DNA of 64,000 nt from Sulfurisphaera ohwakuensis. GTDB taxonomy: Archaea; Thermoproteota; Thermoprotei_A; Sulfolobales; Sulfolobaceae. The stretch covers positions 310,001-374,000 of the forward strand of contig NZ_CP045484.1 in NCBI RefSeq assembly GCF_009729055.1, read 5' to 3'. Positions 1 through 64,000 of the stretch are shown here, piece by piece. The first letter of the stretch is position 1; each line of letters starts with the position of its first letter. The translations under genes and the position numbers were made by a program. Below the pieces are notes generated by a model. It did not search any database and had not been told where the DNA came from. It saw nothing but the letters and a program-made list of their open reading frames with translations.

Positions 1-139
1 TTCTTTCTATTGCTATTTCATCAGATATAACATAATCTCCTACACTCAAATTATCAAAAATTACAATAGCACCTAATTCTTTAATAATATCTGGGACTCC
101 GCTGTTCTTTTCACGATAATCAGCATAAATTCTAAGCAT
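1..139 (-). CDS. xpf: XPF/ERCC4-family structure-specific endonuclease, N-terminal part (cut by window edge)
   Basis: From the ATG at 139 the minus strand reads MLRIYADYREKNSGVPDII and continues through GDYVISDEIAIER to the window edge. The DxRE start and the GDY...ER string are the first motifs of the ERCC4 nuclease core (GDxnERKxxxD), in which the acidic residues bind metal. Crenarchaeal XPF is a short nuclease that works with the PCNA clamp on flap and fork DNA. Only about 46 residues are visible, so the rest of the active site and the C-terminal HhH region cannot be checked. It is the last gene of the minus-strand superoperon, 49 nt after prefoldin beta. Confidence 0.82.
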   Translation of the reverse strand, partial: MLRIYADYREKNSGVPDIIKELGAIVIFDNLSVGDYVISDEIAIER

Positions 140-188
140 CAAGTAATAAATTGAAGTTAGTATAATATAAAATACTTGTTTCAAAAAA

Positions 189-566
189 TTATGCCTTTAC
201 AGCTCCCCCACTTTGGGGATAATACTTTGCAAGTAGTTCATTTACTTTTTTCTGCAAATCTTCTAGTTGTGTTCTCAGTAAGTTTTCTTGTTTCTGATAA
301 GTTCTAGATCTTAATTCTAAAATTTCTTTCCTATCATCTAACTCCTTTTGCACTGTTTCTTTATCTGTTTTAACTAGTAAATTTCCAACTATTTTGTAAA
401 CTGTCGTACCAGCTGGTAATTGAGAGAGCTCTTGAAGTATTTTATTTACTTCTCTTAATTCACTATCTATTACATTTTTTTCAGTAAGAAGTCTATTTAA
501 TTGATCTTGTAATTGTTGTAATTTTACTAATTGTGTTTGAAGTTCAGGGGGAATTCTCTCTGTCAT
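189..566 (-). CDS. pfdB: Prefoldin subunit beta (GimC beta)
   Basis: This 125-residue protein has the usual size and plan of archaeal prefoldin beta: an N-terminal helix rich in Q, L and E (about residues 8-50), a central beta hairpin ([18 protein letters not shown], about 51-68) and a C-terminal helix (about 69-115). The two helices form the antiparallel coiled-coil tentacle that holds unfolded proteins for the thermosome; the hairpins build the alpha2beta4 base. It overlaps the end of the pcc1-like gene by 23 nt, which suggests translational coupling. Prefoldin beta next to pcc1 and the exosome genes is a recurring archaeal arrangement. Confidence 0.93.
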
Positions 567-789
567 CCTTATTCACCCTTTTTATTGTCTCCAATATTGT
601 GTATATCCAGGATATATAAGAGTTCATTATAGCTCTACCCCTACTTATTGTAGGTGCTTTTATTATAATTTCCGAGTTCTCTTTATCTATTCGGATATAC
701 TTAGTGTCTATACCCTCTGGTAATACAGAATTAAATATAAGTTGCCTTTCTTCTTCAGTAGAATTAATTAATATTTTTATTTCTATCAT
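544..789 (-). CDS. pcc1: KEOPS complex subunit Pcc1-like
   Basis: An 81-residue protein of the Pcc1 family, the dimerising subunit of KEOPS, which with Kae1, Bud32 and Cgi121 makes N6-threonylcarbamoyl-adenosine 37 in tRNA. The family pattern is a short beta-alpha-beta-beta-alpha domain; here the central strand ([23 protein letters not shown]) carries the typical R-x-x-x-N-S segment before the last helix. It overlaps the Brix gene (26 nt) and prefoldin beta (23 nt), so all three are probably one cistron block. The small size makes the assignment depend on context as well as sequence. Confidence 0.8.
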
Positions 790-1315
790 ATAGCTGAAAT
801 CTAATGATAGGTCCTAATATTTTATCATCTTTCGTGAATTTCAGTTCAAATACATAATTATTGTCTTTTATTATGTAATCTCCATTAGCATACACATCGC
901 AATTTTCAATATATATGTAACCTAGATCAATTAACATATTTTTTATTTTCTGATCTTCAATTTTTCCTATACATCCTCTTTTGATTAATGTTCTATGTAA
1001 TTTTAGTTCTGTAAGTAATGTTACACCATAAATTATAAAGTTATATTTAAGCATTTTTGATGTAAGGTCGTATACTCTAAATCTACCCGGGTTTCCCTTT
1101 ATAACATCGATTATAACTAGATATTTTGAGTTTAAATAAATTGATTTAGCTATAATATCTTTAAGACTTTGTCTACCTCTATTAATCTTTATGGAATTAG
1201 GAAAAACATAAGTCAACTCATTTAAAAAAGTTCTTACTCTTAATGGAGCGTCACGACTTGAAGTAAAAACTATTTCAATACGGTGTATAAGCAAGACCTG
1301 CCCACTTAGCACCAC
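764..1315 (-). CDS. Brix-domain ribosome biogenesis protein (Imp4-like)
   Basis: The 183-residue frame carries the Brix fold: the opening strand and loop IEIVFTSSRDAPLRVRTFLNEL, then a second half (about 60-175) with IYGVTLLTELK. Archaeal Brix proteins are single-domain relatives of Imp4/Rpf1/Ssf1, which bind rRNA during subunit assembly. The frame opens with GTG at 1315 inside the end of L37Ae; an in-frame TTG at 1294, just before the conserved domain, is an equally likely start and would shorten the overlap. The position between L37Ae and pcc1 fits a role in ribosome assembly. Confidence 0.82.
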   Translation of the reverse strand: MVLSGQVLLIHRIEIVFTSSRDAPLRVRTFLNELTYVFPNSIKINRGRQSLKDIIAKSIYLNSKYLVIIDVIKGNPGRFRVYDLTSKMLKYNFIIYGVTLLTELKLHRTLIKRGCIGKIEDQKIKNMLIDLGYIYIENCDVYANGDYIIKDNNYVFELKFTKDDKILGPIIRFQLYDRNKNIN

Positions 1316-1487
1316 ACTTTTTACAATACCATACCCCAGAAGCTATTCTAACCACTTTTCCGGTTGTTTTACATACGGGACATTGATGATCTTGATACCG
1401 TTTTTCCATTATCTCTTTCCATTTCTTCCTGACTGAAGAGCCGTATCGTGCACCAAATCTACCAGCAATTCCTGTAACTTTTCCCAT
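1275..1487 (-). CDS. rpl37ae: 50S ribosomal protein L37Ae (eL43)
   Basis: A 70-residue ribosomal protein with a basic N-terminus (GRFGARYGSSVRKK) and a CxxC...CxxC zinc ribbon: CPVCKT at about 36-41 and CKKCGAKW at about 54-61. This matches archaeal and eukaryotic L37Ae (eL43) in length and motif spacing. It starts 15 nt after rrp42, and its 3' end overlaps the Brix gene start. Placement right after rrp42 is typical of the archaeal exosome superoperon. Confidence 0.95.
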   Translation of the reverse strand: MGKVTGIAGRFGARYGSSVRKKWKEIMEKRYQDHQCPVCKTTGKVVRIASGVWYCKKCGAKWAGLAYTPY

Positions 1488-1502
1488 TTCTAATCACCAT
1501 AA

Positions 1503-2330
1503 TTACATATTAATTTGCTTTTTAAGCTCTTCGAATAATTTCTGTGAAGCTGATCTTGCTAAACTTTCTGCAACATCTACTTCTTGTAAGCTTAAGCTTC
1601 CAAAATTACTCTTTTGCATTCCTACTATTCTACCATCTTGTACGTAAGAGAATGAGATTTTTACATCTGCAATGCTTTCTTCATCTAAACTTGGATCTAC
1701 AACAAGATACTTACCTATTTTAGCAACAGTAACAGTGACTACTGGATAAGCAATTGGAGTTACATCAGTTTTTTCCTCTTTTATTATTTTTACATTATCT
1801 CCTTCTATTTCAACTTTAGGAAGTTTAGTATTATATAGAGCCGCAACTGCTGCTAAAGTACAAGCATCTAATACATTTCCTCCATAATCAAGAACATATA
1901 CATCAACCCATGCAGTCCATACTTTTTTACCTGGTATAATAACTAATTTAGATAGATCAACTGCTTTTGAATCTCTAAGGCTTCTATCCACAACTCTAGC
2001 TAATTCTATAGCATTTTCATCTGGTGGTCCTGGCTCAAATGTCTCGTAAGCTAAAGGAAGGAGTTCTACGTTAACTACTAAGTTTCCTTGGTTTGGGGTA
2101 TCTGGAAACGGTTCTTCCTCCTCTAATTTTACACCGGCTAAAACCATTGTATCTCCTAGTTTTACCAAAGCTGAACCTTCGGCTTTTTTAGCATAATTGA
2201 GTGTAATAGAAATTGGTCTATAATCACTATTCTTTCTTCCATCTAATCTAATACCTCTTTCTAATGCGTTTAATATACTTTCTTTTTTAAGCAAGGAAGT
2301 TATGTTTTGATTAGAAGGCGTGATTGACAT
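1503..2330 (-). CDS. rrp42: Exosome subunit Rrp42 (inactive RNase PH-like)
   Basis: A 275-residue RNase PH-fold protein. In the archaeal exosome Rrp42 alternates with Rrp41 in a hexameric ring; it lacks the phosphorolytic catalytic residues but helps bind RNA. GIRLDGR at about 26-32 and the GSALVKLGDTMVLAGVKLE strand are hallmarks of the family, and the length is typical. The ATG at 2330 follows a strong Shine-Dalgarno (AAAGGAGG) that lies near the end of rrp41, only 2 nt away, so the two ring subunits are probably made in equal amounts by coupled translation. Confidence 0.96.
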   Translation of the reverse strand: MSITPSNQNITSLLKKESILNALERGIRLDGRKNSDYRPISITLNYAKKAEGSALVKLGDTMVLAGVKLEEEEPFPDTPNQGNLVVNVELLPLAYETFEPGPPDENAIELARVVDRSLRDSKAVDLSKLVIIPGKKVWTAWVDVYVLDYGGNVLDACTLAAVAALYNTKLPKVEIEGDNVKIIKEEKTDVTPIAYPVVTVTVAKIGKYLVVDPSLDEESIADVKISFSYVQDGRIVGMQKSNFGSLSLQEVDVAESLARSASQKLFEELKKQINM

Positions 2331-2332
2331 TT

Positions 2333-3064
2333 TTATTCCTCCTTTAATTCTGCATATTTGCTCCTAATGGCTTCTTTTTCTAAATTATATATTGTTTCAA
2401 TTCCTTTTTGAGCCATCTCTAATGCTTGTCTAAACTCTTGAGGTGTCATATTTCCATTTAGTTGAAGTAACGCAACTTGCTTAAGTGACGGCATCATAGC
2501 TACTGGCATATCAGCTTCTCCCCACATATCTTCTGGCTCGTTTAAATCTAATACTAAAACTCCATCCGCTTTTCCTACTGCTACACCAGCTATTAAGTCT
2601 CTCATAGGAATTCCTGCATCAGCCAAAGCCATAGATGCAGCCATTAAAGAAACTAATCTTGTTCCTGCATCTGCTTGTAAAACTTCCATGAATACATCTA
2701 TAACAGTTCTTGGAAATAATTCTACTAAGATTGTTGATTCTAATGCTTCCCTTATTACTTTAGACAGTTCTATTTCTCTTCGACTAGGAGCAGGATTTTT
2801 TCTTTCATCAGTAGAGAAAGGAGTCATATGGTATCTAACTCTTAATACGGCTCTATCTGGCAAAGCTAAATGTCTAGGATGCATTTCTTTTGGGCCATAA
2901 ACTGCTGCAATAACTTTTGTATTTCCCATTTCGAATATTGCTGAGCCGTCAGCATTCTTCAAAACGCCCAATTCTATCTTTATAGGTCTCATTTCATCTG
3001 GCCTTCTACCGTCTAATCGTAGTCCATTATCAAGTATTAGCCTCGGTTTTTGTAGCTGAATCAT
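2333..3064 (-). CDS. rrp41: Exosome subunit Rrp41 (catalytic RNase PH-like)
   Basis: The catalytic ring subunit of the archaeal exosome: 3'-5' phosphorolysis of RNA, and tailing in reverse. It shows [22 protein letters not shown] and the phosphate/metal region [26 protein letters not shown], with the conserved QADAGTR motif intact. The frame is open to a GTG at 3076, but GGTGAG lies 7 nt before the ATG at 3064, so I chose the ATG (244 residues). It overlaps the end of rrp4, consistent with coupled synthesis of cap and ring subunits. Confidence 0.96.
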
Positions 3065-3773
3065 TTTTTGTCTCACCTAATTTTTCTCTCAAAAACTTTC
3101 TTATTTTTTCCGTTAGTCCTTTTATATGAGATTCTTTTTCTATAATCTGAATAGCTTCAACTAAAGCTTCTTCAATCATCTTAGTAGCACAATTAGCTAG
3201 TATTCTTCCATTTTGAGCAACAAGAATTTCACAGCCTGTTTCGCTAGTTAATGTGTCAAGCATGCTTCTGTTTTTCCCGATTACTCTCGGGACTTTTACT
3301 GGAGGTATATCAATTACGATTCCGCTAGATACTCTTCCTAAACCTTTCCCTTTTATAGATAAAATAGGATTTATCGTTCTATCATAGGTTTCTATTTTAG
3401 CAATTACGTAATCTCCCAAATTAAGGTATCTACGCAAGTCCTCTCCGGGGCTAACTGGCCTACCTAAGAATGAAGAAGCTGGTAAGTATGCAGAATAAGG
3501 TGATTTTATATCCAGAACCCATCCATAAATTTCAACATCTTCTATTAATCCAATAACTGTATCACCAACTTTCGGGATATATCTATGTCCTTCTAATGGA
3601 ACTATCTCAAATAAATTTTCCTTAACTTCTATTAAACCTGTTATGGACGAATAATATTTATTTCCTATCTTATAATAATATGGTGACCATGGTATTTGAA
3701 AGTCTCCTTCGGCAATTAAATCTCCAGGAGTGACTATGCTTCTATCCTCAAAATATATCTTACTATTAGACAT
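3030..3773 (-). CDS. rrp4: Exosome cap subunit Rrp4 (S1/KH RNA-binding)
   Basis: A 247-residue protein with the three parts of Rrp4: an N-terminal domain ([16 protein letters not shown]), an S1 domain (about 68-140, [22 protein letters not shown]) and a KH domain (about 155-220) with the variant GxxG loop IGKNRSMLD. Rrp4 trimers sit on top of the Rrp41/Rrp42 ring and feed RNA into the pore. It lies 7 nt after SBDS and overlaps the rrp41 start. The tail after the KH domain is charged and probably flexible. Confidence 0.96.
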
Positions 3774-3780
3774 TTTTATC

Positions 3781-4482
3781 TCACTTCACTTGAAGAATCT
3801 TTACTTCAACTTCTCCTTTAGTCAGAGAATTTAACTTATCTATAACTTCCTGTTGCATTCCTGCTGGGATTTCTAATTCAGCTATTAAAGTGCCATCACC
3901 TAGCCAATTAGTCTTCTTTACTTCACCCAAATTATGGAGTTGTGACTTTACTTTCGAACTATGTTTTGGATCAACTTTTATTTCTATTAACGCTTTAGCA
4001 ACTTTTATAGGAATCACTTTAGCTATTTCTTTTATTATTTGCAATGCTTGTCCCTCTACATCTTTATTAGGATCTATTTGGACTCTAGCTTGCTCCATTG
4101 CCATTTCAATTCGAGTTCTAGGTATAGGTAAATGAGTTTTAGGATCTATAGCGTTTCTTGAAATATAATCTATTATTTGTTTCTTTTTATTCTCTATCAT
4201 TTCTTTCCTTTGCTCTGCAGTCACTTGAATTTCTCCTTTAAGAATTATTTGTCGTGCGATTTCCTCAAAGTCAGTGGTTCCAAAAACTTTTTTTAAAGCT
4301 GAAGGAGACGCTTTAAGCCCTTTTTTTACATCCTTATATATTTCATCGGATACAACAACATCAGACAAACTTATACTTTTCCCACTTTTTAATTCGTTAG
4401 CTTCTTTAGGTTTTACTAGTATTTCAAATCTTTCACCACCATGCTCATATCTAGCGATAACATATTCTTCTTTCTTGGTCAT
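3781..4482 (-). CDS. SBDS family ribosome maturation protein (Sdo1 homolog)
   Basis: A 233-residue protein with the three SBDS domains: the N-terminal FYSH domain (YVIARYEHGGERFEILVKP, about 6-90), a central three-helix bundle with PLPRTRIE at about 118-125, and a C-terminal ferredoxin-like domain ending in EVEVKILQVK. In eukaryotes SBDS acts with EFL1 to release eIF6 from the 60S subunit; the archaeal protein is thought to do the equivalent step on the 50S. Its place in the exosome superoperon, between psmA and rrp4, is conserved in many archaea. Confidence 0.95.
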   Translation of the reverse strand: MTKKEEYVIARYEHGGERFEILVKPKEANELKSGKSISLSDVVVSDEIYKDVKKGLKASPSALKKVFGTTDFEEIARQIILKGEIQVTAEQRKEMIENKKKQIIDYISRNAIDPKTHLPIPRTRIEMAMEQARVQIDPNKDVEGQALQIIKEIAKVIPIKVAKALIEIKVDPKHSSKVKSQLHNLGEVKKTNWLGDGTLIAELEIPAGMQQEVIDKLNSLTKGEVEVKILQVK

Positions 4483-4501
4483 GAAATTATTTTCACCCCA
4501 A

Positions 4502-5230
4502 TTATAATTTTTGTAATATTGATGCTCTTTCTTCGAAACTCATCTTTCTAAACATTCCGGAATCTACATCTGCAAATCCAACTTCAATATTAGAAGGTGC
4601 AAGTTTTTCTCCGGGTTTAAGAGTAGACGCTAAGGCTCTAATTCCTAGTAATATTGTATCTTGCATATTGAGATCTTCTCTATAGTTTTTCTCAAAGTAT
4701 TCTGTTGCGGTATATCCACCTTGTCCAATAGCTACAGCATAGTAAGGCATAAACTGACCGCTTGGCTCTGTCATTAATAATTTTGGAGTTTTTCCTCTAT
4801 CAATACCACCTATAATTAAAGCAACACCAAAGGGTCTTACTCCACCGTGTTGGGTATACATTTGTTTTACATCTGAAACTAATTTTGTAAGATAGTCAAT
4901 ATTGATAGGTTCATCATATATTAACCTATGCTGAAGTGCTTGAGATCTAGCATAATCAATTAATATTCTTCCGTCTGAGGCTAATCCAGCAAAGCTACAT
5001 CCTACATGGTCATCAAGGATAAAGACTTTTTCTATGCTATCAACATCAAGAAGTTGGGTGGCTTTTCTTTTTTCTCCAATGAGAACAACTCCAGCTTTTG
5101 TTTTTACCCCTAAAGTAGTCCAACCTTTCTTTACTGCCTCAAAGGCATAATCTACTTGATATAATGATCCATCTGGAGAAAATATTGTTATAGCTCTATC
5201 ATATCCCATTGCTGCCGGTCCAAATGCCAA
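4502..5230 (-). CDS. psmA: Proteasome subunit alpha
   Basis: A 242-residue alpha subunit of the 20S proteasome. The N-terminal signature GYDRAITIFSPDGSLYQVDYAFEAVKKG includes the YDR gate residues and is diagnostic; the alpha rings control substrate entry and dock the AAA unfoldase. No catalytic threonine is expected or seen. It sits 19 nt before SBDS and follows the C/D-box sRNA. The beta subunit is encoded far away at about 30 kb, so the two ring types are not in one operon. Confidence 0.97.
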   Translation of the reverse strand: MAFGPAAMGYDRAITIFSPDGSLYQVDYAFEAVKKGWTTLGVKTKAGVVLIGEKRKATQLLDVDSIEKVFILDDHVGCSFAGLASDGRILIDYARSQALQHRLIYDEPINIDYLTKLVSDVKQMYTQHGGVRPFGVALIIGGIDRGKTPKLLMTEPSGQFMPYYAVAIGQGGYTATEYFEKNYREDLNMQDTILLGIRALASTLKPGEKLAPSNIEVGFADVDSGMFRKMSFEERASILQKL

Positions 5231-5272
5231 ATTTCTTCTCCCAATATCAGTAGATATAATAAGTGTTAAAAA

Positions 5273-5333
5273 GTGTTATCAGTTCGTCGCGTGTTCATCA
5301 TGATACAGTCTGGGACGGCATCATCACTCAATT
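5273..5333 (-). ncRNA. C/D-box guide sRNA, overlapping the end of rnp2
   Basis: On the minus strand the parts are: box C GUGAUGA (5327-5321), a 12-nt guide (5320-5309), D' CUGU (5308-5305), a 3-nt spacer, box C' AUGAUGA (5301-5295), a second 12-nt guide (5294-5283), and box D CUGA (5282-5279). The spacing matches the archaeal double-guide C/D sRNA that directs fibrillarin 2'-O-methylation with L7Ae and Nop5. The guides are UGCCGUCCCAGA and ACACGCGACGAA; the targets were not identified. The rnp2 stop codon TGA (5326-5324) lies inside box C. The patch is clearly more GC-rich than its surroundings. Confidence 0.85.
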
Positions 5334-5746
5334 CCTATTAATCGTTTAGCCCTTTTTAAACTTCCTGTAGTTCTTCTAGGTACAAGAAGAACTTCCTTAT
5401 TCTTAATCTTTTTTATCAAAGGTAAGCTTGCTATAATAATCTTATAGCCTATTCTATTAGTAGATATAATACCACGATTATTATATATCATAATAACTTT
5501 AGGATTTGAAAGATCTAGCCAAATTTTTCCTCCTAATTCCTTTACTGAGTTTCTCACTGCTTCTTCAATTTCCCTTATTTCGAAGTTATCTTCACTGATT
5601 ATATCAAAAATAACATATCTTTTAGCTCTTGTATCCCTCTTATTTTTAATTTTTTTAATATAGATTATTCTAGTTCTATATGAGAAAATAACCATAACAG
5701 TAAGAACTAAAAGCCAGATTAAAAGTAGTAAGTTAAGAATGTTCAT
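5324..5746 (-). CDS. rnp2: RNase P protein component 2 (Pop5) with N-terminal membrane helix
   Basis: The C-terminal two thirds fit Pop5/Rnp2: RYVIFDIISEDNFEIREIEEAVRN followed by GIISTNRIGYKIIIASLPLI. Pop5 pairs with Rpp30 to activate the catalytic domain of RNase P RNA for tRNA 5' maturation. The frame is open to 5812, but the ATG at 5746 (140 residues) just overlaps the end of rnp3 and is the more natural start. The odd part is the first 23 residues, a hydrophobic stretch (LNLLLLIWLLVLTVMVIF) followed by basic residues, which looks like a membrane anchor. The stop codon is part of box C of the downstream sRNA. Confidence 0.85.
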   Translation of the reverse strand: MNILNLLLLIWLLVLTVMVIFSYRTRIIYIKKIKNKRDTRAKRYVIFDIISEDNFEIREIEEAVRNSVKELGGKIWLDLSNPKVIMIYNNRGIISTNRIGYKIIIASLPLIKKIKNKEVLLVPRRTTGSLKRAKRLIGIE

Positions 5747-6278
5747 ACTTTGAAATAAGTCTTTGTGGTGAAAAATAAATCCAATCAATCGCCTCTTCTT
5801 CGTCTGCTCCATGAATAACTAGTAAGTTTATTTTAGACAAAGGAGGCCAGATCTCTCCTAAAGAACTTGCACAAGAAGATATTAAAGGGACAGATATCCA
5901 CTTGTAGGACCATATTATAAATTTTCTTAAAACAAATGAATTTAAGTGGCGTAATTGGATTTCTACTGGTTTTTCATATTCTCTGATTAAATTGAGCATT
6001 GTCTTTTTGAATATATGAGTATTTTCTATGGATAATATAACACCACTTATTCTATCATCTATAATAGAATATTTCAACGCATCCACGCTTAGTGGTTTTA
6101 CAAACACTAGACTCTTAGGATTTGATTTAAGAAAATTTACAATGCTCTTAGAATTCTTAGCTTCTATACTTATCCTTCTATGTCCCATTAAATGATCCTC
6201 TGATAAAAAGTAATCATATCCTACCTTTTTTAGATAGTTAAAAAGAGCTGAATTAAGTATGCAAGTTTCTATTAGCAA
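5733..6278 (-). CDS. rnp3: RNase P protein component 3 (Rpp30)
   Basis: A 181-residue protein of the Rpp30 family, a PHP-like TIM barrel that binds Pop5 and the RNase P RNA. The order of strands and helices (RRISIEAKNSKSIVNFL, VKPLSVDALKYSIIDDRISGVIL, and the late VPLISSCASSLGEIWPP) is typical of short crenarchaeal Rpp30. The frame overlaps the upstream COG1325-type gene by 26 nt and the downstream rnp2 by about 14 nt, so the two interacting RNase P subunits are translationally linked. Confidence 0.86.
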   Translation of the reverse strand: MLIETCILNSALFNYLKKVGYDYFLSEDHLMGHRRISIEAKNSKSIVNFLKSNPKSLVFVKPLSVDALKYSIIDDRISGVILSIENTHIFKKTMLNLIREYEKPVEIQLRHLNSFVLRKFIIWSYKWISVPLISSCASSLGEIWPPLSKINLLVIHGADEEEAIDWIYFSPQRLISKYEHS

Positions 6279-6696
6279 TTTGTTTCAACTCTTCTTTAAG
6301 TTGCTCCGTAACTTTTCCTTTAAAGCTCATTATTATTTTAATTATATCATCACCATCTTTTAAGCTAATTTTCTTCTCTGCAATAAATCGTTGTTTATCT
6401 ATTCTTAAATGAAGTTTACTTCCTTCCATTCTTTCATCTAATGTCGATAATAAAAGTATTAAATCAGCATAATCAAAAGAGTTAAATATCTTATTTGCAA
6501 CCTCAGTGGCATTTTTTCCACTCAGTTTATATTCTATGATTTCAATAGAATTACCATAATGGCCTTCGGCTTTCGTTTCTATTAACTCTGAGGATTTTAA
6601 AATACTTCCAAAAAAATCTCCTAAAGCCACTAAAATTTTATCTTTATTTTCAGTCTCATGACAAAAAATTATAATAGATAAGTTTGAGAGTTTCAT
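6253..6696 (-). CDS. Exosome-associated RNA-binding protein (COG1325-type)
   Basis: A 147-residue protein matching the archaeal family often annotated as a predicted exosome subunit (COG1325/RNA_binding type): an N-terminal beta-alpha domain containing [22 protein letters not shown], the ...[18 protein letters not shown] strand, and the segment [18 protein letters not shown]. No enzyme motif is visible. Genes of this family sit between L15e and the RNase P subunit genes in many archaea, which is the main reason it is linked to RNA processing. It overlaps L15e by 4 nt and rnp3 by 26 nt. Its biochemical role is not established. Confidence 0.8.
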
Positions 6697-7340
6697 TTCC
6701 CAGGTAATTTATCGTAGTTTTGAAGCCTATAATACTTAGTTGCTTCATGTCTCTTCTTTTGTTCTCTTTCTTTTTCTTTTTTCTTCCACTTATGCTTTAC
6801 AGTACCCTTAAGTCCTCTACTCTTTAATAAACCTCTAGCTTTCTTTCCAGCACTAGTTAGACCTCTAAATACTCTCTTTCTATTAGCAGGATCTTGTAAC
6901 CACTTTAAGTTTGGATCCGACTTTATTACGGGGTGATTTGGATCAATCATAATAATCTCATAATATTTATACATTCCATCCTCGCCAACGTAATAACTAC
7001 CTAAGACCTCTAAATTGGGGAACTTTCTTGCAGCTTTCTCCTCTGCTATCCATCTATATCCTTTAGCTGGAGAATAACCATAAACTCCCATTCTTTTTGG
7101 CCTTCTCCCACTGTTTGGTCTAGGCTTATTTAGTCCTCCTCTTCTTACTCTAACTCTGACCACAACGAAACCTTGTTTAGCCTTATAACCTATTGCTCTA
7201 GCTCTATTTAACCTTGTGGGCTTGTCTATTCTCTCAACAGCTGGACTTTTTCTCCACTCTATTAATCTTTGTCGTAACACTTTTTTCCACTCATCAGACT
7301 GCCATGTTTGTTCTATATAATTATACATAGATGATGTCAT
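6693..7340 (-). CDS. rpl15e: 50S ribosomal protein L15e (eL15)
   Basis: A 215-residue, very basic protein recognised by [28 protein letters not shown], by [45 protein letters not shown] and by the tail [20 protein letters not shown], all typical of archaeal and eukaryotic L15e. It lies deep in the large subunit near the tunnel. It is the first gene of the minus-strand superoperon. The ATG at 7340 has AGGAGA 4 nt upstream, unusual for a promoter-proximal gene in this often leaderless lineage. Confidence 0.97.
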
Positions 7341-7401
7341 TATTCTCCTAATGTTAAAATGAGCAACTACTTAATAAATGTGTTTCTCCACATTATCATG
7401 A
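7341..7401. promoter_or_regulatory. Divergent promoter region, L15e superoperon / YchF-like GTPase
   Basis: This 61-nt gap separates two divergent genes. On the plus strand TTAATAAA at 7371-7378 is centred about 27 nt before the ATG at 7402, the spacing expected of a leaderless archaeal transcript. The minus-strand superoperon must start here too, with AT-rich TATA-like sequence around 7355-7375 and a GGAG ribosome site close to the L15e start. Confidence 0.5.
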
Positions 7402-8604
7402 ATGATAACTATTGGTTTAATTGGAAAAACCAATGTAGGTAAAAGCACATTTTTCTCTGCAGCTACATTAATAGACGTACCTATTGCAAATAGACCATTT
7501 GTAACTATAGAGCCAAATGTAGGAATAGCATATGTAAAGAAGAAATGTGTTCATGTAGAGTTTGGCGTAAAATGTAATCCTAAAAATTCTATATGTATAG
7601 GAGATTATAGGTTTATTCCAGTAAAACTGGTTGATGTAGCTGGTTTAATTCCTGGTGCACATGAAGGAAGAGGGCTTGGAAATAAATTTCTAGATGATTT
7701 AAGGAAAGCTGATGTTTTGATTCATGTAATAGATGCTAGTGGTTCTACTAATGAAGAAGGAATACCTGTAGCACCTGGCTCAAGAGACCCAGAAGAAGAT
7801 ATATCTTTTATAGAGAAGGAAATTGAAGAATGGTTCTATTCAATTATAAGTAAAGATTGGCAGAAGTTTGCAAGGACGGTAGATCTTTCAAATAAAGATC
7901 CAATAGACGAATTATTATCAAAACTCTCTGGATTATCTATTAATAAATATCATATAATAGAAACATTAAGGGAAACTAAACTAGAAAATTTAAAATTGAT
8001 GCAATGGAGTGAAGAAGATTTAAGAAACTTTGCGAGAAAGTTAAGAGAAATATCAAAGCCCATAGTTATAGCGGCTAATAAGGCCGATATTCCAGAGTCA
8101 AGAAAATTTATCGAGAAGTTAAAGCGAAAATATAATTATGTTATTCCTACTAGTGCTGAGGCAGAACTAGCTCTCAGAAAAGCAAGTAAAGCGGGAATTA
8201 TAGAATATATTCCAGGAGAGAAAGATTTTAAGATATTAAAGGAGTTAAATCCTAAACAGAAAGAAGCATTGGATTATATAAAGAAAAATGTACTAGAAAT
8301 TTACGGAAGCACGGGTGTTCAAGAAGCACTAAATACGGCTGTATTTGGTGCTTTATCTATGATAGTCGTATATCCCGTGGAAGATGAAAAGAAGTTAACT
8401 GATCATAATGGTAATACATTACCCGATGCAATCTTAATAAAGAAAGGATCTTCGCCCAAGGACTTGGCAAGTGTTATTCATTCTGAATTGGCCAAAGGTT
8501 TTCTCTTTGCGATAAACGTTAAAAAGAAAGTAAGAGTAGGTGAGGAATATCAATTACAAGATGGGGATGTAATAAAAATAGTGTCATCAACTGCTAGACC
8601 TTGA
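7402..8604 (+). CDS. YchF/Obg-family GTPase (Ygr210-like)
   Basis: A 400-residue translation-associated GTPase. G1 is GKTNVGKST (8-16), G3 is DVAGLIPGAHEGRGLGNKF (about 79-97), G4 is ANKAD (about 226-230) and G5 is SAEAE. The C-terminal TGS-like domain ends in VGEEYQLQDGDVIKIVSS. The inserted cysteine-containing loop (VEFGVKCNPKNSIC) after strand 2 is typical of the archaeal/Ygr210 branch. It is expected to bind ribosomes and hydrolyse GTP or ATP; its exact role in archaea is not settled. It is a single-gene transcript and overlaps the convergent nucleotidyltransferase gene by 11 nt at its 3' end. Confidence 0.93.
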   Translation: MITIGLIGKTNVGKSTFFSAATLIDVPIANRPFVTIEPNVGIAYVKKKCVHVEFGVKCNPKNSICIGDYRFIPVKLVDVAGLIPGAHEGRGLGNKFLDDLRKADVLIHVIDASGSTNEEGIPVAPGSRDPEEDISFIEKEIEEWFYSIISKDWQKFARTVDLSNKDPIDELLSKLSGLSINKYHIIETLRETKLENLKLMQWSEEDLRNFARKLREISKPIVIAANKADIPESRKFIEKLKRKYNYVIPTSAEAELALRKASKAGIIEYIPGEKDFKILKELNPKQKEALDYIKKNVLEIYGSTGVQEALNTAVFGALSMIVVYPVEDEKKLTDHNGNTLPDAILIKKGSSPKDLASVIHSELAKGFLFAINVKKKVRVGEEYQLQDGDVIKIVSSTARP

Positions 8605-9799
8605 AAAACTCACCATAGCCGACATCTCTGTTTACAACCGCACCAGGATATATTCTAGCATAAGCACCAATTTTTACGCCAGGCAATATGGTAACGTTTA
8701 TTCCAGTTCTAACATGCCCTCCAATAAATGCCCCTAGTTTTCTTCTTCCACTACTTATTCTTTTTCCTTTTACATTAACCTTAACTTCTTTTTCGTCAAA
8801 CCTTAAGTTAGCTATTAAAGTGCCTGCACCAAAATTTACATCTTCTGCAATGACAGAATCGCCAACATAGCTAAGGTGAGGAATCTTAGATCCTTCCATA
8901 ATCACACTTTCTTTTACTTCAACTGATGCTCCTATTTTGTTTTTCTCAACTAGTATAGTATAAGGTCTTAAATAGGAATTTGGTCCAATTTCGCTTCCTT
9001 TTCCAATATAAACTGGTCCTTCTATGTAAGTTCCAGACTTAATTTCTGCGTCTTCCTCAATGATAACTTTTCCTTTTATCTTTACGTTATCTTCAACATT
9101 ACCAAGATTTTGACTAAATACAAGATTATCTAAAGCCCATTTATTTACATCAATTATGTTCCAAGGTTTTCCTATATCCATCCAATATCCTTCATATTCT
9201 ATTACCTTTACTCTATGATCTTTTGCCATAAGGTTTATGGCATCAGTAAGTTCAAGTTCTCCTCTTTCTGAGATAGATATTTTATCTAGATATGTAAAAA
9301 TATCAGAATTGAGTTTGTAAATACCAGCGTTTATGAGATTTGATGGAGGTATCTCTGGTTTTTCTATAATTTTAGATAAGTTATTCTGATTGTCTAATAC
9401 AAGTACACCGTAATCTTTTGGATTACTAACTTTAACACCTATTATTGCATTTTCTTTTAGAGTTATTATATTACATATTTCTTTCTCGTTTGAAAAGAAT
9501 AAATCTCCATAAATTATGAGTGCTTCATCGTTAAACTTTGCAGACAATATAGCCGCACCTGTCCCTTTTATATCATCTTTCTGAGTAACTATAGATATTT
9601 CTTTAAGCTTTTTCTCAAAATATTCTTTATTTTTAGAAGAAACTATTACAGTTATATCCCTGATTCCACATTTTCTTAAATACTCTATCTGGTACTCGAT
9701 TAACGGCTTTGAGAGAATTGGAACAAAAGCTTTAGGCCTTGTATGCGTTATTGGTTCTAATCTCTCACCAGAACCTGCAGCAAGAATAAATGCCTTCAT
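8594..9799 (-). CDS. Bifunctional sugar-1-phosphate nucleotidylyltransferase / acetyltransferase (GlmU-like)
   Basis: A 401-residue enzyme matching the thermostable Sulfolobales protein known from S. tokodaii (ST0452). The N-terminal Rossmann-like domain has the nucleotide-binding LAAGSGERLEPITHTRPKA; the C-terminal half is a left-handed beta helix made of hexapeptide repeats (VKIKGKVIIEEDAEIKSGTY onward to GAYARIYPGAVV). The known enzyme makes UDP-GlcNAc and dTDP/UDP sugars and acetylates GlcN-1-P and GalN-1-P, feeding N-glycosylation and cell-surface sugars. The gene stands alone between the GTPase and S3Ae genes. That it is the same enzyme is inferred from recognition of the sequence. Confidence 0.93.
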   Translation of the reverse strand: MKAFILAAGSGERLEPITHTRPKAFVPILSKPLIEYQIEYLRKCGIRDITVIVSSKNKEYFEKKLKEISIVTQKDDIKGTGAAILSAKFNDEALIIYGDLFFSNEKEICNIITLKENAIIGVKVSNPKDYGVLVLDNQNNLSKIIEKPEIPPSNLINAGIYKLNSDIFTYLDKISISERGELELTDAINLMAKDHRVKVIEYEGYWMDIGKPWNIIDVNKWALDNLVFSQNLGNVEDNVKIKGKVIIEEDAEIKSGTYIEGPVYIGKGSEIGPNSYLRPYTILVEKNKIGASVEVKESVIMEGSKIPHLSYVGDSVIAEDVNFGAGTLIANLRFDEKEVKVNVKGKRISSGRRKLGAFIGGHVRTGINVTILPGVKIGAYARIYPGAVVNRDVGYGEFFKV

Positions 9800-10005
9800 C
9801 CACTATTTATAAGTTAAACCTATTATATTTCATTAATCCTAACTTGAACTACGGGTTTATAGTAATCTTTACCTAGCTTTCATCTAAGGTTTTAAAAGAC
9901 TATAAGTAACATGGCTTTTCTTAAAGAAAATAAAATATTTGAAAACAACTTTTACTATAATATAACCTAATATAACATAGAAAATTTTATAATATAAAAA
10001 TATAT
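9800..10005. other. AT-rich intergenic region upstream of the nucleotidyltransferase gene
   Basis: A 206-nt gap with no supported gene. TTATAAG at 9807-9813, read on the minus strand, is a weak candidate for the promoter of the nucleotidyltransferase. TTATAGT and ACTATAA flank a segment (about 9858-9907) that also contains ACCT/AGGT arms, so a weak stem is possible. Nothing clearly conserved is visible. Confidence 0.3.
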
Positions 10006-10587
10006 TCAAGCTGGTGCTTTTAATAGTTTGGTTTTTTCTACTTCTACTTTTCTTAAGGGATAGATTTTTTTAGCTTGCTGGAAAATATCGTTGGAAAGTT
10101 TTCCAAATACAATGTCTTGTACAAACCCATCAAACGTAGTTTCAGATGCTCTAGTTGAAAGAATATTCCAAATTATTTTTCTAATCTCTGTCTTTTGCGA
10201 CCTATGTGCTCTATAAGTGGTTAATGCTAATCCTTTAACTCTTAATACATAACCATCCTTTGTTGTTACATCAGTAATAGCATCTATTTTTGAACTTTTT
10301 CTTCTAACTAATGACCTGATATAATCCCTTGAGAGTTCATGACCAGCAAATCTTGTTAATAATCTATCTCCTTCAACCCCTATTACCCTAAAGTATAAGT
10401 GTACATACACTAAACTATAATCTCCAGTTAGATCATAAAGTGTAGTTTCTACTTTTCTGTTTAAAGCTTGGTTAGCATCAAATGCTGGTGTTGTACCTAA
10501 AACTACTTCTCCAAAAGTTTTAGGTGCAACTATTGTAAACCATTTCTTCAATTTCCACTTGTCCTTAATTGCTGTCTTTGACGACAT
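10006..10587 (-). CDS. rps3ae: 30S ribosomal protein S3Ae (eS1)
   Basis: A 193-residue protein matching archaeal S3Ae: KDKWKLKKWFTIVAPKTFGEVVLGTTPAFD at the N-terminus and VHLYFRVIGVEGDRLLTRFAGHELSRDYIRSLVRRKSSKID in the middle. It belongs to the small-subunit platform and contacts mRNA near the exit site. It has its own ATG and follows trmJ after 37 nt with TTTATAAAA in the gap, so it may be transcribed from its own promoter. Confidence 0.96.
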   Translation of the reverse strand: MSSKTAIKDKWKLKKWFTIVAPKTFGEVVLGTTPAFDANQALNRKVETTLYDLTGDYSLVYVHLYFRVIGVEGDRLLTRFAGHELSRDYIRSLVRRKSSKIDAITDVTTKDGYVLRVKGLALTTYRAHRSQKTEIRKIIWNILSTRASETTFDGFVQDIVFGKLSNDIFQQAKKIYPLRKVEVEKTKLLKAPA

Positions 10588-10624
10588 GCTAATCTTCTTA
10601 TTTCATACTTTTATAAAAAGTTCA

Positions 10625-11308
10625 CTACTCTATTTTCCTCGTTAATTTAATGTATAACTTTCTTAGTAACCTTATAATCGTTCTTGCCTCTTCCTCATCA
10701 CCGATTCCTTTAATTAGGGCTCTTTTTAATGCTATATACATAGCTTCATCTCCTTCGTTACTTTTTATCAAGTTTACTAAATCTCTGGAGTATTTATCAA
10801 TAAGCGATATAGCCTCTCCGCTAATAACTGGTTTATTTTCACCTCGGCTTTTCCATATTTCGTAAAGCACTATACCAACAGCATGAGATAAATTAAGGAC
10901 AGGGTATTCCGGGTTTCCAGGAATAAATAAGAGTAAATCGGATTTGGCTATCTCTTCCCTAGTAAGGCCTACACTCTCTCTACCAAATATCAGCGCTACT
11001 TTTTTTCCTTCTATTATTCTAGGTAATTCCCAAGGTCTAATTGATTTTCTTAATATATCTCCTTTTATATCAGCTATACTAGAAGTAGCAATTTTAAGTT
11101 CAACATCTTTTATTGCTTCATCAAAGTTATTTACTATTTTTGCCTTTTCTAAGTATTCTAAACCTTTGGCAGAAAATTTTTTTGCTTCTTCTAAGTCACA
11201 ATGCGGATTGACTATATATAATTCATCTACTAGAAAATTTTTTGCTAATCTACTAATGAATCCTAAATTATATGATCCTTCTGGTTCAACTATCACCAAT
11301 CTTATCAT
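10625..11308 (-). CDS. trmJ: tRNA (cytidine-2'-O-)-methyltransferase TrmJ (SPOUT)
   Basis: A 227-residue SPOUT methyltransferase. Motif 1 is RLVIVEPEGSYNLGFISRLAKNF with the conserved N and R, motif 2 is KVALIFGRESVGLTREEI, and motif 3 is FIPGNPEYPVLNLSHAVGIVLYEI; the three build the trefoil knot that binds S-adenosylmethionine. The homolog in Sulfolobus acidocaldarius methylates C32 of tRNA. It overlaps the HemK-like gene by 23 nt and ends the ksgA operon. The assignment to tRNA position 32 rests on the characterised relative. Confidence 0.9.
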   Translation of the reverse strand: MIRLVIVEPEGSYNLGFISRLAKNFLVDELYIVNPHCDLEEAKKFSAKGLEYLEKAKIVNNFDEAIKDVELKIATSSIADIKGDILRKSIRPWELPRIIEGKKVALIFGRESVGLTREEIAKSDLLLFIPGNPEYPVLNLSHAVGIVLYEIWKSRGENKPVISGEAISLIDKYSRDLVNLIKSNEGDEAMYIALKRALIKGIGDEEEARTIIRLLRKLYIKLTRKIE

Positions 11309-11891
11309 TATATATCTCTAAAGCATAAAGGGTTTCAAAACCTATAGTTTTCTCTTTTCTTAATGAAATTCTATATTTTAATTTGTTAATGATTTCTTGC
11401 AAATAGTCCTCATCATCCAAAGAAGAATATAGTGTATAGATCCTTTTTGCTTTAACAATTCTCAAGAACCTTACTAGTACATCTACTCCAGTTTTACCAC
11501 CCGACCAACTATATTCGATCCATCTATTGTATTCTTCATAAGGTAAATATGGAGGATTAAAAATAGCTACATCAAAATTTACATTATATCGAAAGCATTC
11601 CATTAAATCACAATTTAAAATATGATACGATGTAAATGGATACATTCTTAAAGTGCATAATGTAGCTTCTGTAGCAAATGGATTTATATCTACAAAAATA
11701 ACCTCTTTCGCTCCTTGAAATAGGGAATGTAAACCCAAAATTCCAGTTCCAGTTCCAATATCAATTACTTTCTCTCCTTTATTTATCTTTATTATATCTA
11801 ATAATAATCCGGTATCATCTGATGGTTCATAAGTTTCATCATTTAGACATATTTTGTACTTATTATATTCAATAATTCTAAAACTTGACAT
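11286..11891 (-). CDS. HemK/PrmC-like methyltransferase (archaeal Mtq2 type)
   Basis: A 201-residue Rossmann methyltransferase. The SAM-binding motif is VIDIGTGTGILGLHSL (about 39-54), and the substrate motif is NPPY in FDVAIFNPPYLPYEEY, which in this family orients a glutamine or similar amide nitrogen. Archaeal relatives form a complex with Trm112 and methylate the GGQ glutamine of release factor aRF1; aRF1 is in this window at about 34.7 kb. It overlaps the end of ksgA by 49 nt and trmJ by 23 nt. The protein substrate is inferred from the family. Confidence 0.85.
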   Translation of the reverse strand: MSSFRIIEYNKYKICLNDETYEPSDDTGLLLDIIKINKGEKVIDIGTGTGILGLHSLFQGAKEVIFVDINPFATEATLCTLRMYPFTSYHILNCDLMECFRYNVNFDVAIFNPPYLPYEEYNRWIEYSWSGGKTGVDVLVRFLRIVKAKRIYTLYSSLDDEDYLQEIINKLKYRISLRKEKTIGFETLYALEIYNDKIGDS

Positions 11892-12505
11892 GGTTTAAAA
11901 TCCCTTACTCTTTTATTTATATTCGTACTTAAAGAAGAAGATAAATTACATAGTTTTATAGCATTCGCAATTTTTTTATTTTTATATTTACTTATGCATT
12001 TCAAAATCAAATTTATTTTCTCATCATAACTTCTAATTCTTGTAAAAAGAACAATAGTAGAATAAACCCTTGGTTTTGGTTTAAAAAACCATGGTGGAAT
12101 ATTTTCTTTCACATCTATTTTATAATAATAATTTAGTATGAAAGAGATATAAGTAGGCTCATTTAATATTTTTTTAGCAAAATCATATTGTAAAATAAGA
12201 ATTAATTTCTTAATTTGATCTATTCTCATTATTTCTTCAAAGAATTCATAAGTAATGTAATATGGCAACGATGAAACTATTTGGCCTCTTATTACGGGTA
12301 GGAATCTAGCATCAGCTATAACAAGATTACGAAGATAAGAAGAAAATCTCTTATCAATTTCAATTACTACATCTGGTTTAATATATTTAGTAATATTACC
12401 TTTTCCACCACCAATTTCTATTATTGGTCTAAAAGAGAGATCAACATAAGAAACAAATCTTTTTATAGTTTCCTCATTAACTAGAAAATGTTGACCCAGA
12501 TTCAT
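11843..12505 (-). CDS. ksgA: 16S rRNA dimethyladenosine transferase (KsgA/Dim1)
   Basis: A 220-residue KsgA/Dim1 protein, shorter than the usual 260-280. It has LGQHFLVNEETIKRFV at the start, the SAM motif IIEIGGGKGNITKYI, the acidic loop VVIEIDKRF and the catalytic-type SLPYYIT (the NLPY motif). It dimethylates two adjacent adenosines near the 3' end of 16S rRNA and acts as a late small-subunit assembly checkpoint. The shorter C-terminal domain may be a lineage trait. It overlaps DUF655 by 29 nt and the HemK-like gene by 49 nt. Confidence 0.9.
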   Translation of the reverse strand: MNLGQHFLVNEETIKRFVSYVDLSFRPIIEIGGGKGNITKYIKPDVVIEIDKRFSSYLRNLVIADARFLPVIRGQIVSSLPYYITYEFFEEIMRIDQIKKLILILQYDFAKKILNEPTYISFILNYYYKIDVKENIPPWFFKPKPRVYSTIVLFTRIRSYDEKINLILKCISKYKNKKIANAIKLCNLSSSLSTNINKRVRDFKPCQVLELLNIISTKYV

Positions 12506-13145
12506 TATATTTTCCCAATTTCTCTAGGTACCCTATATAGATAGAATGTTCACCAAGTTTTTTACTCTTTTCATCAAATAAAGGATACACAAATAGATAA
12601 TATTTTTCTCCTCCTTGTAATTCTTTAATTATCCTTTCAATGAGTAAACCTACAACATCTTTTATCCCCACTCTGGTTTCAATATCTTTAAAATCAACAA
12701 AGGGCTGTTTCTTTCTCTCTTCCAGTATTATTCTTAGCGTTTTTTTACCTATATTTGGTAAAAGCTCTAAAGCATGAAGTTTTAAGGTAAGTGGTTCTGC
12801 CTTATTGAAAAACTCAACAAATATAGATGATTTATCTTCTGTAATTATCTTTCTAATAACTTTAGGTAGTTCATCCTTAGCAACACTTGTCAGATCTTCA
12901 TAAGTTATGTGGAAATCAATCTTTATAGGTGAATTTTCTAATTCTAATTTTTGTTCTATCTGGAAATCAATATTACTTGATAAAGGAGTCGCCTCCATAA
13001 GCATAAAATAATCCTCTCCTAGTAATTGCATAACAGGCCTGTTTTTATGTTGTGGGTGTTTATCCAGCGGATTACCTTGCCTCATATAGTCTAAAATGTA
13101 TGCAATCTTTTCCATTCTGACTTTTACATCCCTTCGTCTCTGCAT
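12477..13145 (-). CDS. DUF655 protein with helix-hairpin-helix region
   Basis: An archaea-specific DUF655 protein. The N-terminal part (EKIAYILDYMRQGNP, then HKNRPVMQLLGEDYFMLMEATP) is the family signature, and the C-terminal half has HhH-like segments (LELLPNIGKKTLRIILEERKK) that suggest nucleic-acid binding. The open frame runs to a TTG at 13181 that overlaps the rpoF stop, but family members begin close to the conserved YILDY, so I prefer the ATG at 13145. Co-occurrence with rpoF, L21e and ksgA is common in archaea and points to RNA metabolism; no activity is known to me. Confidence 0.82.
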   Translation of the reverse strand: MQRRRDVKVRMEKIAYILDYMRQGNPLDKHPQHKNRPVMQLLGEDYFMLMEATPLSSNIDFQIEQKLELENSPIKIDFHITYEDLTSVAKDELPKVIRKIITEDKSSIFVEFFNKAEPLTLKLHALELLPNIGKKTLRIILEERKKQPFVDFKDIETRVGIKDVVGLLIERIIKELQGGEKYYLFVYPLFDEKSKKLGEHSIYIGYLEKLGKYNESGSTFSS

Positions 13146-13177
13146 ACACAATATATTTGTTTTAAAGAGTAAAAATC

Positions 13178-13531
13178 TCAACTCTCCATGTGTGACTTAA
13201 CTATATTAATTATTTTCTGTATTTGTTCGGTAGTATAAGTTTTCCCAGAATCTAATACTAAAATCGATCTAACTTCTTCTATTGTGGTAGGGCAAATACT
13301 TGCAATTACTGCTCTCACATCCTCTCTCTGTATAATTTCTTTTAATTCATCCATTATCTTTAATGCGTCTTCACTACTACATTTAGCTACACTATTTAAA
13401 TATTCAAAAGTTCTTTGTAAAATAGTAGAAGAAGTACCATTAGATATAAGATCTTGAAGAATTTTTTTAGCAAAAGAATACGGAACATAATGCTCTTCTT
13501 CTATTTTTAGAGAAAAAGACAAGACCTTCAC
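13178..13531 (-). CDS. rpoF: DNA-directed RNA polymerase subunit F (Rpo4/Rpb4)
   Basis: A 117-residue protein that matches Rpo4, the partner of Rpo7 in the polymerase stalk that binds nascent RNA and stabilises open complexes. It has the alpha-helical HRDC-like plan: an N-terminal linker followed by helices around [32 protein letters not shown] and [17 protein letters not shown]. It overlaps L21e by 4 nt, the usual archaeal pairing. Confidence 0.93.
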
Positions 13532-13839
13532 CCATTTTTAATACCATTAAATTTTGCTAAGTGCTCTGGTCTAACTATGATAACCTTCTCTTTATCACCT
13601 AATGTAACTCTTACGATATAGGCTTTACCTCTTTTTCCTTGAATTACACCTACCTTACCATGATATCTTCTATGAGGCATTCCTTTATGTATAGAAGGAT
13701 TGATTTTAATTACTACATAATCTCCTTCTTTAAATTCTTCCATTAATAGACTTAATCTTGGTACTGCACCTCTTTCTCTCACATTCTTAGTTAAGAGCTT
13801 TCTAGTTCTTGTTCGATAACCCTTTGAATGCTTAACCAT
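13528..13839 (-). CDS. rpl21e: 50S ribosomal protein L21e (eL21)
   Basis: A 103-residue basic protein with the eL21 signature: [24 protein letters not shown], then the SH3-like core [26 protein letters not shown] and [11 protein letters not shown]. It begins the L21e-rpoF-DUF655-ksgA-hemK-trmJ operon; the promoter must lie just upstream in the long non-coding stretch after 13840. Confidence 0.97.
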
Positions 13840-14597
13840 GTTTATTCCTTATCAAACTAAAACTAAGTGACAATTAAGATTTTTGTTTTCCTTTGCTGGT
13901 AAGTAGAAATTCTTTTCTTTTGAGAGGCGCAAAATAATATAGTGAACTCTATTATATTTCTGGATTATTTTTAGGCGAGCTTCACGTAACAAAGAGAAAT
14001 ATAACATGAGCAATAGCATTATTTCTAGAAATTTTCTCATTATCTTATAATATGTTGATTGGGAATGAATACACAGAATTATCTAGAATAACACCGACTA
14101 TCAATGATACAATAATTCTAGTAAAATATTCCTATTTAGGATTATTATACTCTTTAAGACTTTAAAGGCATTATATATAATGTCTTTAATAACTCTAAAT
14201 TTGAGAACAAAGATTTCCTATTTAATATATAGAAAATCTCTATGCAATTCGGAAGATACTATTGATATCAACTAATCTTCTACTTTATTTATTTACCCTT
14301 TCAAAATCTAGCTCAAAACCTTTTAAGAATATTTATATTAAGGTAAAATAACAGATCTATAAATGCTATATATATACTCGAAACAACTTAAAAGATGATT
14401 TTTTGATCTAACTACATAGCACAAAATAGTACAACACATTTTATAATTCATTACGTCTTCATAAGTAATTGTAAAGTTAATAATATCATCTTGTTCTTTT
14501 ATTATTCTATTTATCGAACTATAGAGAGTCAAGGTATAACGTAATTTATGGTCGAAAACAATATAAGGGATTACAAAAATATTTATTTCTAGGGCAC
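13840..14597. other. 758-nt non-coding stretch with a palindrome
   Basis: No convincing gene is visible. Two short minus-strand frames of 62 and 64 codons (13852-14040 and 14338-14532) lack recognisable composition or motifs and are probably chance. The region holds the promoter of the L21e operon at its left edge, a 28-bp near-perfect palindrome at 14162-14189, and a 7-bp inverted pair (CTAGAAT/ATTCTAG) around 14080-14122. It forms the left flank of the tRNA-Leu/orphan-gene island. Confidence 0.5.
14162..14189. repeat. 28-bp near-perfect palindrome
   Basis: The left half reads TTAAAGGCATTATA and the right half TATAATGTCTTTAA. The reverse complement of the left half matches the right half at 13 of 14 positions; the single mismatch is G/T and would be a G-T wobble in RNA. 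It could be a dimeric repressor site, a cruciform or a hairpin. No gene start is close by: L21e begins about 320 nt to the left and the tRNA about 410 nt to the right. Confidence 0.6.
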
Positions 14598-14681
14598 GCG
14601 GGGGTGCCCGAGCTGGTCAAAGGGGGCGGACTTAAGATCCGCTGGCGAAGGCCTGCGTGGGTTCAAGTCCCACCCCCCGCA
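14598..14681 (+). tRNA. tRNA-Leu(UAA), no intron
   Basis: The acceptor stem GCGGGGG pairs with CCCCCGC and is followed by discriminator A; CCA is not encoded. The anticodon arm GCGGA-CTTAAGA-TCCGC gives anticodon UAA. A long variable arm and a GGTTCAAGTCC T-arm support leucine and a functional cloverleaf. AATATAAGG around 14559-14568 is a possible TATA element. The last 32 nt are identical to the other two tRNA-Leu genes of the window. Confidence 0.96.
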
Positions 14682-14866
14682 CGCTACTTTTACGTAAAAT
14701 TCTATAATTTTGTCTAAAGATCCTGCTATTGATCGTTTCTTTTACCTTCATTTGATGATATAATATTTTCTCTTATCTTCCCTTATTTGATATTACTCTG
14801 TTAAATCATTCTTCTTTTTATGTATTATGAAAAGATTTTTAGAATGTGAGTTAAAACTAGATATTA

Positions 14867-15130
14867 ATGGCTCAAGAACTACAAGAATTGGAGGAAATAG
14901 CAAGTCAAAGTGCAGATTATGAATATGGTATTTATTATTATATAGAGAAAGATGAGCAAGTTAATGATGATACGATGGAGCAGTTTACTTTGGCTTTGCG
15001 TGGTAGTTTAAGGGCACCGCAAGAATATGAGAAAGATGCTAGGTGTCAAGTTCTTGGGAATAGGAGGGCTTTTAAGGATAATATGTTTTGGCTTTATCCC
15101 GCTATGATAGTACCAGAGAGAATGGCATAG
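14867..15130 (+). CDS. Orphan protein, 5' part (87 residues), ends at an in-frame amber codon
   Basis: An acidic 87-residue protein of unknown family (MAQELQELEEIASQSADYEY at the start). It ends in TAG at 15128-15130. The next 15 nt are sense codons in the same frame and lead directly into the 441-codon frame that opens at the GTG at 15146, so both parts form one continuous frame of 534 codons broken by a single amber codon. Either a nonsense mutation split an orphan gene or two proteins are made. TTTTTATG near 14815 may be the promoter. No motif is recognised. Confidence 0.6.
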   Translation: MAQELQELEEIASQSADYEYGIYYYIEKDEQVNDDTMEQFTLALRGSLRAPQEYEKDARCQVLGNRRAFKDNMFWLYPAMIVPERMA

Positions 15131-15145
15131 GATACTGGATCCTTA

Positions 15146-16471
15146 GTGAACATTGTAAGGCAAGGTATGGTGATAAGGTCTAATGAAGAAGGGATATTGT
15201 GGTTCATTGGAGGGTGTGCACCAAGGTATTGGAGGTCTGGAAAGTACTATATATCTCAAGGAGGAACACAATTAGGCTATTTAGGCTCAAATATAAAAGT
15301 TGGAGGAGGAACTAGGATAAAAGCTGCAGCATTAGAGAAGTACGCAGCATCACTAAACAAGAACTACATGCAAATTTGCATAATCCCAGTCTTATTAAAA
15401 CCTAACCTTCAATGGAAAGACCCAACATACTACACCCTTACAAGTAATACTAACTATCAAGAATCAATAAACCAAATAGTACTCCCATCAGCAATACCAC
15501 AACTACTAACATACCAACCCAAATTAAGCTATCTAGCAATTGACAAGATTAATAATTTTAAATATACCAGTGAAGGATACACATACCTAAGTAAATCTAT
15601 ACCTAATTATCTAATAGATTTCAGTAGCCAATTCCCCTATCCTTATCCTGGACTTTACACAGCCGGTCTGGTAAGTCCAAACTATCCTAGTCAATTATTT
15701 CTAGGACTTATGAGAGTTGTAGTTATTAATTTCCCAAAAATTTCACCATTTTACTCAAAAGCAAATTTATTATATCCTAGAAGTTATGATACTCTCGCTT
15801 CGCATATTTTCATGTTGAATGATATGTCTATTGGTTCTGTTCTTTATCTTGGTAAGTATAGTCCTAGTAATTCTGGTATGTGTTCGGATTATGGTGTTTT
15901 GGGGTTGGTTAGTGGGGTTATGAATTTTGTTGTTAATGTGGGTGGTGTGGTGACTTCTGATAGGGGTTTGTTATCGCAACCTCCTCTAGGTGATTTTAAG
16001 TGGGGGTTTTATATTTTGGCTGTTATGAAGGTTCCTAGTGCGTCTAATATTGATGATTTTATTGATGGTTTGGGGCAGAGGGAGGCTGTGAATATTGTTT
16101 TGGGTAGTGTTAGGAGTGCTAGGAGGGCTGTTGGTAGTCTTGTTGCTTCTGGTGTTCTTGCTGGTATAGCTTTTGCTGCGGTAATGGCTGTTGAGGATTG
16201 GGAGAGTGAGGAGCAAATAGTTAGTGATTCTAAGAAGTATGTTGAGAAGTTGAATAGGGTGTATAATGAGGTTTTAAACTTTATAAATGGTTGTATAGAG
16301 TCTCAACCAAATTTAACAAGGAATGAGAAAGTGATGTATGTGCAACAGGCGCAAGAGTACTTGAATGGGTTAATATATGATGTTGATGCTGAGGAAAGTG
16401 AGGATGATATAATCTCATTCCTAGAGGATGAGTTATCATTATATTTGGAGAATCAAGGAGTATCTTGTTAA
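15146..16471 (+). CDS. Orphan protein, 3' part (441 residues), one predicted membrane helix
   Basis: I do not recognise this family. The protein is rich in Y, S, P and N in its middle (for example SSQFPYPYPGLYTAGLVSPN), then has a hydrophobic segment (VGSLVASGVLAGIAFAAVM, about residues 331-349) followed by an acidic, helical tail. This could suit a surface or virion-type protein, but that is only a guess. It is in frame with the preceding 87-codon ORF. Base composition changes sharply inside the gene, C/A-rich near 15420 and G/T-rich near 15900, unlike any neighbour. It is probably acquired accessory DNA. Confidence 0.6.
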   Translation: MNIVRQGMVIRSNEEGILWFIGGCAPRYWRSGKYYISQGGTQLGYLGSNIKVGGGTRIKAAALEKYAASLNKNYMQICIIPVLLKPNLQWKDPTYYTLTSNTNYQESINQIVLPSAIPQLLTYQPKLSYLAIDKINNFKYTSEGYTYLSKSIPNYLIDFSSQFPYPYPGLYTAGLVSPNYPSQLFLGLMRVVVINFPKISPFYSKANLLYPRSYDTLASHIFMLNDMSIGSVLYLGKYSPSNSGMCSDYGVLGLVSGVMNFVVNVGGVVTSDRGLLSQPPLGDFKWGFYILAVMKVPSASNIDDFIDGLGQREAVNIVLGSVRSARRAVGSLVASGVLAGIAFAAVMAVEDWESEEQIVSDSKKYVEKLNRVYNEVLNFINGCIESQPNLTRNEKVMYVQQAQEYLNGLIYDVDAEESEDDIISFLEDELSLYLENQGVSC

Positions 16472-16500
16472 TAATTTTTTCTACTCTTATCTTTCCCAAC
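16472..16500 (+). terminator. T-rich terminator after the orphan gene
   Basis: Immediately after the TAA stop come AATTTTTTCTACTCTT and further pyrimidine runs. Archaeal termination commonly uses such U-tracts without a hairpin. Confidence 0.4.
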
Positions 16501-17150
16501 TCTACATATGATGCCTCCTACGGTTAAAACTCGGGTATGTTGGGGCATGGTATGTGGTGCCTTCTCTTATCTATTTTCATCAGATTTATGCTAGTATAAA
16601 TCCTTTATGTATATGTCATGTGGGAGAATGTTGAATTGAAACATAGTGTCGTCACTAGGGTATTTATATTTCTAGATTCACATTAGGATGTATAAAACTT
16701 TTTCTTAGTATCTTCTCTTTATAGAGATTTTCATTAATTAATAAATTTATACCATAATGGCGACACTATCAATTGAAAGAAGATGTTAGTGTGTTATCAT
16801 TCAACTATTTCTACGAATTTTTTGGCACATAGTAATGTGTCAATTCAATATTTATGCTCCTTATAAAGAAAGGCGATTTAATAAATTTATATTCGAATTT
16901 TAACGCTAGGAATATGTAAGATTTCTTTAATATGCAAAAATCAAATTTGGGAAACAGATAAAGTTTAGTAAAAATCGATGGATTTTTAGGTCTAGCTTTG
17001 ATTCTCCAGATTTTATTCTTTATTTAGTACATGAAATCCCATTTTTTATAAAGATAAGCTAAGAGATATTTTATAATAATTCCATTTTTCCTTTTGTTCT
17101 TTACAAAATTAATGGACGATTTGCATGTTTACTATTAAATTAAAAGGAGA
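16472..17150. other. 679-nt non-coding stretch between the orphan gene and tRNA-Leu
   Basis: I find no supportable gene. The stretch holds a T-rich terminator at its left edge, a short GGCA...TGCC hairpin near 16545-16562, a 9-bp inverted pair (ATAGTGTCG at 16643-16651 and CGACACTAT at 16761-16769), and TAATAAATTTATA occurring twice (about 16739 and 16879). The composition is more AT-rich than the coding DNA around it. Confidence 0.45.
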
Positions 17151-17251
17151 TGCGGGGGGTGGGACTTGAACCCACGCAGGCCTATGCCATCGGGGTTCTT
17201 ACCATTAAGGTCCTAAGCCCGACCCCTTTGACCTTGCTCGGGCACCCCCGC
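17151..17251 (-). tRNA. tRNA-Leu(UAG) with a 16-nt intron
   Basis: Read on the minus strand, the acceptor stem GCGGGGG/CCCCCGC and the 32-nt 3' end equal those of the other tRNA-Leu genes. The anticodon stem TCGGG/CCCGA encloses CTTAGG, then 16 extra nt (17196-17211 on the plus strand), then C38. Removing these gives loop CTTAGGC with anticodon UAG and the canonical archaeal intron position 37/38. The intron contains ACC...GGT, which could form the helix of the splicing bulge-helix-bulge. Confidence 0.93.
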
Positions 17252-17288
17252 ACAAAATAAAAAACTAATGTTAAGAATAAAAAGCTTA

Positions 17289-17558
17289 TCAGTCTTTTAC
17301 AGTTTCTAACATAGATACTACATTCCAAATTGATATTCTTGTATGTGTGGGCATATTAGGGTCTTGACTTATTTCTTCGAGTATACCTATTGCATTTGCG
17401 GCCCTTACTGCCGGGCTTAATGATGAATCTTGCAAGTTTCTTATTGCGTCAGTTGCGGCCCTTCTAATATTTCTTGGTACGCTAGTATCATTTACTATCT
17501 TTTGTAACATTATTATTGCTTGTTTTATTTTTGCCTCATTGTCATAAAGGGATGCCAT
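17289..17558 (-). CDS. UPF0147 family protein
   Basis: An 89-residue, all-helical archaeal protein of family UPF0147. The conserved core is [28 protein letters not shown] and then [25 protein letters not shown], a HEAT-like pair of helix repeats. The length is typical. No function is known to me. It lies just upstream of the tRNA-Leu(UAG) on the same strand, and it is divergent from the SSSCA1-like gene with 52 nt between them. Confidence 0.88.
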
Positions 17559-17610
17559 ATTTAGTTCACCGTATCATATTTATTATACTTTGGTTTTTTA
17601 GTTTATACAT

Positions 17611-17970
17611 ATGAGTAAGGAAGATACTGGTGTGAAAAAAGCGGCGGAACTACTAAGACAAGGAGCTACAATGTTAGATATTGCTTGTCCTAAATGTCAT
17701 ATGCCCCTTTTTAAGTTAAAAAATGGGGATATAGTATGTCCTAATCATGGAAAAGTTATTGTTGTGAAAGATGAAGAAGAGGAAAAGAAGATTACTCTTT
17801 CTATCTCGTTAGATGTGCTGGAAGAAGTATTGTTTAAAAGTATGAATAATGTTGTTGAAAAAATAAAGGCTGATCCTATGGATGGTGAAGCTTTGTTACA
17901 GATAATAAGGTATTTAGATGCTATTGAAAGAATAAGGAAAATTAAGAACATTTCACCAGAGAACAAATGA
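17611..17970 (+). CDS. SSSCA1-like zinc-ribbon protein (UPF0148)
   Basis: A 119-residue protein of the Sjogren/scleroderma autoantigen 1 (UPF0148) family. An N-terminal helix KKAAELLRQGATMLDIACPKCHMPL leads into a zinc ribbon with CPKC at about 26-29 and CPNH at about 43-46; the last ligand is H rather than C. The rest is helical and charged. The role is unknown. Its 3' end overlaps the convergent thymidylate kinase gene by 29 nt. Confidence 0.85.
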   Translation: MSKEDTGVKKAAELLRQGATMLDIACPKCHMPLFKLKNGDIVCPNHGKVIVVKDEEEEKKITLSISLDVLEEVLFKSMNNVVEKIKADPMDGEALLQIIRYLDAIERIRKIKNISPENK

Positions 17971-18514
17971 TTTGTACGGTTTTTTCTGTTAATTCTTCTA
18001 TTTTAGATTTGGCATCAAGTACTATAAAATTATACTTTCTAGCTAGTTCAAGATACTTTTTCCTAACGGCTTCCAATGTATTAATCTTTTCCTCAAAATT
18101 AAACTGGTCATCTTTCCTAATCCTTTTTATTGCTTCATTAACCTCTATATCAAGTAAGAAGACTATATCGGGTTTAGGGAATTTAGAATTTACTTCTTCT
18201 ATCCATTTCTCATCTAAACCAAGTACACTTTGATATGCAATTGTAGAATGAAAATATCTATCCATTAAAACTATTTCAGGTTTTTGTTCCATTATCCATT
18301 TTATATGAAAAGCTCTATCTGCTGAGAATAGTAAAGTTAATAATACTGGATCATTCCAACCAGATTTCTTTATTAGCTCAGTAATTTCTCTTGTAAAGGG
18401 TTCTTGTGTTAAAATAACGTTATATCCTTTTTTCTTTAGAACTCCATATACATTTTTAGCTAATGTTGTTTTGCCAGCTCCGTCTATTCCTTCAAATGAG
18501 ATGATTCGGGGCAT
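17942..18514 (-). CDS. tmk: Thymidylate kinase
   Basis: A 190-residue P-loop kinase converting dTMP to dTDP. It shows the P-loop FEGIDGAGKTTLA (7-19), the DR-Y motif LMDRYFHSTIAYQS (about 83-96) and the LID-adjacent region LDIEVNEAIKRIRKDD. The length is near the usual 195-210. The ATG at 18514 lies within the end of the Clp1-like gene (31-nt overlap), pointing to cotranscription with it. Confidence 0.93.
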   Translation of the reverse strand: MPRIISFEGIDGAGKTTLAKNVYGVLKKKGYNVILTQEPFTREITELIKKSGWNDPVLLTLLFSADRAFHIKWIMEQKPEIVLMDRYFHSTIAYQSVLGLDEKWIEEVNSKFPKPDIVFLLDIEVNEAIKRIRKDDQFNFEEKINTLEAVRKKYLELARKYNFIVLDAKSKIEELTEKTVQIICSLVKCS

Positions 18515-19560
18515 TTTCTTATCTTTACTTCAGTATCTTCATAATTCTCATTTAAGCTTATATAACCCAATAGGACACCATCAAAATCTTTTTCTGGTGT
18601 TTTAATTAATACGTAATTCTTATTTATATCCTGGATTATACCAGCTCCTACAATTTTACCTTTTTTTGTTAGTCCTACTAATAAACCTTTAATGTTTGGC
18701 ACGTAATAGCCTTCGCAAGGTAGTTCGTAGACCAACTGTAAAGGCGTTCCCCAACTTATAAATAGGGAATCAGCTAACGGAGTACCAAATAGTTTATCAC
18801 TTTCTATTTGTATTATAGTAGCTTTACTAAAGTATTCTTTAAACAGTTCTTGTCTATACTTACGTCTTTTATTCCTATCTCTTTTATCTGGTAGTGGAAA
18901 TGCCTTTACATATAATATTCTGTTTTCAAGGGCTTTAGGGAAAGTTAAATTAATATTATTTTCGAAAACTACTATATATTCTGGTTCTGTTAAATAAATC
19001 AATTCTAATTTATGTCTATATGCATAGATTCCAGTTATCCATCCATCTGTATCAATTACTATGTTGTTGTTTTGGATAAGTTTTGAAACTAATGCTATAT
19101 GTAACTTTGGATTTACAGACGGGCTCTTATGCCCAAAGAATTGAAGTTCAGAATATCCTTTTTCTTTGGCATTTAAGGTTTTTTTAATATTAGAAAGAGA
19201 TATAAATGTAGGAATAAAAATTGAGGACTGTCCTACATCTGCATCTATTATTTGACTATTATTAAGATTTGCAACTAAATTTGAAAAATAAGTTTTCCCT
19301 GAATTTTCGTCACCTATAACAATTACTTTTCCGCTTATTCTCTCTCCTATTTTTCTCCAACTAAGAGAAGGAAAGTAAGAAATTATTTGGCATTCTGTAT
19401 CTATTTCACTTTCTCTCAAAGTAGTTAGAGTGTATGTTTTGTTATCTTTTATTTCTATTTCATCGTTTATTTCAATGCCTTGAATATCTATAGTACCTTG
19501 TTTTACTCTTATTTTACAAGGCCCTCTAACTACTATATCTATATCTTTGTTAATTAACAT
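18484..19560 (-). CDS. Polynucleotide 5'-hydroxyl kinase, Clp1/Grc3 family
   Basis: A 358-residue protein with the Clp1/Grc3 plan: an N-terminal beta domain (1-80), a kinase domain with Walker A GDENSGKTYFSN (about 96-107) and DADVGQSSIFIPTF (about 124-137), and a C-terminal beta domain. The DxDxGQ string is the family's diagnostic base/lid region. Archaeal homologs phosphorylate the 5' OH of RNA and DNA, which could serve RNA repair or tRNA and rRNA processing. It ends inside tmk and starts 6 nt after an unknown gene. Confidence 0.88.
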   Translation of the reverse strand: MLINKDIDIVVRGPCKIRVKQGTIDIQGIEINDEIEIKDNKTYTLTTLRESEIDTECQIISYFPSLSWRKIGERISGKVIVIGDENSGKTYFSNLVANLNNSQIIDADVGQSSIFIPTFISLSNIKKTLNAKEKGYSELQFFGHKSPSVNPKLHIALVSKLIQNNNIVIDTDGWITGIYAYRHKLELIYLTEPEYIVVFENNINLTFPKALENRILYVKAFPLPDKRDRNKRRKYRQELFKEYFSKATIIQIESDKLFGTPLADSLFISWGTPLQLVYELPCEGYYVPNIKGLLVGLTKKGKIVGAGIIQDINKNYVLIKTPEKDFDGVLLGYISLNENYEDTEVKIRKCPESSHLKE

Positions 19561-19566
19561 GTAAGA

Positions 19567-20097
19567 TTACCGTAAGGTAGATCTTAGTGCGATCAAATAT
19601 GCAGCTCTTATATCTCTATCTTTTATATTAATAAAGGGATTTTTGCTACTAGTTTTGTTTTCATTAACTATTTTAGTTTCCGAGAATTTAATTTTCAGCA
19701 TTCTATAAACTAATTCTCCAATTTTATTTCCTCCACCAACTCCTATATATAATTTTTTATGAGGAAACATAGATACTATATTACTGATTTTTTCTTCTAT
19801 TTCCATTAAGTTACTATTTGCAGAATATATAAGTTCTCCATCTCCTACAACAACTACTGTTAACTTTTCTTCTTTATTAGTATCAATTCCAATAAGTAAT
19901 TCATTAAAGTTATCTTTTCCCCTTACTTTACAAACTATATATCCTATTAATTTATCGAAATTGAATTTTTTTATTAAATTATCTGTAATTATAATATCTC
20001 CATCTTCAGCAATAAGTATGTCAAATTTTTTCAAATTGGATATTAAATAGTACATGAGTTTTGGATCACTAACTCTTAGTGCTACTTTTTTTACCAC
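19567..20097 (-). CDS. Unknown protein, possible RuvC/RNase H-like fold
   Basis: I do not recognise this 176-residue protein with confidence. The segment ELLIGIDTNKEEKLTVVVVGDGELIYSANS followed by KKLYIGVGGG resembles the start of RuvC/RNase H-fold proteins (strand with Asp, hairpin, strand, helix, strand), such as archaeal DUF460 relatives. A full acidic catalytic set is not obvious. It is 6 nt upstream of the Clp1-like kinase gene on the same strand and divergent from a RadA paralog, so nucleic-acid work is plausible. The fold call is inference. Confidence 0.55.
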   Translation of the reverse strand: MVKKVALRVSDPKLMYYLISNLKKFDILIAEDGDIIITDNLIKKFNFDKLIGYIVCKVRGKDNFNELLIGIDTNKEEKLTVVVVGDGELIYSANSNLMEIEEKISNIVSMFPHKKLYIGVGGGNKIGELVYRMLKIKFSETKIVNENKTSSKNPFINIKDRDIRAAYLIALRSTLR

Positions 20098-20130
20098 ACT
20101 TTATCTTTATATCTTAGTGGAATTTAAGCC

Positions 20131-20661
20131 TTGAAAATATCAGATTTCGTTTTTGAGAAGGGGAGTGTTGTTTCCTTATATGGCGTAGCTGGTAGTGGTA
20201 AAACTAATATTATACTTCAGGTTATTAATGAAATAACTCCTAGTCTTTATATTTCTACGGAAGGTGTCTCATACCAGGCTAGAGTTGAAGGCATTAGGTG
20301 GAAAAAAGATGTATATTTTGCTAATACAAATAATATTTTTGAGTTAGTTTCAATAATAATTAAAGCAACTAAATTAAATTTGAAGTTAATTTCAGTAGAT
20401 ACTATAAATAGATTTTATAGGGAAAGCAGAAAGGTTAAGGATCTAGAGTATCCTATTTTAATGCTATTAGCATTATCAAGAGAGAGTAACGTTAAAGTTC
20501 TTTTAAGCTGGGAAGTTGCTGGAAACAATAGAGTTAGCGGTGAAAAATTTATGCGAAAGATATCCGAGGACATTTTAAGGGTTACTAAAAACTATATCAT
20601 AGGGAATCTTAGAGTTTGTAAGTTTAAGATAAGTTCGAATGGTGTTGAAGGGTGCTTATAA
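20131..20661 (+). CDS. RadA paralog, RecA-like ATPase
   Basis: A 176-residue RecA core without the N-terminal HhH domain of RadA. Walker A is [14 protein letters not shown] (18-31) and Walker B is [10 protein letters not shown] (about 90-99). Crenarchaeal genomes carry several such short paralogs (RadB/RadC-like) that modulate RadA recombination or serve as regulators. The start is TTG; TATA-like TTTATATC lies about 20-28 nt upstream, so translation is probably leaderless. The 3' end overlaps carS by 10 nt. Confidence 0.8.
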
Positions 20662-21152
20662 TTGATTATGTTATATTAGCTATTTTGTATTATTTGCCAG
20701 CATTAGTTGCTAATGGAAGTGCTCCTTTTGTCAAAAATGGTACTCCAATAGATTTTAGAAAAAATTTTGTTGATGGGAGAAGACTTTTGGGTGATGGTAA
20801 AACTTTTGAAGGACTTTTAGTAGCAGTTACATTTGGAACTACTGTAGGTATAATATTAGCAAAATTCTTAGGTATTTATTGGATATATGTTAGTTTTATT
20901 GAGTCTTTGTTGGCAATGCTTGGTGATATGGTGGGTGCTTTTATAAAAAGAAGATTAGGCTTAGCAAGAGGTGCAAGAGCTATAGGATTAGATCAGTTAG
21001 ATTTCATACTTGGTGCCACTTTAGCCTTAATAATAAGTAAAATATCTTTAAATATATATGAATTTTTAAGTATAGTAGTTATAGCTTTTGTACTTCATAT
21101 TTTAACTAATAATGTTGCATATCGATTAAAAATAAAAAGTGTACCGTGGTAA
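20652..21152 (+). CDS. carS: CDP-archaeol synthase
   Basis: A 166-residue membrane enzyme of the CarS (former DUF46) family: it transfers CMP from CTP to digeranylgeranylglyceryl phosphate to give CDP-archaeol. The signature is the cytoplasmic loop [23 protein letters not shown] plus [32 protein letters not shown], flanked by about five membrane helices. Length and motifs match characterised archaeal CarS. It overlaps the RadA paralog gene and is 9 nt from the next small membrane protein gene. Confidence 0.93.
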
Positions 21153-21161
21153 TAAACTAGT

Positions 21162-21506
21162 ATGCCTAAAACTTCAAAATCTGACAAAGTTTATAGTTCA
21201 CTAAATAATGTTTACATACTGATTATATTAATTGTTATAATGGCAATAGGAATATTAGGAGCTATTGCATTTCCTTATTATATATCGCCTATAACATATT
21301 CTAATGGTGGTGTTCCACAAGCAGGGGGTATTGCATTTCTTGCGACCCTTTTGATTGCAGGATTATTAATAGGAACTTATCTTCTAGAAAATAGAAATCA
21401 TGAGTTAGGTGCTACGTTTTTAATTGCTGTCTTACTAATAATTATGGCTTATGTGTGGATAGCTTATGGTTCTACAGCGATTAAATTTTTATTTAATATA
21501 AGTTAA
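21162..21506 (+). CDS. Small membrane protein, three predicted helices, unknown
   Basis: A 114-residue protein with hydrophobic segments at about 18-42 (VYILIILIVIMAIGILGAI), 60-81 (ATLLIAGLLIGTYLL) and 88-110 (FLIAVLLIIMAYVWIAYG). No family is recognised. It is in the carS operon with short gaps on both sides, so a role in membrane or lipid biology is possible but unproven. Confidence 0.7.
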   Translation: MPKTSKSDKVYSSLNNVYILIILIVIMAIGILGAIAFPYYISPITYSNGGVPQAGGIAFLATLLIAGLLIGTYLLENRNHELGATFLIAVLLIIMAYVWIAYGSTAIKFLFNIS

Positions 21507-21522
21507 GAAGAAGTGGATAATT

Positions 21523-21744
21523 ATGGATCAAATCAAAATAAAGCTATCTAGTGGTAGAGAAGTAATATTAGATGACGAAGCTATTAGGGCGTTAAATGAG
21601 TATGTAAGAACACAGTTAACACTGGAGCAATTAGCTAAAAGGTTAGGATTAAGTGGATGGGAAGAAGCCTATGAATTAGCTAAGCAAGTACCAGCATGGG
21701 TAATGTGGACTCCTCTTCCTATTTATAAAAAGCTAAAAGTTTAG
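21523..21744 (+). CDS. Small conserved-looking protein, unknown
   Basis: A 73-residue soluble protein. The middle (TQLTLEQLAKRLGLSGWEEAYELAKQVPAW) looks helical and slightly HTH-like, and the tail is rich in W and P. The start ATG has AGAAGTGGA upstream. Its stop TAG overlaps the convergent mcm stop TAA in the shared TTAG at 21741-21744. I have no functional assignment. Confidence 0.65.
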   Translation: MDQIKIKLSSGREVILDDEAIRALNEYVRTQLTLEQLAKRLGLSGWEEAYELAKQVPAWVMWTPLPIYKKLKV

Positions 21745-23801
21745 ACTTTTCTATAACAATCTGGTCTAGATTCGTAAATTAAGCCTTGTTTTCTCATATC
21801 GGTTAATAATTTTTCTACACTTGCTTTATCAATTCCTATTCCCTCAGCTTCTTTTACAATCTCTTTTACTTTTGCACACTCGTTTGTGCCAGCTAAGGTA
21901 TCGATGATTTCTAGTATTCTGGCCATTTTTTCTCTTGCACTCTTTGGCTTTCCAGTCATAATCGTATCAATATCTATTTTGCCAGATTCTACATCTAATC
22001 CTACATTCTCGAGGAATATTCTCATTATATTTATTGCTCTTTCAGCATCTTCTCTCGTAACTTCATTTTTTAGTGCCATTCTTGCATAAGCTTCAGATAT
22101 TCTTATTAAGGCTTCAAGTTGTCTTGGGGTTATAATTATTGGAGAATCTGGTGATTCAGAACTCTTCTTTCTCATCTCTACGAAGAAATCTTGTAATAAA
22201 CTTTTTGCTTCATCACTCAGTTTTGGAAATATATTCTTCCTAGCATATGCTATGTACTTCTTAAGTAAATCTACATCTATAATTTCTGTACTCTTTGTTT
22301 TACCAGCATGAACATTTAATATATGTGAAGCTAATAATTGATCTTCTACACCAGGTTTATCTATTAGTATAAATATCAAATCGAATCTTGAAAGTATAGT
22401 AGGTGGTAAATTAATATTTTCAGCTATTCCTCTTTCAGCTATATATCTTCCTAACTTAGGATTTCCTGCAGCTATTACTGTAGCCCTTGCATTTAGCTTA
22501 GCAACAATTCCAGCTTTTGCTATAGAGACTGTTTGCTGTTCCATTGCTTCATGTATTGCTACTCTATCTTCTTCTCTCATTTTATCAATTTCATCTATTA
22601 CTGCGACTCCTCCATCTGCTAATACTAATGCACCAGCTTCTAAATAATAATCTCCAGTATTTTTATCTCTAGTTACCGTAGCTGTTAATCCAGCAGCAGT
22701 AGAACCTTTTCCAGTTGTATATACAGCTCTAGGAGCAACTCTTGCAGCAAACTGTAAAATTTGAGATTTCGCTGTACCTGGATCACCAATAATTAGTACA
22801 TGTATATCTCCTCTGACTCTGGTACCATCTTCCATTATCTTTGGTACTCCCCCAAATAGGGCTAATGCTATTGCTTCCTTTATCTCCCAATGTCCGTATA
22901 TTGATGGCGCTATTGAACTAATTATCTTCTCTCTTATCCAAGGATCTCTAGATAATTCTCTAATTTTTTTCTCATCTTCTTCTGAGATCTTTACTTCATC
23001 CAATACTTTTTGTGAAATTTCTATACTATTAACTTTCAAATAAAAATCAAAGATAGCTTTGCTCCCTCTTTTTATTTGAGAATCTTTCTTTATCTCTAAA
23101 ATTCCAACTATCTTCACTCTATCTCCAGGACGGGCAGAATCAACTAAATCGTCTTCAAAGACTACTTCAAGTTGTCTAGGTAACTGTCCAGGTGGAATTT
23201 CTTCTGGCCTCTCCTGGATGACTGCTTTTTGCCAATCTATGAATTCTGATCTGTCCTCAATAAGTTTAAATTGTCCAGCTTTTCCACACACCGGACATGT
23301 CGTAGGTAGTTCAATAATTTCATCAAATTCTCCTTCTGGTGGCCATACAAAATCTTGCATACAATCTGGATTAATGTGTTTAAACACTGATCTACTCAAT
23401 CTTTCTTTTACTGGAGTAGATTTAACTAATATACCTTCTATTGTAATTAGTTTTCCTGCATCACTACTTCTTATTTTTCTTAATTCTATGAGTCTTGGTA
23501 CATTAGTAATTCTTAAGTGTATTTTCTTTATTTCATCTTGGAATGAAGGATCTTTTTCTATTATATAGTCATATATTTTATTCTCTAATATAGGAAAAAT
23601 TTCTTTAGGATTATTGATTATTTGAGTCGCTAGTTGCTCATTAAAGTTAAACAAATCGCTGAAATTTATTATAATGCTCTTCTTTCTATATGCAATAATT
23701 TCATTTATTTGATTAAGATAAGTAGGTTTACCTTTGCTATCTCTATATGTATTGATAAATTCAAGTAACAAGTCTCCGTAGTCAGCTTGTTGTATAGCCA
23801 A
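21741..23801 (-). CDS. mcm: Replicative helicase MCM
   Basis: A 686-residue MCM, the usual length in Sulfolobales. The N-terminal domain includes the zinc site (NPDCMQDFVWPP ... TTCPVCGKAGQF, about 130-175); the AAA+ core has Walker A GDPGTAKSQ (about 340-348), Walker B VIDEIDKM (about 400-407) and the arginine finger SRFDLIF. A winged-helix domain (about 615-686) closes the protein. Six copies form the 3'-5' fork helicase. The ATG at 23801 lies inside the end of gins23, so helicase and its GINS partner are coupled. Confidence 0.97.
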   Translation of the reverse strand: MAIQQADYGDLLLEFINTYRDSKGKPTYLNQINEIIAYRKKSIIINFSDLFNFNEQLATQIINNPKEIFPILENKIYDYIIEKDPSFQDEIKKIHLRITNVPRLIELRKIRSSDAGKLITIEGILVKSTPVKERLSRSVFKHINPDCMQDFVWPPEGEFDEIIELPTTCPVCGKAGQFKLIEDRSEFIDWQKAVIQERPEEIPPGQLPRQLEVVFEDDLVDSARPGDRVKIVGILEIKKDSQIKRGSKAIFDFYLKVNSIEISQKVLDEVKISEEDEKKIRELSRDPWIREKIISSIAPSIYGHWEIKEAIALALFGGVPKIMEDGTRVRGDIHVLIIGDPGTAKSQILQFAARVAPRAVYTTGKGSTAAGLTATVTRDKNTGDYYLEAGALVLADGGVAVIDEIDKMREEDRVAIHEAMEQQTVSIAKAGIVAKLNARATVIAAGNPKLGRYIAERGIAENINLPPTILSRFDLIFILIDKPGVEDQLLASHILNVHAGKTKSTEIIDVDLLKKYIAYARKNIFPKLSDEAKSLLQDFFVEMRKKSSESPDSPIIITPRQLEALIRISEAYARMALKNEVTREDAERAINIMRIFLENVGLDVESGKIDIDTIMTGKPKSAREKMARILEIIDTLAGTNECAKVKEIVKEAEGIGIDKASVEKLLTDMRKQGLIYESRPDCYRKV

Positions 23802-24333
23802 TTATATCACCTATGGTATGCTCAATAGTATATTTTATGTTTCTATAAACTAAAATTTCTTCCGTTGTTAGCTTGTCAAGTATTGTTTGGTCTGAAATTC
23901 CTAGAAATGCTAATTGTATTATTTTTCTTATTCTTATTGATATTATCTCATTTATAAGTTGCCTTGCTTTTCTTATTTGTTCTATTGCTTCTAGGTCATT
24001 TTTTAGCTTCAAATTGTCGATAAGCAAAAGAGCTCTATAGTAAAAATCTTTAGGTAATTTTACTAATGACGCTGGTGTATTAATGTTTTGCCTTTCTTGG
24101 AATAAGATTCTACCCAATTCTTCTACTGAAACATAATCTAAAATTCTGACTATTGATTTTTTCTGTAACTCGTCTGCTAACCAAAGTTTTATTTCATCTT
24201 CGCTACCTTTAGTTAAACTAATTTCTTCGAAGCCATCATCAAAAGGTCCCCAATCATCCAATACCATGATCTTCTTTTTGTTTAACAAGTTTAATTTTGA
24301 TAAAGCTTTAAGTTGTACAGTAAGCATTGACAC
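23782..24333 (-). CDS. gins23: GINS complex subunit Gins23
   Basis: A 183-residue GINS-family protein. In Sulfolobus the Gins23 gene sits directly upstream of mcm, and GINS with Cdc45/RecJ-like protein activates the MCM helicase. The sequence has the expected plan: a small beta domain (about 1-50), then a helical domain (LPKDFYYRALLLIDNLKLKNDLEAIEQIRKARQLINEIISIRIRKIIQLAF). The call as Gins23 rather than Gins15/51 rests mostly on gene order. The overlap with mcm is 20 nt. The divergent partner is the THUMP protein gene. Confidence 0.85.
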   Translation of the reverse strand: MSMLTVQLKALSKLNLLNKKKIMVLDDWGPFDDGFEEISLTKGSEDEIKLWLADELQKKSIVRILDYVSVEELGRILFQERQNINTPASLVKLPKDFYYRALLLIDNLKLKNDLEAIEQIRKARQLINEIISIRIRKIIQLAFLGISDQTILDKLTTEEILVYRNIKYTIEHTIGDIIGYTTS

Positions 24334-24375
24334 AAATAAAAATTAATCTAACAAAAAATAAAAGCATAGAGAGTA

Positions 24376-24879
24376 ATGGAAGAACCGAAGTTAATACTTA
24401 CTGTGAAAAATAACAAGAATAATAAATGTATAATTGAGATCCTTAATAGGTTATACTTAAAAGATCTAAATTCAAAGGCAGAAGAAATAATAAAAAATGT
24501 TATACTAGTCTATACATCATTAACTCCTATTATGGCATATGGATTGTTAATATCAGCACCTCCTTCTTGTTTAGCAAAAATATATCCTGTCGATTTAGTA
24601 ATTCATTCAGTAAAAGAACAAGAAATTATAGATAAAATAACAAAATTTTTAAAGAAAAATATTCAATTTAAAACTTTTTATGTAGATTGTTATGATAGAG
24701 GTATTAAAATAAATTGCAGAGAGGTTGAAATAGGAATAGGTATAGGTCTTAGAGGATTTGCTAGTGTGGATTACAAGAACCCAGAGAAAGTGATTGTAGT
24801 TAACGTGATAAAGGACTCTACCTATATGTCGGTAATTAAAAAGGGTCAAGAAAAAGTTTCAGTTATCTCTCTCCGTTAA
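24376..24879 (+). CDS. THUMP-domain RNA-binding protein (Tan1-like)
   Basis: A 167-residue protein whose C-terminal half is a THUMP domain: KTFYVDCYDRGIKINCREVEIGIGIGL, then ASVDYKNPEKVIVVNVI, the typical order (Vxxxr, shared strand, VDxxNPdxxixV). Stand-alone archaeal THUMP proteins are related to Tan1, which helps acetylate cytidine 12 of tRNA-Ser and tRNA-Leu; three tRNA-Leu genes are in this window. The ATG has GAGAGT before it. The partner acetyltransferase is not in this window. Function is inferred from the family. Confidence 0.78.
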   Translation: MEEPKLILTVKNNKNNKCIIEILNRLYLKDLNSKAEEIIKNVILVYTSLTPIMAYGLLISAPPSCLAKIYPVDLVIHSVKEQEIIDKITKFLKKNIQFKTFYVDCYDRGIKINCREVEIGIGIGLRGFASVDYKNPEKVIVVNVIKDSTYMSVIKKGQEKVSVISLR

Positions 24880-24922
24880 AATATATAGTATTACCAGAAT
24901 ATTTTAGATTGAGGTGAAAGTT

Positions 24923-26170
24923 TTGGATGAGCTAAGAGATTTGGTTGAGGACGCAATTAAGGGCTCAACAGTATTCGAGAAAAGCAAAGTTTTAACACCA
25001 GATTATATTCCTAAGAACTTGCCTCACAGAGAAAAACAGATAAAGGAGTTAAGTATAAATTTCAGAGAAATTCTTTCAAATCCTGGGAGTACATCAGTTA
25101 GAGTAGTAATTTCTGGTAAGACTGGTACTGGTAAAACTGTTACGACAAAAAAGTTTGGAGAGCTTTTTAGTGAAATTGCAAAAGAAAAGGGGCTTAGAGT
25201 TGTTTATACTCATATAAATTGTCATAGGCAAAGAACTCTTTACCTTATGTTAGTTGAAATTGCAAATCAGTTAAATTTGCAGATACCTAATAGAGGTTTA
25301 TCATCACAAGAAACCTTTAAGTTAATATATGATTACCTAGAAAAAAGAAACATTCAGTTAATAATTACATTGGATGAATTTGACTATTTTGTGAGTACCT
25401 CACCAATTGAAGATATTTATTTTCTAGTAAGGATATATGATGAACTTAACGCTTTAGTAAAACGTATTCACTACATTTTCATTTTGAGAGAACTGACTAG
25501 CTTAGCAAGCTTAGACAAGAGTATAAAAGATCACGTGATAAAGAATGTTATAGAGTTTCCCCCGTATACTTCTGAGGAATTATATGATATTTTAATGGAT
25601 AGGATAGTAAATGAGAAAGCATTCAGAGAAGGAGCTGTCTTAGAAGAAACTGTAAGATTCATTTCAGATATTTATGGTTTTGATAAAGGTGGAAGTGGTA
25701 ATGCAAGACTTGCGCTTGAAACACTAGAGCTTGCTGGTAAGATTGCGGATACTGAAGGTTCATTATTAGTAACTATTGATCATGCTAAAAAGGCTAATTC
25801 AAAAATTAACCCTGAATTAAGTATAATCTTAGATACGATAAGAGATTTAGATTTACATCAACTATTAGTAGTTAAGGCTATAATGAATTTACATAAAAAG
25901 GAAGGAGATGATTTCTTCTCAATGGGAAAAGTAGAAGAAGAATATAATATTGTAGCAAAAGATCTAGGAGAAATACCTAGGAAACATACGCAAGTTTTTG
26001 AATATATAAGAAAGTTAAAATTAATGGGTTTAATAACAGCTAGGCAAAGTGGTAAAGGAATGCGAGGTAGAACAACTCTTATATCCCTTTCAGTTCCTAT
26101 ATCAGAAGAATTAGATAATCTAATTAATAATGAAATAAGGGATAGACTATTACAGCAAAAGAATTATTAA
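24923..26170 (+). CDS. cdc6: Orc1/Cdc6 initiator-family protein (Cdc6-2 type)
   Basis: A 415-residue AAA+ protein with Walker A GKTGTGKTVTTKKFG (about 64-78), Walker B LIITLDEFDYF and a C-terminal winged helix (about 315-410). Sulfolobales have three Orc1/Cdc6 proteins; the one near gins23-mcm is Cdc6-2, which is not tied to an origin and has been linked to growth-phase or DNA-damage control. The frame opens with a GTG at 24914, but GAGGTGA (24911-24917) is an ideal ribosome site for the TTG at 24923, which I chose. The start motif TPDYIPKNLPHRE fits the family. Confidence 0.92.
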   Translation: MDELRDLVEDAIKGSTVFEKSKVLTPDYIPKNLPHREKQIKELSINFREILSNPGSTSVRVVISGKTGTGKTVTTKKFGELFSEIAKEKGLRVVYTHINCHRQRTLYLMLVEIANQLNLQIPNRGLSSQETFKLIYDYLEKRNIQLIITLDEFDYFVSTSPIEDIYFLVRIYDELNALVKRIHYIFILRELTSLASLDKSIKDHVIKNVIEFPPYTSEELYDILMDRIVNEKAFREGAVLEETVRFISDIYGFDKGGSGNARLALETLELAGKIADTEGSLLVTIDHAKKANSKINPELSIILDTIRDLDLHQLLVVKAIMNLHKKEGDDFFSMGKVEEEYNIVAKDLGEIPRKHTQVFEYIRKLKLMGLITARQSGKGMRGRTTLISLSVPISEELDNLINNEIRDRLLQQKNY

Positions 26171-26409
26171 ATCCTAGTATTTTAAAAATCCTTTATATTT
26201 TATTTAAGGAAGGAGAGATAAACATAAGTAAACTAGCTAAGGAAACTAAATTAAACTATTCTACTTTACTTAAATATATTGAAATCTTAGAACATAAGAA
26301 ACTTATTGAAGTAATAAGAGGAGATAGAAGCAAAATAATCAGATTAAACTATGCTAATCCTAAAGTAATAATTTTAAAAAATTTGTTTGAGGAATTAGAA
26401 GATATATGA
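26149..26409 (+). CDS. Winged-helix protein between cdc6 and moaC, no standard start codon
   Basis: The frame is open from the stop at 26143 to TGA at 26407 and reads ...LLNPSILKILYILFKEGEI, then NISKLAKETKLNYSTLLKYI, then EILEHKKLIEVIRGDRSKII, ending in FEELEDI. This is a clear winged-helix pattern (helix, turn, recognition helix, wing) of about 86 residues. There is no ATG, GTG or TTG before the domain; the first candidate is ATT at 26149, 8 nt after AAGGGA. It overlaps the cdc6 stop and its TGA shares ATGA with the moaC start, so it is probably a real operon member. Confidence 0.65.
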   Translation: MTAKELLNPSILKILYILFKEGEINISKLAKETKLNYSTLLKYIEILEHKKLIEVIRGDRSKIIRLNYANPKVIILKNLFEELEDI

Positions 26410-26861
26410 CTGAAGCAAAAATAGTAGATATTTCATCTAAGGATATAGTTCTAAGGGAAGCTGTGGTAGAAGGATATATAAAATTAAGGAAAGAAACAAT
26501 AGAAAAAATTAAAAATAAAGAGGTTGAAAAAGGCGATGTGGCCACTGTAGCTAAAACAGCTGGGATATTGGCTGCTAAAAAAACTCCAGAATTAATACCA
26601 ATGTGTCACCCAATACCTTTAGAGTTTGTTGATGTGGAAATTAAAATTGAAGAAGAAGGATTAAGAGTAATAAGTACTGTTAAGGCTCATTATAAGACTG
26701 GTGTTGAAATGGAAGCACTAACTGCAACTTCAGTGGCTCTTCTTACTATTTGGGACATGGTTAAAAAGTATGAAAAAGATGAAAATGGACAGTATCCTTA
26801 TACTGAGATAAAGTCAATCAGAGTTATTAATAAAATTAAGACTTGCGACGATACGAAGTAG
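26406..26861 (+). CDS. moaC: Cyclic pyranopterin monophosphate synthase MoaC
   Basis: A 151-residue MoaC, which turns 3',8-cyclo-GTP into cyclic pyranopterin monophosphate in molybdenum/tungsten cofactor synthesis. The motifs are [35 protein letters not shown] (with the catalytic K and the MCHP loop) and [28 protein letters not shown]. The ATG overlaps the TGA of the winged-helix gene (ATGA). The 3' end overlaps the convergent rfcL gene by 26 nt. moeA is found about 28 kb away. Confidence 0.96.
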
Positions 26862-28158
26862 TTCTTCTTTTACCTGGTTCTTTTTTCTCTGGTTCTTCTA
26901 TTTCCGCTTTACTTCCTTCGTAGAACGAAGAAATTAGCTTAATAACCTCTTTTTCTTTTTCGGTAAGTTCGAGCTCCTTATCTAGTTTTTCTTGGTATTT
27001 TCTGTAATATATTATAAAAGTTGGTAGAAAATCATTAAGAGTTTTATCTTTTGAGGCATGTATAACCTGGCCTATCTTTCTTAGTAATGTATCTAAAGCG
27101 TCTCTAATTTCTTTAGTTTTAGCTAACTGTTGAATGTACTGAGGAAACTGGTACTTGACCCATTTAGCTTTATATGTAGGCTTTTTCTTCTCTAAGGAGG
27201 CAAAAGCTATACCAGGCCCCATTAGATCAAACGTATAGGATAAAAGATCCCACCCAACTAATTTAGATCTTGTTAAAAATAATGAAGCTCTTGATAAAGC
27301 ATCGTATGCTCTCCATACATCTTCTAAATTATCATATTGCAATGGTATATTTTCATCTAACCATCTCATTAAAAGTTCATAATCTATTTGAGTATCTGTT
27401 ACTGCGCTTTTAGCTTGCCAGTAATATTTAGCCCAAAATACACCTCTTAATGCTTCAAAAGGATCTAATTCTCTATCTTTTCTCCTAACTAAATTTTTAG
27501 CCATATCTAATGTTACTCTACCATAACCTTCTGCAACCCCTTGTAACATATTTATGGCATATCTAGCGTCCCCCTCTGACTGTTCAATTATAAAATCTAA
27601 TGCCTCATCCTCACATGTAATCTTTTCTGCTTCACATATTTTCTTAAGTATTCTCTTTAATGGGTATTTAGTTAACCTTTTTAATTCTATCATTTTTACA
27701 GCATTCCTTAAAGGTCTTAAGGAAGGGTCCCAAGGATCGTTAGCTGTTAAAATTATTGGGTATTTAGTTTTATTAATAAGTTCTAGAATAGCTTCAATCG
27801 CGCCAGCATCGGCTCTTGCATTCAAACCATCAACCTCATCTAAAAGTATTAATTTTCCCTTAATCCCGAAGATTGTCCCTGTTATAGAAGCTCGTTCAGC
27901 CATAGTTCTAATATCATTTAAATTTCTTGAATCACTAGCATTCATCTCAAATAATTCGAGTTTATAATCTCTAGCTAATGCTTCAGCTAACGTTGTCTTT
28001 CCAACTCCGGGAGGTCCATAGAGCAATACGGCCTTATAATTAGGTTTTCCCTTTAACCAACTTTCTATCCATTCAACTAGTTCTTTTTTAGCATCTTCTT
28101 CGTTCTCTACCTCATTTAGAGTCTTTGGCCTATATTTTAGAAACCATTGTAGTGGCAA
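26836..28158 (-). CDS. rfcL: Replication factor C large subunit
   Basis: A 440-residue clamp-loader subunit. It has the RFC-box start [13 protein letters not shown], Walker [15 protein letters not shown] (about 49-62), Walker [12 protein letters not shown] and a C-terminal collar, plus a charged tail rich in E, K and R. RfcL with four RfcS subunits loads PCNA at primer ends. It begins 1 nt after the rfcS stop, so both are one operon. The C-terminal tail ends TTSYRRKS; I do not see an obvious PIP box there. Confidence 0.96.
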
Positions 28159-28159
28159 T

Positions 28160-29143
<984 letters not shown>

Positions 29144-29189
29144 GAAATTTACCCTTACATATATTATTCTAAAAAGATAGTTAAAAGGG

Positions 29190-29639
29190 CTACTTCCTTT
29201 TATACTTACCCATAATTACTCCTTGATCAATTATATGTCCTTTCATTAAATTCTTAAGCTCATCTGCAGTTATTCTTGATCGTTCTGGCAGTTCTGTATC
29301 AAGAGCATATACATAGAAATAATATCTATGAGGAGGATGGGTTCTAGGAGGGCATGGCCCTCCATAACCTATTTTTCCAAAATCGTTTTCACCTTGAATA
29401 CCAAGTTCAGTTTTTTCAACTTTTTTTACATTTTCTGGTAATTTTGTTCCTTTTATATTATATATAATCCAATGTATAAAAATACCTCCAGGTGCATCAG
29501 GATCTTCAACTATTAAGGCATAACTTTTCGCATTTTGAACAGGATCCCACTCTATCTCTGGAGATATATCCTCTCCGTCACAAGTATATCTTACTGGAAT
29601 AAAATCCTCATTTTTAAAAGCGGAGGACTTTACATTCAT
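29190..29639 (-). CDS. PEBP family protein (YbhB/YbcL type)
   Basis: A 149-residue phosphatidylethanolamine-binding-like protein. The family motifs are IVEDPDAPGGIFIHWIIYNI (DPDxP) and GPCPPRTHPPHRYYFYVYALD (GPxxP...HRY), which shape a small-ligand pocket. Archaeal and bacterial members have no agreed function. The start ATG is at 29639 with AGGAATT upstream. It stands between rfcS and the proteasome beta gene, all on the minus strand with gaps of about 30-46 nt. Confidence 0.93.
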   Translation of the reverse strand: MNVKSSAFKNEDFIPVRYTCDGEDISPEIEWDPVQNAKSYALIVEDPDAPGGIFIHWIIYNIKGTKLPENVKKVEKTELGIQGENDFGKIGYGGPCPPRTHPPHRYYFYVYALDTELPERSRITADELKNLMKGHIIDQGVIMGKYKRK

Positions 29640-29671
29640 AATTATAAATTCCTAGAAAGGAATAAAAACTT

Positions 29672-30295
29672 TTAGATTTTTCTTTGAGGATAATATTCTT
29701 TTTCCTCGTGCCCACTTTTAGTTATTTTACTCACTATTACTCCAGTCCCAGTGTAGGGATCTCTTTTTATAGATGAGAAGATTGCTCTTCTAGCTAAATC
29801 AGCAGCTTCATCTAATGTCATATCGGGCCTATATTCATCTTCAATTATACCTATAGCTTCTACCGAACCAGAACCTGTTGCAGTGTAATCTTCTTCTGTT
29901 ATATCGCCTACATAATCAAGATTATATAATCTTGGCTGCTCGTCTACCCCACCTATTAATATTTGAACTATGTAAGGAAGATACTTAGAAAATGATAGCA
30001 TATTAGCTAAATATGTAGCTAATGCTTTGATGGTAATCGGTCTCATTCCAGTTATCAGATTATAATGATATATATTCTTTAATAAATCGTATATAAACTG
30101 TAAATCAGCTACACTACCGGCTGTTGTAATACCTATATTTGGTGCAATATAGAGAACTTTTCTTACATACTTATGCGCTACGTACATTCCAGCACTTGCT
30201 CTTCTATCGGCAGCTAATACTACCCCTTCTTTTACTTTTATTCCTACTGTTGTAGTCCCAGTTTTTAAAATCTTTAACTTATTATTAGTCTCCAT
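29672..30295 (-). CDS. psmB: Proteasome subunit beta, catalytically active
   Basis: From the ATG at 30295 the protein is [13 protein letters not shown] followed by [20 protein letters not shown]. Cleavage between G and T would expose Thr1; counting from it, Asp17 and Lys33 (YVRK) are in place, so this is an active beta subunit with a 13-residue propeptide. The frame stays open to 30355 but the extra 20 residues would overlap the amidase gene and are not typical. Crenarchaea usually have a second, non-processed beta subunit; it is not in this window. Confidence 0.95.
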
Positions 30296-30314
30296 CACAA
30301 CAAATTGTGTAAAA

Positions 30315-31505
30315 CTACTTAATAAAACCAACAATTCCCATAATTTCCTCAGCAATATCTAAAACAGTCCCATCTTTATAGGGCTCTCCACTAATCATTA
30401 ACCCCACAGGTAAGTCATTTAGCTTAGTTACTGGAATTGAAATTGATGGAGCACCTAAAGTATTAAATATCTCAGTGTTAGCAATTAAAGAATCCCTATA
30501 TTTTAGTTCATTTCCTATCACGTCTTTAATCTTAGGTGCAACAATTCTTGTTGTAGGTGAAATTAATGCATCTATTTTTTTAAAGATAAAGAAGTACTCT
30601 TCTAACAATATTTTTCTAATTCTTAAAGAGTTAACGTAATCTGTAGCCGAAATTTTGAAGCCTTCTTCAATTAATTTTCTAACATCAGACGAATATAATT
30701 CTTTATATTTATCGTAATATTTCATATGGTAAGATGAAGCTTCGGCTAGAGCTATATTTTTTCTTACGATTCTAGAATATTTGATTAATAATTCACTCTC
30801 TACTTCTACTAAATCAAAATAGGATGAAAGTTTATTTATCACTGGTTCTAAGGCTTTAGAAGTTTCGTAATCTCCAAATAGGAATAATCCTAGCGTAGGT
30901 CTTCTCTTAGAGTATGATATAAAAGGAATTTTATTTTCAGCAAGAGCTTCAATAGTTCTTCTTATTAATGAGATATCTTTTGCTAAGAAACCTATAGTAT
31001 CAAACGTCCAACTAAAAGGAATTACGCCATCAGTAGGTATAATTCCATATGTTGGCTTAAAACCTATAACACCACATAATGATGCAGGAATTCTTACAGA
31101 TCCTCCAGTATCTGTTCCTATACCTACATCAACTAAACCTAATGCTACTGCTACTGCTGATCCTCCACTAGATCCTCCACTTATTCTCTCTGGATCATAG
31201 GGATTTTTCGCAGGTCCAATCAAAGATGAGGTATTAGTAGCACCAAGAGCAAATTCATGGGTATTAGTTTTCCCTATTATCTCTCCTCCTTCAGCTAATA
31301 TTTTATCAATAACATATGCGTTCTCATTAGGTATGAAATCTTTTAATATTTTTGAACCGGCAGTTGTTCTTACTCCTTTAGTTAGAATAATATCTTTTAT
31401 TCCGAATTTTAGGTCTCTTAGTTTACCTTTATCTCTACATTTCATTCTGTTGATTGTGATGAAAATATTGTATTTTGTATTTAATTCTTCTAATGACATC
31501 TTCAT
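30315..31505 (-). CDS. Amidase signature family enzyme
   Basis: A 396-residue amidase with the Ser-cisSer-Lys triad: Lys in [13 protein letters not shown] (about 36), then [32 protein letters not shown], which holds both serines. It shares the fold with GatA, but it is shorter and lacks gatB/gatC neighbours, so a general amidase acting on small amides is likelier than tRNA amidation. It starts just before the psmB gene on the minus strand and follows an unknown 144-residue gene. The substrate is unknown. Confidence 0.88.
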
Positions 31506-31522
31506 TCACACAGAATAGAGGT

Positions 31523-31957
31523 TCATTGAGTCTTTCTAAGATGTAATCTTCTAAGTTCATCAAGGACTACCTTTATAAAATTTTCCAATTCCTCCCTATT
31601 AACGTTTCTTTCTCTAGCAATTTCAAAGACTATTTCCTCAACTCTTTCATAACTTTTATACTCTTCATTTAGTTTTCTCCAAGGTATTCCTTTCAATGCA
31701 CTAGAAAGTTTCTCACTAAAAGATAGTTTTTTTAACAACATTAAACAAGCTACTATAGGATATCCCACATAATTTCGATAAACAGTACCATTATCATTAC
31801 TATTAACGAGATTTCCTTTTACAACGACTTTATAAATTCTATCACCTTCTGAGGAAATTACTTCACATTCATTCTCGTTAATAACTTTAACTCTACCATC
31901 AGCTATAGCACCTAAAGCTTCAAGTACTTTTATTCGTGGAGGATTTTTTAAATACAT
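31523..31957 (-). CDS. Unknown protein (144 residues)
   Basis: I do not recognise the family. The N-terminal half looks like a small beta domain (RIKVLEALGAIADGRVKVINENECEVISSEG), and the C-terminal half is helical and charged (SYERVEEIVFEIARERNVNREEL...). No cysteines or catalytic motifs stand out. It is 17 nt from the amidase gene on the same strand and divergent from acryloyl-CoA reductase. Confidence 0.7.
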   Translation of the reverse strand: MYLKNPPRIKVLEALGAIADGRVKVINENECEVISSEGDRIYKVVVKGNLVNSNDNGTVYRNYVGYPIVACLMLLKKLSFSEKLSSALKGIPWRKLNEEYKSYERVEEIVFEIARERNVNREELENFIKVVLDELRRLHLRKTQ

Positions 31958-31994
31958 AATTATAAAATCGAGCGTAAGGTAATAAGCTAATAAA

Positions 31995-32027
31995 AAATTT
32001 ATACTATTTAAACAGTATAAGCAATAA
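31995..32027 (+). promoter_or_regulatory. Promoter with a 7-bp inverted repeat before acryloyl-CoA reductase
   Basis: TTATACT (31999-32005) and AGTATAA (32014-32020) form a perfect inverted repeat with an 8-nt spacer. The left arm overlaps the TATA-like AAATTTATA, and the ATG is 8 nt after the right arm, so the transcript is probably leaderless and the repeat covers the core promoter. This is a good site for a dimeric repressor or activator. Confidence 0.6.
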
Positions 32028-33032
32028 ATGAAAGCAATTGTAGTTCCAGGTCCTAAGCAAGGGTATAAACTTGAAGAAGTACCTGATCCTAAGCCGGGAA
32101 AAGATGAAGTAATAGTTAGGGTAGATAGAGCTGCACTTTGTTATAGAGATTTGCTTCAGCTACAAGGGTATTATCCAAGAATGAAATACCCAGTCATACT
32201 GGGGCATGAAGTTGTAGGAACCATAGAAGAAGTTGGAGAAAATGTGAAGGGATTTGAAGTAGGTGATAAAGTAATTTCTTTATTATATGCCCCAGATGGT
32301 ACATGCGAATATTGCCAAATAGGTGAGGAAGCTTATTGTCATCATAGGCTAGGCTATTCAGAAGAGTTGGACGGATTTTTTGCAGAGAAGGCTAAAATTA
32401 AAATAACTAGCTTAGTAAAAGTTCCTAAAGGTACTCCAGATGAGGGAGCAGTACTTGTACCCTGTGTAACCGGTATGATATATAGAGGTATTAGGAGAAC
32501 TGGTGGGATACGTAAAGGGGAGCTAGTATTGGTTACTGGTGCTAGTGGAGGAGTAGGAATTCACGCAATTCAAGTTGCAAAAGCCCTAGGTGCTAAAGTT
32601 ATAGGAGTAACAACATCGGAAGAAAAAGCAAAGATAATTAAACAGTATGCGGATTATGTCATCGTTGGTACAAAGTTTTCGGAAGAGGCAAAGAAGATAG
32701 GTGATGTTACTTTAGTTATTGATACTGTAGGTACCCCTACTTTCGATGAAAGCTTAAAATCATTATGGATGGGCGGAAAAATTGTTCAAATAGGTAACGT
32801 GGATCCTTCTCAAATCTATAATTTAAGATTGGGTTATATAATATTAAAAGATTTGAAGATAGTTGGTCATGCCTCAGCTACCAAAAAAGATGCTGAAGAC
32901 ACACTAAAATTAACACAAGAGGGGAAGATTAAACCAGTTATTGCAGGAACAGTTAGTCTTGAAAATATTGACGAAGGTTATAAAATGATAAAAGATAAGA
33001 ATAAAATAGGCAAAGTCTTAGTAAAACCATAA
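32028..33032 (+). CDS. Acryloyl-CoA reductase (NADPH), zinc-type MDR family
   Basis: A 334-residue medium-chain dehydrogenase. It has CYRDLLQLQGYY, GHEVVGTIEEVGENVKGFEVGDKVISL, a structural zinc lobe (CEYCQIGEEAYCHH, about 97-110) and the NADP-binding LVTGASGGVGIHAIQVAKAL (about 168-187). It closely resembles the characterised S. tokodaii enzyme that reduces acryloyl-CoA to propionyl-CoA in the 3-hydroxypropionate/4-hydroxybutyrate CO2-fixation cycle. Identity is by recognition; a general alcohol dehydrogenase is the alternative. It has its own promoter with an inverted repeat. Confidence 0.9.
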   Translation: MKAIVVPGPKQGYKLEEVPDPKPGKDEVIVRVDRAALCYRDLLQLQGYYPRMKYPVILGHEVVGTIEEVGENVKGFEVGDKVISLLYAPDGTCEYCQIGEEAYCHHRLGYSEELDGFFAEKAKIKITSLVKVPKGTPDEGAVLVPCVTGMIYRGIRRTGGIRKGELVLVTGASGGVGIHAIQVAKALGAKVIGVTTSEEKAKIIKQYADYVIVGTKFSEEAKKIGDVTLVIDTVGTPTFDESLKSLWMGGKIVQIGNVDPSQIYNLRLGYIILKDLKIVGHASATKKDAEDTLKLTQEGKIKPVIAGTVSLENIDEGYKMIKDKNKIGKVLVKP

Positions 33033-33057
33033 AATTTTAATTGAATATGATACTATT

Positions 33058-33669
33058 GTGAAGTTAAAATTTTCCTCGGTTGAAATAAAAAGTGATCTAC
33101 TCCCTCATAATGAGAATGAGACAAATCAGTATAAAGAAATAGCTGGTTATATTTTGGATACTATCTCAGAAAATCCCTATTTTGATATGGAGATAGACGA
33201 TAAAATCCTTTATTTTTCCACAATATTTACTACTAAATTAATTGAGGGAATAGTTGATAATATATATTCATACGCTTATAGTCGTAAGGGTGCCAAATAC
33301 TTATCAGGAGATGCTTCTATGAGTATAAGTGAAGCTATAACTTATGCTACTTTCAATATCTTATATAATGTTAAATTTAGTAATATTATTCCTTTTAGAA
33401 GTGTAAAATATCTTGGAACAATAGCTGATGCTATGATTGATCTTACTAAAGAAGAAAAACTTAGGAAAAGCATAGGAGCTGAAGGTGGCCTCTTATTTAT
33501 TAACATAAGATCTTCGATGAATCCTAGAACATATTACATACTAGATAAAATAGCTAAAAGCCTAATGAACATAGAGATTGTTAGGTATCCTAATAATTAT
33601 GGAGTAGTGTCACTTATAACTAGAGAAGATGAAAACCTAAAAGAAACTTTTATCTATATAAAACCGTGA
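33058..33669 (+). CDS. Unknown protein (203 residues)
   Basis: I do not recognise this protein. The start is GTG. The sequence is mixed alpha/beta with no signal peptide, membrane helix or metal-binding cluster; the most distinctive stretch is GDASMSISEAITYATFNILYNVKFSNIIPFRSV. It follows acryloyl-CoA reductase by 25 nt and is 5 nt from the next unknown gene, so the two unknowns form a pair. Confidence 0.7.
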   Translation: MKLKFSSVEIKSDLLPHNENETNQYKEIAGYILDTISENPYFDMEIDDKILYFSTIFTTKLIEGIVDNIYSYAYSRKGAKYLSGDASMSISEAITYATFNILYNVKFSNIIPFRSVKYLGTIADAMIDLTKEEKLRKSIGAEGGLLFINIRSSMNPRTYYILDKIAKSLMNIEIVRYPNNYGVVSLITREDENLKETFIYIKP

Positions 33670-33674
33670 TATAA

Positions 33675-34148
33675 ATGGATTGTGAAAAAATCTCCCTAGC
33701 ACTTGTATATTTATGGATGGGAGATTCAAATGACGCTAAAGATATTGCAAAAAATTGCATAGAAACTCTTAGAGATTCTATAACGGGGATAAGAGAAAAG
33801 ATTAAAGAAGTAAAGATTAAAGTGGAAGAGGAATATCTTTTACCATACTACCTTAGAAATGAAGGAATAAATACTGATGATCTTGTGAGATTAGGATTGT
33901 ATGAATTAGCAAGAAGAATTCAATTATTTTCTGGAGATTTAAAAAGTAAGGAGTATAATGGCATAAAATATAGTATTATTAAAAATGGCTATAAAGTTAT
34001 AATAAAGGGATTTTGCAAAGATTGTAATGGATATAAATTTAAGGAATTAAAAAATGGTTTTATAGTTCAGTTAGATGAGTTAATTTATGGGGAAATTATA
34101 GGGAACATTAGAGAAGAGGATGTGATAAAAGAAATGGAATCCTTATAG
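33675..34148 (+). CDS. Unknown protein (157 residues), possibly with a helical repeat start
   Basis: I do not recognise the family. The start (CEKISLALVYLWMGDSNDAKDIAKNCIETL) reads like two TPR-like helices, and the second half contains KGFCKDCNGYKFKELKNGFIV, with one CxxC. It is transcribed with the preceding unknown gene (5-nt gap) and is followed by about 280 nt of AT-rich DNA before tRNA-Leu(GAG). Confidence 0.68.
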   Translation: MDCEKISLALVYLWMGDSNDAKDIAKNCIETLRDSITGIREKIKEVKIKVEEEYLLPYYLRNEGINTDDLVRLGLYELARRIQLFSGDLKSKEYNGIKYSIIKNGYKVIIKGFCKDCNGYKFKELKNGFIVQLDELIYGEIIGNIREEDVIKEMESL

Positions 34149-34426
34149 TTAAATAATTATTTCGTGTTGTTACATTGGATTAAATTATGAAAATAATCAC
34201 AAAGTAGTAGCGGATATATAAGAAGATAACTAAAATCCTTTTTAACAAAGATTACAAATACTGGTATTTCTATAAATTAGCTTAATACTATAATGTTTAT
34301 AGTCTAAATAGCCTTGATTGTAATAATTACAAGATAAAAGTAAAATTTATTTTAACTTAGAAAACATAACGTTGCTATACTTTTTGAAATAAATTAGTTA
34401 ATTCAATAGTAGTGGGTTTAAATTGA

Positions 34427-34530
34427 TGCGGGGGGTGGGACTTGAACCCACGCAGGCCTACGCCAGCGGAGCCTCAGTTTAGGCCCCCTTTAAGGGACCG
34501 CCCCCTTTGACCTTGCTCGGGCACCCCCGC
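34427..34530 (-). tRNA. tRNA-Leu(GAG) with a 19-nt non-canonical intron
   Basis: On the minus strand the ends match the other tRNA-Leu genes. Between GCGG and ACTGAGG there are 19 extra nt (plus-strand 34479-34497). Removing them gives an anticodon arm GCGGA-CTGAGGC-TCCGC, exactly parallel to tRNA-Leu(UAA), with anticodon GAG. The intron therefore sits inside the 5' strand of the anticodon stem (about position 30/31), not at the canonical 37/38. It contains CCCTTAAAGGG, able to form a hairpin. Crenarchaeal splicing endonucleases accept such sites. Confidence 0.92.
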
Positions 34531-34624
34531 ATAAACATTTATAATAATTTATTAGTACTAAAAAACGTTTTCTTTAACCAAAGACCTAAATTAACGTAGC
34601 AAGCTTTATTAGGTTAATCAGGTA

Positions 34625-34701
34625 ACTTATATATCGATAAGGGATGAGTCTTTGATAAATATCAAATAACTAAACAAGAATTAAAAGTTCTTATAAGAGA
34701 A
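34625..34701 (+). promoter_or_regulatory. aRF1 promoter with a TTTGATA-AA-TATCAAA dyad
   Basis: TTATATAT at about 34627-34634 is a good TATA box. A perfect dyad, TTTGATA (34651-34657) and TATCAAA (34660-34666) with 2 nt between, lies where transcription should begin. The dyad is too tight for an RNA hairpin and looks like a protein-binding site. Confidence 0.5.
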
Positions 34702-35751
34702 TTGAAAAAATGGTCTGCACCAGCTACGGTGTTACTATCATTATACATACCGCCTGGAAGACCTATACCAGATGTTCTCAATTTATTAAGGCAAGAATAT
34801 TCAATAGCACAGAATATTAAATTAAAGAGAACTAGGGATGCAGTAACTTCAGCAATCCAATCAGCTATAGATAGGCTAACGCAAATACCTAAGGTTCCAG
34901 ATAATGGATTAGTTATATTCTGTGGAGAGAATTTTGAGACAGAGGAGTCAAAATGTTTTGTGTTCTCTCCACCAGAGAAAGTTACAGTATTCTTCTATAG
35001 AACTGACAAATATTTCCATGTAGAATTTCTAGAAGATATGATAGAAGAAAATGACGTTTTCGGATTAATAATAGTTGAAAGAGATTATGCTACAATTGGT
35101 ATATTAAAAGGAACCAGAATAGAAGTGCTTGACGAGTTTGAAGGTTTCGTACCGGGTAAGCATATGATGGGTGGACAGTCTCAAAGACGTATTGATAGAA
35201 TAATTGAGGAAATGTATGCTAATTTCTTGAAAGAAGTAGGAGAAAAGGCAAATTCATATTTACTTCCTTATTTAGAGAGCGGGAAATTAAAGGGAATATT
35301 ATTAGGAGGACCAGGTTATGCAAAGAAAGATTTCTACGATGGGGATTATTTAGATTATAGGCTGAAAAAATTGGTTCTATTACCCCTTATTGATATACCG
35401 GATCAGGGTGATGCTGGGTTAAAGGAGTTAGTTATGAAGGCACAAGATATTTTGAAAAACCAGAAATATGTTCAAGTTCAAAATCTCTTAGAAGAACTAA
35501 AGTATCATATTGCTAAAGATGACGGACTAGTAGTTTATGGTATTGAAGAAATAAGAAAAGCGTTACATATGGGTGCTGTTGATTCATTAGTTATCTATGA
35601 TGAGCCAAATAGTGAATTAGAAAAACTTTCACAAGAAGCAGAAAATTACGGTACAAAAGTTTATGTAGTAGGAGATGAATTGCCAGATGCTGAATGGGTT
35701 AAAAAGACATTTGGTGGTGCTATAGGTAAATTAAGGTATAGAATATACTAA
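34702..35751 (+). CDS. prf1: Peptide chain release factor aRF1
   Basis: Class I release factor. It has [18 protein letters not shown], the codon-recognition region [17 protein letters not shown], and the peptidyl-hydrolysis loop [10 protein letters not shown] intact. The recognition motif reads NIKL, not the usual NIKS. The only standard start is TTG at 34702 (349 residues), but the frame is open upstream to 34648 and would encode [18 protein letters not shown], which looks like the normal N-terminal helix; the true start may be non-standard. The 3' end overlaps the PRTase gene by 4 nt. Confidence 0.93.
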
Positions 35752-36416
35752 AGTAGGTTCCTTCTTTTCATCTCACTCAGAATTTTTTCTACTGCTATAG
35801 GTGGTTCTACACCATAACTTTCTATAAACTTTGCTTTTAAAAAGGAAGCATCTATTGCTTTACTATTTTCTTCACTCAGAATTTTTCTAATTAAATTTAT
35901 TTCGTCTTCCCAATAATTCCATGGGTACATAAACCAATACCAATCTTTAATTACCATTGCATAATAGTCGGGCTTAATCTTAGCACTAGCTTCTATGATT
36001 TGCATTGTGGCAGTCCTAATTTCTATTGGACCAAAATTTTCTTTCACATATTTTTTAGCTAGTTCTACGCTATCTCCAGTATCTGTAATATCATCTATAA
36101 TTAGTACTTTTTTACCTTGTAAGTCTACTTTAAAAGGATATTTAACTTTGGCCTCTGGCGTATGAGAAGCTGTTTCTACCCAGTGTTCTATTTTTATAGA
36201 TAAAATATCGATCACTCCTAGAACATCGGCAACTATTCTTGCTGGTACTAATCCTCCTCTAGCAATTGCAATTATAATGTCTGGATCATATTTTGATTCT
36301 TTTATTTTTTCAGCTAGTTGTGTTGACCAATCCACTACTTCTTCCCATTTAACAACTTTAACGGGTATCTTAGGCAATTTAAATTCCCAAAAGCTCTTGA
36401 TATGAAACTTTATCAA
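35748..36416 (-). CDS. Purine phosphoribosyltransferase (Gpt-like)
   Basis: A 222-residue type I PRTase. The PRPP motif is [20 protein letters not shown] (about 104-123), preceded by [20 protein letters not shown]. It resembles the 6-oxopurine (guanine/xanthine) PRTases of Sulfolobales, with an extended C-terminal part. It would salvage purine bases with PRPP. The MTA phosphorylase gene next to it, divergently transcribed, also belongs to purine salvage. Base specificity cannot be read from the sequence. Confidence 0.88.
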
Positions 36417-36461
36417 TTTTTTGGTTTATACTTTTATACTTAGCATTACAAGAAATGTGTG

Positions 36462-37274
36462 ATGATTGAGCCAAAAGAAAAGGCGAGCATAGGAATTATA
36501 GGTGGTTCAGGTTTATATGATCCACAAATACTTACTAATGTAAAAGAAATAAAGGTTTATACTCCATATGGAGAGCCTAGTGATAATATAATTCTTGGAG
36601 AACTTGAAGGTAAGAAAGTTGCATTCTTACCTAGACATGGAAGAGGCCATAGGATTCCGCCTCATAAGATTAACTATAGAGCTAATATATGGGCTTTAAA
36701 GAGTCTCGGAGCGAAATGGGTTATTGCTGTATCCGCTGTAGGAAGTCTAAGATTAGACTATAAGCCTGGTGATTTTGTAGTTCCAAATCAGTTTATCGAC
36801 ATGACCAAAGGAAGGACATATACGTTCTTTGATGGCCCTTCTGTAGCTCATGTATCAATGGCTGATCCTTTTTGTGAACATTTAAGATCTATAATCTTAG
36901 ATTCAGCAAAAGATTTAGGAATAACTACTCACGATAAAGGAACGTATATTTGCATCGAGGGACCTAGATTTTCCACTAGAGCGGAAAGTATAGTTTGGAA
37001 AGAAGTATTTAAGGCTGATATTATAGGTATGACTTTAGTTCCTGAAGTGAATTTAGCATGCGAGGCTGAAATGTGTTATAGTGTTATAGGTATGGTTACT
37101 GATTATGATGTTTTTGCTGATATTCCAGTAACTGCAGAAGAGGTAACAAAAGTTATGGCTGAAAATACTGCTAAGGTTAAAAAACTTCTTTATGAAGTTA
37201 TTAGAAGACTACCTGAAAAACCTGATGAAAGGAAGTGTTCATGTTGTCAAGCTTTAAAGACAGCTTTAGTATAA
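36462..37274 (+). CDS. mtnP: 5'-methylthioadenosine phosphorylase
   Basis: A 270-residue enzyme that splits methylthioadenosine into adenine and methylthioribose-1-phosphate. It has [12 protein letters not shown], the phosphate-binding [24 protein letters not shown], and [17 protein letters not shown]. The C-terminus carries CSCC, matching the disulfide-stabilised MTA phosphorylases of Sulfolobales. A GTG lies one codon upstream, but TTTATAC at about 36425-36431 suits a leaderless ATG at 36462. The next gene overlaps its end by about 34 nt. Confidence 0.95.
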
Positions 37275-38041
37275 GTAAAAAGATAAATTTTTATAATATT
37301 CCAGTAGAAATACCAGAGAATTTAACGTTAGTTTATGATGAAGACACAGAATTAGAAGTTTTTACCCTAGAAAGAAGTATTATCTCATTAAAAGGTACTT
37401 TCGTTAAATCAGTTAGCTTGTACGAGTTTTCGTTTTTAGAAAATCCTTATTCTGGAAGTTTTAAAGATATTGTTGTATTCGTTAATGATGATAATAAAGC
37501 TAGAATTATTCTAGATAATACATGGGCACTAGAAAATATTGGTTATTTGATTACATGTAATAGTAAAATAAAAGGAAAAGGTAATATTAAAGTTCTTTAT
37601 TTTTCTGACGAATTATGTGAGATAAATGTTTCGCTATCTCTGATCAGGAAAGTTGCTACTGAAGTTAATAATAAGCGAGCTGAGGATATAATTAAAGAGT
37701 TAGAAAATATTAATAGTTTAAACCAATGGTTATTAATGAAATTAAATGAAATAAATTTTGATAAGGAGATCTTTTTATCACCCATATTCTTTCCTGCATT
37801 AACTTTAATGAGAAAATATCTCAATAAGGATGTAAAAAGATTTTATGATATTCCTACATCTAAGGATTTGATTTTTATAACATCCGGCGTTGATTCTATA
37901 ATAGTAAGAAAGAGAGAATTTGAATTAAGAAATTCTATGTTTAATGTAAGAGAAATTCTATTAGATATAGATCCTCTTCTAGCACCAATTTATTTAATTC
38001 TTATGACATATTTATTTAAGCGAGTTAAAGGAGGATTATAA
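37241..38041 (+). CDS. Unknown protein upstream of hexaprenyl diphosphate synthase
   Basis: About 266 residues, no recognised family. The N-terminal half is beta-rich; a hydrophobic segment near the C-terminus ([15 protein letters not shown]) may be a membrane anchor followed by a basic end (KRVKGG). The frame opens with GTG at 37235, two codons before the ATG used here; both lie inside mtnP. Its last codons contain the AAAGGAGG ribosome site of the next gene, so it is translationally linked to the prenyl synthase. Confidence 0.7.
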
Positions 38042-38042
38042 A

Positions 38043-38894
38043 GTGGATTTACTTTCTTATTGGAAAAAAAGCAAAGAGATCATTGATAAATTAGTTGACG
38101 ATTATTTAGTTGATATTAAAGATTGGCAATTATTAGAAGTTAGTAAATATATACTAAAGGATGGGAAGAGATTTAGGGGGACATTAACATTCTTATTTAC
38201 AGAAGCTCTTAATGGGGATATAAAAAATGCATATAAAGCAGCTCTTGCTTCAGAAATTCTTCATTCCGCATCCCTTGCATTGGATGATATTGTAGATTAT
38301 GATATCATTAGAAGAGGGGGAAGTTCAGCTTGGGCAATTTATACTAACAGGAAAGTTATCTTTATTACCAATTATCTAATTCCTTCAGCATTAAATATAA
38401 TCTCTACTTACGGAGAAGAAGCGTTAAAAATTAGTATACAACTATGGAAGGATACTGCTGTAGGTGCTTTAAAGGATATATTTGGTTCTCCTACAGAATA
38501 TCTTTCTACAATCGAATTAAAAACCTCTAGTTTATTTAAACTGTCAACTATGTTAGCGTCATTTGCATCCCATAGAGAAGATTTAGTGGAAGAAACTTTA
38601 GATATAGGAAAATATATAGGAATTGCTTATCAATTGGTTGATGATTATATAGATTGTGTAAAATATGAAAGAGGAGAATTAAAGGAATTAACTGGAAGCG
38701 CTAAACAGTTATATGAACTTAAAGGGAAAGAGTATAAGGAGTTTGTAAAAAAGGAGTATGAAAATGCTTTAACTAATTATTTAGATATTGTAAGAAAATT
38801 GGAAATAAGCCAAGATTTTACTGAGGCTATAATATCATTACCAACCTTTTTAACGAAGGGACTATTAAACGAAGCTGGGCTGGATAAATTATAA
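38043..38894 (+). CDS. Hexaprenyl diphosphate synthase (trans-prenyltransferase)
   Basis: A 283-residue prenyl synthase with both aspartate-rich motifs: DDIVD (first, about 78-82) and DDYID (second, about 201-205). It strongly resembles the S. solfataricus hexaprenyl diphosphate synthase (SYILKDGKRFRGTL, EILHSASLALDDIVD, NRKVIFITNYLIP), which makes the C30 side chain of caldariella-type quinones. The start is GTG behind a strong AAAGGAGG. Product length is inferred from the relative; the short synthases for membrane lipids are other genes. Confidence 0.88.
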   Translation: MDLLSYWKKSKEIIDKLVDDYLVDIKDWQLLEVSKYILKDGKRFRGTLTFLFTEALNGDIKNAYKAALASEILHSASLALDDIVDYDIIRRGGSSAWAIYTNRKVIFITNYLIPSALNIISTYGEEALKISIQLWKDTAVGALKDIFGSPTEYLSTIELKTSSLFKLSTMLASFASHREDLVEETLDIGKYIGIAYQLVDDYIDCVKYERGELKELTGSAKQLYELKGKEYKEFVKKEYENALTNYLDIVRKLEISQDFTEAIISLPTFLTKGLLNEAGLDKL

Positions 38895-38909
38895 AAAGTC
38901 TTCTATCGA

Positions 38910-39815
38910 GTGTTCACTTGGTGGATAGATATTAGAATAGCAGTTATTCATGAATCTCAAAAAATTACAGAGTCAGCTAAGCAACTTCTTCTAGAGATAA
39001 AGAACTCAGGACATACACCAATATATATTAGAATTTCCAAATTAAATCCTATAATAACTAAGGACGGTTTAGAATTTAGTTACGGAGGAAAAAGAATAGA
39101 TTTAGAAGGGGCAGTAATAAGGAACTTAGGGTTCATATCTTCAACAGAACAGTTAATGAAAAGGTTCGATACTCTCAAAGCCCTTGAAAGTAGTGGTGTT
39201 ACATTAATAAATTCACCGGACTCCATGTTTATCGCAAGAGATAAGTTTAACAGTTTATTAAAACTAAAGATGGCTAAAGTACCAGTTCCAGATACTACTA
39301 TAGTAGAAGATCCCTTTGAGGTGATGAGACTTGTTAATGAATGGAAAGATGTTGTAATAAAACCCGTTATAGGTAGTCTAGGACTTGGTTCAGTAAGAGT
39401 TTCTGATCCAGATATAGCGTTTAGAGTGGCAAAAGCAATATTATCTGTTAATCAACCAGTTTATGTTCAGAAATATGTTGATAAGCCAGAAAGAGATATA
39501 AGAGTGTTCGTTGTAGGTAACTCAATACTAGGAAGTGTATATAGAATTAATAAATCTTCATGGAAAACTAATGTAGCACAAGGGTCTCTTACTCAAGTCC
39601 TCTTACCAAATCATGAACTTGAAGAATTGTCACTTAAAGCAGTTAAAGCATTGAAATTAGATTATGCAGGGATAGATATCGTAGAAGATAAGGATGGCAG
39701 TTATAAGGTTATCGAAGTAAATGCTGCTCCTCTTTGGAAAGGATTTTACGAAGCTACACATATTAATCCTGCAAAATATATAATTGAATATCTCATTAAA
39801 AAAATTAGGAAATGA
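38910..39815 (+). CDS. RimK/LysX-like ATP-grasp ligase
   Basis: A 301-residue ATP-grasp protein: an N-terminal pre-ATP domain ([19 protein letters not shown]), then [21 protein letters not shown], the ATP loop [18 protein letters not shown] and the metal-binding end [24 protein letters not shown]. Family members add amino acids such as glutamate to proteins or cofactors (RimK, LysX, MptN). It is in an operon-like run with the hexaprenyl synthase. The substrate is not evident. The start is GTG. The stop codon TGA (39813-39815) lies inside box C of the downstream sRNA. Confidence 0.85.
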
Positions 39816-39864
39816 AGAATAATAAACCGGCTGAAAACATGATGAAGAGCTTTCGCACGGATTA
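39808..39864 (+). ncRNA. Candidate C/D-box guide sRNA after the RimK-like gene
   Basis: The parts are: box C AUGAAGA (39812-39818, one change from RUGAUGA), a 12-nt guide (39819-39830), D' CUGA (39831-39834), a 4-nt spacer, perfect box C' AUGAUGA (39839-39845), a 12-nt guide (39846-39857), then CGGA (39858-39861) as a degenerate box D. The 12/12 spacing equals that of the sRNA near 5.3 kb. The guides are AUAAUAAACCGG and AGAGCUUUCGCA; targets were not identified. It fills the gap between two convergent genes. The imperfect C and D boxes lower confidence. Confidence 0.6.
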
Positions 39865-40317
39865 AGTAAAGTCTATTGTCTTCATTTCTTTAATTGTTCT
39901 TAACACAAACATGGTATAAGTTGAGGTTACTCCATCCATATTACCTATTTTATCCAATATTGTTGCAAGTTCTTCTCTGCTTTTTACTCTAACTTTTAAT
40001 AATGCATAATATTCACCAGTCACGTCAAATATTTCATATATTTCCTTGAACTCATATATCTTTTTCAATATTTGTTCGTATTTTTTTGGATCTGCTTTAA
40101 TTAATACAAAAGCTACAACATTGTAACCTATTTTTTCTGGGTCAACATCTACATAAAATCCTTTTATTATACCATTTTCCCTTAATCTCTTAATTCTAAT
40201 ATGTATTGTAGACTCACTTAGATTAAGCATTTTAGCAATCTTAGAAAAAGGTGTCCTAGCATCTTCTTGAAGAATTTTTAAGATTTTTTTATCTATATCA
40301 TCAAGGAAATATGTCAT
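39862..40317 (-). CDS. Lrp/AsnC-family transcription regulator
   Basis: A 151-residue feast/famine regulator. The N-terminal HTH ([49 protein letters not shown], about 6-55) is followed by a RAM domain (about 65-140) with [19 protein letters not shown]. Such proteins bind DNA as dimers and octamers and respond to amino acids. It overlaps the flavoprotein gene upstream by 4 nt, so that operon, and perhaps the membrane protein gene before it, may be under its control. The effector is unknown. Confidence 0.92.
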
Positions 40318-41309
40318 ATAATCATCCTCCCAAATAATTTAATGATATCAAATGAATCGAAATCACCGATAGCAACTTTTAAGACTAGATTAGGATCACT
40401 TTTTGTCATAATTCTAGATAGTCCCTTTAAACTCATATATCCTTTTTTAACGCCATGAACAATTTTAGCTTGAGTTTGGATGGTCCAATATAATTTGCTT
40501 TTTTTAAACTCCCTCTCGAAATTTTTCTCATTGAGCAATGAATCTGCTAAGAGTTTTGCTGATATTATTGAGGGTCTAATTCCTTCTCCAGTTAGAGGAT
40601 ATACAGTGCCTAAGGCTTCACCTATAAATCTCCCGTTTAATCTCTCTTCTAGAATACCAAAATCTGATACTCTTGCTCCATGAAAATTGAGTATTTTTCC
40701 CTTTAAAATTCTCTTTATTCTCTCTTTAAGAAAGGGTATATCAGCCCATCCCCCAATTCCAATTTTACTTCCATTTTCGTCTGGAAATATCCATGCATAA
40801 CCTAATAAATCACTATAGAAATAAAATTCTACTATTTCTTTATCTATTTGGTAATCAGTTATATATTGAATGGCGGGAATTGTGTTATCTTTAGGTAATG
40901 AGTAATGACCGTTAGCATAAATCATTTTGTCTGCAATTATTTTTGTTCCTTCTGTAGTAAAATACTCGCCATCTTTTTCTATTATTTTTATGTTATATTT
41001 TACCTCTACTTTTTCAGCAATATTCTTAAGAAAAATTGGCTTATTTATTATATATCCTAACTTTTTATTTACTCGAATATCATGTACTAGTTTATCATCA
41101 AGGTATATCCTAAATCCTTTTATTTCACTTATAATAGCCTCTTTAGTTATTGGTACATAATCTTCAATACCAGAAATTAATCCCCATGCACATGGTTTCA
41201 GACCTACATCATTAAGTCCTTCATAGACTGTAACGTTATATTTGGTACCCTTTAAGAACCATGCTAATGCTAATCCCGCAGGACCTGCCCCTATTACACC
41301 AATATCCAT
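40314..41309 (-). CDS. Geranylgeranyl-reductase-family flavoprotein (second copy)
   Basis: A 331-residue FAD protein. It has the dinucleotide site [17 protein letters not shown] (3-19), YANGHY in the middle and [29 protein letters not shown], the GD...P..GxG-type FAD site of the family. It is shorter than the main GGR at 43.2 kb and quite different in sequence. Relatives reduce double bonds in isoprenoid chains of lipids or quinones, or halogenate and hydroxylate small molecules. The nearby prenyl synthase makes a quinone or lipid substrate plausible. Coupled to the Lrp gene by a 4-nt overlap. Confidence 0.82.
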
Positions 41310-41315
41310 TTAATT

Positions 41316-41816
41316 TCACTTCCTAAGATAGAGTAATATTAGTATTCCTACTATAATCGTTCCAGAATATAATATAATTAATTGATAAAAGTTTGCTAAG
41401 TATCTTCCTATTATAGCTCCTATAATTAGAACGAGTAAGAATGCAACATAACCATTACCAAAAGTTAAAAGATTTCTAGATATAAGCTTAGATATAAATG
41501 GCTTTATTGAAATTATAAATTGAAATATAAAGGGTAAGACGTAAATAAGTCCTACTATAGCAAAAAGTCTAGGTTTCACTGGTAGAGCAAAGAAAATTCC
41601 TAATGTGATTCCCAGTGCATAAACCCCAGAAAAATATAGGCCAACTATTCTACTTTTGAGTGTGGTCCAAGTCTTATATGTTGTCATTATGTATATTACG
41701 ATGGCTAAATCTATGGTTGATAGGGCTACAAAGGCTGGAAAATTTAGCAAATATGCTGGAATAATAGGTAAGGCTATTAATAATATAGAAATTAATATTA
41801 ATGTGGCTGTATTCAA
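41316..41816 (-). CDS. Membrane protein, about five helices, unknown
   Basis: A 166-residue hydrophobic protein with segments at about 3-20, 25-44, 57-76, 83-103 and 120-160 (the last probably two helices). No charged motif, cofactor site or family is recognised. It starts the operon that continues with the flavoprotein and the Lrp regulator (6-nt gap), which hints at a membrane lipid or quinone context. Confidence 0.72.
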   Translation of the reverse strand: MNTATLILISILLIALPIIPAYLLNFPAFVALSTIDLAIVIYIMTTYKTWTTLKSRIVGLYFSGVYALGITLGIFFALPVKPRLFAIVGLIYVLPFIFQFIISIKPFISKLISRNLLTFGNGYVAFLLVLIIGAIIGRYLANFYQLIILYSGTIIVGILILLYLRK

Positions 41817-41924
41817 CTTAGCTCATAACTATACCTTAATACTAAATATAAAATTCTAATGCTAATGGTTATTACGAAAAGATAATATAGCATTTGAATC
41901 AAATAATCTAAAGGTGAAGAGAGT

Positions 41925-42464
41925 TTGAAGCTACTAGTAATGGGGAATATTAGATTTCCAGAGCCTCATGTAGAAAGTACATTATCTTCCATAATCAAGA
42001 AAGAGGAACCAGAAACAATAGTTTTAGATGGGGATACAACACAGTGTTACTGGGATTATGAATGTCCAAGGGTAATTGATGTTCTTTATGTTATAAGAAG
42101 TTTAGCTCCTTGGGCACAAATTGTCTATATTCAAGGAGACATGGATCCTCATGCAATTAAGTGTATTATGGCAGAACCAAGATATAGGGAAGAGATAATA
42201 GCTACTACAACATATATTGCTGAAGTTTCATCTACTAAATATTTCATACTTCATGGTCATCAAGGCGATATCGACCAGTTAAGACGAAGTATATCTGCAG
42301 GCCCTTGGGACTGGTTAGTTGTTGCCCAACATAAAAGATTAGAAATAGATAAATTAGCAAGAGTTATTTATATAGGTGGTGTAACAAAAGAGTTCCCGCC
42401 TGAGGCAAGAGGATACCTTGTTATAACTGATTCTACTCACTATATAAGACAAATCAGGAGCTAA
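41925..42464 (+). CDS. Calcineurin-like (YfcE-type) metallophosphoesterase
   Basis: A 179-residue protein with the outline of small phosphoesterases: VMGNIRFPE at the start, then [14 protein letters not shown] (GD-type metal ligand), [12 protein letters not shown] (like GNHD) and [13 protein letters not shown] (GHTH-like). Some ligands differ from the classical pattern: the first D-x-H is replaced by G-N-I-R, so activity is uncertain. The start is TTG with GGTGA about 10 nt upstream. Its 3' end overlaps the convergent 79-residue gene by 11 nt. Confidence 0.75.
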
Positions 42465-42693
42465 CACCCATTATTGCATTCTTAACTAGTTTGTAAATCT
42501 TCACATTGTAAAACTCTTCGATTATCTCATCCTTACTTTTCCCTGTTTCCCAAACTTTATAATTATCAATGAAAATTTCATTTCTATTAGATTTAGAGAA
42601 GAATATCTCTTTTTCTCCTTTTAATCTTCTTAGAATACCTATAACAGATAGTAGCTCCTTATCTATTTTTTCATATAAGACTTGAATTATCAT
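42454..42693 (-). CDS. Small unknown protein (79 residues)
   Basis: A short charged protein, partly helical at both ends ([19 protein letters not shown] and [24 protein letters not shown]) with a beta-like middle. No family is recognised. It has a free upstream region of 105 nt shared with a divergent gene, so it could be expressed independently. Confidence 0.55.
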
Positions 42694-42798
42694 AATATAT
42701 TATATTCTCTCATATCCATTATATGGGCTAACTAGTTATACCTAGTATTTTCAAATCCAAACGAAAATCACTAATACTTTACATTTCTACAATAAAAT

Positions 42799-43179
42799 AT
42801 GCAGTATAAAAATATTCTTACATTAATATCTGTAAATAATGATAATTTCGAAAATTATTTTAGAAAAATATTTTTGGATGTGAGAAGTAGTGGAAGTAAA
42901 AAAACTACTATTAACGTTTTTACTGAAATACAATACCCAGAACTAGTAACGCTTATAAGAGAAGCACTACTTGAAAACATAGATATTGGGTATGAGTTAT
43001 TCTTATGGAAGAAAAACGAGGTGGATATTTTTTTAAAAAATCTGGAGAAATCTGAAGTCGATGGTTTACTAGTTTATTGTGATGATGAAAACAAAGTTTT
43101 TATGTCAAAAATAGTAGATAATCTTCCTACTGCTATAAAAAGAAATTTAATAAAAGATTTTTGCAGAAAACTTTCATAA
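42799..43179 (+). CDS. Unknown protein (126 residues)
   Basis: No recognised family. Alternating strands and helices ([19 protein letters not shown] ... [21 protein letters not shown] ... [15 protein letters not shown]) suggest a small alpha/beta domain. The ATG at 42799 is preceded by TACAATAAAAT. It lies 58 nt before ggr on the same strand; ggr appears to have its own TATA box. Confidence 0.62.
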
Positions 43180-43216
43180 ACAGAATACTGTAGATAGTTT
43201 TTTAATTATTAATAGA

Positions 43217-43237
43217 GAGTATAAATACCGATTTGGT
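43217..43237 (+). promoter_or_regulatory. TATA promoter of geranylgeranyl reductase
   Basis: GAGTATAAATACCG at about 43217-43230 is a strong archaeal TATA element. The TTG start at 43238 is close behind it, so the leader must be very short or absent. Confidence 0.5.
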
Positions 43238-44599
43238 TTGAAGGAGTTAAAATATGATGTACTCATTATTGGAGGAGGTTTTGCCGGAGCATCAACAGCT
43301 TTTCATTTGGCTGGAAAAGGATTAAAAGTGCTATTAGTTGATAGCAAACCGTGGAATAGAATTGGAGATAAACCATGTGGTGATGCAGTAAGTAAGGCGC
43401 ATTTCGATAGGCTTGGAATGCCTTATCCTAAAGGTGAAGAATTAGAGAATAAGATTAGCGGTATAAAACTGTATAGTCCAGATATGAAAACTGTATGGAC
43501 TGTAAATGGAGAAGGATTTGAGCTAAATGCTCCTCTTTATAATCAACGAATACTTAGAGAAGCTGAGAGTAAAGGCGTAGAAATATGGGATCAAACTACT
43601 GCGATGAAACCATTGTTTGAAAACGGCTTTGTTAAAGGTGCAGTATTATATAATAGAAGAAGCAATGAGGAAGTTGCTGTATATTCGAAAGTTTTAGTTG
43701 ATGCAACGGGATATTCAAGAAGTGTAAGAAGCAAATTACCGCAAGAATTACCTATTGCAGAAGATCTAGATGAAAAAGATGCTGATATTGCGTATAGAGA
43801 GGTATTATTAACTAGAGATGACATTGAAGATCACGATTACCTGAGAATTTTCGTTACACAGAAAGCTTCTCCTGGCGGATACTGGTGGTATTTTCCTAAA
43901 GGCAAGAATAAAGTTAATGTAGGACTAGGTATTCAGGGGGGAATGGGTTATCCTAGTGTTCATGTCTTTTACCAAAAATATTTAGACTCATATGCCCCAG
44001 ATGTTGACAAATCAAGGCTTTTAGTTAAAGGAGGGGCTTTAGTTCCAACAAGAAGACCATTATATACAATGGTGTGGAATGGTATTATAGCTGTTGGAGA
44101 TTCTGCATATACTGTAAATCCAGTTCACGGAGGAGGGAAGGGTTCAGCCATGATATCCGGTTATTGTGCAGCTAAAACTATACTTAATGCTTTTGAAAAA
44201 GGTGACTTTTCAGCTCAAGGATTATGGGATATGAATATATGTTATATAAATGAATATGGAGCAAAACAAGCTAGCCTTGATATATTTAGAAGATTTTTAC
44301 AGAAACTCAGTGATGATGATATAAACTATGGAATGAACAAGAAAGTTCTAAAAGAGGAGGATTTACTTGAAGCAAGTGAAAAAGGTGATCTTCACTTATC
44401 AGTAGCGGAAAAAGCTATGAGGATAATTGCAGGATTAGGTAGACCTTCTCTATTAATGAAATTAAAAACAGTAGCAGAATACATGAAAAATATTAAGCAA
44501 TTATATTACAATTATCCTAGATCCCCATCTGGCTTACAAATATGGAAAACCCAAGTTGATAGATTAATCTCAGAATTTAATATGAACATTAGTAAGTAA
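43238..44599 (+). CDS. ggr: Geranylgeranyl reductase (archaeal lipid saturation)
   Basis: A 453-residue FAD enzyme nearly identical in plan to the characterised GGR of Sulfolobus acidocaldarius, which reduces the double bonds of geranylgeranyl chains in tetraether lipid synthesis. It has the FAD site [18 protein letters not shown] (6-23), [14 protein letters not shown] with the conserved cysteine, [11 protein letters not shown] (the active-site motif) and [22 protein letters not shown]. The start is TTG. The 3' end overlaps the convergent DUF2070 gene by 30 nt. Confidence 0.95.
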
Positions 44600-46171
44600 A
44601 ATAAAAATTATAGTAAGGATAAAAGGTGTAACTAAAGGAATCCAAAACGTTTTCATTGTATACCCTCCTACTTCTTCTAGTGCATTTACCATTAATGATA
44701 TAATTGATCCTAGTATTTTAACCCCTTTTATTTCTATTCCTTTAAAAGATATAGTGGTTTTTAATGCTTGGCTTTTGGCTTTTAATGTTAATTCAAGCGC
44801 TTTTTCCACTAATTGCTCACATGGTTGGGCTGGGATGTAAAGATCTCCAAAAACTGTACCAGTACAACTATGATCGTCTGGCGTTACAAGTATGGGATAG
44901 TTAACTACACCTTTCAGTTTTTCTCTGATTTTTACGGTCAGATTCGGATCAGCATTGTTTGAGTAAATATAAATTATGCTAAGATCTTTCTCTCCATCAG
45001 ATATGTAAGTAACTCTAATTCTGTTATCGCATAAACCTTCACAGTCTTTGACCTTATCTTCAGCATACCCTACAATAAAAGGCTTTTCTTCTCCTTTTTC
45101 TTTTATACTTTTTAGTATACCATTAGTTATACATGAATAAGTATTAGAAGGTAATTCTCTCTCTAGGTATTCGTTATGGCAATCAACTATATAATTTCCA
45201 GTATTTACTATAAAATTCCACAGTTTCAAGGGTAGGTCATCAATACCGTAGCTAGGTCTTTGTACGAGTGATAAGCTTTTATCACCAAAATCTAGAGTGA
45301 CGCCAGAAAATTCACCGCACGTCCATTCTTTTATACCGTAGAATTTAAGAGAAACCCAATTATCAGCTTTTTTCTCCTCATCTGAAATTAATTTAGCTAT
45401 GGCTTTAGATTGTGTTGATGTTGCTAAATCTATCTCATGACTTCCTGGGCCATGGAAAATTAAGTTATTTGGATTCTCTGACTCTAGTTGATAGATAAAT
45501 TTGCTACTTCCTATATCTCCAGAGATGCCATAATGAATTTTTGGTAAAACAAAATAGATATTATTCACTTTGAAGATACCTATATGAATGGCTGATTTAA
45601 TTGATATATCTTGCAAGAACTTTTCTAATTGCTTAGAATCTTTTTTTATTATGTTGGCCAAAAAAGGTCTTAGAATTTGTAGTGATTTAATCCCAGTTAT
45701 TTTTTCGCCTTTCTTATTAATTAAGTGAATGTAATAGTAAAAAACCAAGGAGATCATTACTATATATATAACGTTAAGATAAGTTATGTGAAATGCTATT
45801 GATGCAAAATTTATTGCTAGTATAATAAGTGATGATTTTAATTCGCTTGTTCTTGGTAATAATGTATAACCTATGAGTGGTGAGAAAAGAGTTAATGCGT
45901 AATAATAATACCCTATAATTATATAAGAAAATATAATATAGAAGAATGCAGTCAAATCTATGAAAAAGAAAATTAACTTTTTTTCAGTTATGAATAATAT
46001 TGATAATAATGTAAAATATATTATAAATGATACTAAATATAACAATCCTATTTCTATGCTTCTTATTATCACTATAGCTGATTCAAACGTTGCAAGTCCT
46101 GAGAGAATCTTCATGTCTGGTAAGCTTTTTAATTTAGAGTAGTACTTTCTCGTAATAGCTTCAGAATCCAC
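44570..46171 (-). CDS. DUF2070 membrane protein
   Basis: An archaeal DUF2070 protein: about six N-terminal membrane helices (to about residue 165) and a large soluble C-terminal domain with [19 protein letters not shown] and [19 protein letters not shown], which contain conserved His and Asp residues, then a final membrane helix. The open frame extends to 46339, but that would cross the divergent gene at 46201; the GTG at 46171, directly before [13 protein letters not shown], is the sensible start (533 residues). The function is unknown. Confidence 0.83.
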
Positions 46172-46200
46172 GGTTAAATAGAGTAAATTGGGGGGTTTAA

Positions 46201-46485
46201 ATGCTATTGACAAATGAAATGTTGAATGCCAAAAAAGTAGTCCATTATAAAAAAGAGGAATGCGATATTTATATAATAGAGAAAAATGACGAGAATTATG
46301 TAATAGGAATTTATAGAGGTAATAATACCATTTACGCAAAAGTTACGTTACCTTTTGTTAGATGGGATTGCGAGAGTATACTTTATTATCCTTTTGGATA
46401 TTTTGTGTTTGCTGAGGACGAAAATAAGCTAATAGAAAAAATAAAGATAAAAATGAACGAGTTGAAGTCCAATGTTATTGGATGA
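46201..46485 (+). CDS. Small unknown protein (94 residues)
   Basis: A small protein with beta-rich sequence ([43 protein letters not shown]) and a helical end. No family is recognised. Its ATG is 30 nt from the divergent DUF2070 start, and its 3' end overlaps the HAD phosphatase by 14 nt, which supports it as a real gene. Confidence 0.65.
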
Positions 46486-47266
46486 TTATGAACTTATAAT
46501 AAGTGATGTAGATGGAGTCTTGGTCAGAGAAGGAGAACCTATATGGAGTAATATTGTAGCAATCAAGAAAATTATAGAAAGAGGTAAAAAAGTATTATTA
46601 ATTACTAATAATTCTGGTTTTAGTAGGGTGATTTTATCTAGACAATTAAATTATTTAGGAGTAAAGATAGAGCCTAAAGATATTATAACTAGTGGGACTG
46701 CAGCAGCAATTTATCTTAAGGAAAGGACTGATGTGAAAACTGTTTTTGTTGTGGGTGAAGAAGGACTAATCGAGGAACTAAAAAATTTTAATTTTAGAAT
46801 AATTAGCTCAAATGAAGTAGAAGAGGAAATACCAGATGCAGTAGTTTTAGGTTTAGATAGATTAAGTACATACGAAAAATTATCTACAGCAATGAGGTGT
46901 ATTTACAAAGGTTCTAAGTTTATAGTTACAAATATGGATAGGCTTTGGCCTTCTAAGGATGGTTTAAAATTAGGAGCCGGGGCATTAGCGTCTGCTATAA
47001 TTTACGCACTTCAACGAGAGCCTGACTTTATAGCAGGTAAACCAAATACTTGGATTATAGAAATAGCATTGAAATTATCTGGCATAAATAATTTGAATAA
47101 AGCTGTTATAATTGGTGATCAATTAGAGACTGATATAAAAATGGGTATTAATGCTGGTGTAGATACAATTTTGGTTTTAACTGGTATATCTTCGATAAAA
47201 GATATTGAGAGAACAAATATTAAACCTAAGTTTGTAGTAAACTCTCTAAATGAAATTGTGAAATAA
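46472..47266 (+). CDS. HAD-superfamily phosphatase (NagD/PNPase IIA type)
   Basis: A 264-residue HAD hydrolase. Motif I is [15 protein letters not shown] (nucleophile D), motif II is [11 protein letters not shown], motif III is near K194 in AGKPNTW, and motif IV is [17 protein letters not shown]. The IIA cap lies between II and III. It resembles archaeal p-nitrophenyl phosphatases. The natural substrate is unknown; sugar phosphates or nucleotides are typical. Confidence 0.9.
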
Positions 47267-47298
47267 AGGTTTTTTAGTCAAAATATGCATTTACTCAT

Positions 47299-48999
47299 GT
47301 GGAGAAAGTTTCATACGATGTTGTAATCGTAGGAGCTGGGTTAGCTGGATTAATGGCAGCACACGAGGTAGCTTCAGCAGGTTATAACGTGGCAGTAATC
47401 TCTAAAGTATTCCCTACCAGATCACATTCAGCGGCTGCTGAAGGAGGAATTGCGGCCTACATTCAAGGCAATTCGGATCCAAATGATAATCCAGATTATA
47501 TGGCTTATGATACTATCAAAGGAGGCGATTATTTAGTCGATCAAGATGCTGCTGAACTCTTAGCATATAAGTCCGGAGAGATAGTGATGCTTCTAGAAAG
47601 ATGGGGAACTTTATTTAATAGGCAACCAGATGGACGAGTTGCTGTAAGATATTTTGGTGGGCAAACTTATCCTAGAACTAGATTTGTTGGAGATAAGACT
47701 GGAATGGCACTATTACATACAGTGTATGAAAGAACTTCTGGTTTAGGTAGTGTAGATTTCTATTTTGAATGGTTTGCGTGGGAATTAGTTAGAGATGAGA
47801 ATAGGATTAGAGGTATTATAGCTTTTGATATGAGGAATATGGTTCCAGTATTTTTCAAAGCAAAAGCTGTTGTGATAGCTTCCGGAGGTATGGGGATGTT
47901 ATATAGGCATTCAACTAATAGTTATATCAATACTGGTGACGGTTATGCTATGGCATTAAGAGCAAGGGTCGCATTAAAAGATCCAGAATTTGTTCAATTC
48001 CATCCTACAGCATTGTATCCCTCAGATATTTTAATTAGTGAAGCTGCAAGAGGAGAGGGAGCAGTACTAAGAAACGTTAAAGGAGAAAGATTTATGGCAA
48101 GATACGCCCCTAAAAAACTGGATCTTGCCCCTAGGGATATAGTTTCTAGAGCAATACTTACTGAAGTAAAAGAAGGTAGGGGATTTCCGGGAGGGTATGT
48201 AGGCTTAGATCTTACTCATTTAGGTGAGGATTATATTAAGGAGAGATTAGCTCTAGCTTATGAAGCAGCAAAGAGCTTTGCAGGAATAGATGCGACCAAA
48301 GAAATGATTCCGGTAAGGCCGGCCCAACATTATTATATGGGAGGTATTGATGTAGATATAACTGGTAGAAATCCAGATTTGGTTGGATTATTTGCAGCAG
48401 GAGAAGCAGCATGTGTTTCAGTACATGGTGCTAACAGATTAGGATCTAACTCTTTGTTAGAAACTTTAGTATTTGGTAGAGAAACAGGAAGGGCTGTTGT
48501 CGAATTTCTTAAAAGTTATACTGAGCCTTCGTCCGATATTGATAAAGAAGCTGAAAAAATGATTGATTCAGCCTATGAGGTAGTTAAAAGCGAAAGTGGT
48601 GTTCATTTTGGAGAAATATTAGAAAGATTGAGAGATACGATGTGGGACTACGTTGGTGTGTTTAGAGATGAAAATGGACTAAAAACTGCTCTTTCAGAAA
48701 TTATGAAGCTAAGAGAAGATATGAAAAAAATGTATGTATTAGATAAGAGTAAAGTCTATAACACAGAATTTTATAATGCTCTTGAGCTTAAGAACATGTT
48801 AGATCTAGCCCTTGTAATAGCTACTTCTGCTTTAAACAGAAAAGAATCAAGAGGGGCTCATTATAGGTTGGATTACCCAGAAAGAGATGATCAAAACTGG
48901 CTCAAACATACCATAGCATATCTCAGAGGTAATAGTGTAGAAATTACATACAAACCCGTAAAAATGACAAAATGGAAACCAGAAGCTAGGGTGTATTAA
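47299..48999 (+). CDS. sdhA: Succinate dehydrogenase flavoprotein subunit
   Basis: A 566-residue SdhA: FAD site [19 protein letters not shown] (7-25), the covalent-flavin histidine region [15 protein letters not shown], the active-site [21 protein letters not shown], and the substrate [14 protein letters not shown]. It oxidises succinate to fumarate and feeds electrons to caldariella-type quinone. The start GTG overlaps no gene; an ATGTGG context means a nearby out-of-frame ATG. First gene of sdhABCD. Confidence 0.96.
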
Positions 49000-49001
49000 A
49001 A

Positions 49002-49964
49002 ATGTCTCTACAAAATGAAGAGATGGATGTAGTGCTTAAGATAAAGAGATATTCCCCTGAAAAAGGATATTGGTGGCAAGAATATAAATTAAAAGTTGAT
49101 AGATTTACTCAATTTACCGAGGCTTTAAGAAGAATTAAAAGTGAACAAGATCCTACGCTTGCATACAGAGCATCTTGTCATATGGCAGTTTGCGGAAGTT
49201 GTGGAATGAAAATTAATGGAGAGCCAAGACTTGCATGTAAAACATTAGTAATTGATATGGCAAAGAAATACGGTTCTAATGTTATCACAATAGAGCCGAT
49301 GGATTATTTTAAACCAGTTAAAGATCTTATTGTTGATTTAGATGAATTTTATCAAAGAATGTATAAAGTTAAACCTAGACTTTATCCTCATAAGGAGGTT
49401 TTAGAAGGTAATGTTGAACAAAGATTAAAACCTGAAGATCAAAGAGAGCTTTGGAAATTCGCTCAATGTATATGGTGCGGGCTATGTGTATCAGCTTGTC
49501 CGAGTGTTAAAATGGATCCAGAATTTTTAGGTCCTGCTGCTCATGCAAAAGGTTATAGATTCCTAGCTGATCCTAGAGACACAATCACTGAAGAGAGGAT
49601 GAAGATTCTTATAGATAGTGCATGGCGTTGTACGTACTGTTATATGTGCTATAATGTTTGCCCAAGAGATATAGAACCAGTAACAGCTATAAAGAAAACT
49701 AGAGCTTACACTAGACTAGCCAAAGAAAAGACCTCAATAGCACAAACTGGAGAGAAGCATATTGAAGCAATATTTAATTCTCTATTAGAAACTGGAAAAC
49801 TAGAAGAGGCTAAGGTTTATCTTAGCACGTACGGATTACTTGGTTCCATAAAAGATTTCATTTATCTTTTCCAATCCGGTAAAGTTAAGTATGCTTTAGT
49901 AAAAGAGAAATCAGTTGAAAATATAAGTGAGATCAGGAAAATTCTTAGTGGTGATAATAAATGA
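49002..49964 (+). CDS. sdhB: Succinate dehydrogenase iron-sulfur subunit
   Basis: A 320-residue SdhB. The [2Fe-2S] site is [21 protein letters not shown], the second cluster [12 protein letters not shown], and the third [15 protein letters not shown]-like region reads [16 protein letters not shown]-terminal extension (about 245-320) beyond the usual 230-260 residues is seen, as in Sulfolobales. It is 2 nt after sdhA and overlaps sdhC by 4 nt. Confidence 0.96.
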
Positions 49965-50833
49965 GTTATGCGTATTATCCAGGCTGTGCGACTCATGGGC
50001 TTTCTAAGGATGTAGATATTGCAACAAGAAAAGTATTCGAAACTCTAGGGTTAAAGCTAGAAGAAGTAAAGGATTGGAATTGCTGCGGAGGAGGATTCTA
50101 TGATGAATATGACGAAGTTGGGCATGTTGCCTTAAACCTAAGGAATTTATCGATAGTGGAAAAAATGGGATATAATAAAATGATTACTCCTTGTAGTGTT
50201 TGTCTTCATAGCCATAGGTTAGCTACATATAAGTTTAAGGAAAATAAAGATATAAGGAAAAAAGTTGAGGAAAGAATTAAGGGTACGTCAATTAGCTATT
50301 CTGGAAAAGCTAATGCTGAACATATAGTATGGGTTCTTGTTAGAGATATAGGAATTCAGAAAATCAAGGAAAAAGTAAAAAGACCATTAACTGGATTAAG
50401 AGTTGCGGCATATTATGGATGTCAGATGTTAAGACCAGAGGAAATAATGGGTTTTGAACCAGCATTTAATCCTCATAGTATGGAAGATTTGATTTCAGTT
50501 ACTGGTGCAACTCCAGTAACATTTCCTAATGCTAGGTCATGTTGTGGTTTTCCTTTAATGGGTAGTAATCCAAGCGTGGGAATAAAAATGGCATATAGTG
50601 TATTAAAAAGTGCAAAAGACCAAGAAGCAGACATTTTAGTTCACCCTTGTAGCTTGTGTCATTTACAGCTAGATTCACTACAACTTAAAATAAAGGCTGA
50701 GTTTAATACTAATTGGACTCTTCCAGCAATATATATAACTCAATTACTAGGTTTAGCATTCGGTTTTTCGGCTGATGAATTAGGTATAAGTAATTTGGCT
50801 AAACAAGTTCTAATCTCAAAGGGTGTAGTTTAA
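49961..50833 (+). CDS. sdhC: Succinate dehydrogenase subunit C, CCG-domain type (SdhE-like)
   Basis: A 290-residue protein with two cysteine-rich CCG domains: one in [11 protein letters not shown]...[13 protein letters not shown] and a second in AAYYGCQML...[11 protein letters not shown] plus HPCSLCHLQ. This is the heterodisulfide-reductase-B-like subunit that replaces the heme-b membrane anchor in Sulfolobales complex II. It has no membrane helix, so the complex would sit on the membrane by other means. Adjacent to sdhB (4-nt overlap) and sdhD (1-nt overlap). Confidence 0.93.
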
Positions 50834-51183
50834 TGTCGTATGAGGACAAGATTAGTGATACGTTAACAAAAATAGGAGCCATTATAACAAGAGGTTGGTA
50901 TTCAGTAAGTGAGAGACCGGAGAGACCTCCTTTCGGAAAAGAATTAGAATATAAGGTTGATGAATTATTCTGGGGTAAAATTCATCTAAGAAACGAAGGG
51001 GACCTCTATGTCTTAGTAATATCTAAGGATATATTCAATTGGAAAGATAAGATTTCACAGTTAAAAGTTAAAGGTGAGATTGAAGACGCTGCTGGTGGAT
51101 TATTATGGTTAAAAGAGGATTTGGACAACTTAGAAGAAGATATGAAATACCTTAAGGAATACCTTTCATCTCTTAAAAAATAA
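50833..51183 (+). CDS. sdhD: Succinate dehydrogenase subunit D (SdhF-like)
   Basis: A 116-residue acidic protein with no membrane helix, found last in the Sulfolobales sdh operon. The centre KVDELFWGKIHLRNEGDLYVLVISKDIF is probably beta-rich, and the end is helical and charged. In the Sulfolobus enzyme this subunit is proposed to help attach the complex to the membrane through an amphipathic helix. Assignment is by operon position and length. Confidence 0.85.
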   Translation: MSYEDKISDTLTKIGAIITRGWYSVSERPERPPFGKELEYKVDELFWGKIHLRNEGDLYVLVISKDIFNWKDKISQLKVKGEIEDAAGGLLWLKEDLDNLEEDMKYLKEYLSSLKK

Positions 51184-51197
51184 TTTTTTATTTTATG
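51181..51197 (+). terminator. T-rich terminator of the sdh operon
   Basis: TAATTTTTTATTTTATG follows and includes the sdhD stop codon; the U-run is a plausible archaeal terminator for the plus-strand operon. Confidence 0.45.
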
Positions 51198-51204
51198 AAA
51201 GTAT

Positions 51205-51270
51205 ATGGTTGAGTGGCCATGCCCAGCTGACGCCCAAGTATGGATGGGATGATGCTGGGTCCTCCTCCTT
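51205..51270. ncRNA. Candidate structured RNA: GC-rich nested hairpin between sdhD and the VWA gene
   Basis: Between convergent genes a 60-nt patch (51211-51270) has 36 G or C, far above the surroundings. CCCAGC (51222-51227) pairs with GCTGGG (51254-51259), and inside it CCCA (51233-51236) pairs with TGGG (51245-51248). The internal loop holds TGACG on one side and ATGAT on the other, reminiscent of a kink-turn or C'/D' motif on the plus strand. No full C/D or H/ACA architecture fits. It may be a guide RNA, another small RNA or a terminator hairpin; the strand is not certain. Confidence 0.4.
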
Positions 51271-52631
51271 TATGATTCTACTACCTTCAAAAGGTCTTCA
51301 TGATCTAATTTATATACTACTAAATATTGATCTGAGACTCTTCTTAAATCAGCATTATCTCCTCTTATCATTACGCTAATTAATGTAGAATTAGCCTCTT
51401 TCAAAGATCTTCTTACTGTAGTTTCAGCAATTTTATCCTCACCATCCGTTAATAATATTATCTCACTTACTCCTTTTACATGACCTTCTTTAATATCTTC
51501 ACATGCTGAAATTACAGATCTACTGATATCAGTACCTCCTCCTCCTCTTATTTTGCCAATATATTCTATCATTTTAACAACATCTTTACTTTTTGCATTT
51601 TTAGGAACTTTAATTAAAGGATAAGGTATATTATCAAAGAATCTAATATAGAAATCTCTATTTTCTCTTCTAGCTCTACTATATAATGCCAAGGCTACAG
51701 CTTTAGCCCATATTATTTTTTCACCATCCATACTTCCAGATTTATCTAGTAATAAATAGATAGGTCCTAATACTTCTTTTATTCTCTTTTGATACAATAA
51801 TAATTGGGATTCGGCAAGTTTTATGTAGAATAATTCTTCTGGCAAAGCTAATTCAGAAGATACGATCCTCTCAAGATCTGAGCCTTCCTCGTATCCATAA
51901 AGTTCTCCTCTAGAAAATCTTGTGGTTCTTTTCTTTGTAAAGCTTCCTAATCTGGGCATTCCACTTAAAAATTCTAGAATTTTCTTTATTTCTGTATTTC
52001 TAGCTAATCTAAGAACTTCATGAATTTCTCCTTCAAAATTAAGTATCGAACCCGTACCTGCACCATTGCCACCTATTATTTTCTGTAAATTTCTAACTGA
52101 TTCTGCGTCTTCTATTGCTTTGCTTAGTGCTTTGTCATTAACTTGTTTCATTAGTTTCTCCATTTGCTGACTATCTTGTTGTTGCTGTTGTTTTTGTCCT
52201 TGCTTTCCTCCACTTCCTTTCATTAGACCGTTAAGTATTTGCTCAGCCATTTGTCTTTCTTCTTGGGATTGTGAAGTTCTCTTTATTCTTTCTAATTCTT
52301 CTATTAGATTTTGAACATAACTAACAGATAATGCCATACTAACAGCTGAGTTAACCATAGAGTAATTCCTATTCTCTTCAACTAAAGGTGAATTTAGCAT
52401 CATATCTATAAATCTATACATTATTTCTTTTCCTTTAGGAACATCCTCCTTTGTTTTAGGTATAGGCATAGGTAAGTAATGGATGTAATATGTATCTATC
52501 AAAAAATTCTCATCTAATTGTAAATCTCTACCACTAAGTTTTTTCAATGTATAACTTATTCTTTCACCACGATAACGAACTAAAGGATCTTCATAATCAA
52601 TACCTCTTAAAAAACCTTCTTCTTCACTCAT
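51270..52631 (-). CDS. VWA-domain protein (CoxE/ViaA-like), partner of MoxR ATPase
   Basis: A 453-residue protein whose C-terminal von Willebrand A domain has a complete [16 protein letters not shown] (DxSxS, about 291-301), [10 protein letters not shown] and [10 protein letters not shown]. The N-terminal half is helical, with a glutamine-rich linker ([14 protein letters not shown], about 140-155). The gene overlaps the MoxR ATPase by 4 nt. MoxR-VWA pairs act as chaperones that insert or remodel metal cofactors or complexes. The target in this organism is unknown. Confidence 0.9.
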
Positions 52632-53791
52632 GTATAAATCCCCAGCTTTCTAGCTACTTTTTCTAATAGTACATCGATTTCTTTAACAACTTCCTTTGAA
52701 AAATCTTCCACTTTTTCGTCTCCACTCTCCTTTCCTAAAGCCATCACTCTGTCCCTAGTAGCCCTTAAACTTCTAATTAGCTCAATTAATCTAGGATCAG
52801 ACTCATTAGCCGCATCAACATATTTACTCGCTTCTTTTATATTTGAGTAGATTTCATTCAGCTCTTTCATATATTTAATAGGTGTCTTTAGCTCTTCTGA
52901 TAATAGTGCTGATACTTTCTCAAAGTCATCTATTTCCTTTGGGGCTATATACTTTAGTACTATTAAATCTTCTTCAATAGCTTTTAATCTTCCATTAAGT
53001 ATAGCATGAGCAGAAACTATTTTCAATACTTTACCTTTTCTTCTATCTGTTAGATGAATTCCTTTTTCTTCTAGCATTGCATACAGCTTTAATAGTTTAC
53101 TTTTCACTGGGGACAAATCTACTTGGGGAATTAAGCTGTATAAATCATCCAATTGTTTTATATTCATAATTGGCTCTTTAACTACCCATTTATTAGAGAA
53201 CTCATAATCCCATGCAGAGTTTATCAGATCTTTCCATAGATCTTCACTAACGGGTCTCGCGTAGTGTCTTAGTAAAAGTCTATCATATAAAGCATCTAAC
53301 TCCGGTTCATCTGGAACTCTGTTACTTGCTGATATTAATGTTCGTAATGGTACTTTTATTACGTTATATCCATCGTATATTACTCTTTCATTTAACAAAG
53401 ATAATAAGGCATTTAATATGGCTGAATTAGCATTAAATATTTCATCTAGGAATGCTATTTCACTTTCTGGTAGTCTATCTTTAGTAATTCTTTTATATAT
53501 GCCTTGTTTTAATGCGTTTATATCTAAAGCTCCAAATAATTCAGCTGGTTCGGTATATTTAGTTAATAGATACATAAAGAACTTGGCGTTCAGCAATTCA
53601 GCAGCTCTTCTTGCTAGTGCAGACTTTGCTGTACCTGGTTCTCCAATTAAAATCACGTGCTCTTTAGAGAGTAGGGCTAGTGTTATGACTTTAGCCTCTT
53701 CCTCCCTTCCTATGAATGGAGCTGAGAGTAATTCAACAAACTTTTTAGGATATTCTAATAATTGTTGATTACTACTCACATTTATTCCCAA
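52628..53791 (-). CDS. MoxR/RavA-family AAA+ ATPase
   Basis: A 387-residue MoxR AAA+ protein: Walker [18 protein letters not shown] (about 53-69), Walker [19 protein letters not shown], and sensor 1 [14 protein letters not shown]. The C-terminal part is helical and differs from classical MoxR. It is coupled to the VWA gene by a 4-nt overlap. Together they form a remodelling pair as in bacterial RavA-ViaA or CbbQ-CbbO. Confidence 0.92.
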
Positions 53792-53938
53792 AGATAATTA
53801 TAGCTGTATAGCTTAAAAAGAAATCTTAACAATATTGGATGATTAGTTTAAAACATACAAAATAATATGGAACAAAAAATCAGCCTCTTTTTAAACTTAA
53901 ACTAGTTAATCGATACCTTATTCACGATATGACAAGAA

Positions 53939-53991
53939 TTTTTATACTATGACGTAAAGTATATTTTAACAAATCTCGTGAGTCGAGTCGA
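53939..53991 (+). promoter_or_regulatory. ssb promoter and short leader
   Basis: TTTTTATACT at about 53939-53948 is a TATA element. TATACT (53943-53948) and AGTATA (53958-53963) form an inverted repeat, and CTCG-TGAGT-CGAG at about 53976-53988 could form a small hairpin just before the ATG. No Shine-Dalgarno is seen before the start, unlike for downstream genes. Confidence 0.45.
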
Positions 53992-54429
53992 ATGGGAGAA
54001 GAGAAAATAAATAATCTAAAACCAGGAATGGAAAATGTTAATGTAACTGTAAGAGTTTTAGAAGCAACAGAAGCAAAAGTTATACAAACAAAAAATGGTG
54101 CTAGGACGATAAGTGAAGCTATAGTTGGTGACGATACTGGTAGGGTAAAACTAACATTATGGGGTAAATTAGCTGGTTCTATAAAGGAGGGAATGGTAGT
54201 AAAGATAGACAATGCATGGACTACTGCTTATAAGGGGAAGGTCCAGTTAAATGCTGGTAGCAAATCACAAATTTCAGAAGTAAATGATGAATCTTTTCCG
54301 CAAGCGGATCAAATTCCAGATACTACTCCATCAGCTGGAGAGTATAGGAGACCTTTCAGAGGAGGAAGAAGACAAGGCAGAGGAGGAAGAAGACCAAGAT
54401 TTGAAGAAGAGAGTGGTGAGGAAGAATGA
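53992..54429 (+). CDS. ssb: Single-stranded DNA-binding protein (crenarchaeal SSB)
   Basis: A 145-residue protein: one OB fold (about 5-112; [42 protein letters not shown]) and a flexible Gly/Arg-rich tail ([27 protein letters not shown]) used for protein contacts. It matches the well-known Sulfolobus SSB in length and layout. The stop overlaps the next gene's ATG (ATGA). It has its own promoter in the 200-nt gap to the divergent MoxR gene. Confidence 0.96.
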
Positions 54430-54707
54430 ATTTTGATGAAGTAAAGAATTTAAAACCACAAAAAATAGGAGAATTCCTAGATAAAAGTGAAGATGGAGAA
54501 GGATATATAGTTAAAGTTTCAGAGGATAAGGTTTACGAATTAGCACCTATAGCTTATTATGTTTGGGACTTATGTGATGGAGAAAAAACTGTTGATCAAA
54601 TCGTAACTCAAATTAGTCAAGAGGCAAACTTATCTGTTGAACAAGTTCGTGACCCTATATTAATGGTTCTAGATGAGTTGAAAAAGGCCTCACTCATAAG
54701 TATGTAA
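54426..54707 (+). CDS. PqqD-family protein coupled to ssb
   Basis: A 93-residue protein of the PqqD/RRE fold: [56 protein letters not shown] is the classical winged-helix-like pattern (L-N-xxA-x-x-I-W-x-x-x-D-G-x-x-T). PqqD domains hold peptide substrates for radical SAM enzymes, but no such enzyme is near. The ATG shares ATGA with the ssb stop, so translation is coupled. A role linked to SSB or to the downstream moeA is possible but unproven. Confidence 0.85.
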
Positions 54708-54737
54708 AGTTATAAGTTTTGTTTTTTATTTTCTTTT
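54708..54737 (+). terminator. T-rich gap between the PqqD-like gene and moeA
   Basis: The 30-nt gap is nearly all T and A, with TTTTGTTTTTTATTTTCTTT. It is a likely terminator for ssb-pqqD; it may also limit readthrough into moeA, whose promoter is then not obvious. Confidence 0.4.
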
Positions 54738-56375
54738 ATGCGAGCCATATTAGACGATAAGAACTTACTTTTGGCTGAAGATGCATTAAGGATTTTCATT
54801 AATGAAACTTCTCCTAAACCCATTGGGGTAGAAGAGGTTGATATACTAGACTCATTAAATAGGGTTTCCGCTGAATATGTTTTTTCTCCAATTGACTTAC
54901 CACCATTTTCAAGATCTACTGTTGATGGTTATGCTATAATTGACTCAGAAACTCCAGGAGAGTTTACTGTAATTGATAAGATTAGTATAGGAGAATATAA
55001 GGAGATTGAAATAAAAGATAAAGAAGCTGTAGAAGTTGATACTGGTTCTATAATTCCAGAAAATGCCACAGCTGTAATTAAGGTCGAAGAAACTGAAAGA
55101 AAGGGAGATAAAATCTTTGTAGGAAGAAAAGTAAGATTTGGAGAAAATATTGGATTTATAGGAAGCGATATTCCTAAAGGGTTTGAAATTTTAAAGCCTG
55201 GAGAAATCATTAAGGCTGAAAAAATAGCACTTTTAGCTTCTGTTGGAATAACAAAGGTTAAAGTATTTAAAAGACCTAAAATCTATATAATAACAACCGG
55301 AGATGAACTAATAGAGCCGGGAAAGCCGTTACAGAAAGGAAAGATTTATGAATCTAATTCATTTTATCTTTATGCTAAACTAAAATCAGAAGGATATGAC
55401 ATTATTGGTTATACTCATGTAAGGGACGATAAGGAATTGATCAAAGAAGAGTTACTTAAAGGTTTAGATTTAGCAGATGTGGTGATATTAACTGGAGGTA
55501 CAAGTGCTGGTGAGAAGGATTTTGTCCATCAAGTAATTAGAGAATTAGGTAAAATTATAGTTCATGGATTAAAGTTTAAACCGGGAAAACCAACAATTTT
55601 AGCTACCGTAAAAGGAAAAGCAGTAATAGGTCTTCCAGGCAATATTGTTTCAACTGTTATGATAACTGAAAGGGTAATAAATAAATATCTCTCAATAGTA
55701 GCTGGAAAAGAATTAACAGACGAAATTAAAGTTAAAGCAATATTACTAAACGATGCAAAAGCTGATAAGAACCGTTACACTTATCTTCCAGTATATTTGT
55801 TTAAAAAAGATGAAAAATACTTTGCTTTAAGTATACCCTTTGATAGCTATATGATAGGAACTTTTTCAGTGGCTGATGGTTATATAGGTCTTGAGCCTGC
55901 TGAAGAGCATAAAGAGGGAGAAGAAGTTTATGTATATTTAAAGAGATTGGATTTAAGACCTACTTATATAGGAGAAGAAGAACCTAAATTACTTAAATTG
56001 TTCTCAGAATTTAGAAAAATTCCCTTAGGTTCTTACCCAGCATTAAAAGCTCTTAAATACGGAATTGGTGACGTTATTGTAATTAGTAATCTTTACGATA
56101 ACTCAATATCTGGTGAATATGTGTATAAGAGAAAAATATTACAAAACGGTAATGGAGAAAAGATTGTGGGTTATCATGATTGGATTGGATTAAGCAGAAT
56201 GGTTCAAAATTCTTCTATAAAATTACGTTATGTATCTTTATCTCCTAATTTTATCGGTAAGGCTACAGTAATAGCGCCAGACACTATTATCAGTGAAGGT
56301 AAGGAAATTGGTGAAGAAAAGCTGATTATTGTTTGTAAAGATGAATATAAGTCAAAACTTAAAACTCTATCTTAA
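54738..56375 (+). CDS. moeA: MoeA-type molybdopterin molybdotransferase with extra C-terminal domain
   Basis: A 545-residue protein. The first 400 residues are MoeA: SRSTVDGYAI, the TTGDELIEPGKPL loop, VVILTGGTSAGEKDFV and GLPGNIVSTVMI. It inserts metal into adenylated molybdopterin. Beyond about residue 405 there is an additional domain (FRKIPLGSYPALKALKYGIGDVIVISNL...) reminiscent of the periplasmic-binding-like domain fused to MoeA in archaea, but only about 140 residues, shorter than usual. Archaea often carry two MoeA forms, one for tungsten. Confidence 0.92.
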   Translation: MRAILDDKNLLLAEDALRIFINETSPKPIGVEEVDILDSLNRVSAEYVFSPIDLPPFSRSTVDGYAIIDSETPGEFTVIDKISIGEYKEIEIKDKEAVEVDTGSIIPENATAVIKVEETERKGDKIFVGRKVRFGENIGFIGSDIPKGFEILKPGEIIKAEKIALLASVGITKVKVFKRPKIYIITTGDELIEPGKPLQKGKIYESNSFYLYAKLKSEGYDIIGYTHVRDDKELIKEELLKGLDLADVVILTGGTSAGEKDFVHQVIRELGKIIVHGLKFKPGKPTILATVKGKAVIGLPGNIVSTVMITERVINKYLSIVAGKELTDEIKVKAILLNDAKADKNRYTYLPVYLFKKDEKYFALSIPFDSYMIGTFSVADGYIGLEPAEEHKEGEEVYVYLKRLDLRPTYIGEEEPKLLKLFSEFRKIPLGSYPALKALKYGIGDVIVISNLYDNSISGEYVYKRKILQNGNGEKIVGYHDWIGLSRMVQNSSIKLRYVSLSPNFIGKATVIAPDTIISEGKEIGEEKLIIVCKDEYKSKLKTLS

Positions 56376-56386
56376 TATTATCGTTT

Positions 56387-57307
56387 ATGATTGTAAAAGC
56401 TTTCTCGTCATCGGCAAACTTAGGTGCTGGTTATGATATACTAGCACTAGCACATGATGCTTTTGAAGATACAATCGAAATTTACGTTCAAAATTCTAGT
56501 GAATTAGATATAAAAGTAGAGGGAAATGGTGTACCACTATCAATAGAAAAGAATTCAGCTAGTTTTGCTTTGCTTGAATTGCTAAGGTCATATGATATTA
56601 AAGCAAAGATTAGGTTAAAGATTATAAAAGGGATCCCAGCCGGTTTGGGCTTAGGTAGTAGTGGCGCGTCTGCTGCTGCTGCGGTTTATGCGGCCAATGA
56701 GATTTTTAAACTTGGTTTAAGCCGACAAGAATTAGTTAACTTTGCTATGAAAGGGGAAATAGCCTCATCTGGTTCTCCACATCCAGATAATGTAGCAGCA
56801 AGTCTGGTGGGCGGTCTAGTAAGTGTGTTAAATTCTAATCCCGTTAAGGTTGAGCAAGTACCTCTCAATCTTGAGTTTCAAATAATACTTATTATACCAT
56901 TTGTTAGAATAGAAGCAAAAACTAAAAAAGCAAGAGAGATGGTTCCAAAACAAATTGATACATCTAAATATGTTACTAATGCTAGATATCTATCATCTCT
57001 TTTACTAGGCTTCATTAAGGGTGATAGAGAATTGGTTAGGTTAGGTTTAAATGATGAAATTATTGAAAAAGCTAGAGAACCCTTATTCCCTCACTATCCC
57101 AAAATAAAGGAAATTTCACTATTATATGATGCTATCGGGGCATGCGTTAGTGGTGCTGGTCCAACAATTGCTATTTTCGTTGATTCAAAGTCAGATAAAA
57201 ATAAAATTCTTGGGGAATCACTTAATGTTTGTAAAGCTTATGGATATGAATGCACATATAAAATAGCTAAAGTTTCAGGAGGTGCATGGGTTGAGAGAAG
57301 GGACTAA
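56387..57307 (+). CDS. thrB: Homoserine kinase
   Basis: A 306-residue GHMP kinase that phosphorylates homoserine for threonine synthesis. Motif 1 is FSSSANLGAGYDILALAHD, motif 2 is IPAGLGLGSSGASAAAAVYAAN and motif 3 is GACVSGAGPTIAIFVD. It starts 11 nt after moeA and overlaps the next gene by 26 nt, where a PLP enzyme for homoserine derivatives follows, so O-phosphohomoserine may be a branch point. Confidence 0.93.
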   Translation: MIVKAFSSSANLGAGYDILALAHDAFEDTIEIYVQNSSELDIKVEGNGVPLSIEKNSASFALLELLRSYDIKAKIRLKIIKGIPAGLGLGSSGASAAAAVYAANEIFKLGLSRQELVNFAMKGEIASSGSPHPDNVAASLVGGLVSVLNSNPVKVEQVPLNLEFQIILIIPFVRIEAKTKKAREMVPKQIDTSKYVTNARYLSSLLLGFIKGDRELVRLGLNDEIIEKAREPLFPHYPKIKEISLLYDAIGACVSGAGPTIAIFVDSKSDKNKILGESLNVCKAYGYECTYKIAKVSGGAWVERRD

Positions 57308-58415
57308 AGTTACAACGGAAGGATATGATGAAGAGACTGGTGCTATAACTACTCCAATATATCAGACTACTTCTTATATTTATCCTATAGGTGAGAAATA
57401 TCGGTATAGCCGAGAAGTTAACCCGACTGTACTTAAACTTGCCGAAAAGATATCTGAACTTGAAGAGGCAGAGATGGGAGTAGCTTTTTCATCTGGAATG
57501 GGGGCTATTTCGTCTACTTTGCTTACATTAGCTAAGCCTGGGAGCAAAATACTAATACATAGAGATATGTTTGGAAGGACTTACAGATTCTTTACGGACT
57601 TCATGCGTAATCTAGGAGTAGAAGTAGATGTTGCAAATCCAGGAGAAATTTTAGAAATGGTAAAAGTCAAAAAATACGATATTGTTTATGTTGAAACTAT
57701 ATCAAATCCATTATTAAGAGTTATAGATATTCCAGCTCTTTCAAAAATATGTAAAGAGAATGGAAGCTTACTAATTACTGACGCTACTTTTTCAACACCA
57801 ATCAACCAGAAACCGTTAGTTCAAGGTGCAGATATAGTTTTACATAGTGCTTCAAAATTTATAGCAGGACATAATGATGTTATTGCTGGTTTAGGTGCTG
57901 GGTCTAAAGAATTAATGACTAAAGTAGATTTAATGAGAAGAACTTTGGGCACATCTTTAGATCCTCATGCAGCATATCTTGTGATAAGAGGAATAAAAAC
58001 TCTTAAAATTAGAATGGATGTGATTAATTCAAACGCACAGAAAATAGCTGAATATTTACAAGAACATAATAAAATCAAATCAGTATATTATCCTGGACTA
58101 AAGTCACATCCAGATTACGAAACTGCTAGACGAATACTAAAAGGATACGGTGGTGTAGTTACATTTGAAATTAAAGGTAGTATGAATGATGCACTTAATT
58201 TAATAACGAAATTCAAAGTTATTTTACCTGCACAGACTTTAGGTGGAGTGAATTCTACAATTTCACATCCTGCAACAATGACTCATAGAACTTTAACTCC
58301 CGAGGAAAGGAAAATCATTGGTATTTCGGATTCTATGTTAAGACTTTCTGTTGGGATAGAGGATGTTAACGATTTAATAGAGGATTTAGATAAAGCACTA
58401 ACTTCACTTAATTAA
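57282..58415 (+). CDS. Cys/Met-metabolism PLP enzyme (cystathionine gamma-synthase/lyase type)
   Basis: A 377-residue gamma-family PLP protein: YSREVNPTVLKLAEKISELEEAEMGVAFSSGMGAISSTLL, the LITDATFSTPINQKP region with the PLP-binding Asp, and SASKFIAGHNDVIAG with the catalytic lysine. It could be a cystathionine gamma-synthase acting on O-phosphohomoserine, given that homoserine kinase is next door; gamma-lyase or O-acylhomoserine sulfhydrylase activity cannot be excluded. It overlaps the convergent zinc-finger gene by 4 nt. Confidence 0.9.
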   Translation: MHGLREGTKVTTEGYDEETGAITTPIYQTTSYIYPIGEKYRYSREVNPTVLKLAEKISELEEAEMGVAFSSGMGAISSTLLTLAKPGSKILIHRDMFGRTYRFFTDFMRNLGVEVDVANPGEILEMVKVKKYDIVYVETISNPLLRVIDIPALSKICKENGSLLITDATFSTPINQKPLVQGADIVLHSASKFIAGHNDVIAGLGAGSKELMTKVDLMRRTLGTSLDPHAAYLVIRGIKTLKIRMDVINSNAQKIAEYLQEHNKIKSVYYPGLKSHPDYETARRILKGYGGVVTFEIKGSMNDALNLITKFKVILPAQTLGGVNSTISHPATMTHRTLTPEERKIIGISDSMLRLSVGIEDVNDLIEDLDKALTSLN

Positions 58416-58738
58416 ATTATTGCCCTTATTTCGTTTTTAAGCTCTTCTTCTAACATAGTCTTTATTTCGTTTCTATGCAGTCTTATTAAATGTAAATATA
58501 ATCCTCTTTTCGTAAATGGTCCCTTACCACAAAGCTTACAATAAAGTAGAGAATTCCTTGACTCTGTTAACCAAAAAGCTACTTTCTCAACAGATTTTTT
58601 TGCCAAATTAAATGAGGATATACCAACTGCTTTTTCAATTTCTCTATCCTCTACTTTTATTTTACTAGCTACTCTAGCAGTTATATCTACCAATTTTTCT
58701 GCAGTTATTGATATTCCACTATCCATTTCGGATCCCAT
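58412..58738 (-). CDS. Small protein with a C2H2 zinc finger
   Basis: A 108-residue protein. YCKLCGKGPFTKRGLYLHLIRLH (about 67-89) is a C-x2-C-x12-H-x4-H zinc finger, preceded by a helical region (DITARVASKIKVEDREIEKAVGISSFNLAKKSVEKVAFWL). C2H2 proteins are found in small numbers in Sulfolobales and their viruses. It overlaps the upstream gene by 34 nt; an in-frame ATG at 58726 is an alternative start. No assigned function. Confidence 0.72.
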   Translation of the reverse strand: MGSEMDSGISITAEKLVDITARVASKIKVEDREIEKAVGISSFNLAKKSVEKVAFWLTESRNSLLYCKLCGKGPFTKRGLYLHLIRLHRNEIKTMLEEELKNEIRAII

Positions 58739-59229
58739 ATAGCAGAAATTCCTATGGCTATTGCTAAAATTGAGACTAATCTTGTTAATCTTTTATATAA
58801 GTCTACATCTAAAAATATTTTTATATCATTAAGATCAATTCCTAAAATTCTTAAAACTTTCTCGGTTCTAACTTCAAATTCTTTATAAAAAACAGGTATT
58901 TCATTATTATCTAAGGATTTTTTCATATCGATGGTCATTTCTAATGTTTCAGCCAATTCTTCTTCTGTTATTTCTGGGAATATTTGTGTTATCTTCTTAT
59001 TTACCTTATTACCTATTATTTCAGCCATACCTGGAACATAGTCAATAGGAACTAAATACGAAATCCAAGCATCAACATATCTTCTGACAGTCTCGTTTAC
59101 CTCAGGTAAATTTCCTTCTAGTTCTTCTACAATAGAGGCGGCAGCTATTATATGTGCTGTAGCTTCTCCAATTCTTAGGTTTTCGAATTCAAATTGTGAG
59201 TTTGAATAATCTATTACATCGCTCATCAA
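58705..59229 (-). CDS. Unknown protein (174 residues), possible C-terminal membrane segment
   Basis: An acidic, mostly helical protein (for example ATAHIIAAASIVEELEGNLPEVNETVRRYVDAWISYLVP). Near the end there is a hydrophobic stretch (RLVSILAIAIGISAIWDPKW, about 149-168), which may be a membrane anchor. No family is recognised. It is co-transcribed with the zinc-finger gene (34-nt overlap) and divergent from the DUF1152 gene. Confidence 0.68.
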   Translation of the reverse strand: MMSDVIDYSNSQFEFENLRIGEATAHIIAAASIVEELEGNLPEVNETVRRYVDAWISYLVPIDYVPGMAEIIGNKVNKKITQIFPEITEEELAETLEMTIDMKKSLDNNEIPVFYKEFEVRTEKVLRILGIDLNDIKIFLDVDLYKRLTRLVSILAIAIGISAIWDPKWIVEYQ

Positions 59230-59283
59230 GTAACACTATATATTTTCTAAGCAGTCTCATGTTTAAAGATAAGAATCAGATAA

Positions 59284-59314
59284 TACGTTAACATGGAGAG
59301 TATAATTTAACGTA
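59284..59314. promoter_or_regulatory. 8-bp inverted repeat in a divergent promoter region
   Basis: TACGTTAA (59284-59291) and TTAACGTA (59307-59314) are perfect inverted copies with a 15-nt spacer. They lie between the 174-residue gene (minus) and the DUF1152 gene (plus, 59344), with TATTTAAAT nearby at about 59321-59329 as a possible TATA box. Likely an operator for one or both genes. Confidence 0.5.
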
Positions 59315-59343
59315 ACTTAGTATTTAAATCTTGAAAGTACAAA

Positions 59344-60369
59344 ATGAGTAAAAGGTTAAATATGAATGCATTCGTTTTTGGACTAGGTGGAGGGGGAGAC
59401 GTAGCATCTACTTATATTGTAATGAAGTATCTCTCTTTAAAAAATATTTCAAGTATAGTAGGAGCTGTAACATGGGAAAGATATGTAGAAGATCCTTTAC
59501 CAGGTCCGATATGTAAGGAAGATATGAAAAATATTGTTATGATTAATGATGTAATAACTGAGGTTAATCAATCGTCATATGCAATTAGGAATGGGTTAGC
59601 TGTGATACCTCAATTAGTTCGTTTCCTGAAAGCTATGAAGATAGACAAGGGTTATTCTATCTGTATAAAATATGGTCCTAAAAGTATTGCAGAAGGAATT
59701 GCAGATTTAGCTTCAAGGTTAAATACTAATTTTATTATTGGAGTAGATGCAGGTGGTGATGTATTAGCAAAAGGTTGCGAAGAAACTCTTGGAAGTCCAT
59801 TAATTGACTTCCTCATGTTAGCGTCTTTAGTTGAGCTAGAAAATATGGGTTTTAATGTTCTTTTAGCAACAATAGGTGCAGGTAGCGACGGGGAATTGGA
59901 ACAAGAGTATATTCTAAAACGTATTTCTGAAATAGCCAGAAATGAGGGATTAATAGATATTAAGGGTATTGATAAAGACATGGAAAGAGACTTAGAAATA
60001 ATATTATCAAATGTCAATACTGAAGCTTCTAGAATTCCCCTTGAAGCATTTAAGGGGCTTTATGGTGAAATCCCAATAAGGAACGGAACTAGAAGAGTGA
60101 AAGTCTCTCCAGTATCTTCAATTATGTTTTTCCTTGATCCTAAAAAAGTGGCTTATACATCACCTCTGTATGACATAGTTAAAAATAGTAGTTCGCTGGA
60201 TGACGCAAATAGAAAACTTAATGAAGTTGGTATTTACACAGAATATAATTTTGAACTAGATTTGTATGCTAAGTTTGGGTTAAATGCAAGGAATATTGAT
60301 TCAGAAAAAATATTACAAATAAGAAGTGAAGGAAGAAGGAAATTAGGTGGACTTAAGATTAATTGTTAA
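59344..60369 (+). CDS. DUF1152 family protein
   Basis: A 341-residue archaeal DUF1152 protein, recognised by the N-terminal NAFVFGLGGGGDVASTYIVMKYL, by GAVTWERYVEDPLPGPI and by FIIGVDAGGDVLA followed by TIGAGSDGELEQEYIL. The glycine-rich start suggests a nucleotide- or cofactor-type loop, but I know of no established reaction. A TATA-like TATTTAAAT lies about 20 nt upstream, suggesting a leaderless or short-leader mRNA. Confidence 0.85.
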   Translation: MSKRLNMNAFVFGLGGGGDVASTYIVMKYLSLKNISSIVGAVTWERYVEDPLPGPICKEDMKNIVMINDVITEVNQSSYAIRNGLAVIPQLVRFLKAMKIDKGYSICIKYGPKSIAEGIADLASRLNTNFIIGVDAGGDVLAKGCEETLGSPLIDFLMLASLVELENMGFNVLLATIGAGSDGELEQEYILKRISEIARNEGLIDIKGIDKDMERDLEIILSNVNTEASRIPLEAFKGLYGEIPIRNGTRRVKVSPVSSIMFFLDPKKVAYTSPLYDIVKNSSSLDDANRKLNEVGIYTEYNFELDLYAKFGLNARNIDSEKILQIRSEGRRKLGGLKINC

Positions 60370-60433
60370 TTTTCTATATTATATCTTAAAACATGTAAAA
60401 TAATTTATAACCTTTGATGTAATTATATAAGCT

Positions 60434-60970
60434 GTGAATATACTTGATGAGTTAAAAAATACTTATGATCTTTCTGATGAAGATATCGAATACGCATTAC
60501 AAAAGGCTAAAGGTATATTGTTAGGCTTTGCGATGGAATATAAGGCAATTAGAGTTCTAGAGAACATGGAATTCAAAAATGTAAGATATGTTGATTTACC
60601 AACTCATGATTTAGAAGCAGAGAAATGTGGAAAGAAATATTACATTGAGGTTAAAGCTTCTAGTAAATCGCCTACAAAAGAATATACTGCACATAAATTG
60701 GCTATGATAGCTATGCTAGATGGAATTCATCTTACACTTGTTATGAAACCATCTCCACATTTATTCAGTACTGAAGAGATATTAAGTATGCCAAAAAAAG
60801 TATTATTAAACTTCTTTAGGTATGCATATAAAGGCGAAGTAGAGAATCTTAAAATGCTTCTCAATAATTCTAAAACTAGAGAGATTTTGTTAAGTTACGA
60901 GAGAATAATAAAGACGTATACTAGCAGATACAGTGAAGAAAGCTTAAGTATTATCGAGTCCCTCTTTTAA
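60434..60970 (+). CDS. Unknown protein with PD-(D/E)XK nuclease-like core
   Basis: A 178-residue protein. The segment EYKAIRVLENMEFKNVRYVDLPTHDLEAEKCGKKYYIEVKASS has the order helix-E, strand, D, strand, E-V-K that is typical of the PD-(D/E)XK nuclease fold. The remaining C-terminal part is helical. The start is GTG. It may be a repair or restriction-type nuclease, or a non-catalytic relative. Its 3' end overlaps the convergent KH gene by 27 nt. Confidence 0.65.
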   Translation: MNILDELKNTYDLSDEDIEYALQKAKGILLGFAMEYKAIRVLENMEFKNVRYVDLPTHDLEAEKCGKKYYIEVKASSKSPTKEYTAHKLAMIAMLDGIHLTLVMKPSPHLFSTEEILSMPKKVLLNFFRYAYKGEVENLKMLLNNSKTREILLSYERIIKTYTSRYSEESLSIIESLF

Positions 60971-61492
60971 AGCTTTGTTAACATTAAATAGCGATAATTC
61001 TCTTTCAGCCTTGTCTAGGTATTTATATACAGTAGAATGCTCTTTTCCTTTAATTAGCATCTCTATGGCTCTTTTTGCTATATCTGCCTGTTCAATAGTA
61101 CCTAATATTCCAACATAGTGATCAGCAATAATTATATTCACTCCAGTATATTCTTGAATTATTTTCTTAGTTTTTCCTTTTTCACCAATTATTCTTCCTT
61201 TAATCCTCTTCATATCTTCTGGTCCATTAGTAGAATCTTTCAAATCAATAATATCTAGAACATAATCATCTCTCATAAGTTTCATAGCCTCATCAACATC
61301 AAAACCGATGCCAATAGCTTTTATAACTGAGACAACTTTCATAGCCTCATAAGCATTATTATCTTTTGGAAATACTCTTATAGATTTAGTCTTTTCATCA
61401 AATTCTATCTTAGTATTGCTGATCTCTTCTAGTCTTCCTAGTATTGATTTTACTAAATTAATTTTATCATCTGGTACAGTAATATACATCAA
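60944..61492 (-). CDS. KH-domain RNA-processing protein (Dim2/Pno1-like)
   Basis: A 182-residue protein with two KH-type units: a divergent one at about 5-65 and a canonical one at about 85-150 with the loop IGEKGKTKKIIQEYTGVNI. Archaeal Dim2/Pno1 (Krr1-like) binds the 3' end of 16S rRNA and works with Nob1 and RIO kinases in small-subunit maturation. The RIO1 gene immediately upstream (4-nt overlap) fits that role. Confidence 0.91.
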   Translation of the reverse strand: MMYITVPDDKINLVKSILGRLEEISNTKIEFDEKTKSIRVFPKDNNAYEAMKVVSVIKAIGIGFDVDEAMKLMRDDYVLDIIDLKDSTNGPEDMKRIKGRIIGEKGKTKKIIQEYTGVNIIIADHYVGILGTIEQADIAKRAIEMLIKGKEHSTVYKYLDKAERELSLFNVNKALKEGLDNT

Positions 61493-62259
61493 TTTTGGTC
61501 CTCATTTTCATATATCTTAAATCTCCTTAATATTTCCTCAGTCTCAATAATCTCAATTCCCTTACTTTCAAAGAATGTATTTATATTCTCTATATCTCTC
61601 TTTAATAATTCTAGTGCATTTGGATGATCTATATCTACTGCTTGACTTACATCTATAATATAGTTTTTTCCATCCTTAACCATGATGTTATATTCACTTA
61701 AATCTCCGTGCACTAATTCAGCTTTATTTACCATTTTATCTAGCTGATCTATAATATCTTTGTACAATTCCTCATTTATTTCGTCATCTGGAAGTTCTTT
61801 TAGAAGGGGTGCTCTGATTCCGTCTTCTCCAATAAATTGCATCACTAAAATATTCTCAAGAACATAAATTGGCTCTGGTACTCTCACATCATTTTTGAAA
61901 AGACGACTTAAATTCTTAAACTCTTTTCTTGCCCATACACTTATTAATTGTCTTGTATTAGATACTTTTATACCTTCAAATCTAGGATCACCAAATGTAT
62001 ACTTTTCTAATGCTCTTTTACTTGCGGCAGTAGATACATAATATATTTTTAATGCGTACCACTTTCCATCTTCTGTTATTGCTGGATAAACTTTGGCTTC
62101 TTTTCCAGAGGATATAGCACCATATATATTTTTTAAGTTTAATTTTCTAGATAATTGATAAAGAAGATAATAAGTTCGAGTATCTAGTGTTGAGTCAACA
62201 ACTTTAAAAAGATCTTCATCTTTCCTTCGTTTCTCCTCCTTTTTCCCTTTTCTCTCCAA
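61489..62259 (-). CDS. rio1: RIO1-type serine/threonine kinase
   Basis: A 256-residue RIO kinase: the ATP loop IYGAISSGKEAKVYPAI (STGKEA in most relatives), the catalytic loop LVHGDLSEYNIMV and the metal site YIIDVSQAVDIDHPNA. RIO1 acts in late 30S/40S maturation, probably as an ATPase. It is placed between aIF1A and the Dim2/Pno1-like gene, a conserved archaeal order (aIF1A-rio1-KH). Confidence 0.95.
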   Translation of the reverse strand: MERKGKKEEKRRKDEDLFKVVDSTLDTRTYYLLYQLSRKLNLKNIYGAISSGKEAKVYPAITEDGKWYALKIYYVSTAASKRALEKYTFGDPRFEGIKVSNTRQLISVWARKEFKNLSRLFKNDVRVPEPIYVLENILVMQFIGEDGIRAPLLKELPDDEINEELYKDIIDQLDKMVNKAELVHGDLSEYNIMVKDGKNYIIDVSQAVDIDHPNALELLKRDIENINTFFESKGIEIIETEEILRRFKIYENEDQN

Positions 62260-62263
62260 AAAA

Positions 62264-62590
62264 TCATCCTCTTAACTGCTCTATGATATCAGCGGAAACT
62301 ACTTGCTCTTCCTCTAATCTTCTAACCTCACTTTCGCTATATTTATATATAATATCACATTTATTTGGCTGAAAGTCCCAAGGTGCTGCTAATACCACAT
62401 CTCCTTCTTTTACCCACATCTTTTTCTTCATTTTTCCTGGTATTCTTCCTAGTCTTTCTTTTCCATCTAAACAAATGACTTGTACATGTTCAGCTCCTAG
62501 CATTTTCTTTACCACACAAATAACTTCTCCTTCTGCTGGTTTGGGTACTTCTTTTACAGAAGGTTGCTCATTTGTTTTCTTTTTAGCCAA
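62264..62590 (-). CDS. eif1A: Translation initiation factor aIF1A
   Basis: A 108-residue OB-fold factor: [63 protein letters not shown], the signature of aIF1A/eIF1A. It binds the A site of the small subunit during initiation. It leads the aIF1A-rio1-KH operon; TTTAAAAA in the gap to the thiolase gene is a likely promoter element on the minus strand. Confidence 0.96.
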
Positions 62591-62633
62591 TCAGTTAGCC
62601 ACCATTTTCATATTGTTTTTTAAACCTAAAAAG

Positions 62634-63818
<1,185 letters not shown>

Positions 63819-63872
63819 ATTAATCACTTTGTTTAAACTATTTTAAATTTTTATGCATTTGAATTTGTCTCA

Positions 63873-64000
63873 TTATTGAATAAATTTTCCTCTTAAATCA
63901 AAAAATGATGCCTCAGTAATTTTTACGTTAATCCACTCACCTAATTTATCATAATCCTTAATTACGACTGGGATATAATTAATAGTTCTTCCTATTATTG
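63873..64000 (-). CDS. tRNA methylthiotransferase (MiaB/e-MtaB type), C-terminal end (cut by window edge)
   Basis: Reading the minus strand from the edge gives IIGRTINYIPVVIKDYDKLG, then EWINVKITEASFFDLRGKFI and Q before TAA (63875-63873). This is the TRAM-domain end of archaeal MiaB-like enzymes, which add a methylthio group to t6A37 of tRNA: GRTxNYxPVVI and VKITEAS..DLRGK are typical. Only about 42 residues are present; the radical SAM core would be outside the window. It ends 55 nt before the thiolase gene start on the same strand. Confidence 0.8.
   Translation of the reverse strand, partial: IIGRTINYIPVVIKDYDKLGEWINVKITEASFFDLRGKFIQ

What the first reader, a model, noticed from the sequence alone, without database searches (positions are those of the whole stretch)
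14867..16471. One orphan gene of 534 codons split by a single in-frame amber codon
The 87-codon and 441-codon frames are in the same register. Between TAG (15128-15130) and the GTG at 15146 there are only sense codons (GAT ACT GGA TCC TTA), so removing one TAG joins them. Explanations: a recent nonsense mutation in an accessory gene, programmed readthrough, or a true two-protein operon with internal GTG initiation. Pyrrolysine is not known in this order, so decoding by that route is unlikely. Both halves keep open frames, arguing that the event is recent or the split is tolerated.
Basis: partly seen in the sequence, partly recalled or inferred. Interest (0 to 1): 0.68.

Follow-up and report, generated by a model that had tools for sequence, protein, structure and literature searches.

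The report
Freshly broken gene beside a tRNA
A 534-codon gene of unknown function in the hot-acid archaeon Sulfurisphaera ohwakuensis has been cut in two by one recent stop mutation; its close relatives still carry it whole, and it belongs to an undescribed gene family whose copies sit beside tRNA genes far more often than chance and are repeatedly lost.

Summary
In detail: two frames in one register (14867-15130 and 15146-16471, +) are separated by one TAG at 15128-15130. The genome matches Sulfurisphaera ohwakuensis DSM 12421 by length (CP045484; long plus short reads, so a base error is unlikely). S. tokodaii holds the same gene at the same place, whole (535 aa, 87-88% identical), with serine where the window has TAG. 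Serine is invariant there in the four intact full-length members of this subfamily. Outgroup codons point to TCG>TAG, one C-to-A change on the S. ohwakuensis branch. No CUA-anticodon tRNA and no pyrrolysyl-tRNA synthetase above cut-off were found. The downstream GTG is a valine codon also present in S. tokodaii and a second relative, and has no Shine-Dalgarno core. Best explanation: a young nonsense mutation; readthrough and a two-protein operon are unlikely. The gene is not a true orphan. It belongs to a Sulfolobaceae-only family absent from Pfam, NCBIfam, PHROGs, PDB and the phage/plasmid/viral collections searched. Members lie within 1.5 kb of a tRNA gene in 17 of 26 cases in four genomes (1.5 expected; TnpB 0/64, PIN 4/90), and orthologues in three sister species are broken by different lesions. 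The flanking tRNA-Leu carries a relic of a spindle-virus-type integrase.

The parts
14598..14682 (+). tRNA-Leu(TAA) gene, 184 bp upstream of the split gene
   Evidence: ARAGORN; Rfam tRNA 57.7 bits at G000:C1:324598-324681
14655..14789 (-). decayed relic of the N-terminal part of an SSV-type (suicidal) integrase, int(N), running into the tRNA-Leu 3' end
   Evidence: tblastn 56% over 52 residues with in-frame stops, to the S. tokodaii relic; that relic matches PF07935 SSV1_ORF_D-335 at 3e-10, PHROG integrase at 5e-10, and fusellovirus integrases up to 4e-16
14836..14843 (+). TATA-like TTTTTAGA about 25-30 bp before the ATG, fitting a leaderless transcript (inference)
   Evidence: sequence read directly; not tested
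14867..15130 (+). 5' part of the gene: 87 codons, then TAG
   Evidence: matches the N-terminus of the intact S. tokodaii gene, 88%
15128..15130 (+). in-frame TAG where homologues have a serine codon (TCA, TCG, TCA, AGT)
15131..16471 (+). 3' part of the gene: 446 codons, open to TAA; GTG 15146 is a valine codon within it
17149..17252 (-). second tRNA-Leu gene, intron-containing, missed by ARAGORN without introns; the split gene lies alone between the two tRNA genes
   Evidence: ARAGORN with introns; Rfam 46.4 bits at G000:C1:327151-327251

Best explanation
The region is one accessory gene of 534 codons, transcribed to the right from just before 14867. A single recent base change (TCG serine to TAG) on the S. 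ohwakuensis branch now ends translation after 87 residues, so the gene is a young pseudogene or a null allele. Shown: the same gene is whole at the same place in S. tokodaii, serine is invariant at that site in the intact homologues, and TAG acts as an ordinary stop without a matching tRNA. Inferred: the 441-codon remainder is untranslated or translated only by weak reinitiation, and its open frame reflects youth, not function. The gene belongs to a fast-evolving, tRNA-adjacent, birth-and-death family in which such losses recur. The molecular function of the intact protein is not known. My working guess is an accessory protein of genetic conflict (element-borne, selfish or anti-element) maintained at tRNA integration sites; this rests only on where the genes sit and how often they are lost.
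For: S. tokodaii orthologue intact, 535 aa, same place after the same tRNA-Leu(TAA). Serine at the TAG site in all four intact homologues. Polarised with the third species, the codon was TCG and changed at one base on the window branch. Of the 44 tRNAs recognised at the Rfam tRNA hits in the genome, none has anticodon CTA; PylS hits are far below cut-off (27 versus 178 bits). TAG ends 8 of 67 ORFs of at least 120 codons in the window, with in-frame extensions of at most 28 codons. No further stop or frameshift in 446 codons: neutral decay over the divergence of the window branch (about 0.09 per synonymous site, derived) would leave about 4 stops and only a 1.5% chance of none. Losses recur: three sister species (94-96% identical DNA) each carry different lesions in their orthologue. 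The genome matches CP045484 by length, assembled from 362x PacBio and 481x Illumina (PMC7067957).
Against: The downstream frame shows no clear relaxation: polarised changes outside the mosaic middle are 14 N / 6 S on the window branch and 7 N / 8 S on the S. tokodaii branch, a difference too small to call. A gene that lost function very recently and one still read through look the same on this measure. Raw reads and a second strain could not be examined.
Confidence: 0.88

Rival explanations
1. Two proteins are now made: an 87-residue peptide and a 441-residue protein started at GTG 15146 by termination-reinitiation or internal initiation.
For: The start candidate is only 15 bases after the stop, and the downstream frame is open and largely conserved. 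In G155 the N-terminal part of the orthologue is broken by frameshifts while the C-terminal frame stays open.
Against: The GTG is a valine codon, GTG also in S. tokodaii and G090. No GGTGA-type Shine-Dalgarno core; the best match is GATCC three bases before GTG, and it is absent from S. tokodaii, where the codons read GGG TCA. The product would lack the N-terminal part with the near-invariant Cys60 and YPA motif of the family.
Confidence: 0.07
2. Programmed or natural-suppressor readthrough of the TAG gives the 534-residue protein.
For: The downstream frame is open and shows no clear relaxation.
Against: No CUA-anticodon tRNA recognised and no PylS above cut-off. No homologue has a stop at this codon. 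In Archaea termination-codon readthrough is demonstrated only for selenocysteine and pyrrolysine (PMC8211752).
Confidence: 0.03
3. Sequencing or assembly error in the reference.
For: A single base difference; no second strain was available here.
Against: 362x PacBio plus 481x Illumina correction (PMC7067957); the error would have to fall on a base whose change makes a stop.
Confidence: 0.02

Closest known systems
Nonsense-mutated young pseudogenes of accessory gene families in archaea (general kind)
   Same: One disabling substitution, frame otherwise intact, intact orthologue in the sister species, fast-evolving paralogous family.
   Different: Nothing essential; the family itself is undescribed in the libraries searched.
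SSV-type (suicidal) integrase sites of fuselloviruses and related plasmids at tRNA genes
   Same: The tRNA-Leu beside the gene carries an int(N) relic of that type, in S. tokodaii and, decayed, in the window.
   Different: No int(C) was found near the gene, and no fusellovirus or plasmid in the collections carries the gene. Relics of this kind also lie at many other tRNA genes of this genome, so a link with the family is not shown.
Free-standing homing endonucleases near tRNA genes, such as phage T4/T6 SegB (works-like comparison only; a lead from the literature search)
   Same: Single genes recurring beside tRNA genes and decaying repeatedly; tract-wise gene conversion between copies.
   Different: No nuclease motif or Pfam match; no evidence of DNA cleavage or homing; members are at many different tRNA genes.
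Programmed -1 frameshift gene fucA1 of Saccharolobus solfataricus
   Same: A split gene in the same family of archaea.
   Different: That is frameshifting; here there is an in-frame stop with a serine codon in all intact relatives.

Membership tests
Gene disabled by a single nonsense mutation | Intact orthologue in the closest relative, same place | tested here: met
   S. tokodaii 535 aa, 87-88% identity, after the same tRNA-Leu
Gene disabled by a single nonsense mutation | Sense codon at the stop position in all homologues; one-step change | tested here: met
   TCA, TCG, TCA, AGT versus TAG; inferred TCG>TAG
Gene disabled by a single nonsense mutation | Relaxed selection after the stop | tested here: inconclusive
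   14N/6S versus 7N/8S on the two branches outside the mosaic middle
Pyrrolysine (UAG) decoding | tRNA with CUA anticodon | tested here: not met
   44 tRNAs recognised at the Rfam hits of the genome, none CTA; two weaker Rfam hits gave no clear tRNA
Pyrrolysine (UAG) decoding | PylS | tested here: not met
   best 27.4 bits against cut-off 178
Two-gene operon with internal start | Start codon and Shine-Dalgarno for the second protein, boundary conserved in homologues | tested here: not met
   GTG is a Val codon in intact homologues; no SD core; no homologue split at the same boundary
SSV-type integrative element | int(N) overlapping the tRNA | tested here: met
SSV-type integrative element | int(C) and attR bounding an element that contains the gene | tested here: not met
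   no int(C) near G078:462-466 kb or G000:324-327 kb at E<=0.01
Known protein family (Pfam, NCBIfam, PHROGs, PDB) | Match above curated cut-off or significant E-value | tested here: not met
Free-standing homing endonuclease | Nuclease motif | tested here: not met
   no Pfam nuclease match in any of 21 members
Free-standing homing endonuclease | Homing activity (site-specific cleavage and copying) | not testable with these tools
   needs an experiment or population genomes

The most novel reading that the evidence does not exclude
The gene is one copy of an undescribed Sulfolobaceae family of single, selfish or anti-element genes that settle beside many different tRNA genes, exchange tracts by gene conversion, and are then lost independently in each descendant, a cycle that works like that of homing genes. 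The amber codon would be the first step of the loss phase at this site.
Probability: 0.12. Interest if true: 0.68.

Novelty: new member of a known kind. Interest (0 to 1): 0.36.

Why it matters
The split itself is an ordinary nonsense mutation and should be annotated as a pseudogene, not as two proteins or a recoding case. What deserves attention is the family behind it: a widespread, multi-copy, fast-evolving protein family of Sulfolobaceae, absent from Pfam and NCBIfam, strongly concentrated beside tRNA genes and repeatedly inactivated. If the tRNA link holds up it points to a targeted way of spreading, or to a function at the sites where viruses and plasmids integrate.

Tried and rejected
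Pattern scans for relatives in GTDB contigs and IMG/VR and tblastn in phage and plasmid records, also with two paralogues, found none; GTDB records of near genomes appear to be withheld there, so relatives came from the genome search. Structure prediction of the read-through window protein alone was poor (pLDDT 37; only the C-terminal helices from about residue 452 are confident). No fold search was made on the poor model. ARAGORN's 'tRNA-Pyl(cta)' in G136 (L043:5084-5172) reads as an intron-containing tRNA-Arg(CCT) (my reading of the sequence). A transposon reading of the S. tokodaii duplicate pair (1463 bp, 99.9%) was dropped in favour of gene conversion: the last codons outside the tract are still homologous but diverged, and no target duplication was seen. 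int(N) relics are not clearly commoner at family sites than at other tRNA genes (about a quarter in both, a rough count). Precise empty-site edges against G119 could not be set at 79% identity.

Full report
Observation. Removing the stop gives one frame of 534 codons.

Source. The window is G000:C1:310001-374000 of a single-contig genome of 2,803,915 bases, the length published for Sulfurisphaera ohwakuensis DSM 12421 (CP045484), which was assembled from 362x PacBio and 481x Illumina reads (PMC7067957). Relative G078 has 2,694,756 bases, the length of S. tokodaii strain 7 (PMC4307357). Names for the G genomes are inferred from such lengths; calling G146, G131 and G155 Saccharolobus-like is a guess from kinship.

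Relatives. S. tokodaii carries the whole gene: 535 codons, 87-88% identical over both halves, at the same place after the same tRNA-Leu(TAA). A species of another genus (G090) has it whole at 64-65%, and G136 of the same genus has two whole copies at 41-46%. At the TAG the homologous codons are TCA, TCG, TCA and AGT, serine in all. With G090 as outgroup, the third base G is ancestral and the window branch changed only C to A.

Selection. Window versus S. tokodaii: dN 0.067, dS 0.186, ratio 0.36 for the whole gene, 0.44 before and 0.35 after the TAG. Neighbouring genes have dN of 0.000-0.025, with dS between 0.01 and 0.25, so the protein evolves unusually fast in this neighbourhood. The middle part of the gene (alignment columns 240-400) has dS 0.39 against about 0.1 on either side, a mosaic best explained by recombination with a diverged copy (inference). 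After the TAG there is no other stop or frameshift. Neutral simulation gives on average 4 stops, and a 1.5% chance of none, for 0.09 substitutions per site, roughly the synonymous length of the window branch derived. So the stop is younger than the species split, or the frame is still under some constraint; polarised counts (14N/6S against 7N/8S outside the middle) cannot decide.

Decoding. Rfam and ARAGORN with introns recognise 44 tRNAs, none with anticodon CTA; two weak Rfam hits are unresolved or look like a fragment. PylS is absent at cut-off. TAG closes 8 of 67 ORFs of at least 120 codons in the window, with in-frame extensions of at most 28 codons. Termination-codon readthrough in Archaea is demonstrated only for selenocysteine and pyrrolysine (PMC8211752). 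The GTG at 15146 is a valine codon, also GTG in S. tokodaii and G090; before it there is no GGTGA core, only GATCC at three bases.

Family. No match at cut-off in Pfam, NCBIfam, PHROGs or PDB. A 21-member profile finds relatives in 16 of 31 genomes of the same taxonomic family, up to 14 hits in one genome, many of them fragments or with stops; the order-wide search gives no convincing member outside it. Invariant columns include G115, G116, W122, G323, C339, W445 and the last cysteine. In three sister species (94-96% identical DNA) the orthologue is broken in different ways: one TAA in G146; a lost start codon, a TAA, a TAG and a missing 3' end within the stretch compared in G131; frameshifts in the N-terminal part of G155. 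S. tokodaii holds two paralogues identical over 1463 bp at 99.9% but diverged outside, a sign of gene conversion.

Place. The gene is alone between two oppositely oriented tRNA-Leu genes. Over four genomes, 17 of 26 members lie within 1.5 kb of a tRNA gene, 1.5 expected for random placement (binomial about 1e-15, which ignores shared ancestry of some loci); controls are TnpB 0 of 64 and PIN domains 4 of 90. Over all genomes searched, 40 of 62 placed members are that close, at roughly twenty different tRNA loci by my count. Between tRNA and gene S. tokodaii has an int(N) relic of an SSV-type integrase, and the window a decayed trace of it; such integrases are split on integration into int(N) and int(C) (PMC8371274). 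No int(C) is nearby, and the family is absent from phage, plasmid and IMG/VR records, so an origin in such elements is possible but not shown.

Verdict. A real, recent single-base nonsense mutation in a member of an undescribed, tRNA-adjacent, fast-turnover gene family. The split itself is ordinary; the family is the part worth following.

Noticed in passing
window 14655-14789 (-); L040:2429-2635 (-); L099:3404-3556 (-): Relic of an SSV-type integrase N-terminus running into tRNA-Leu(TAA): readable in S. tokodaii and G119, decayed in the window. Similar relics lie at many other tRNA genes of S. ohwakuensis.
   Followed up: partly
family members; four-genome test: An undescribed Sulfolobaceae protein family is strongly concentrated within 1.5 kb of tRNA genes, while TnpB and PIN genes are not.
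   Followed up: partly
L052, L053, L054: The orthologue between tRNA-Leu genes is broken independently in three sister species (different stops, start loss, frameshifts).
   Followed up: yes
L047:4110-5572 and L048:3445-4907: Two S. tokodaii paralogues share 1463 bp at 99.9% including 72 bp upstream of the start, with abrupt ends: gene conversion or recent duplication.
   Followed up: partly
window, middle of the gene (about 15520-16010), against L040: The middle of the split gene has about fourfold higher synonymous divergence from S. tokodaii than its ends: a recombination mosaic.
   Followed up: partly
L040:2455-2494 and 3212-3251: In S. tokodaii a 40-bp direct repeat (83%) flanks the extra roughly 760 bp between tRNA-Leu and the gene; the window lacks that segment.
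   Followed up: no
L055 (G096:C1:904000-923500): Five closely similar family members in an inverted arrangement over about 16 kb, with no tRNA found nearby.
   Followed up: no
window 15370-15560 and 15790-16270: The coding strand switches from A+C-rich to G+T-rich within one gene.
   Followed up: no
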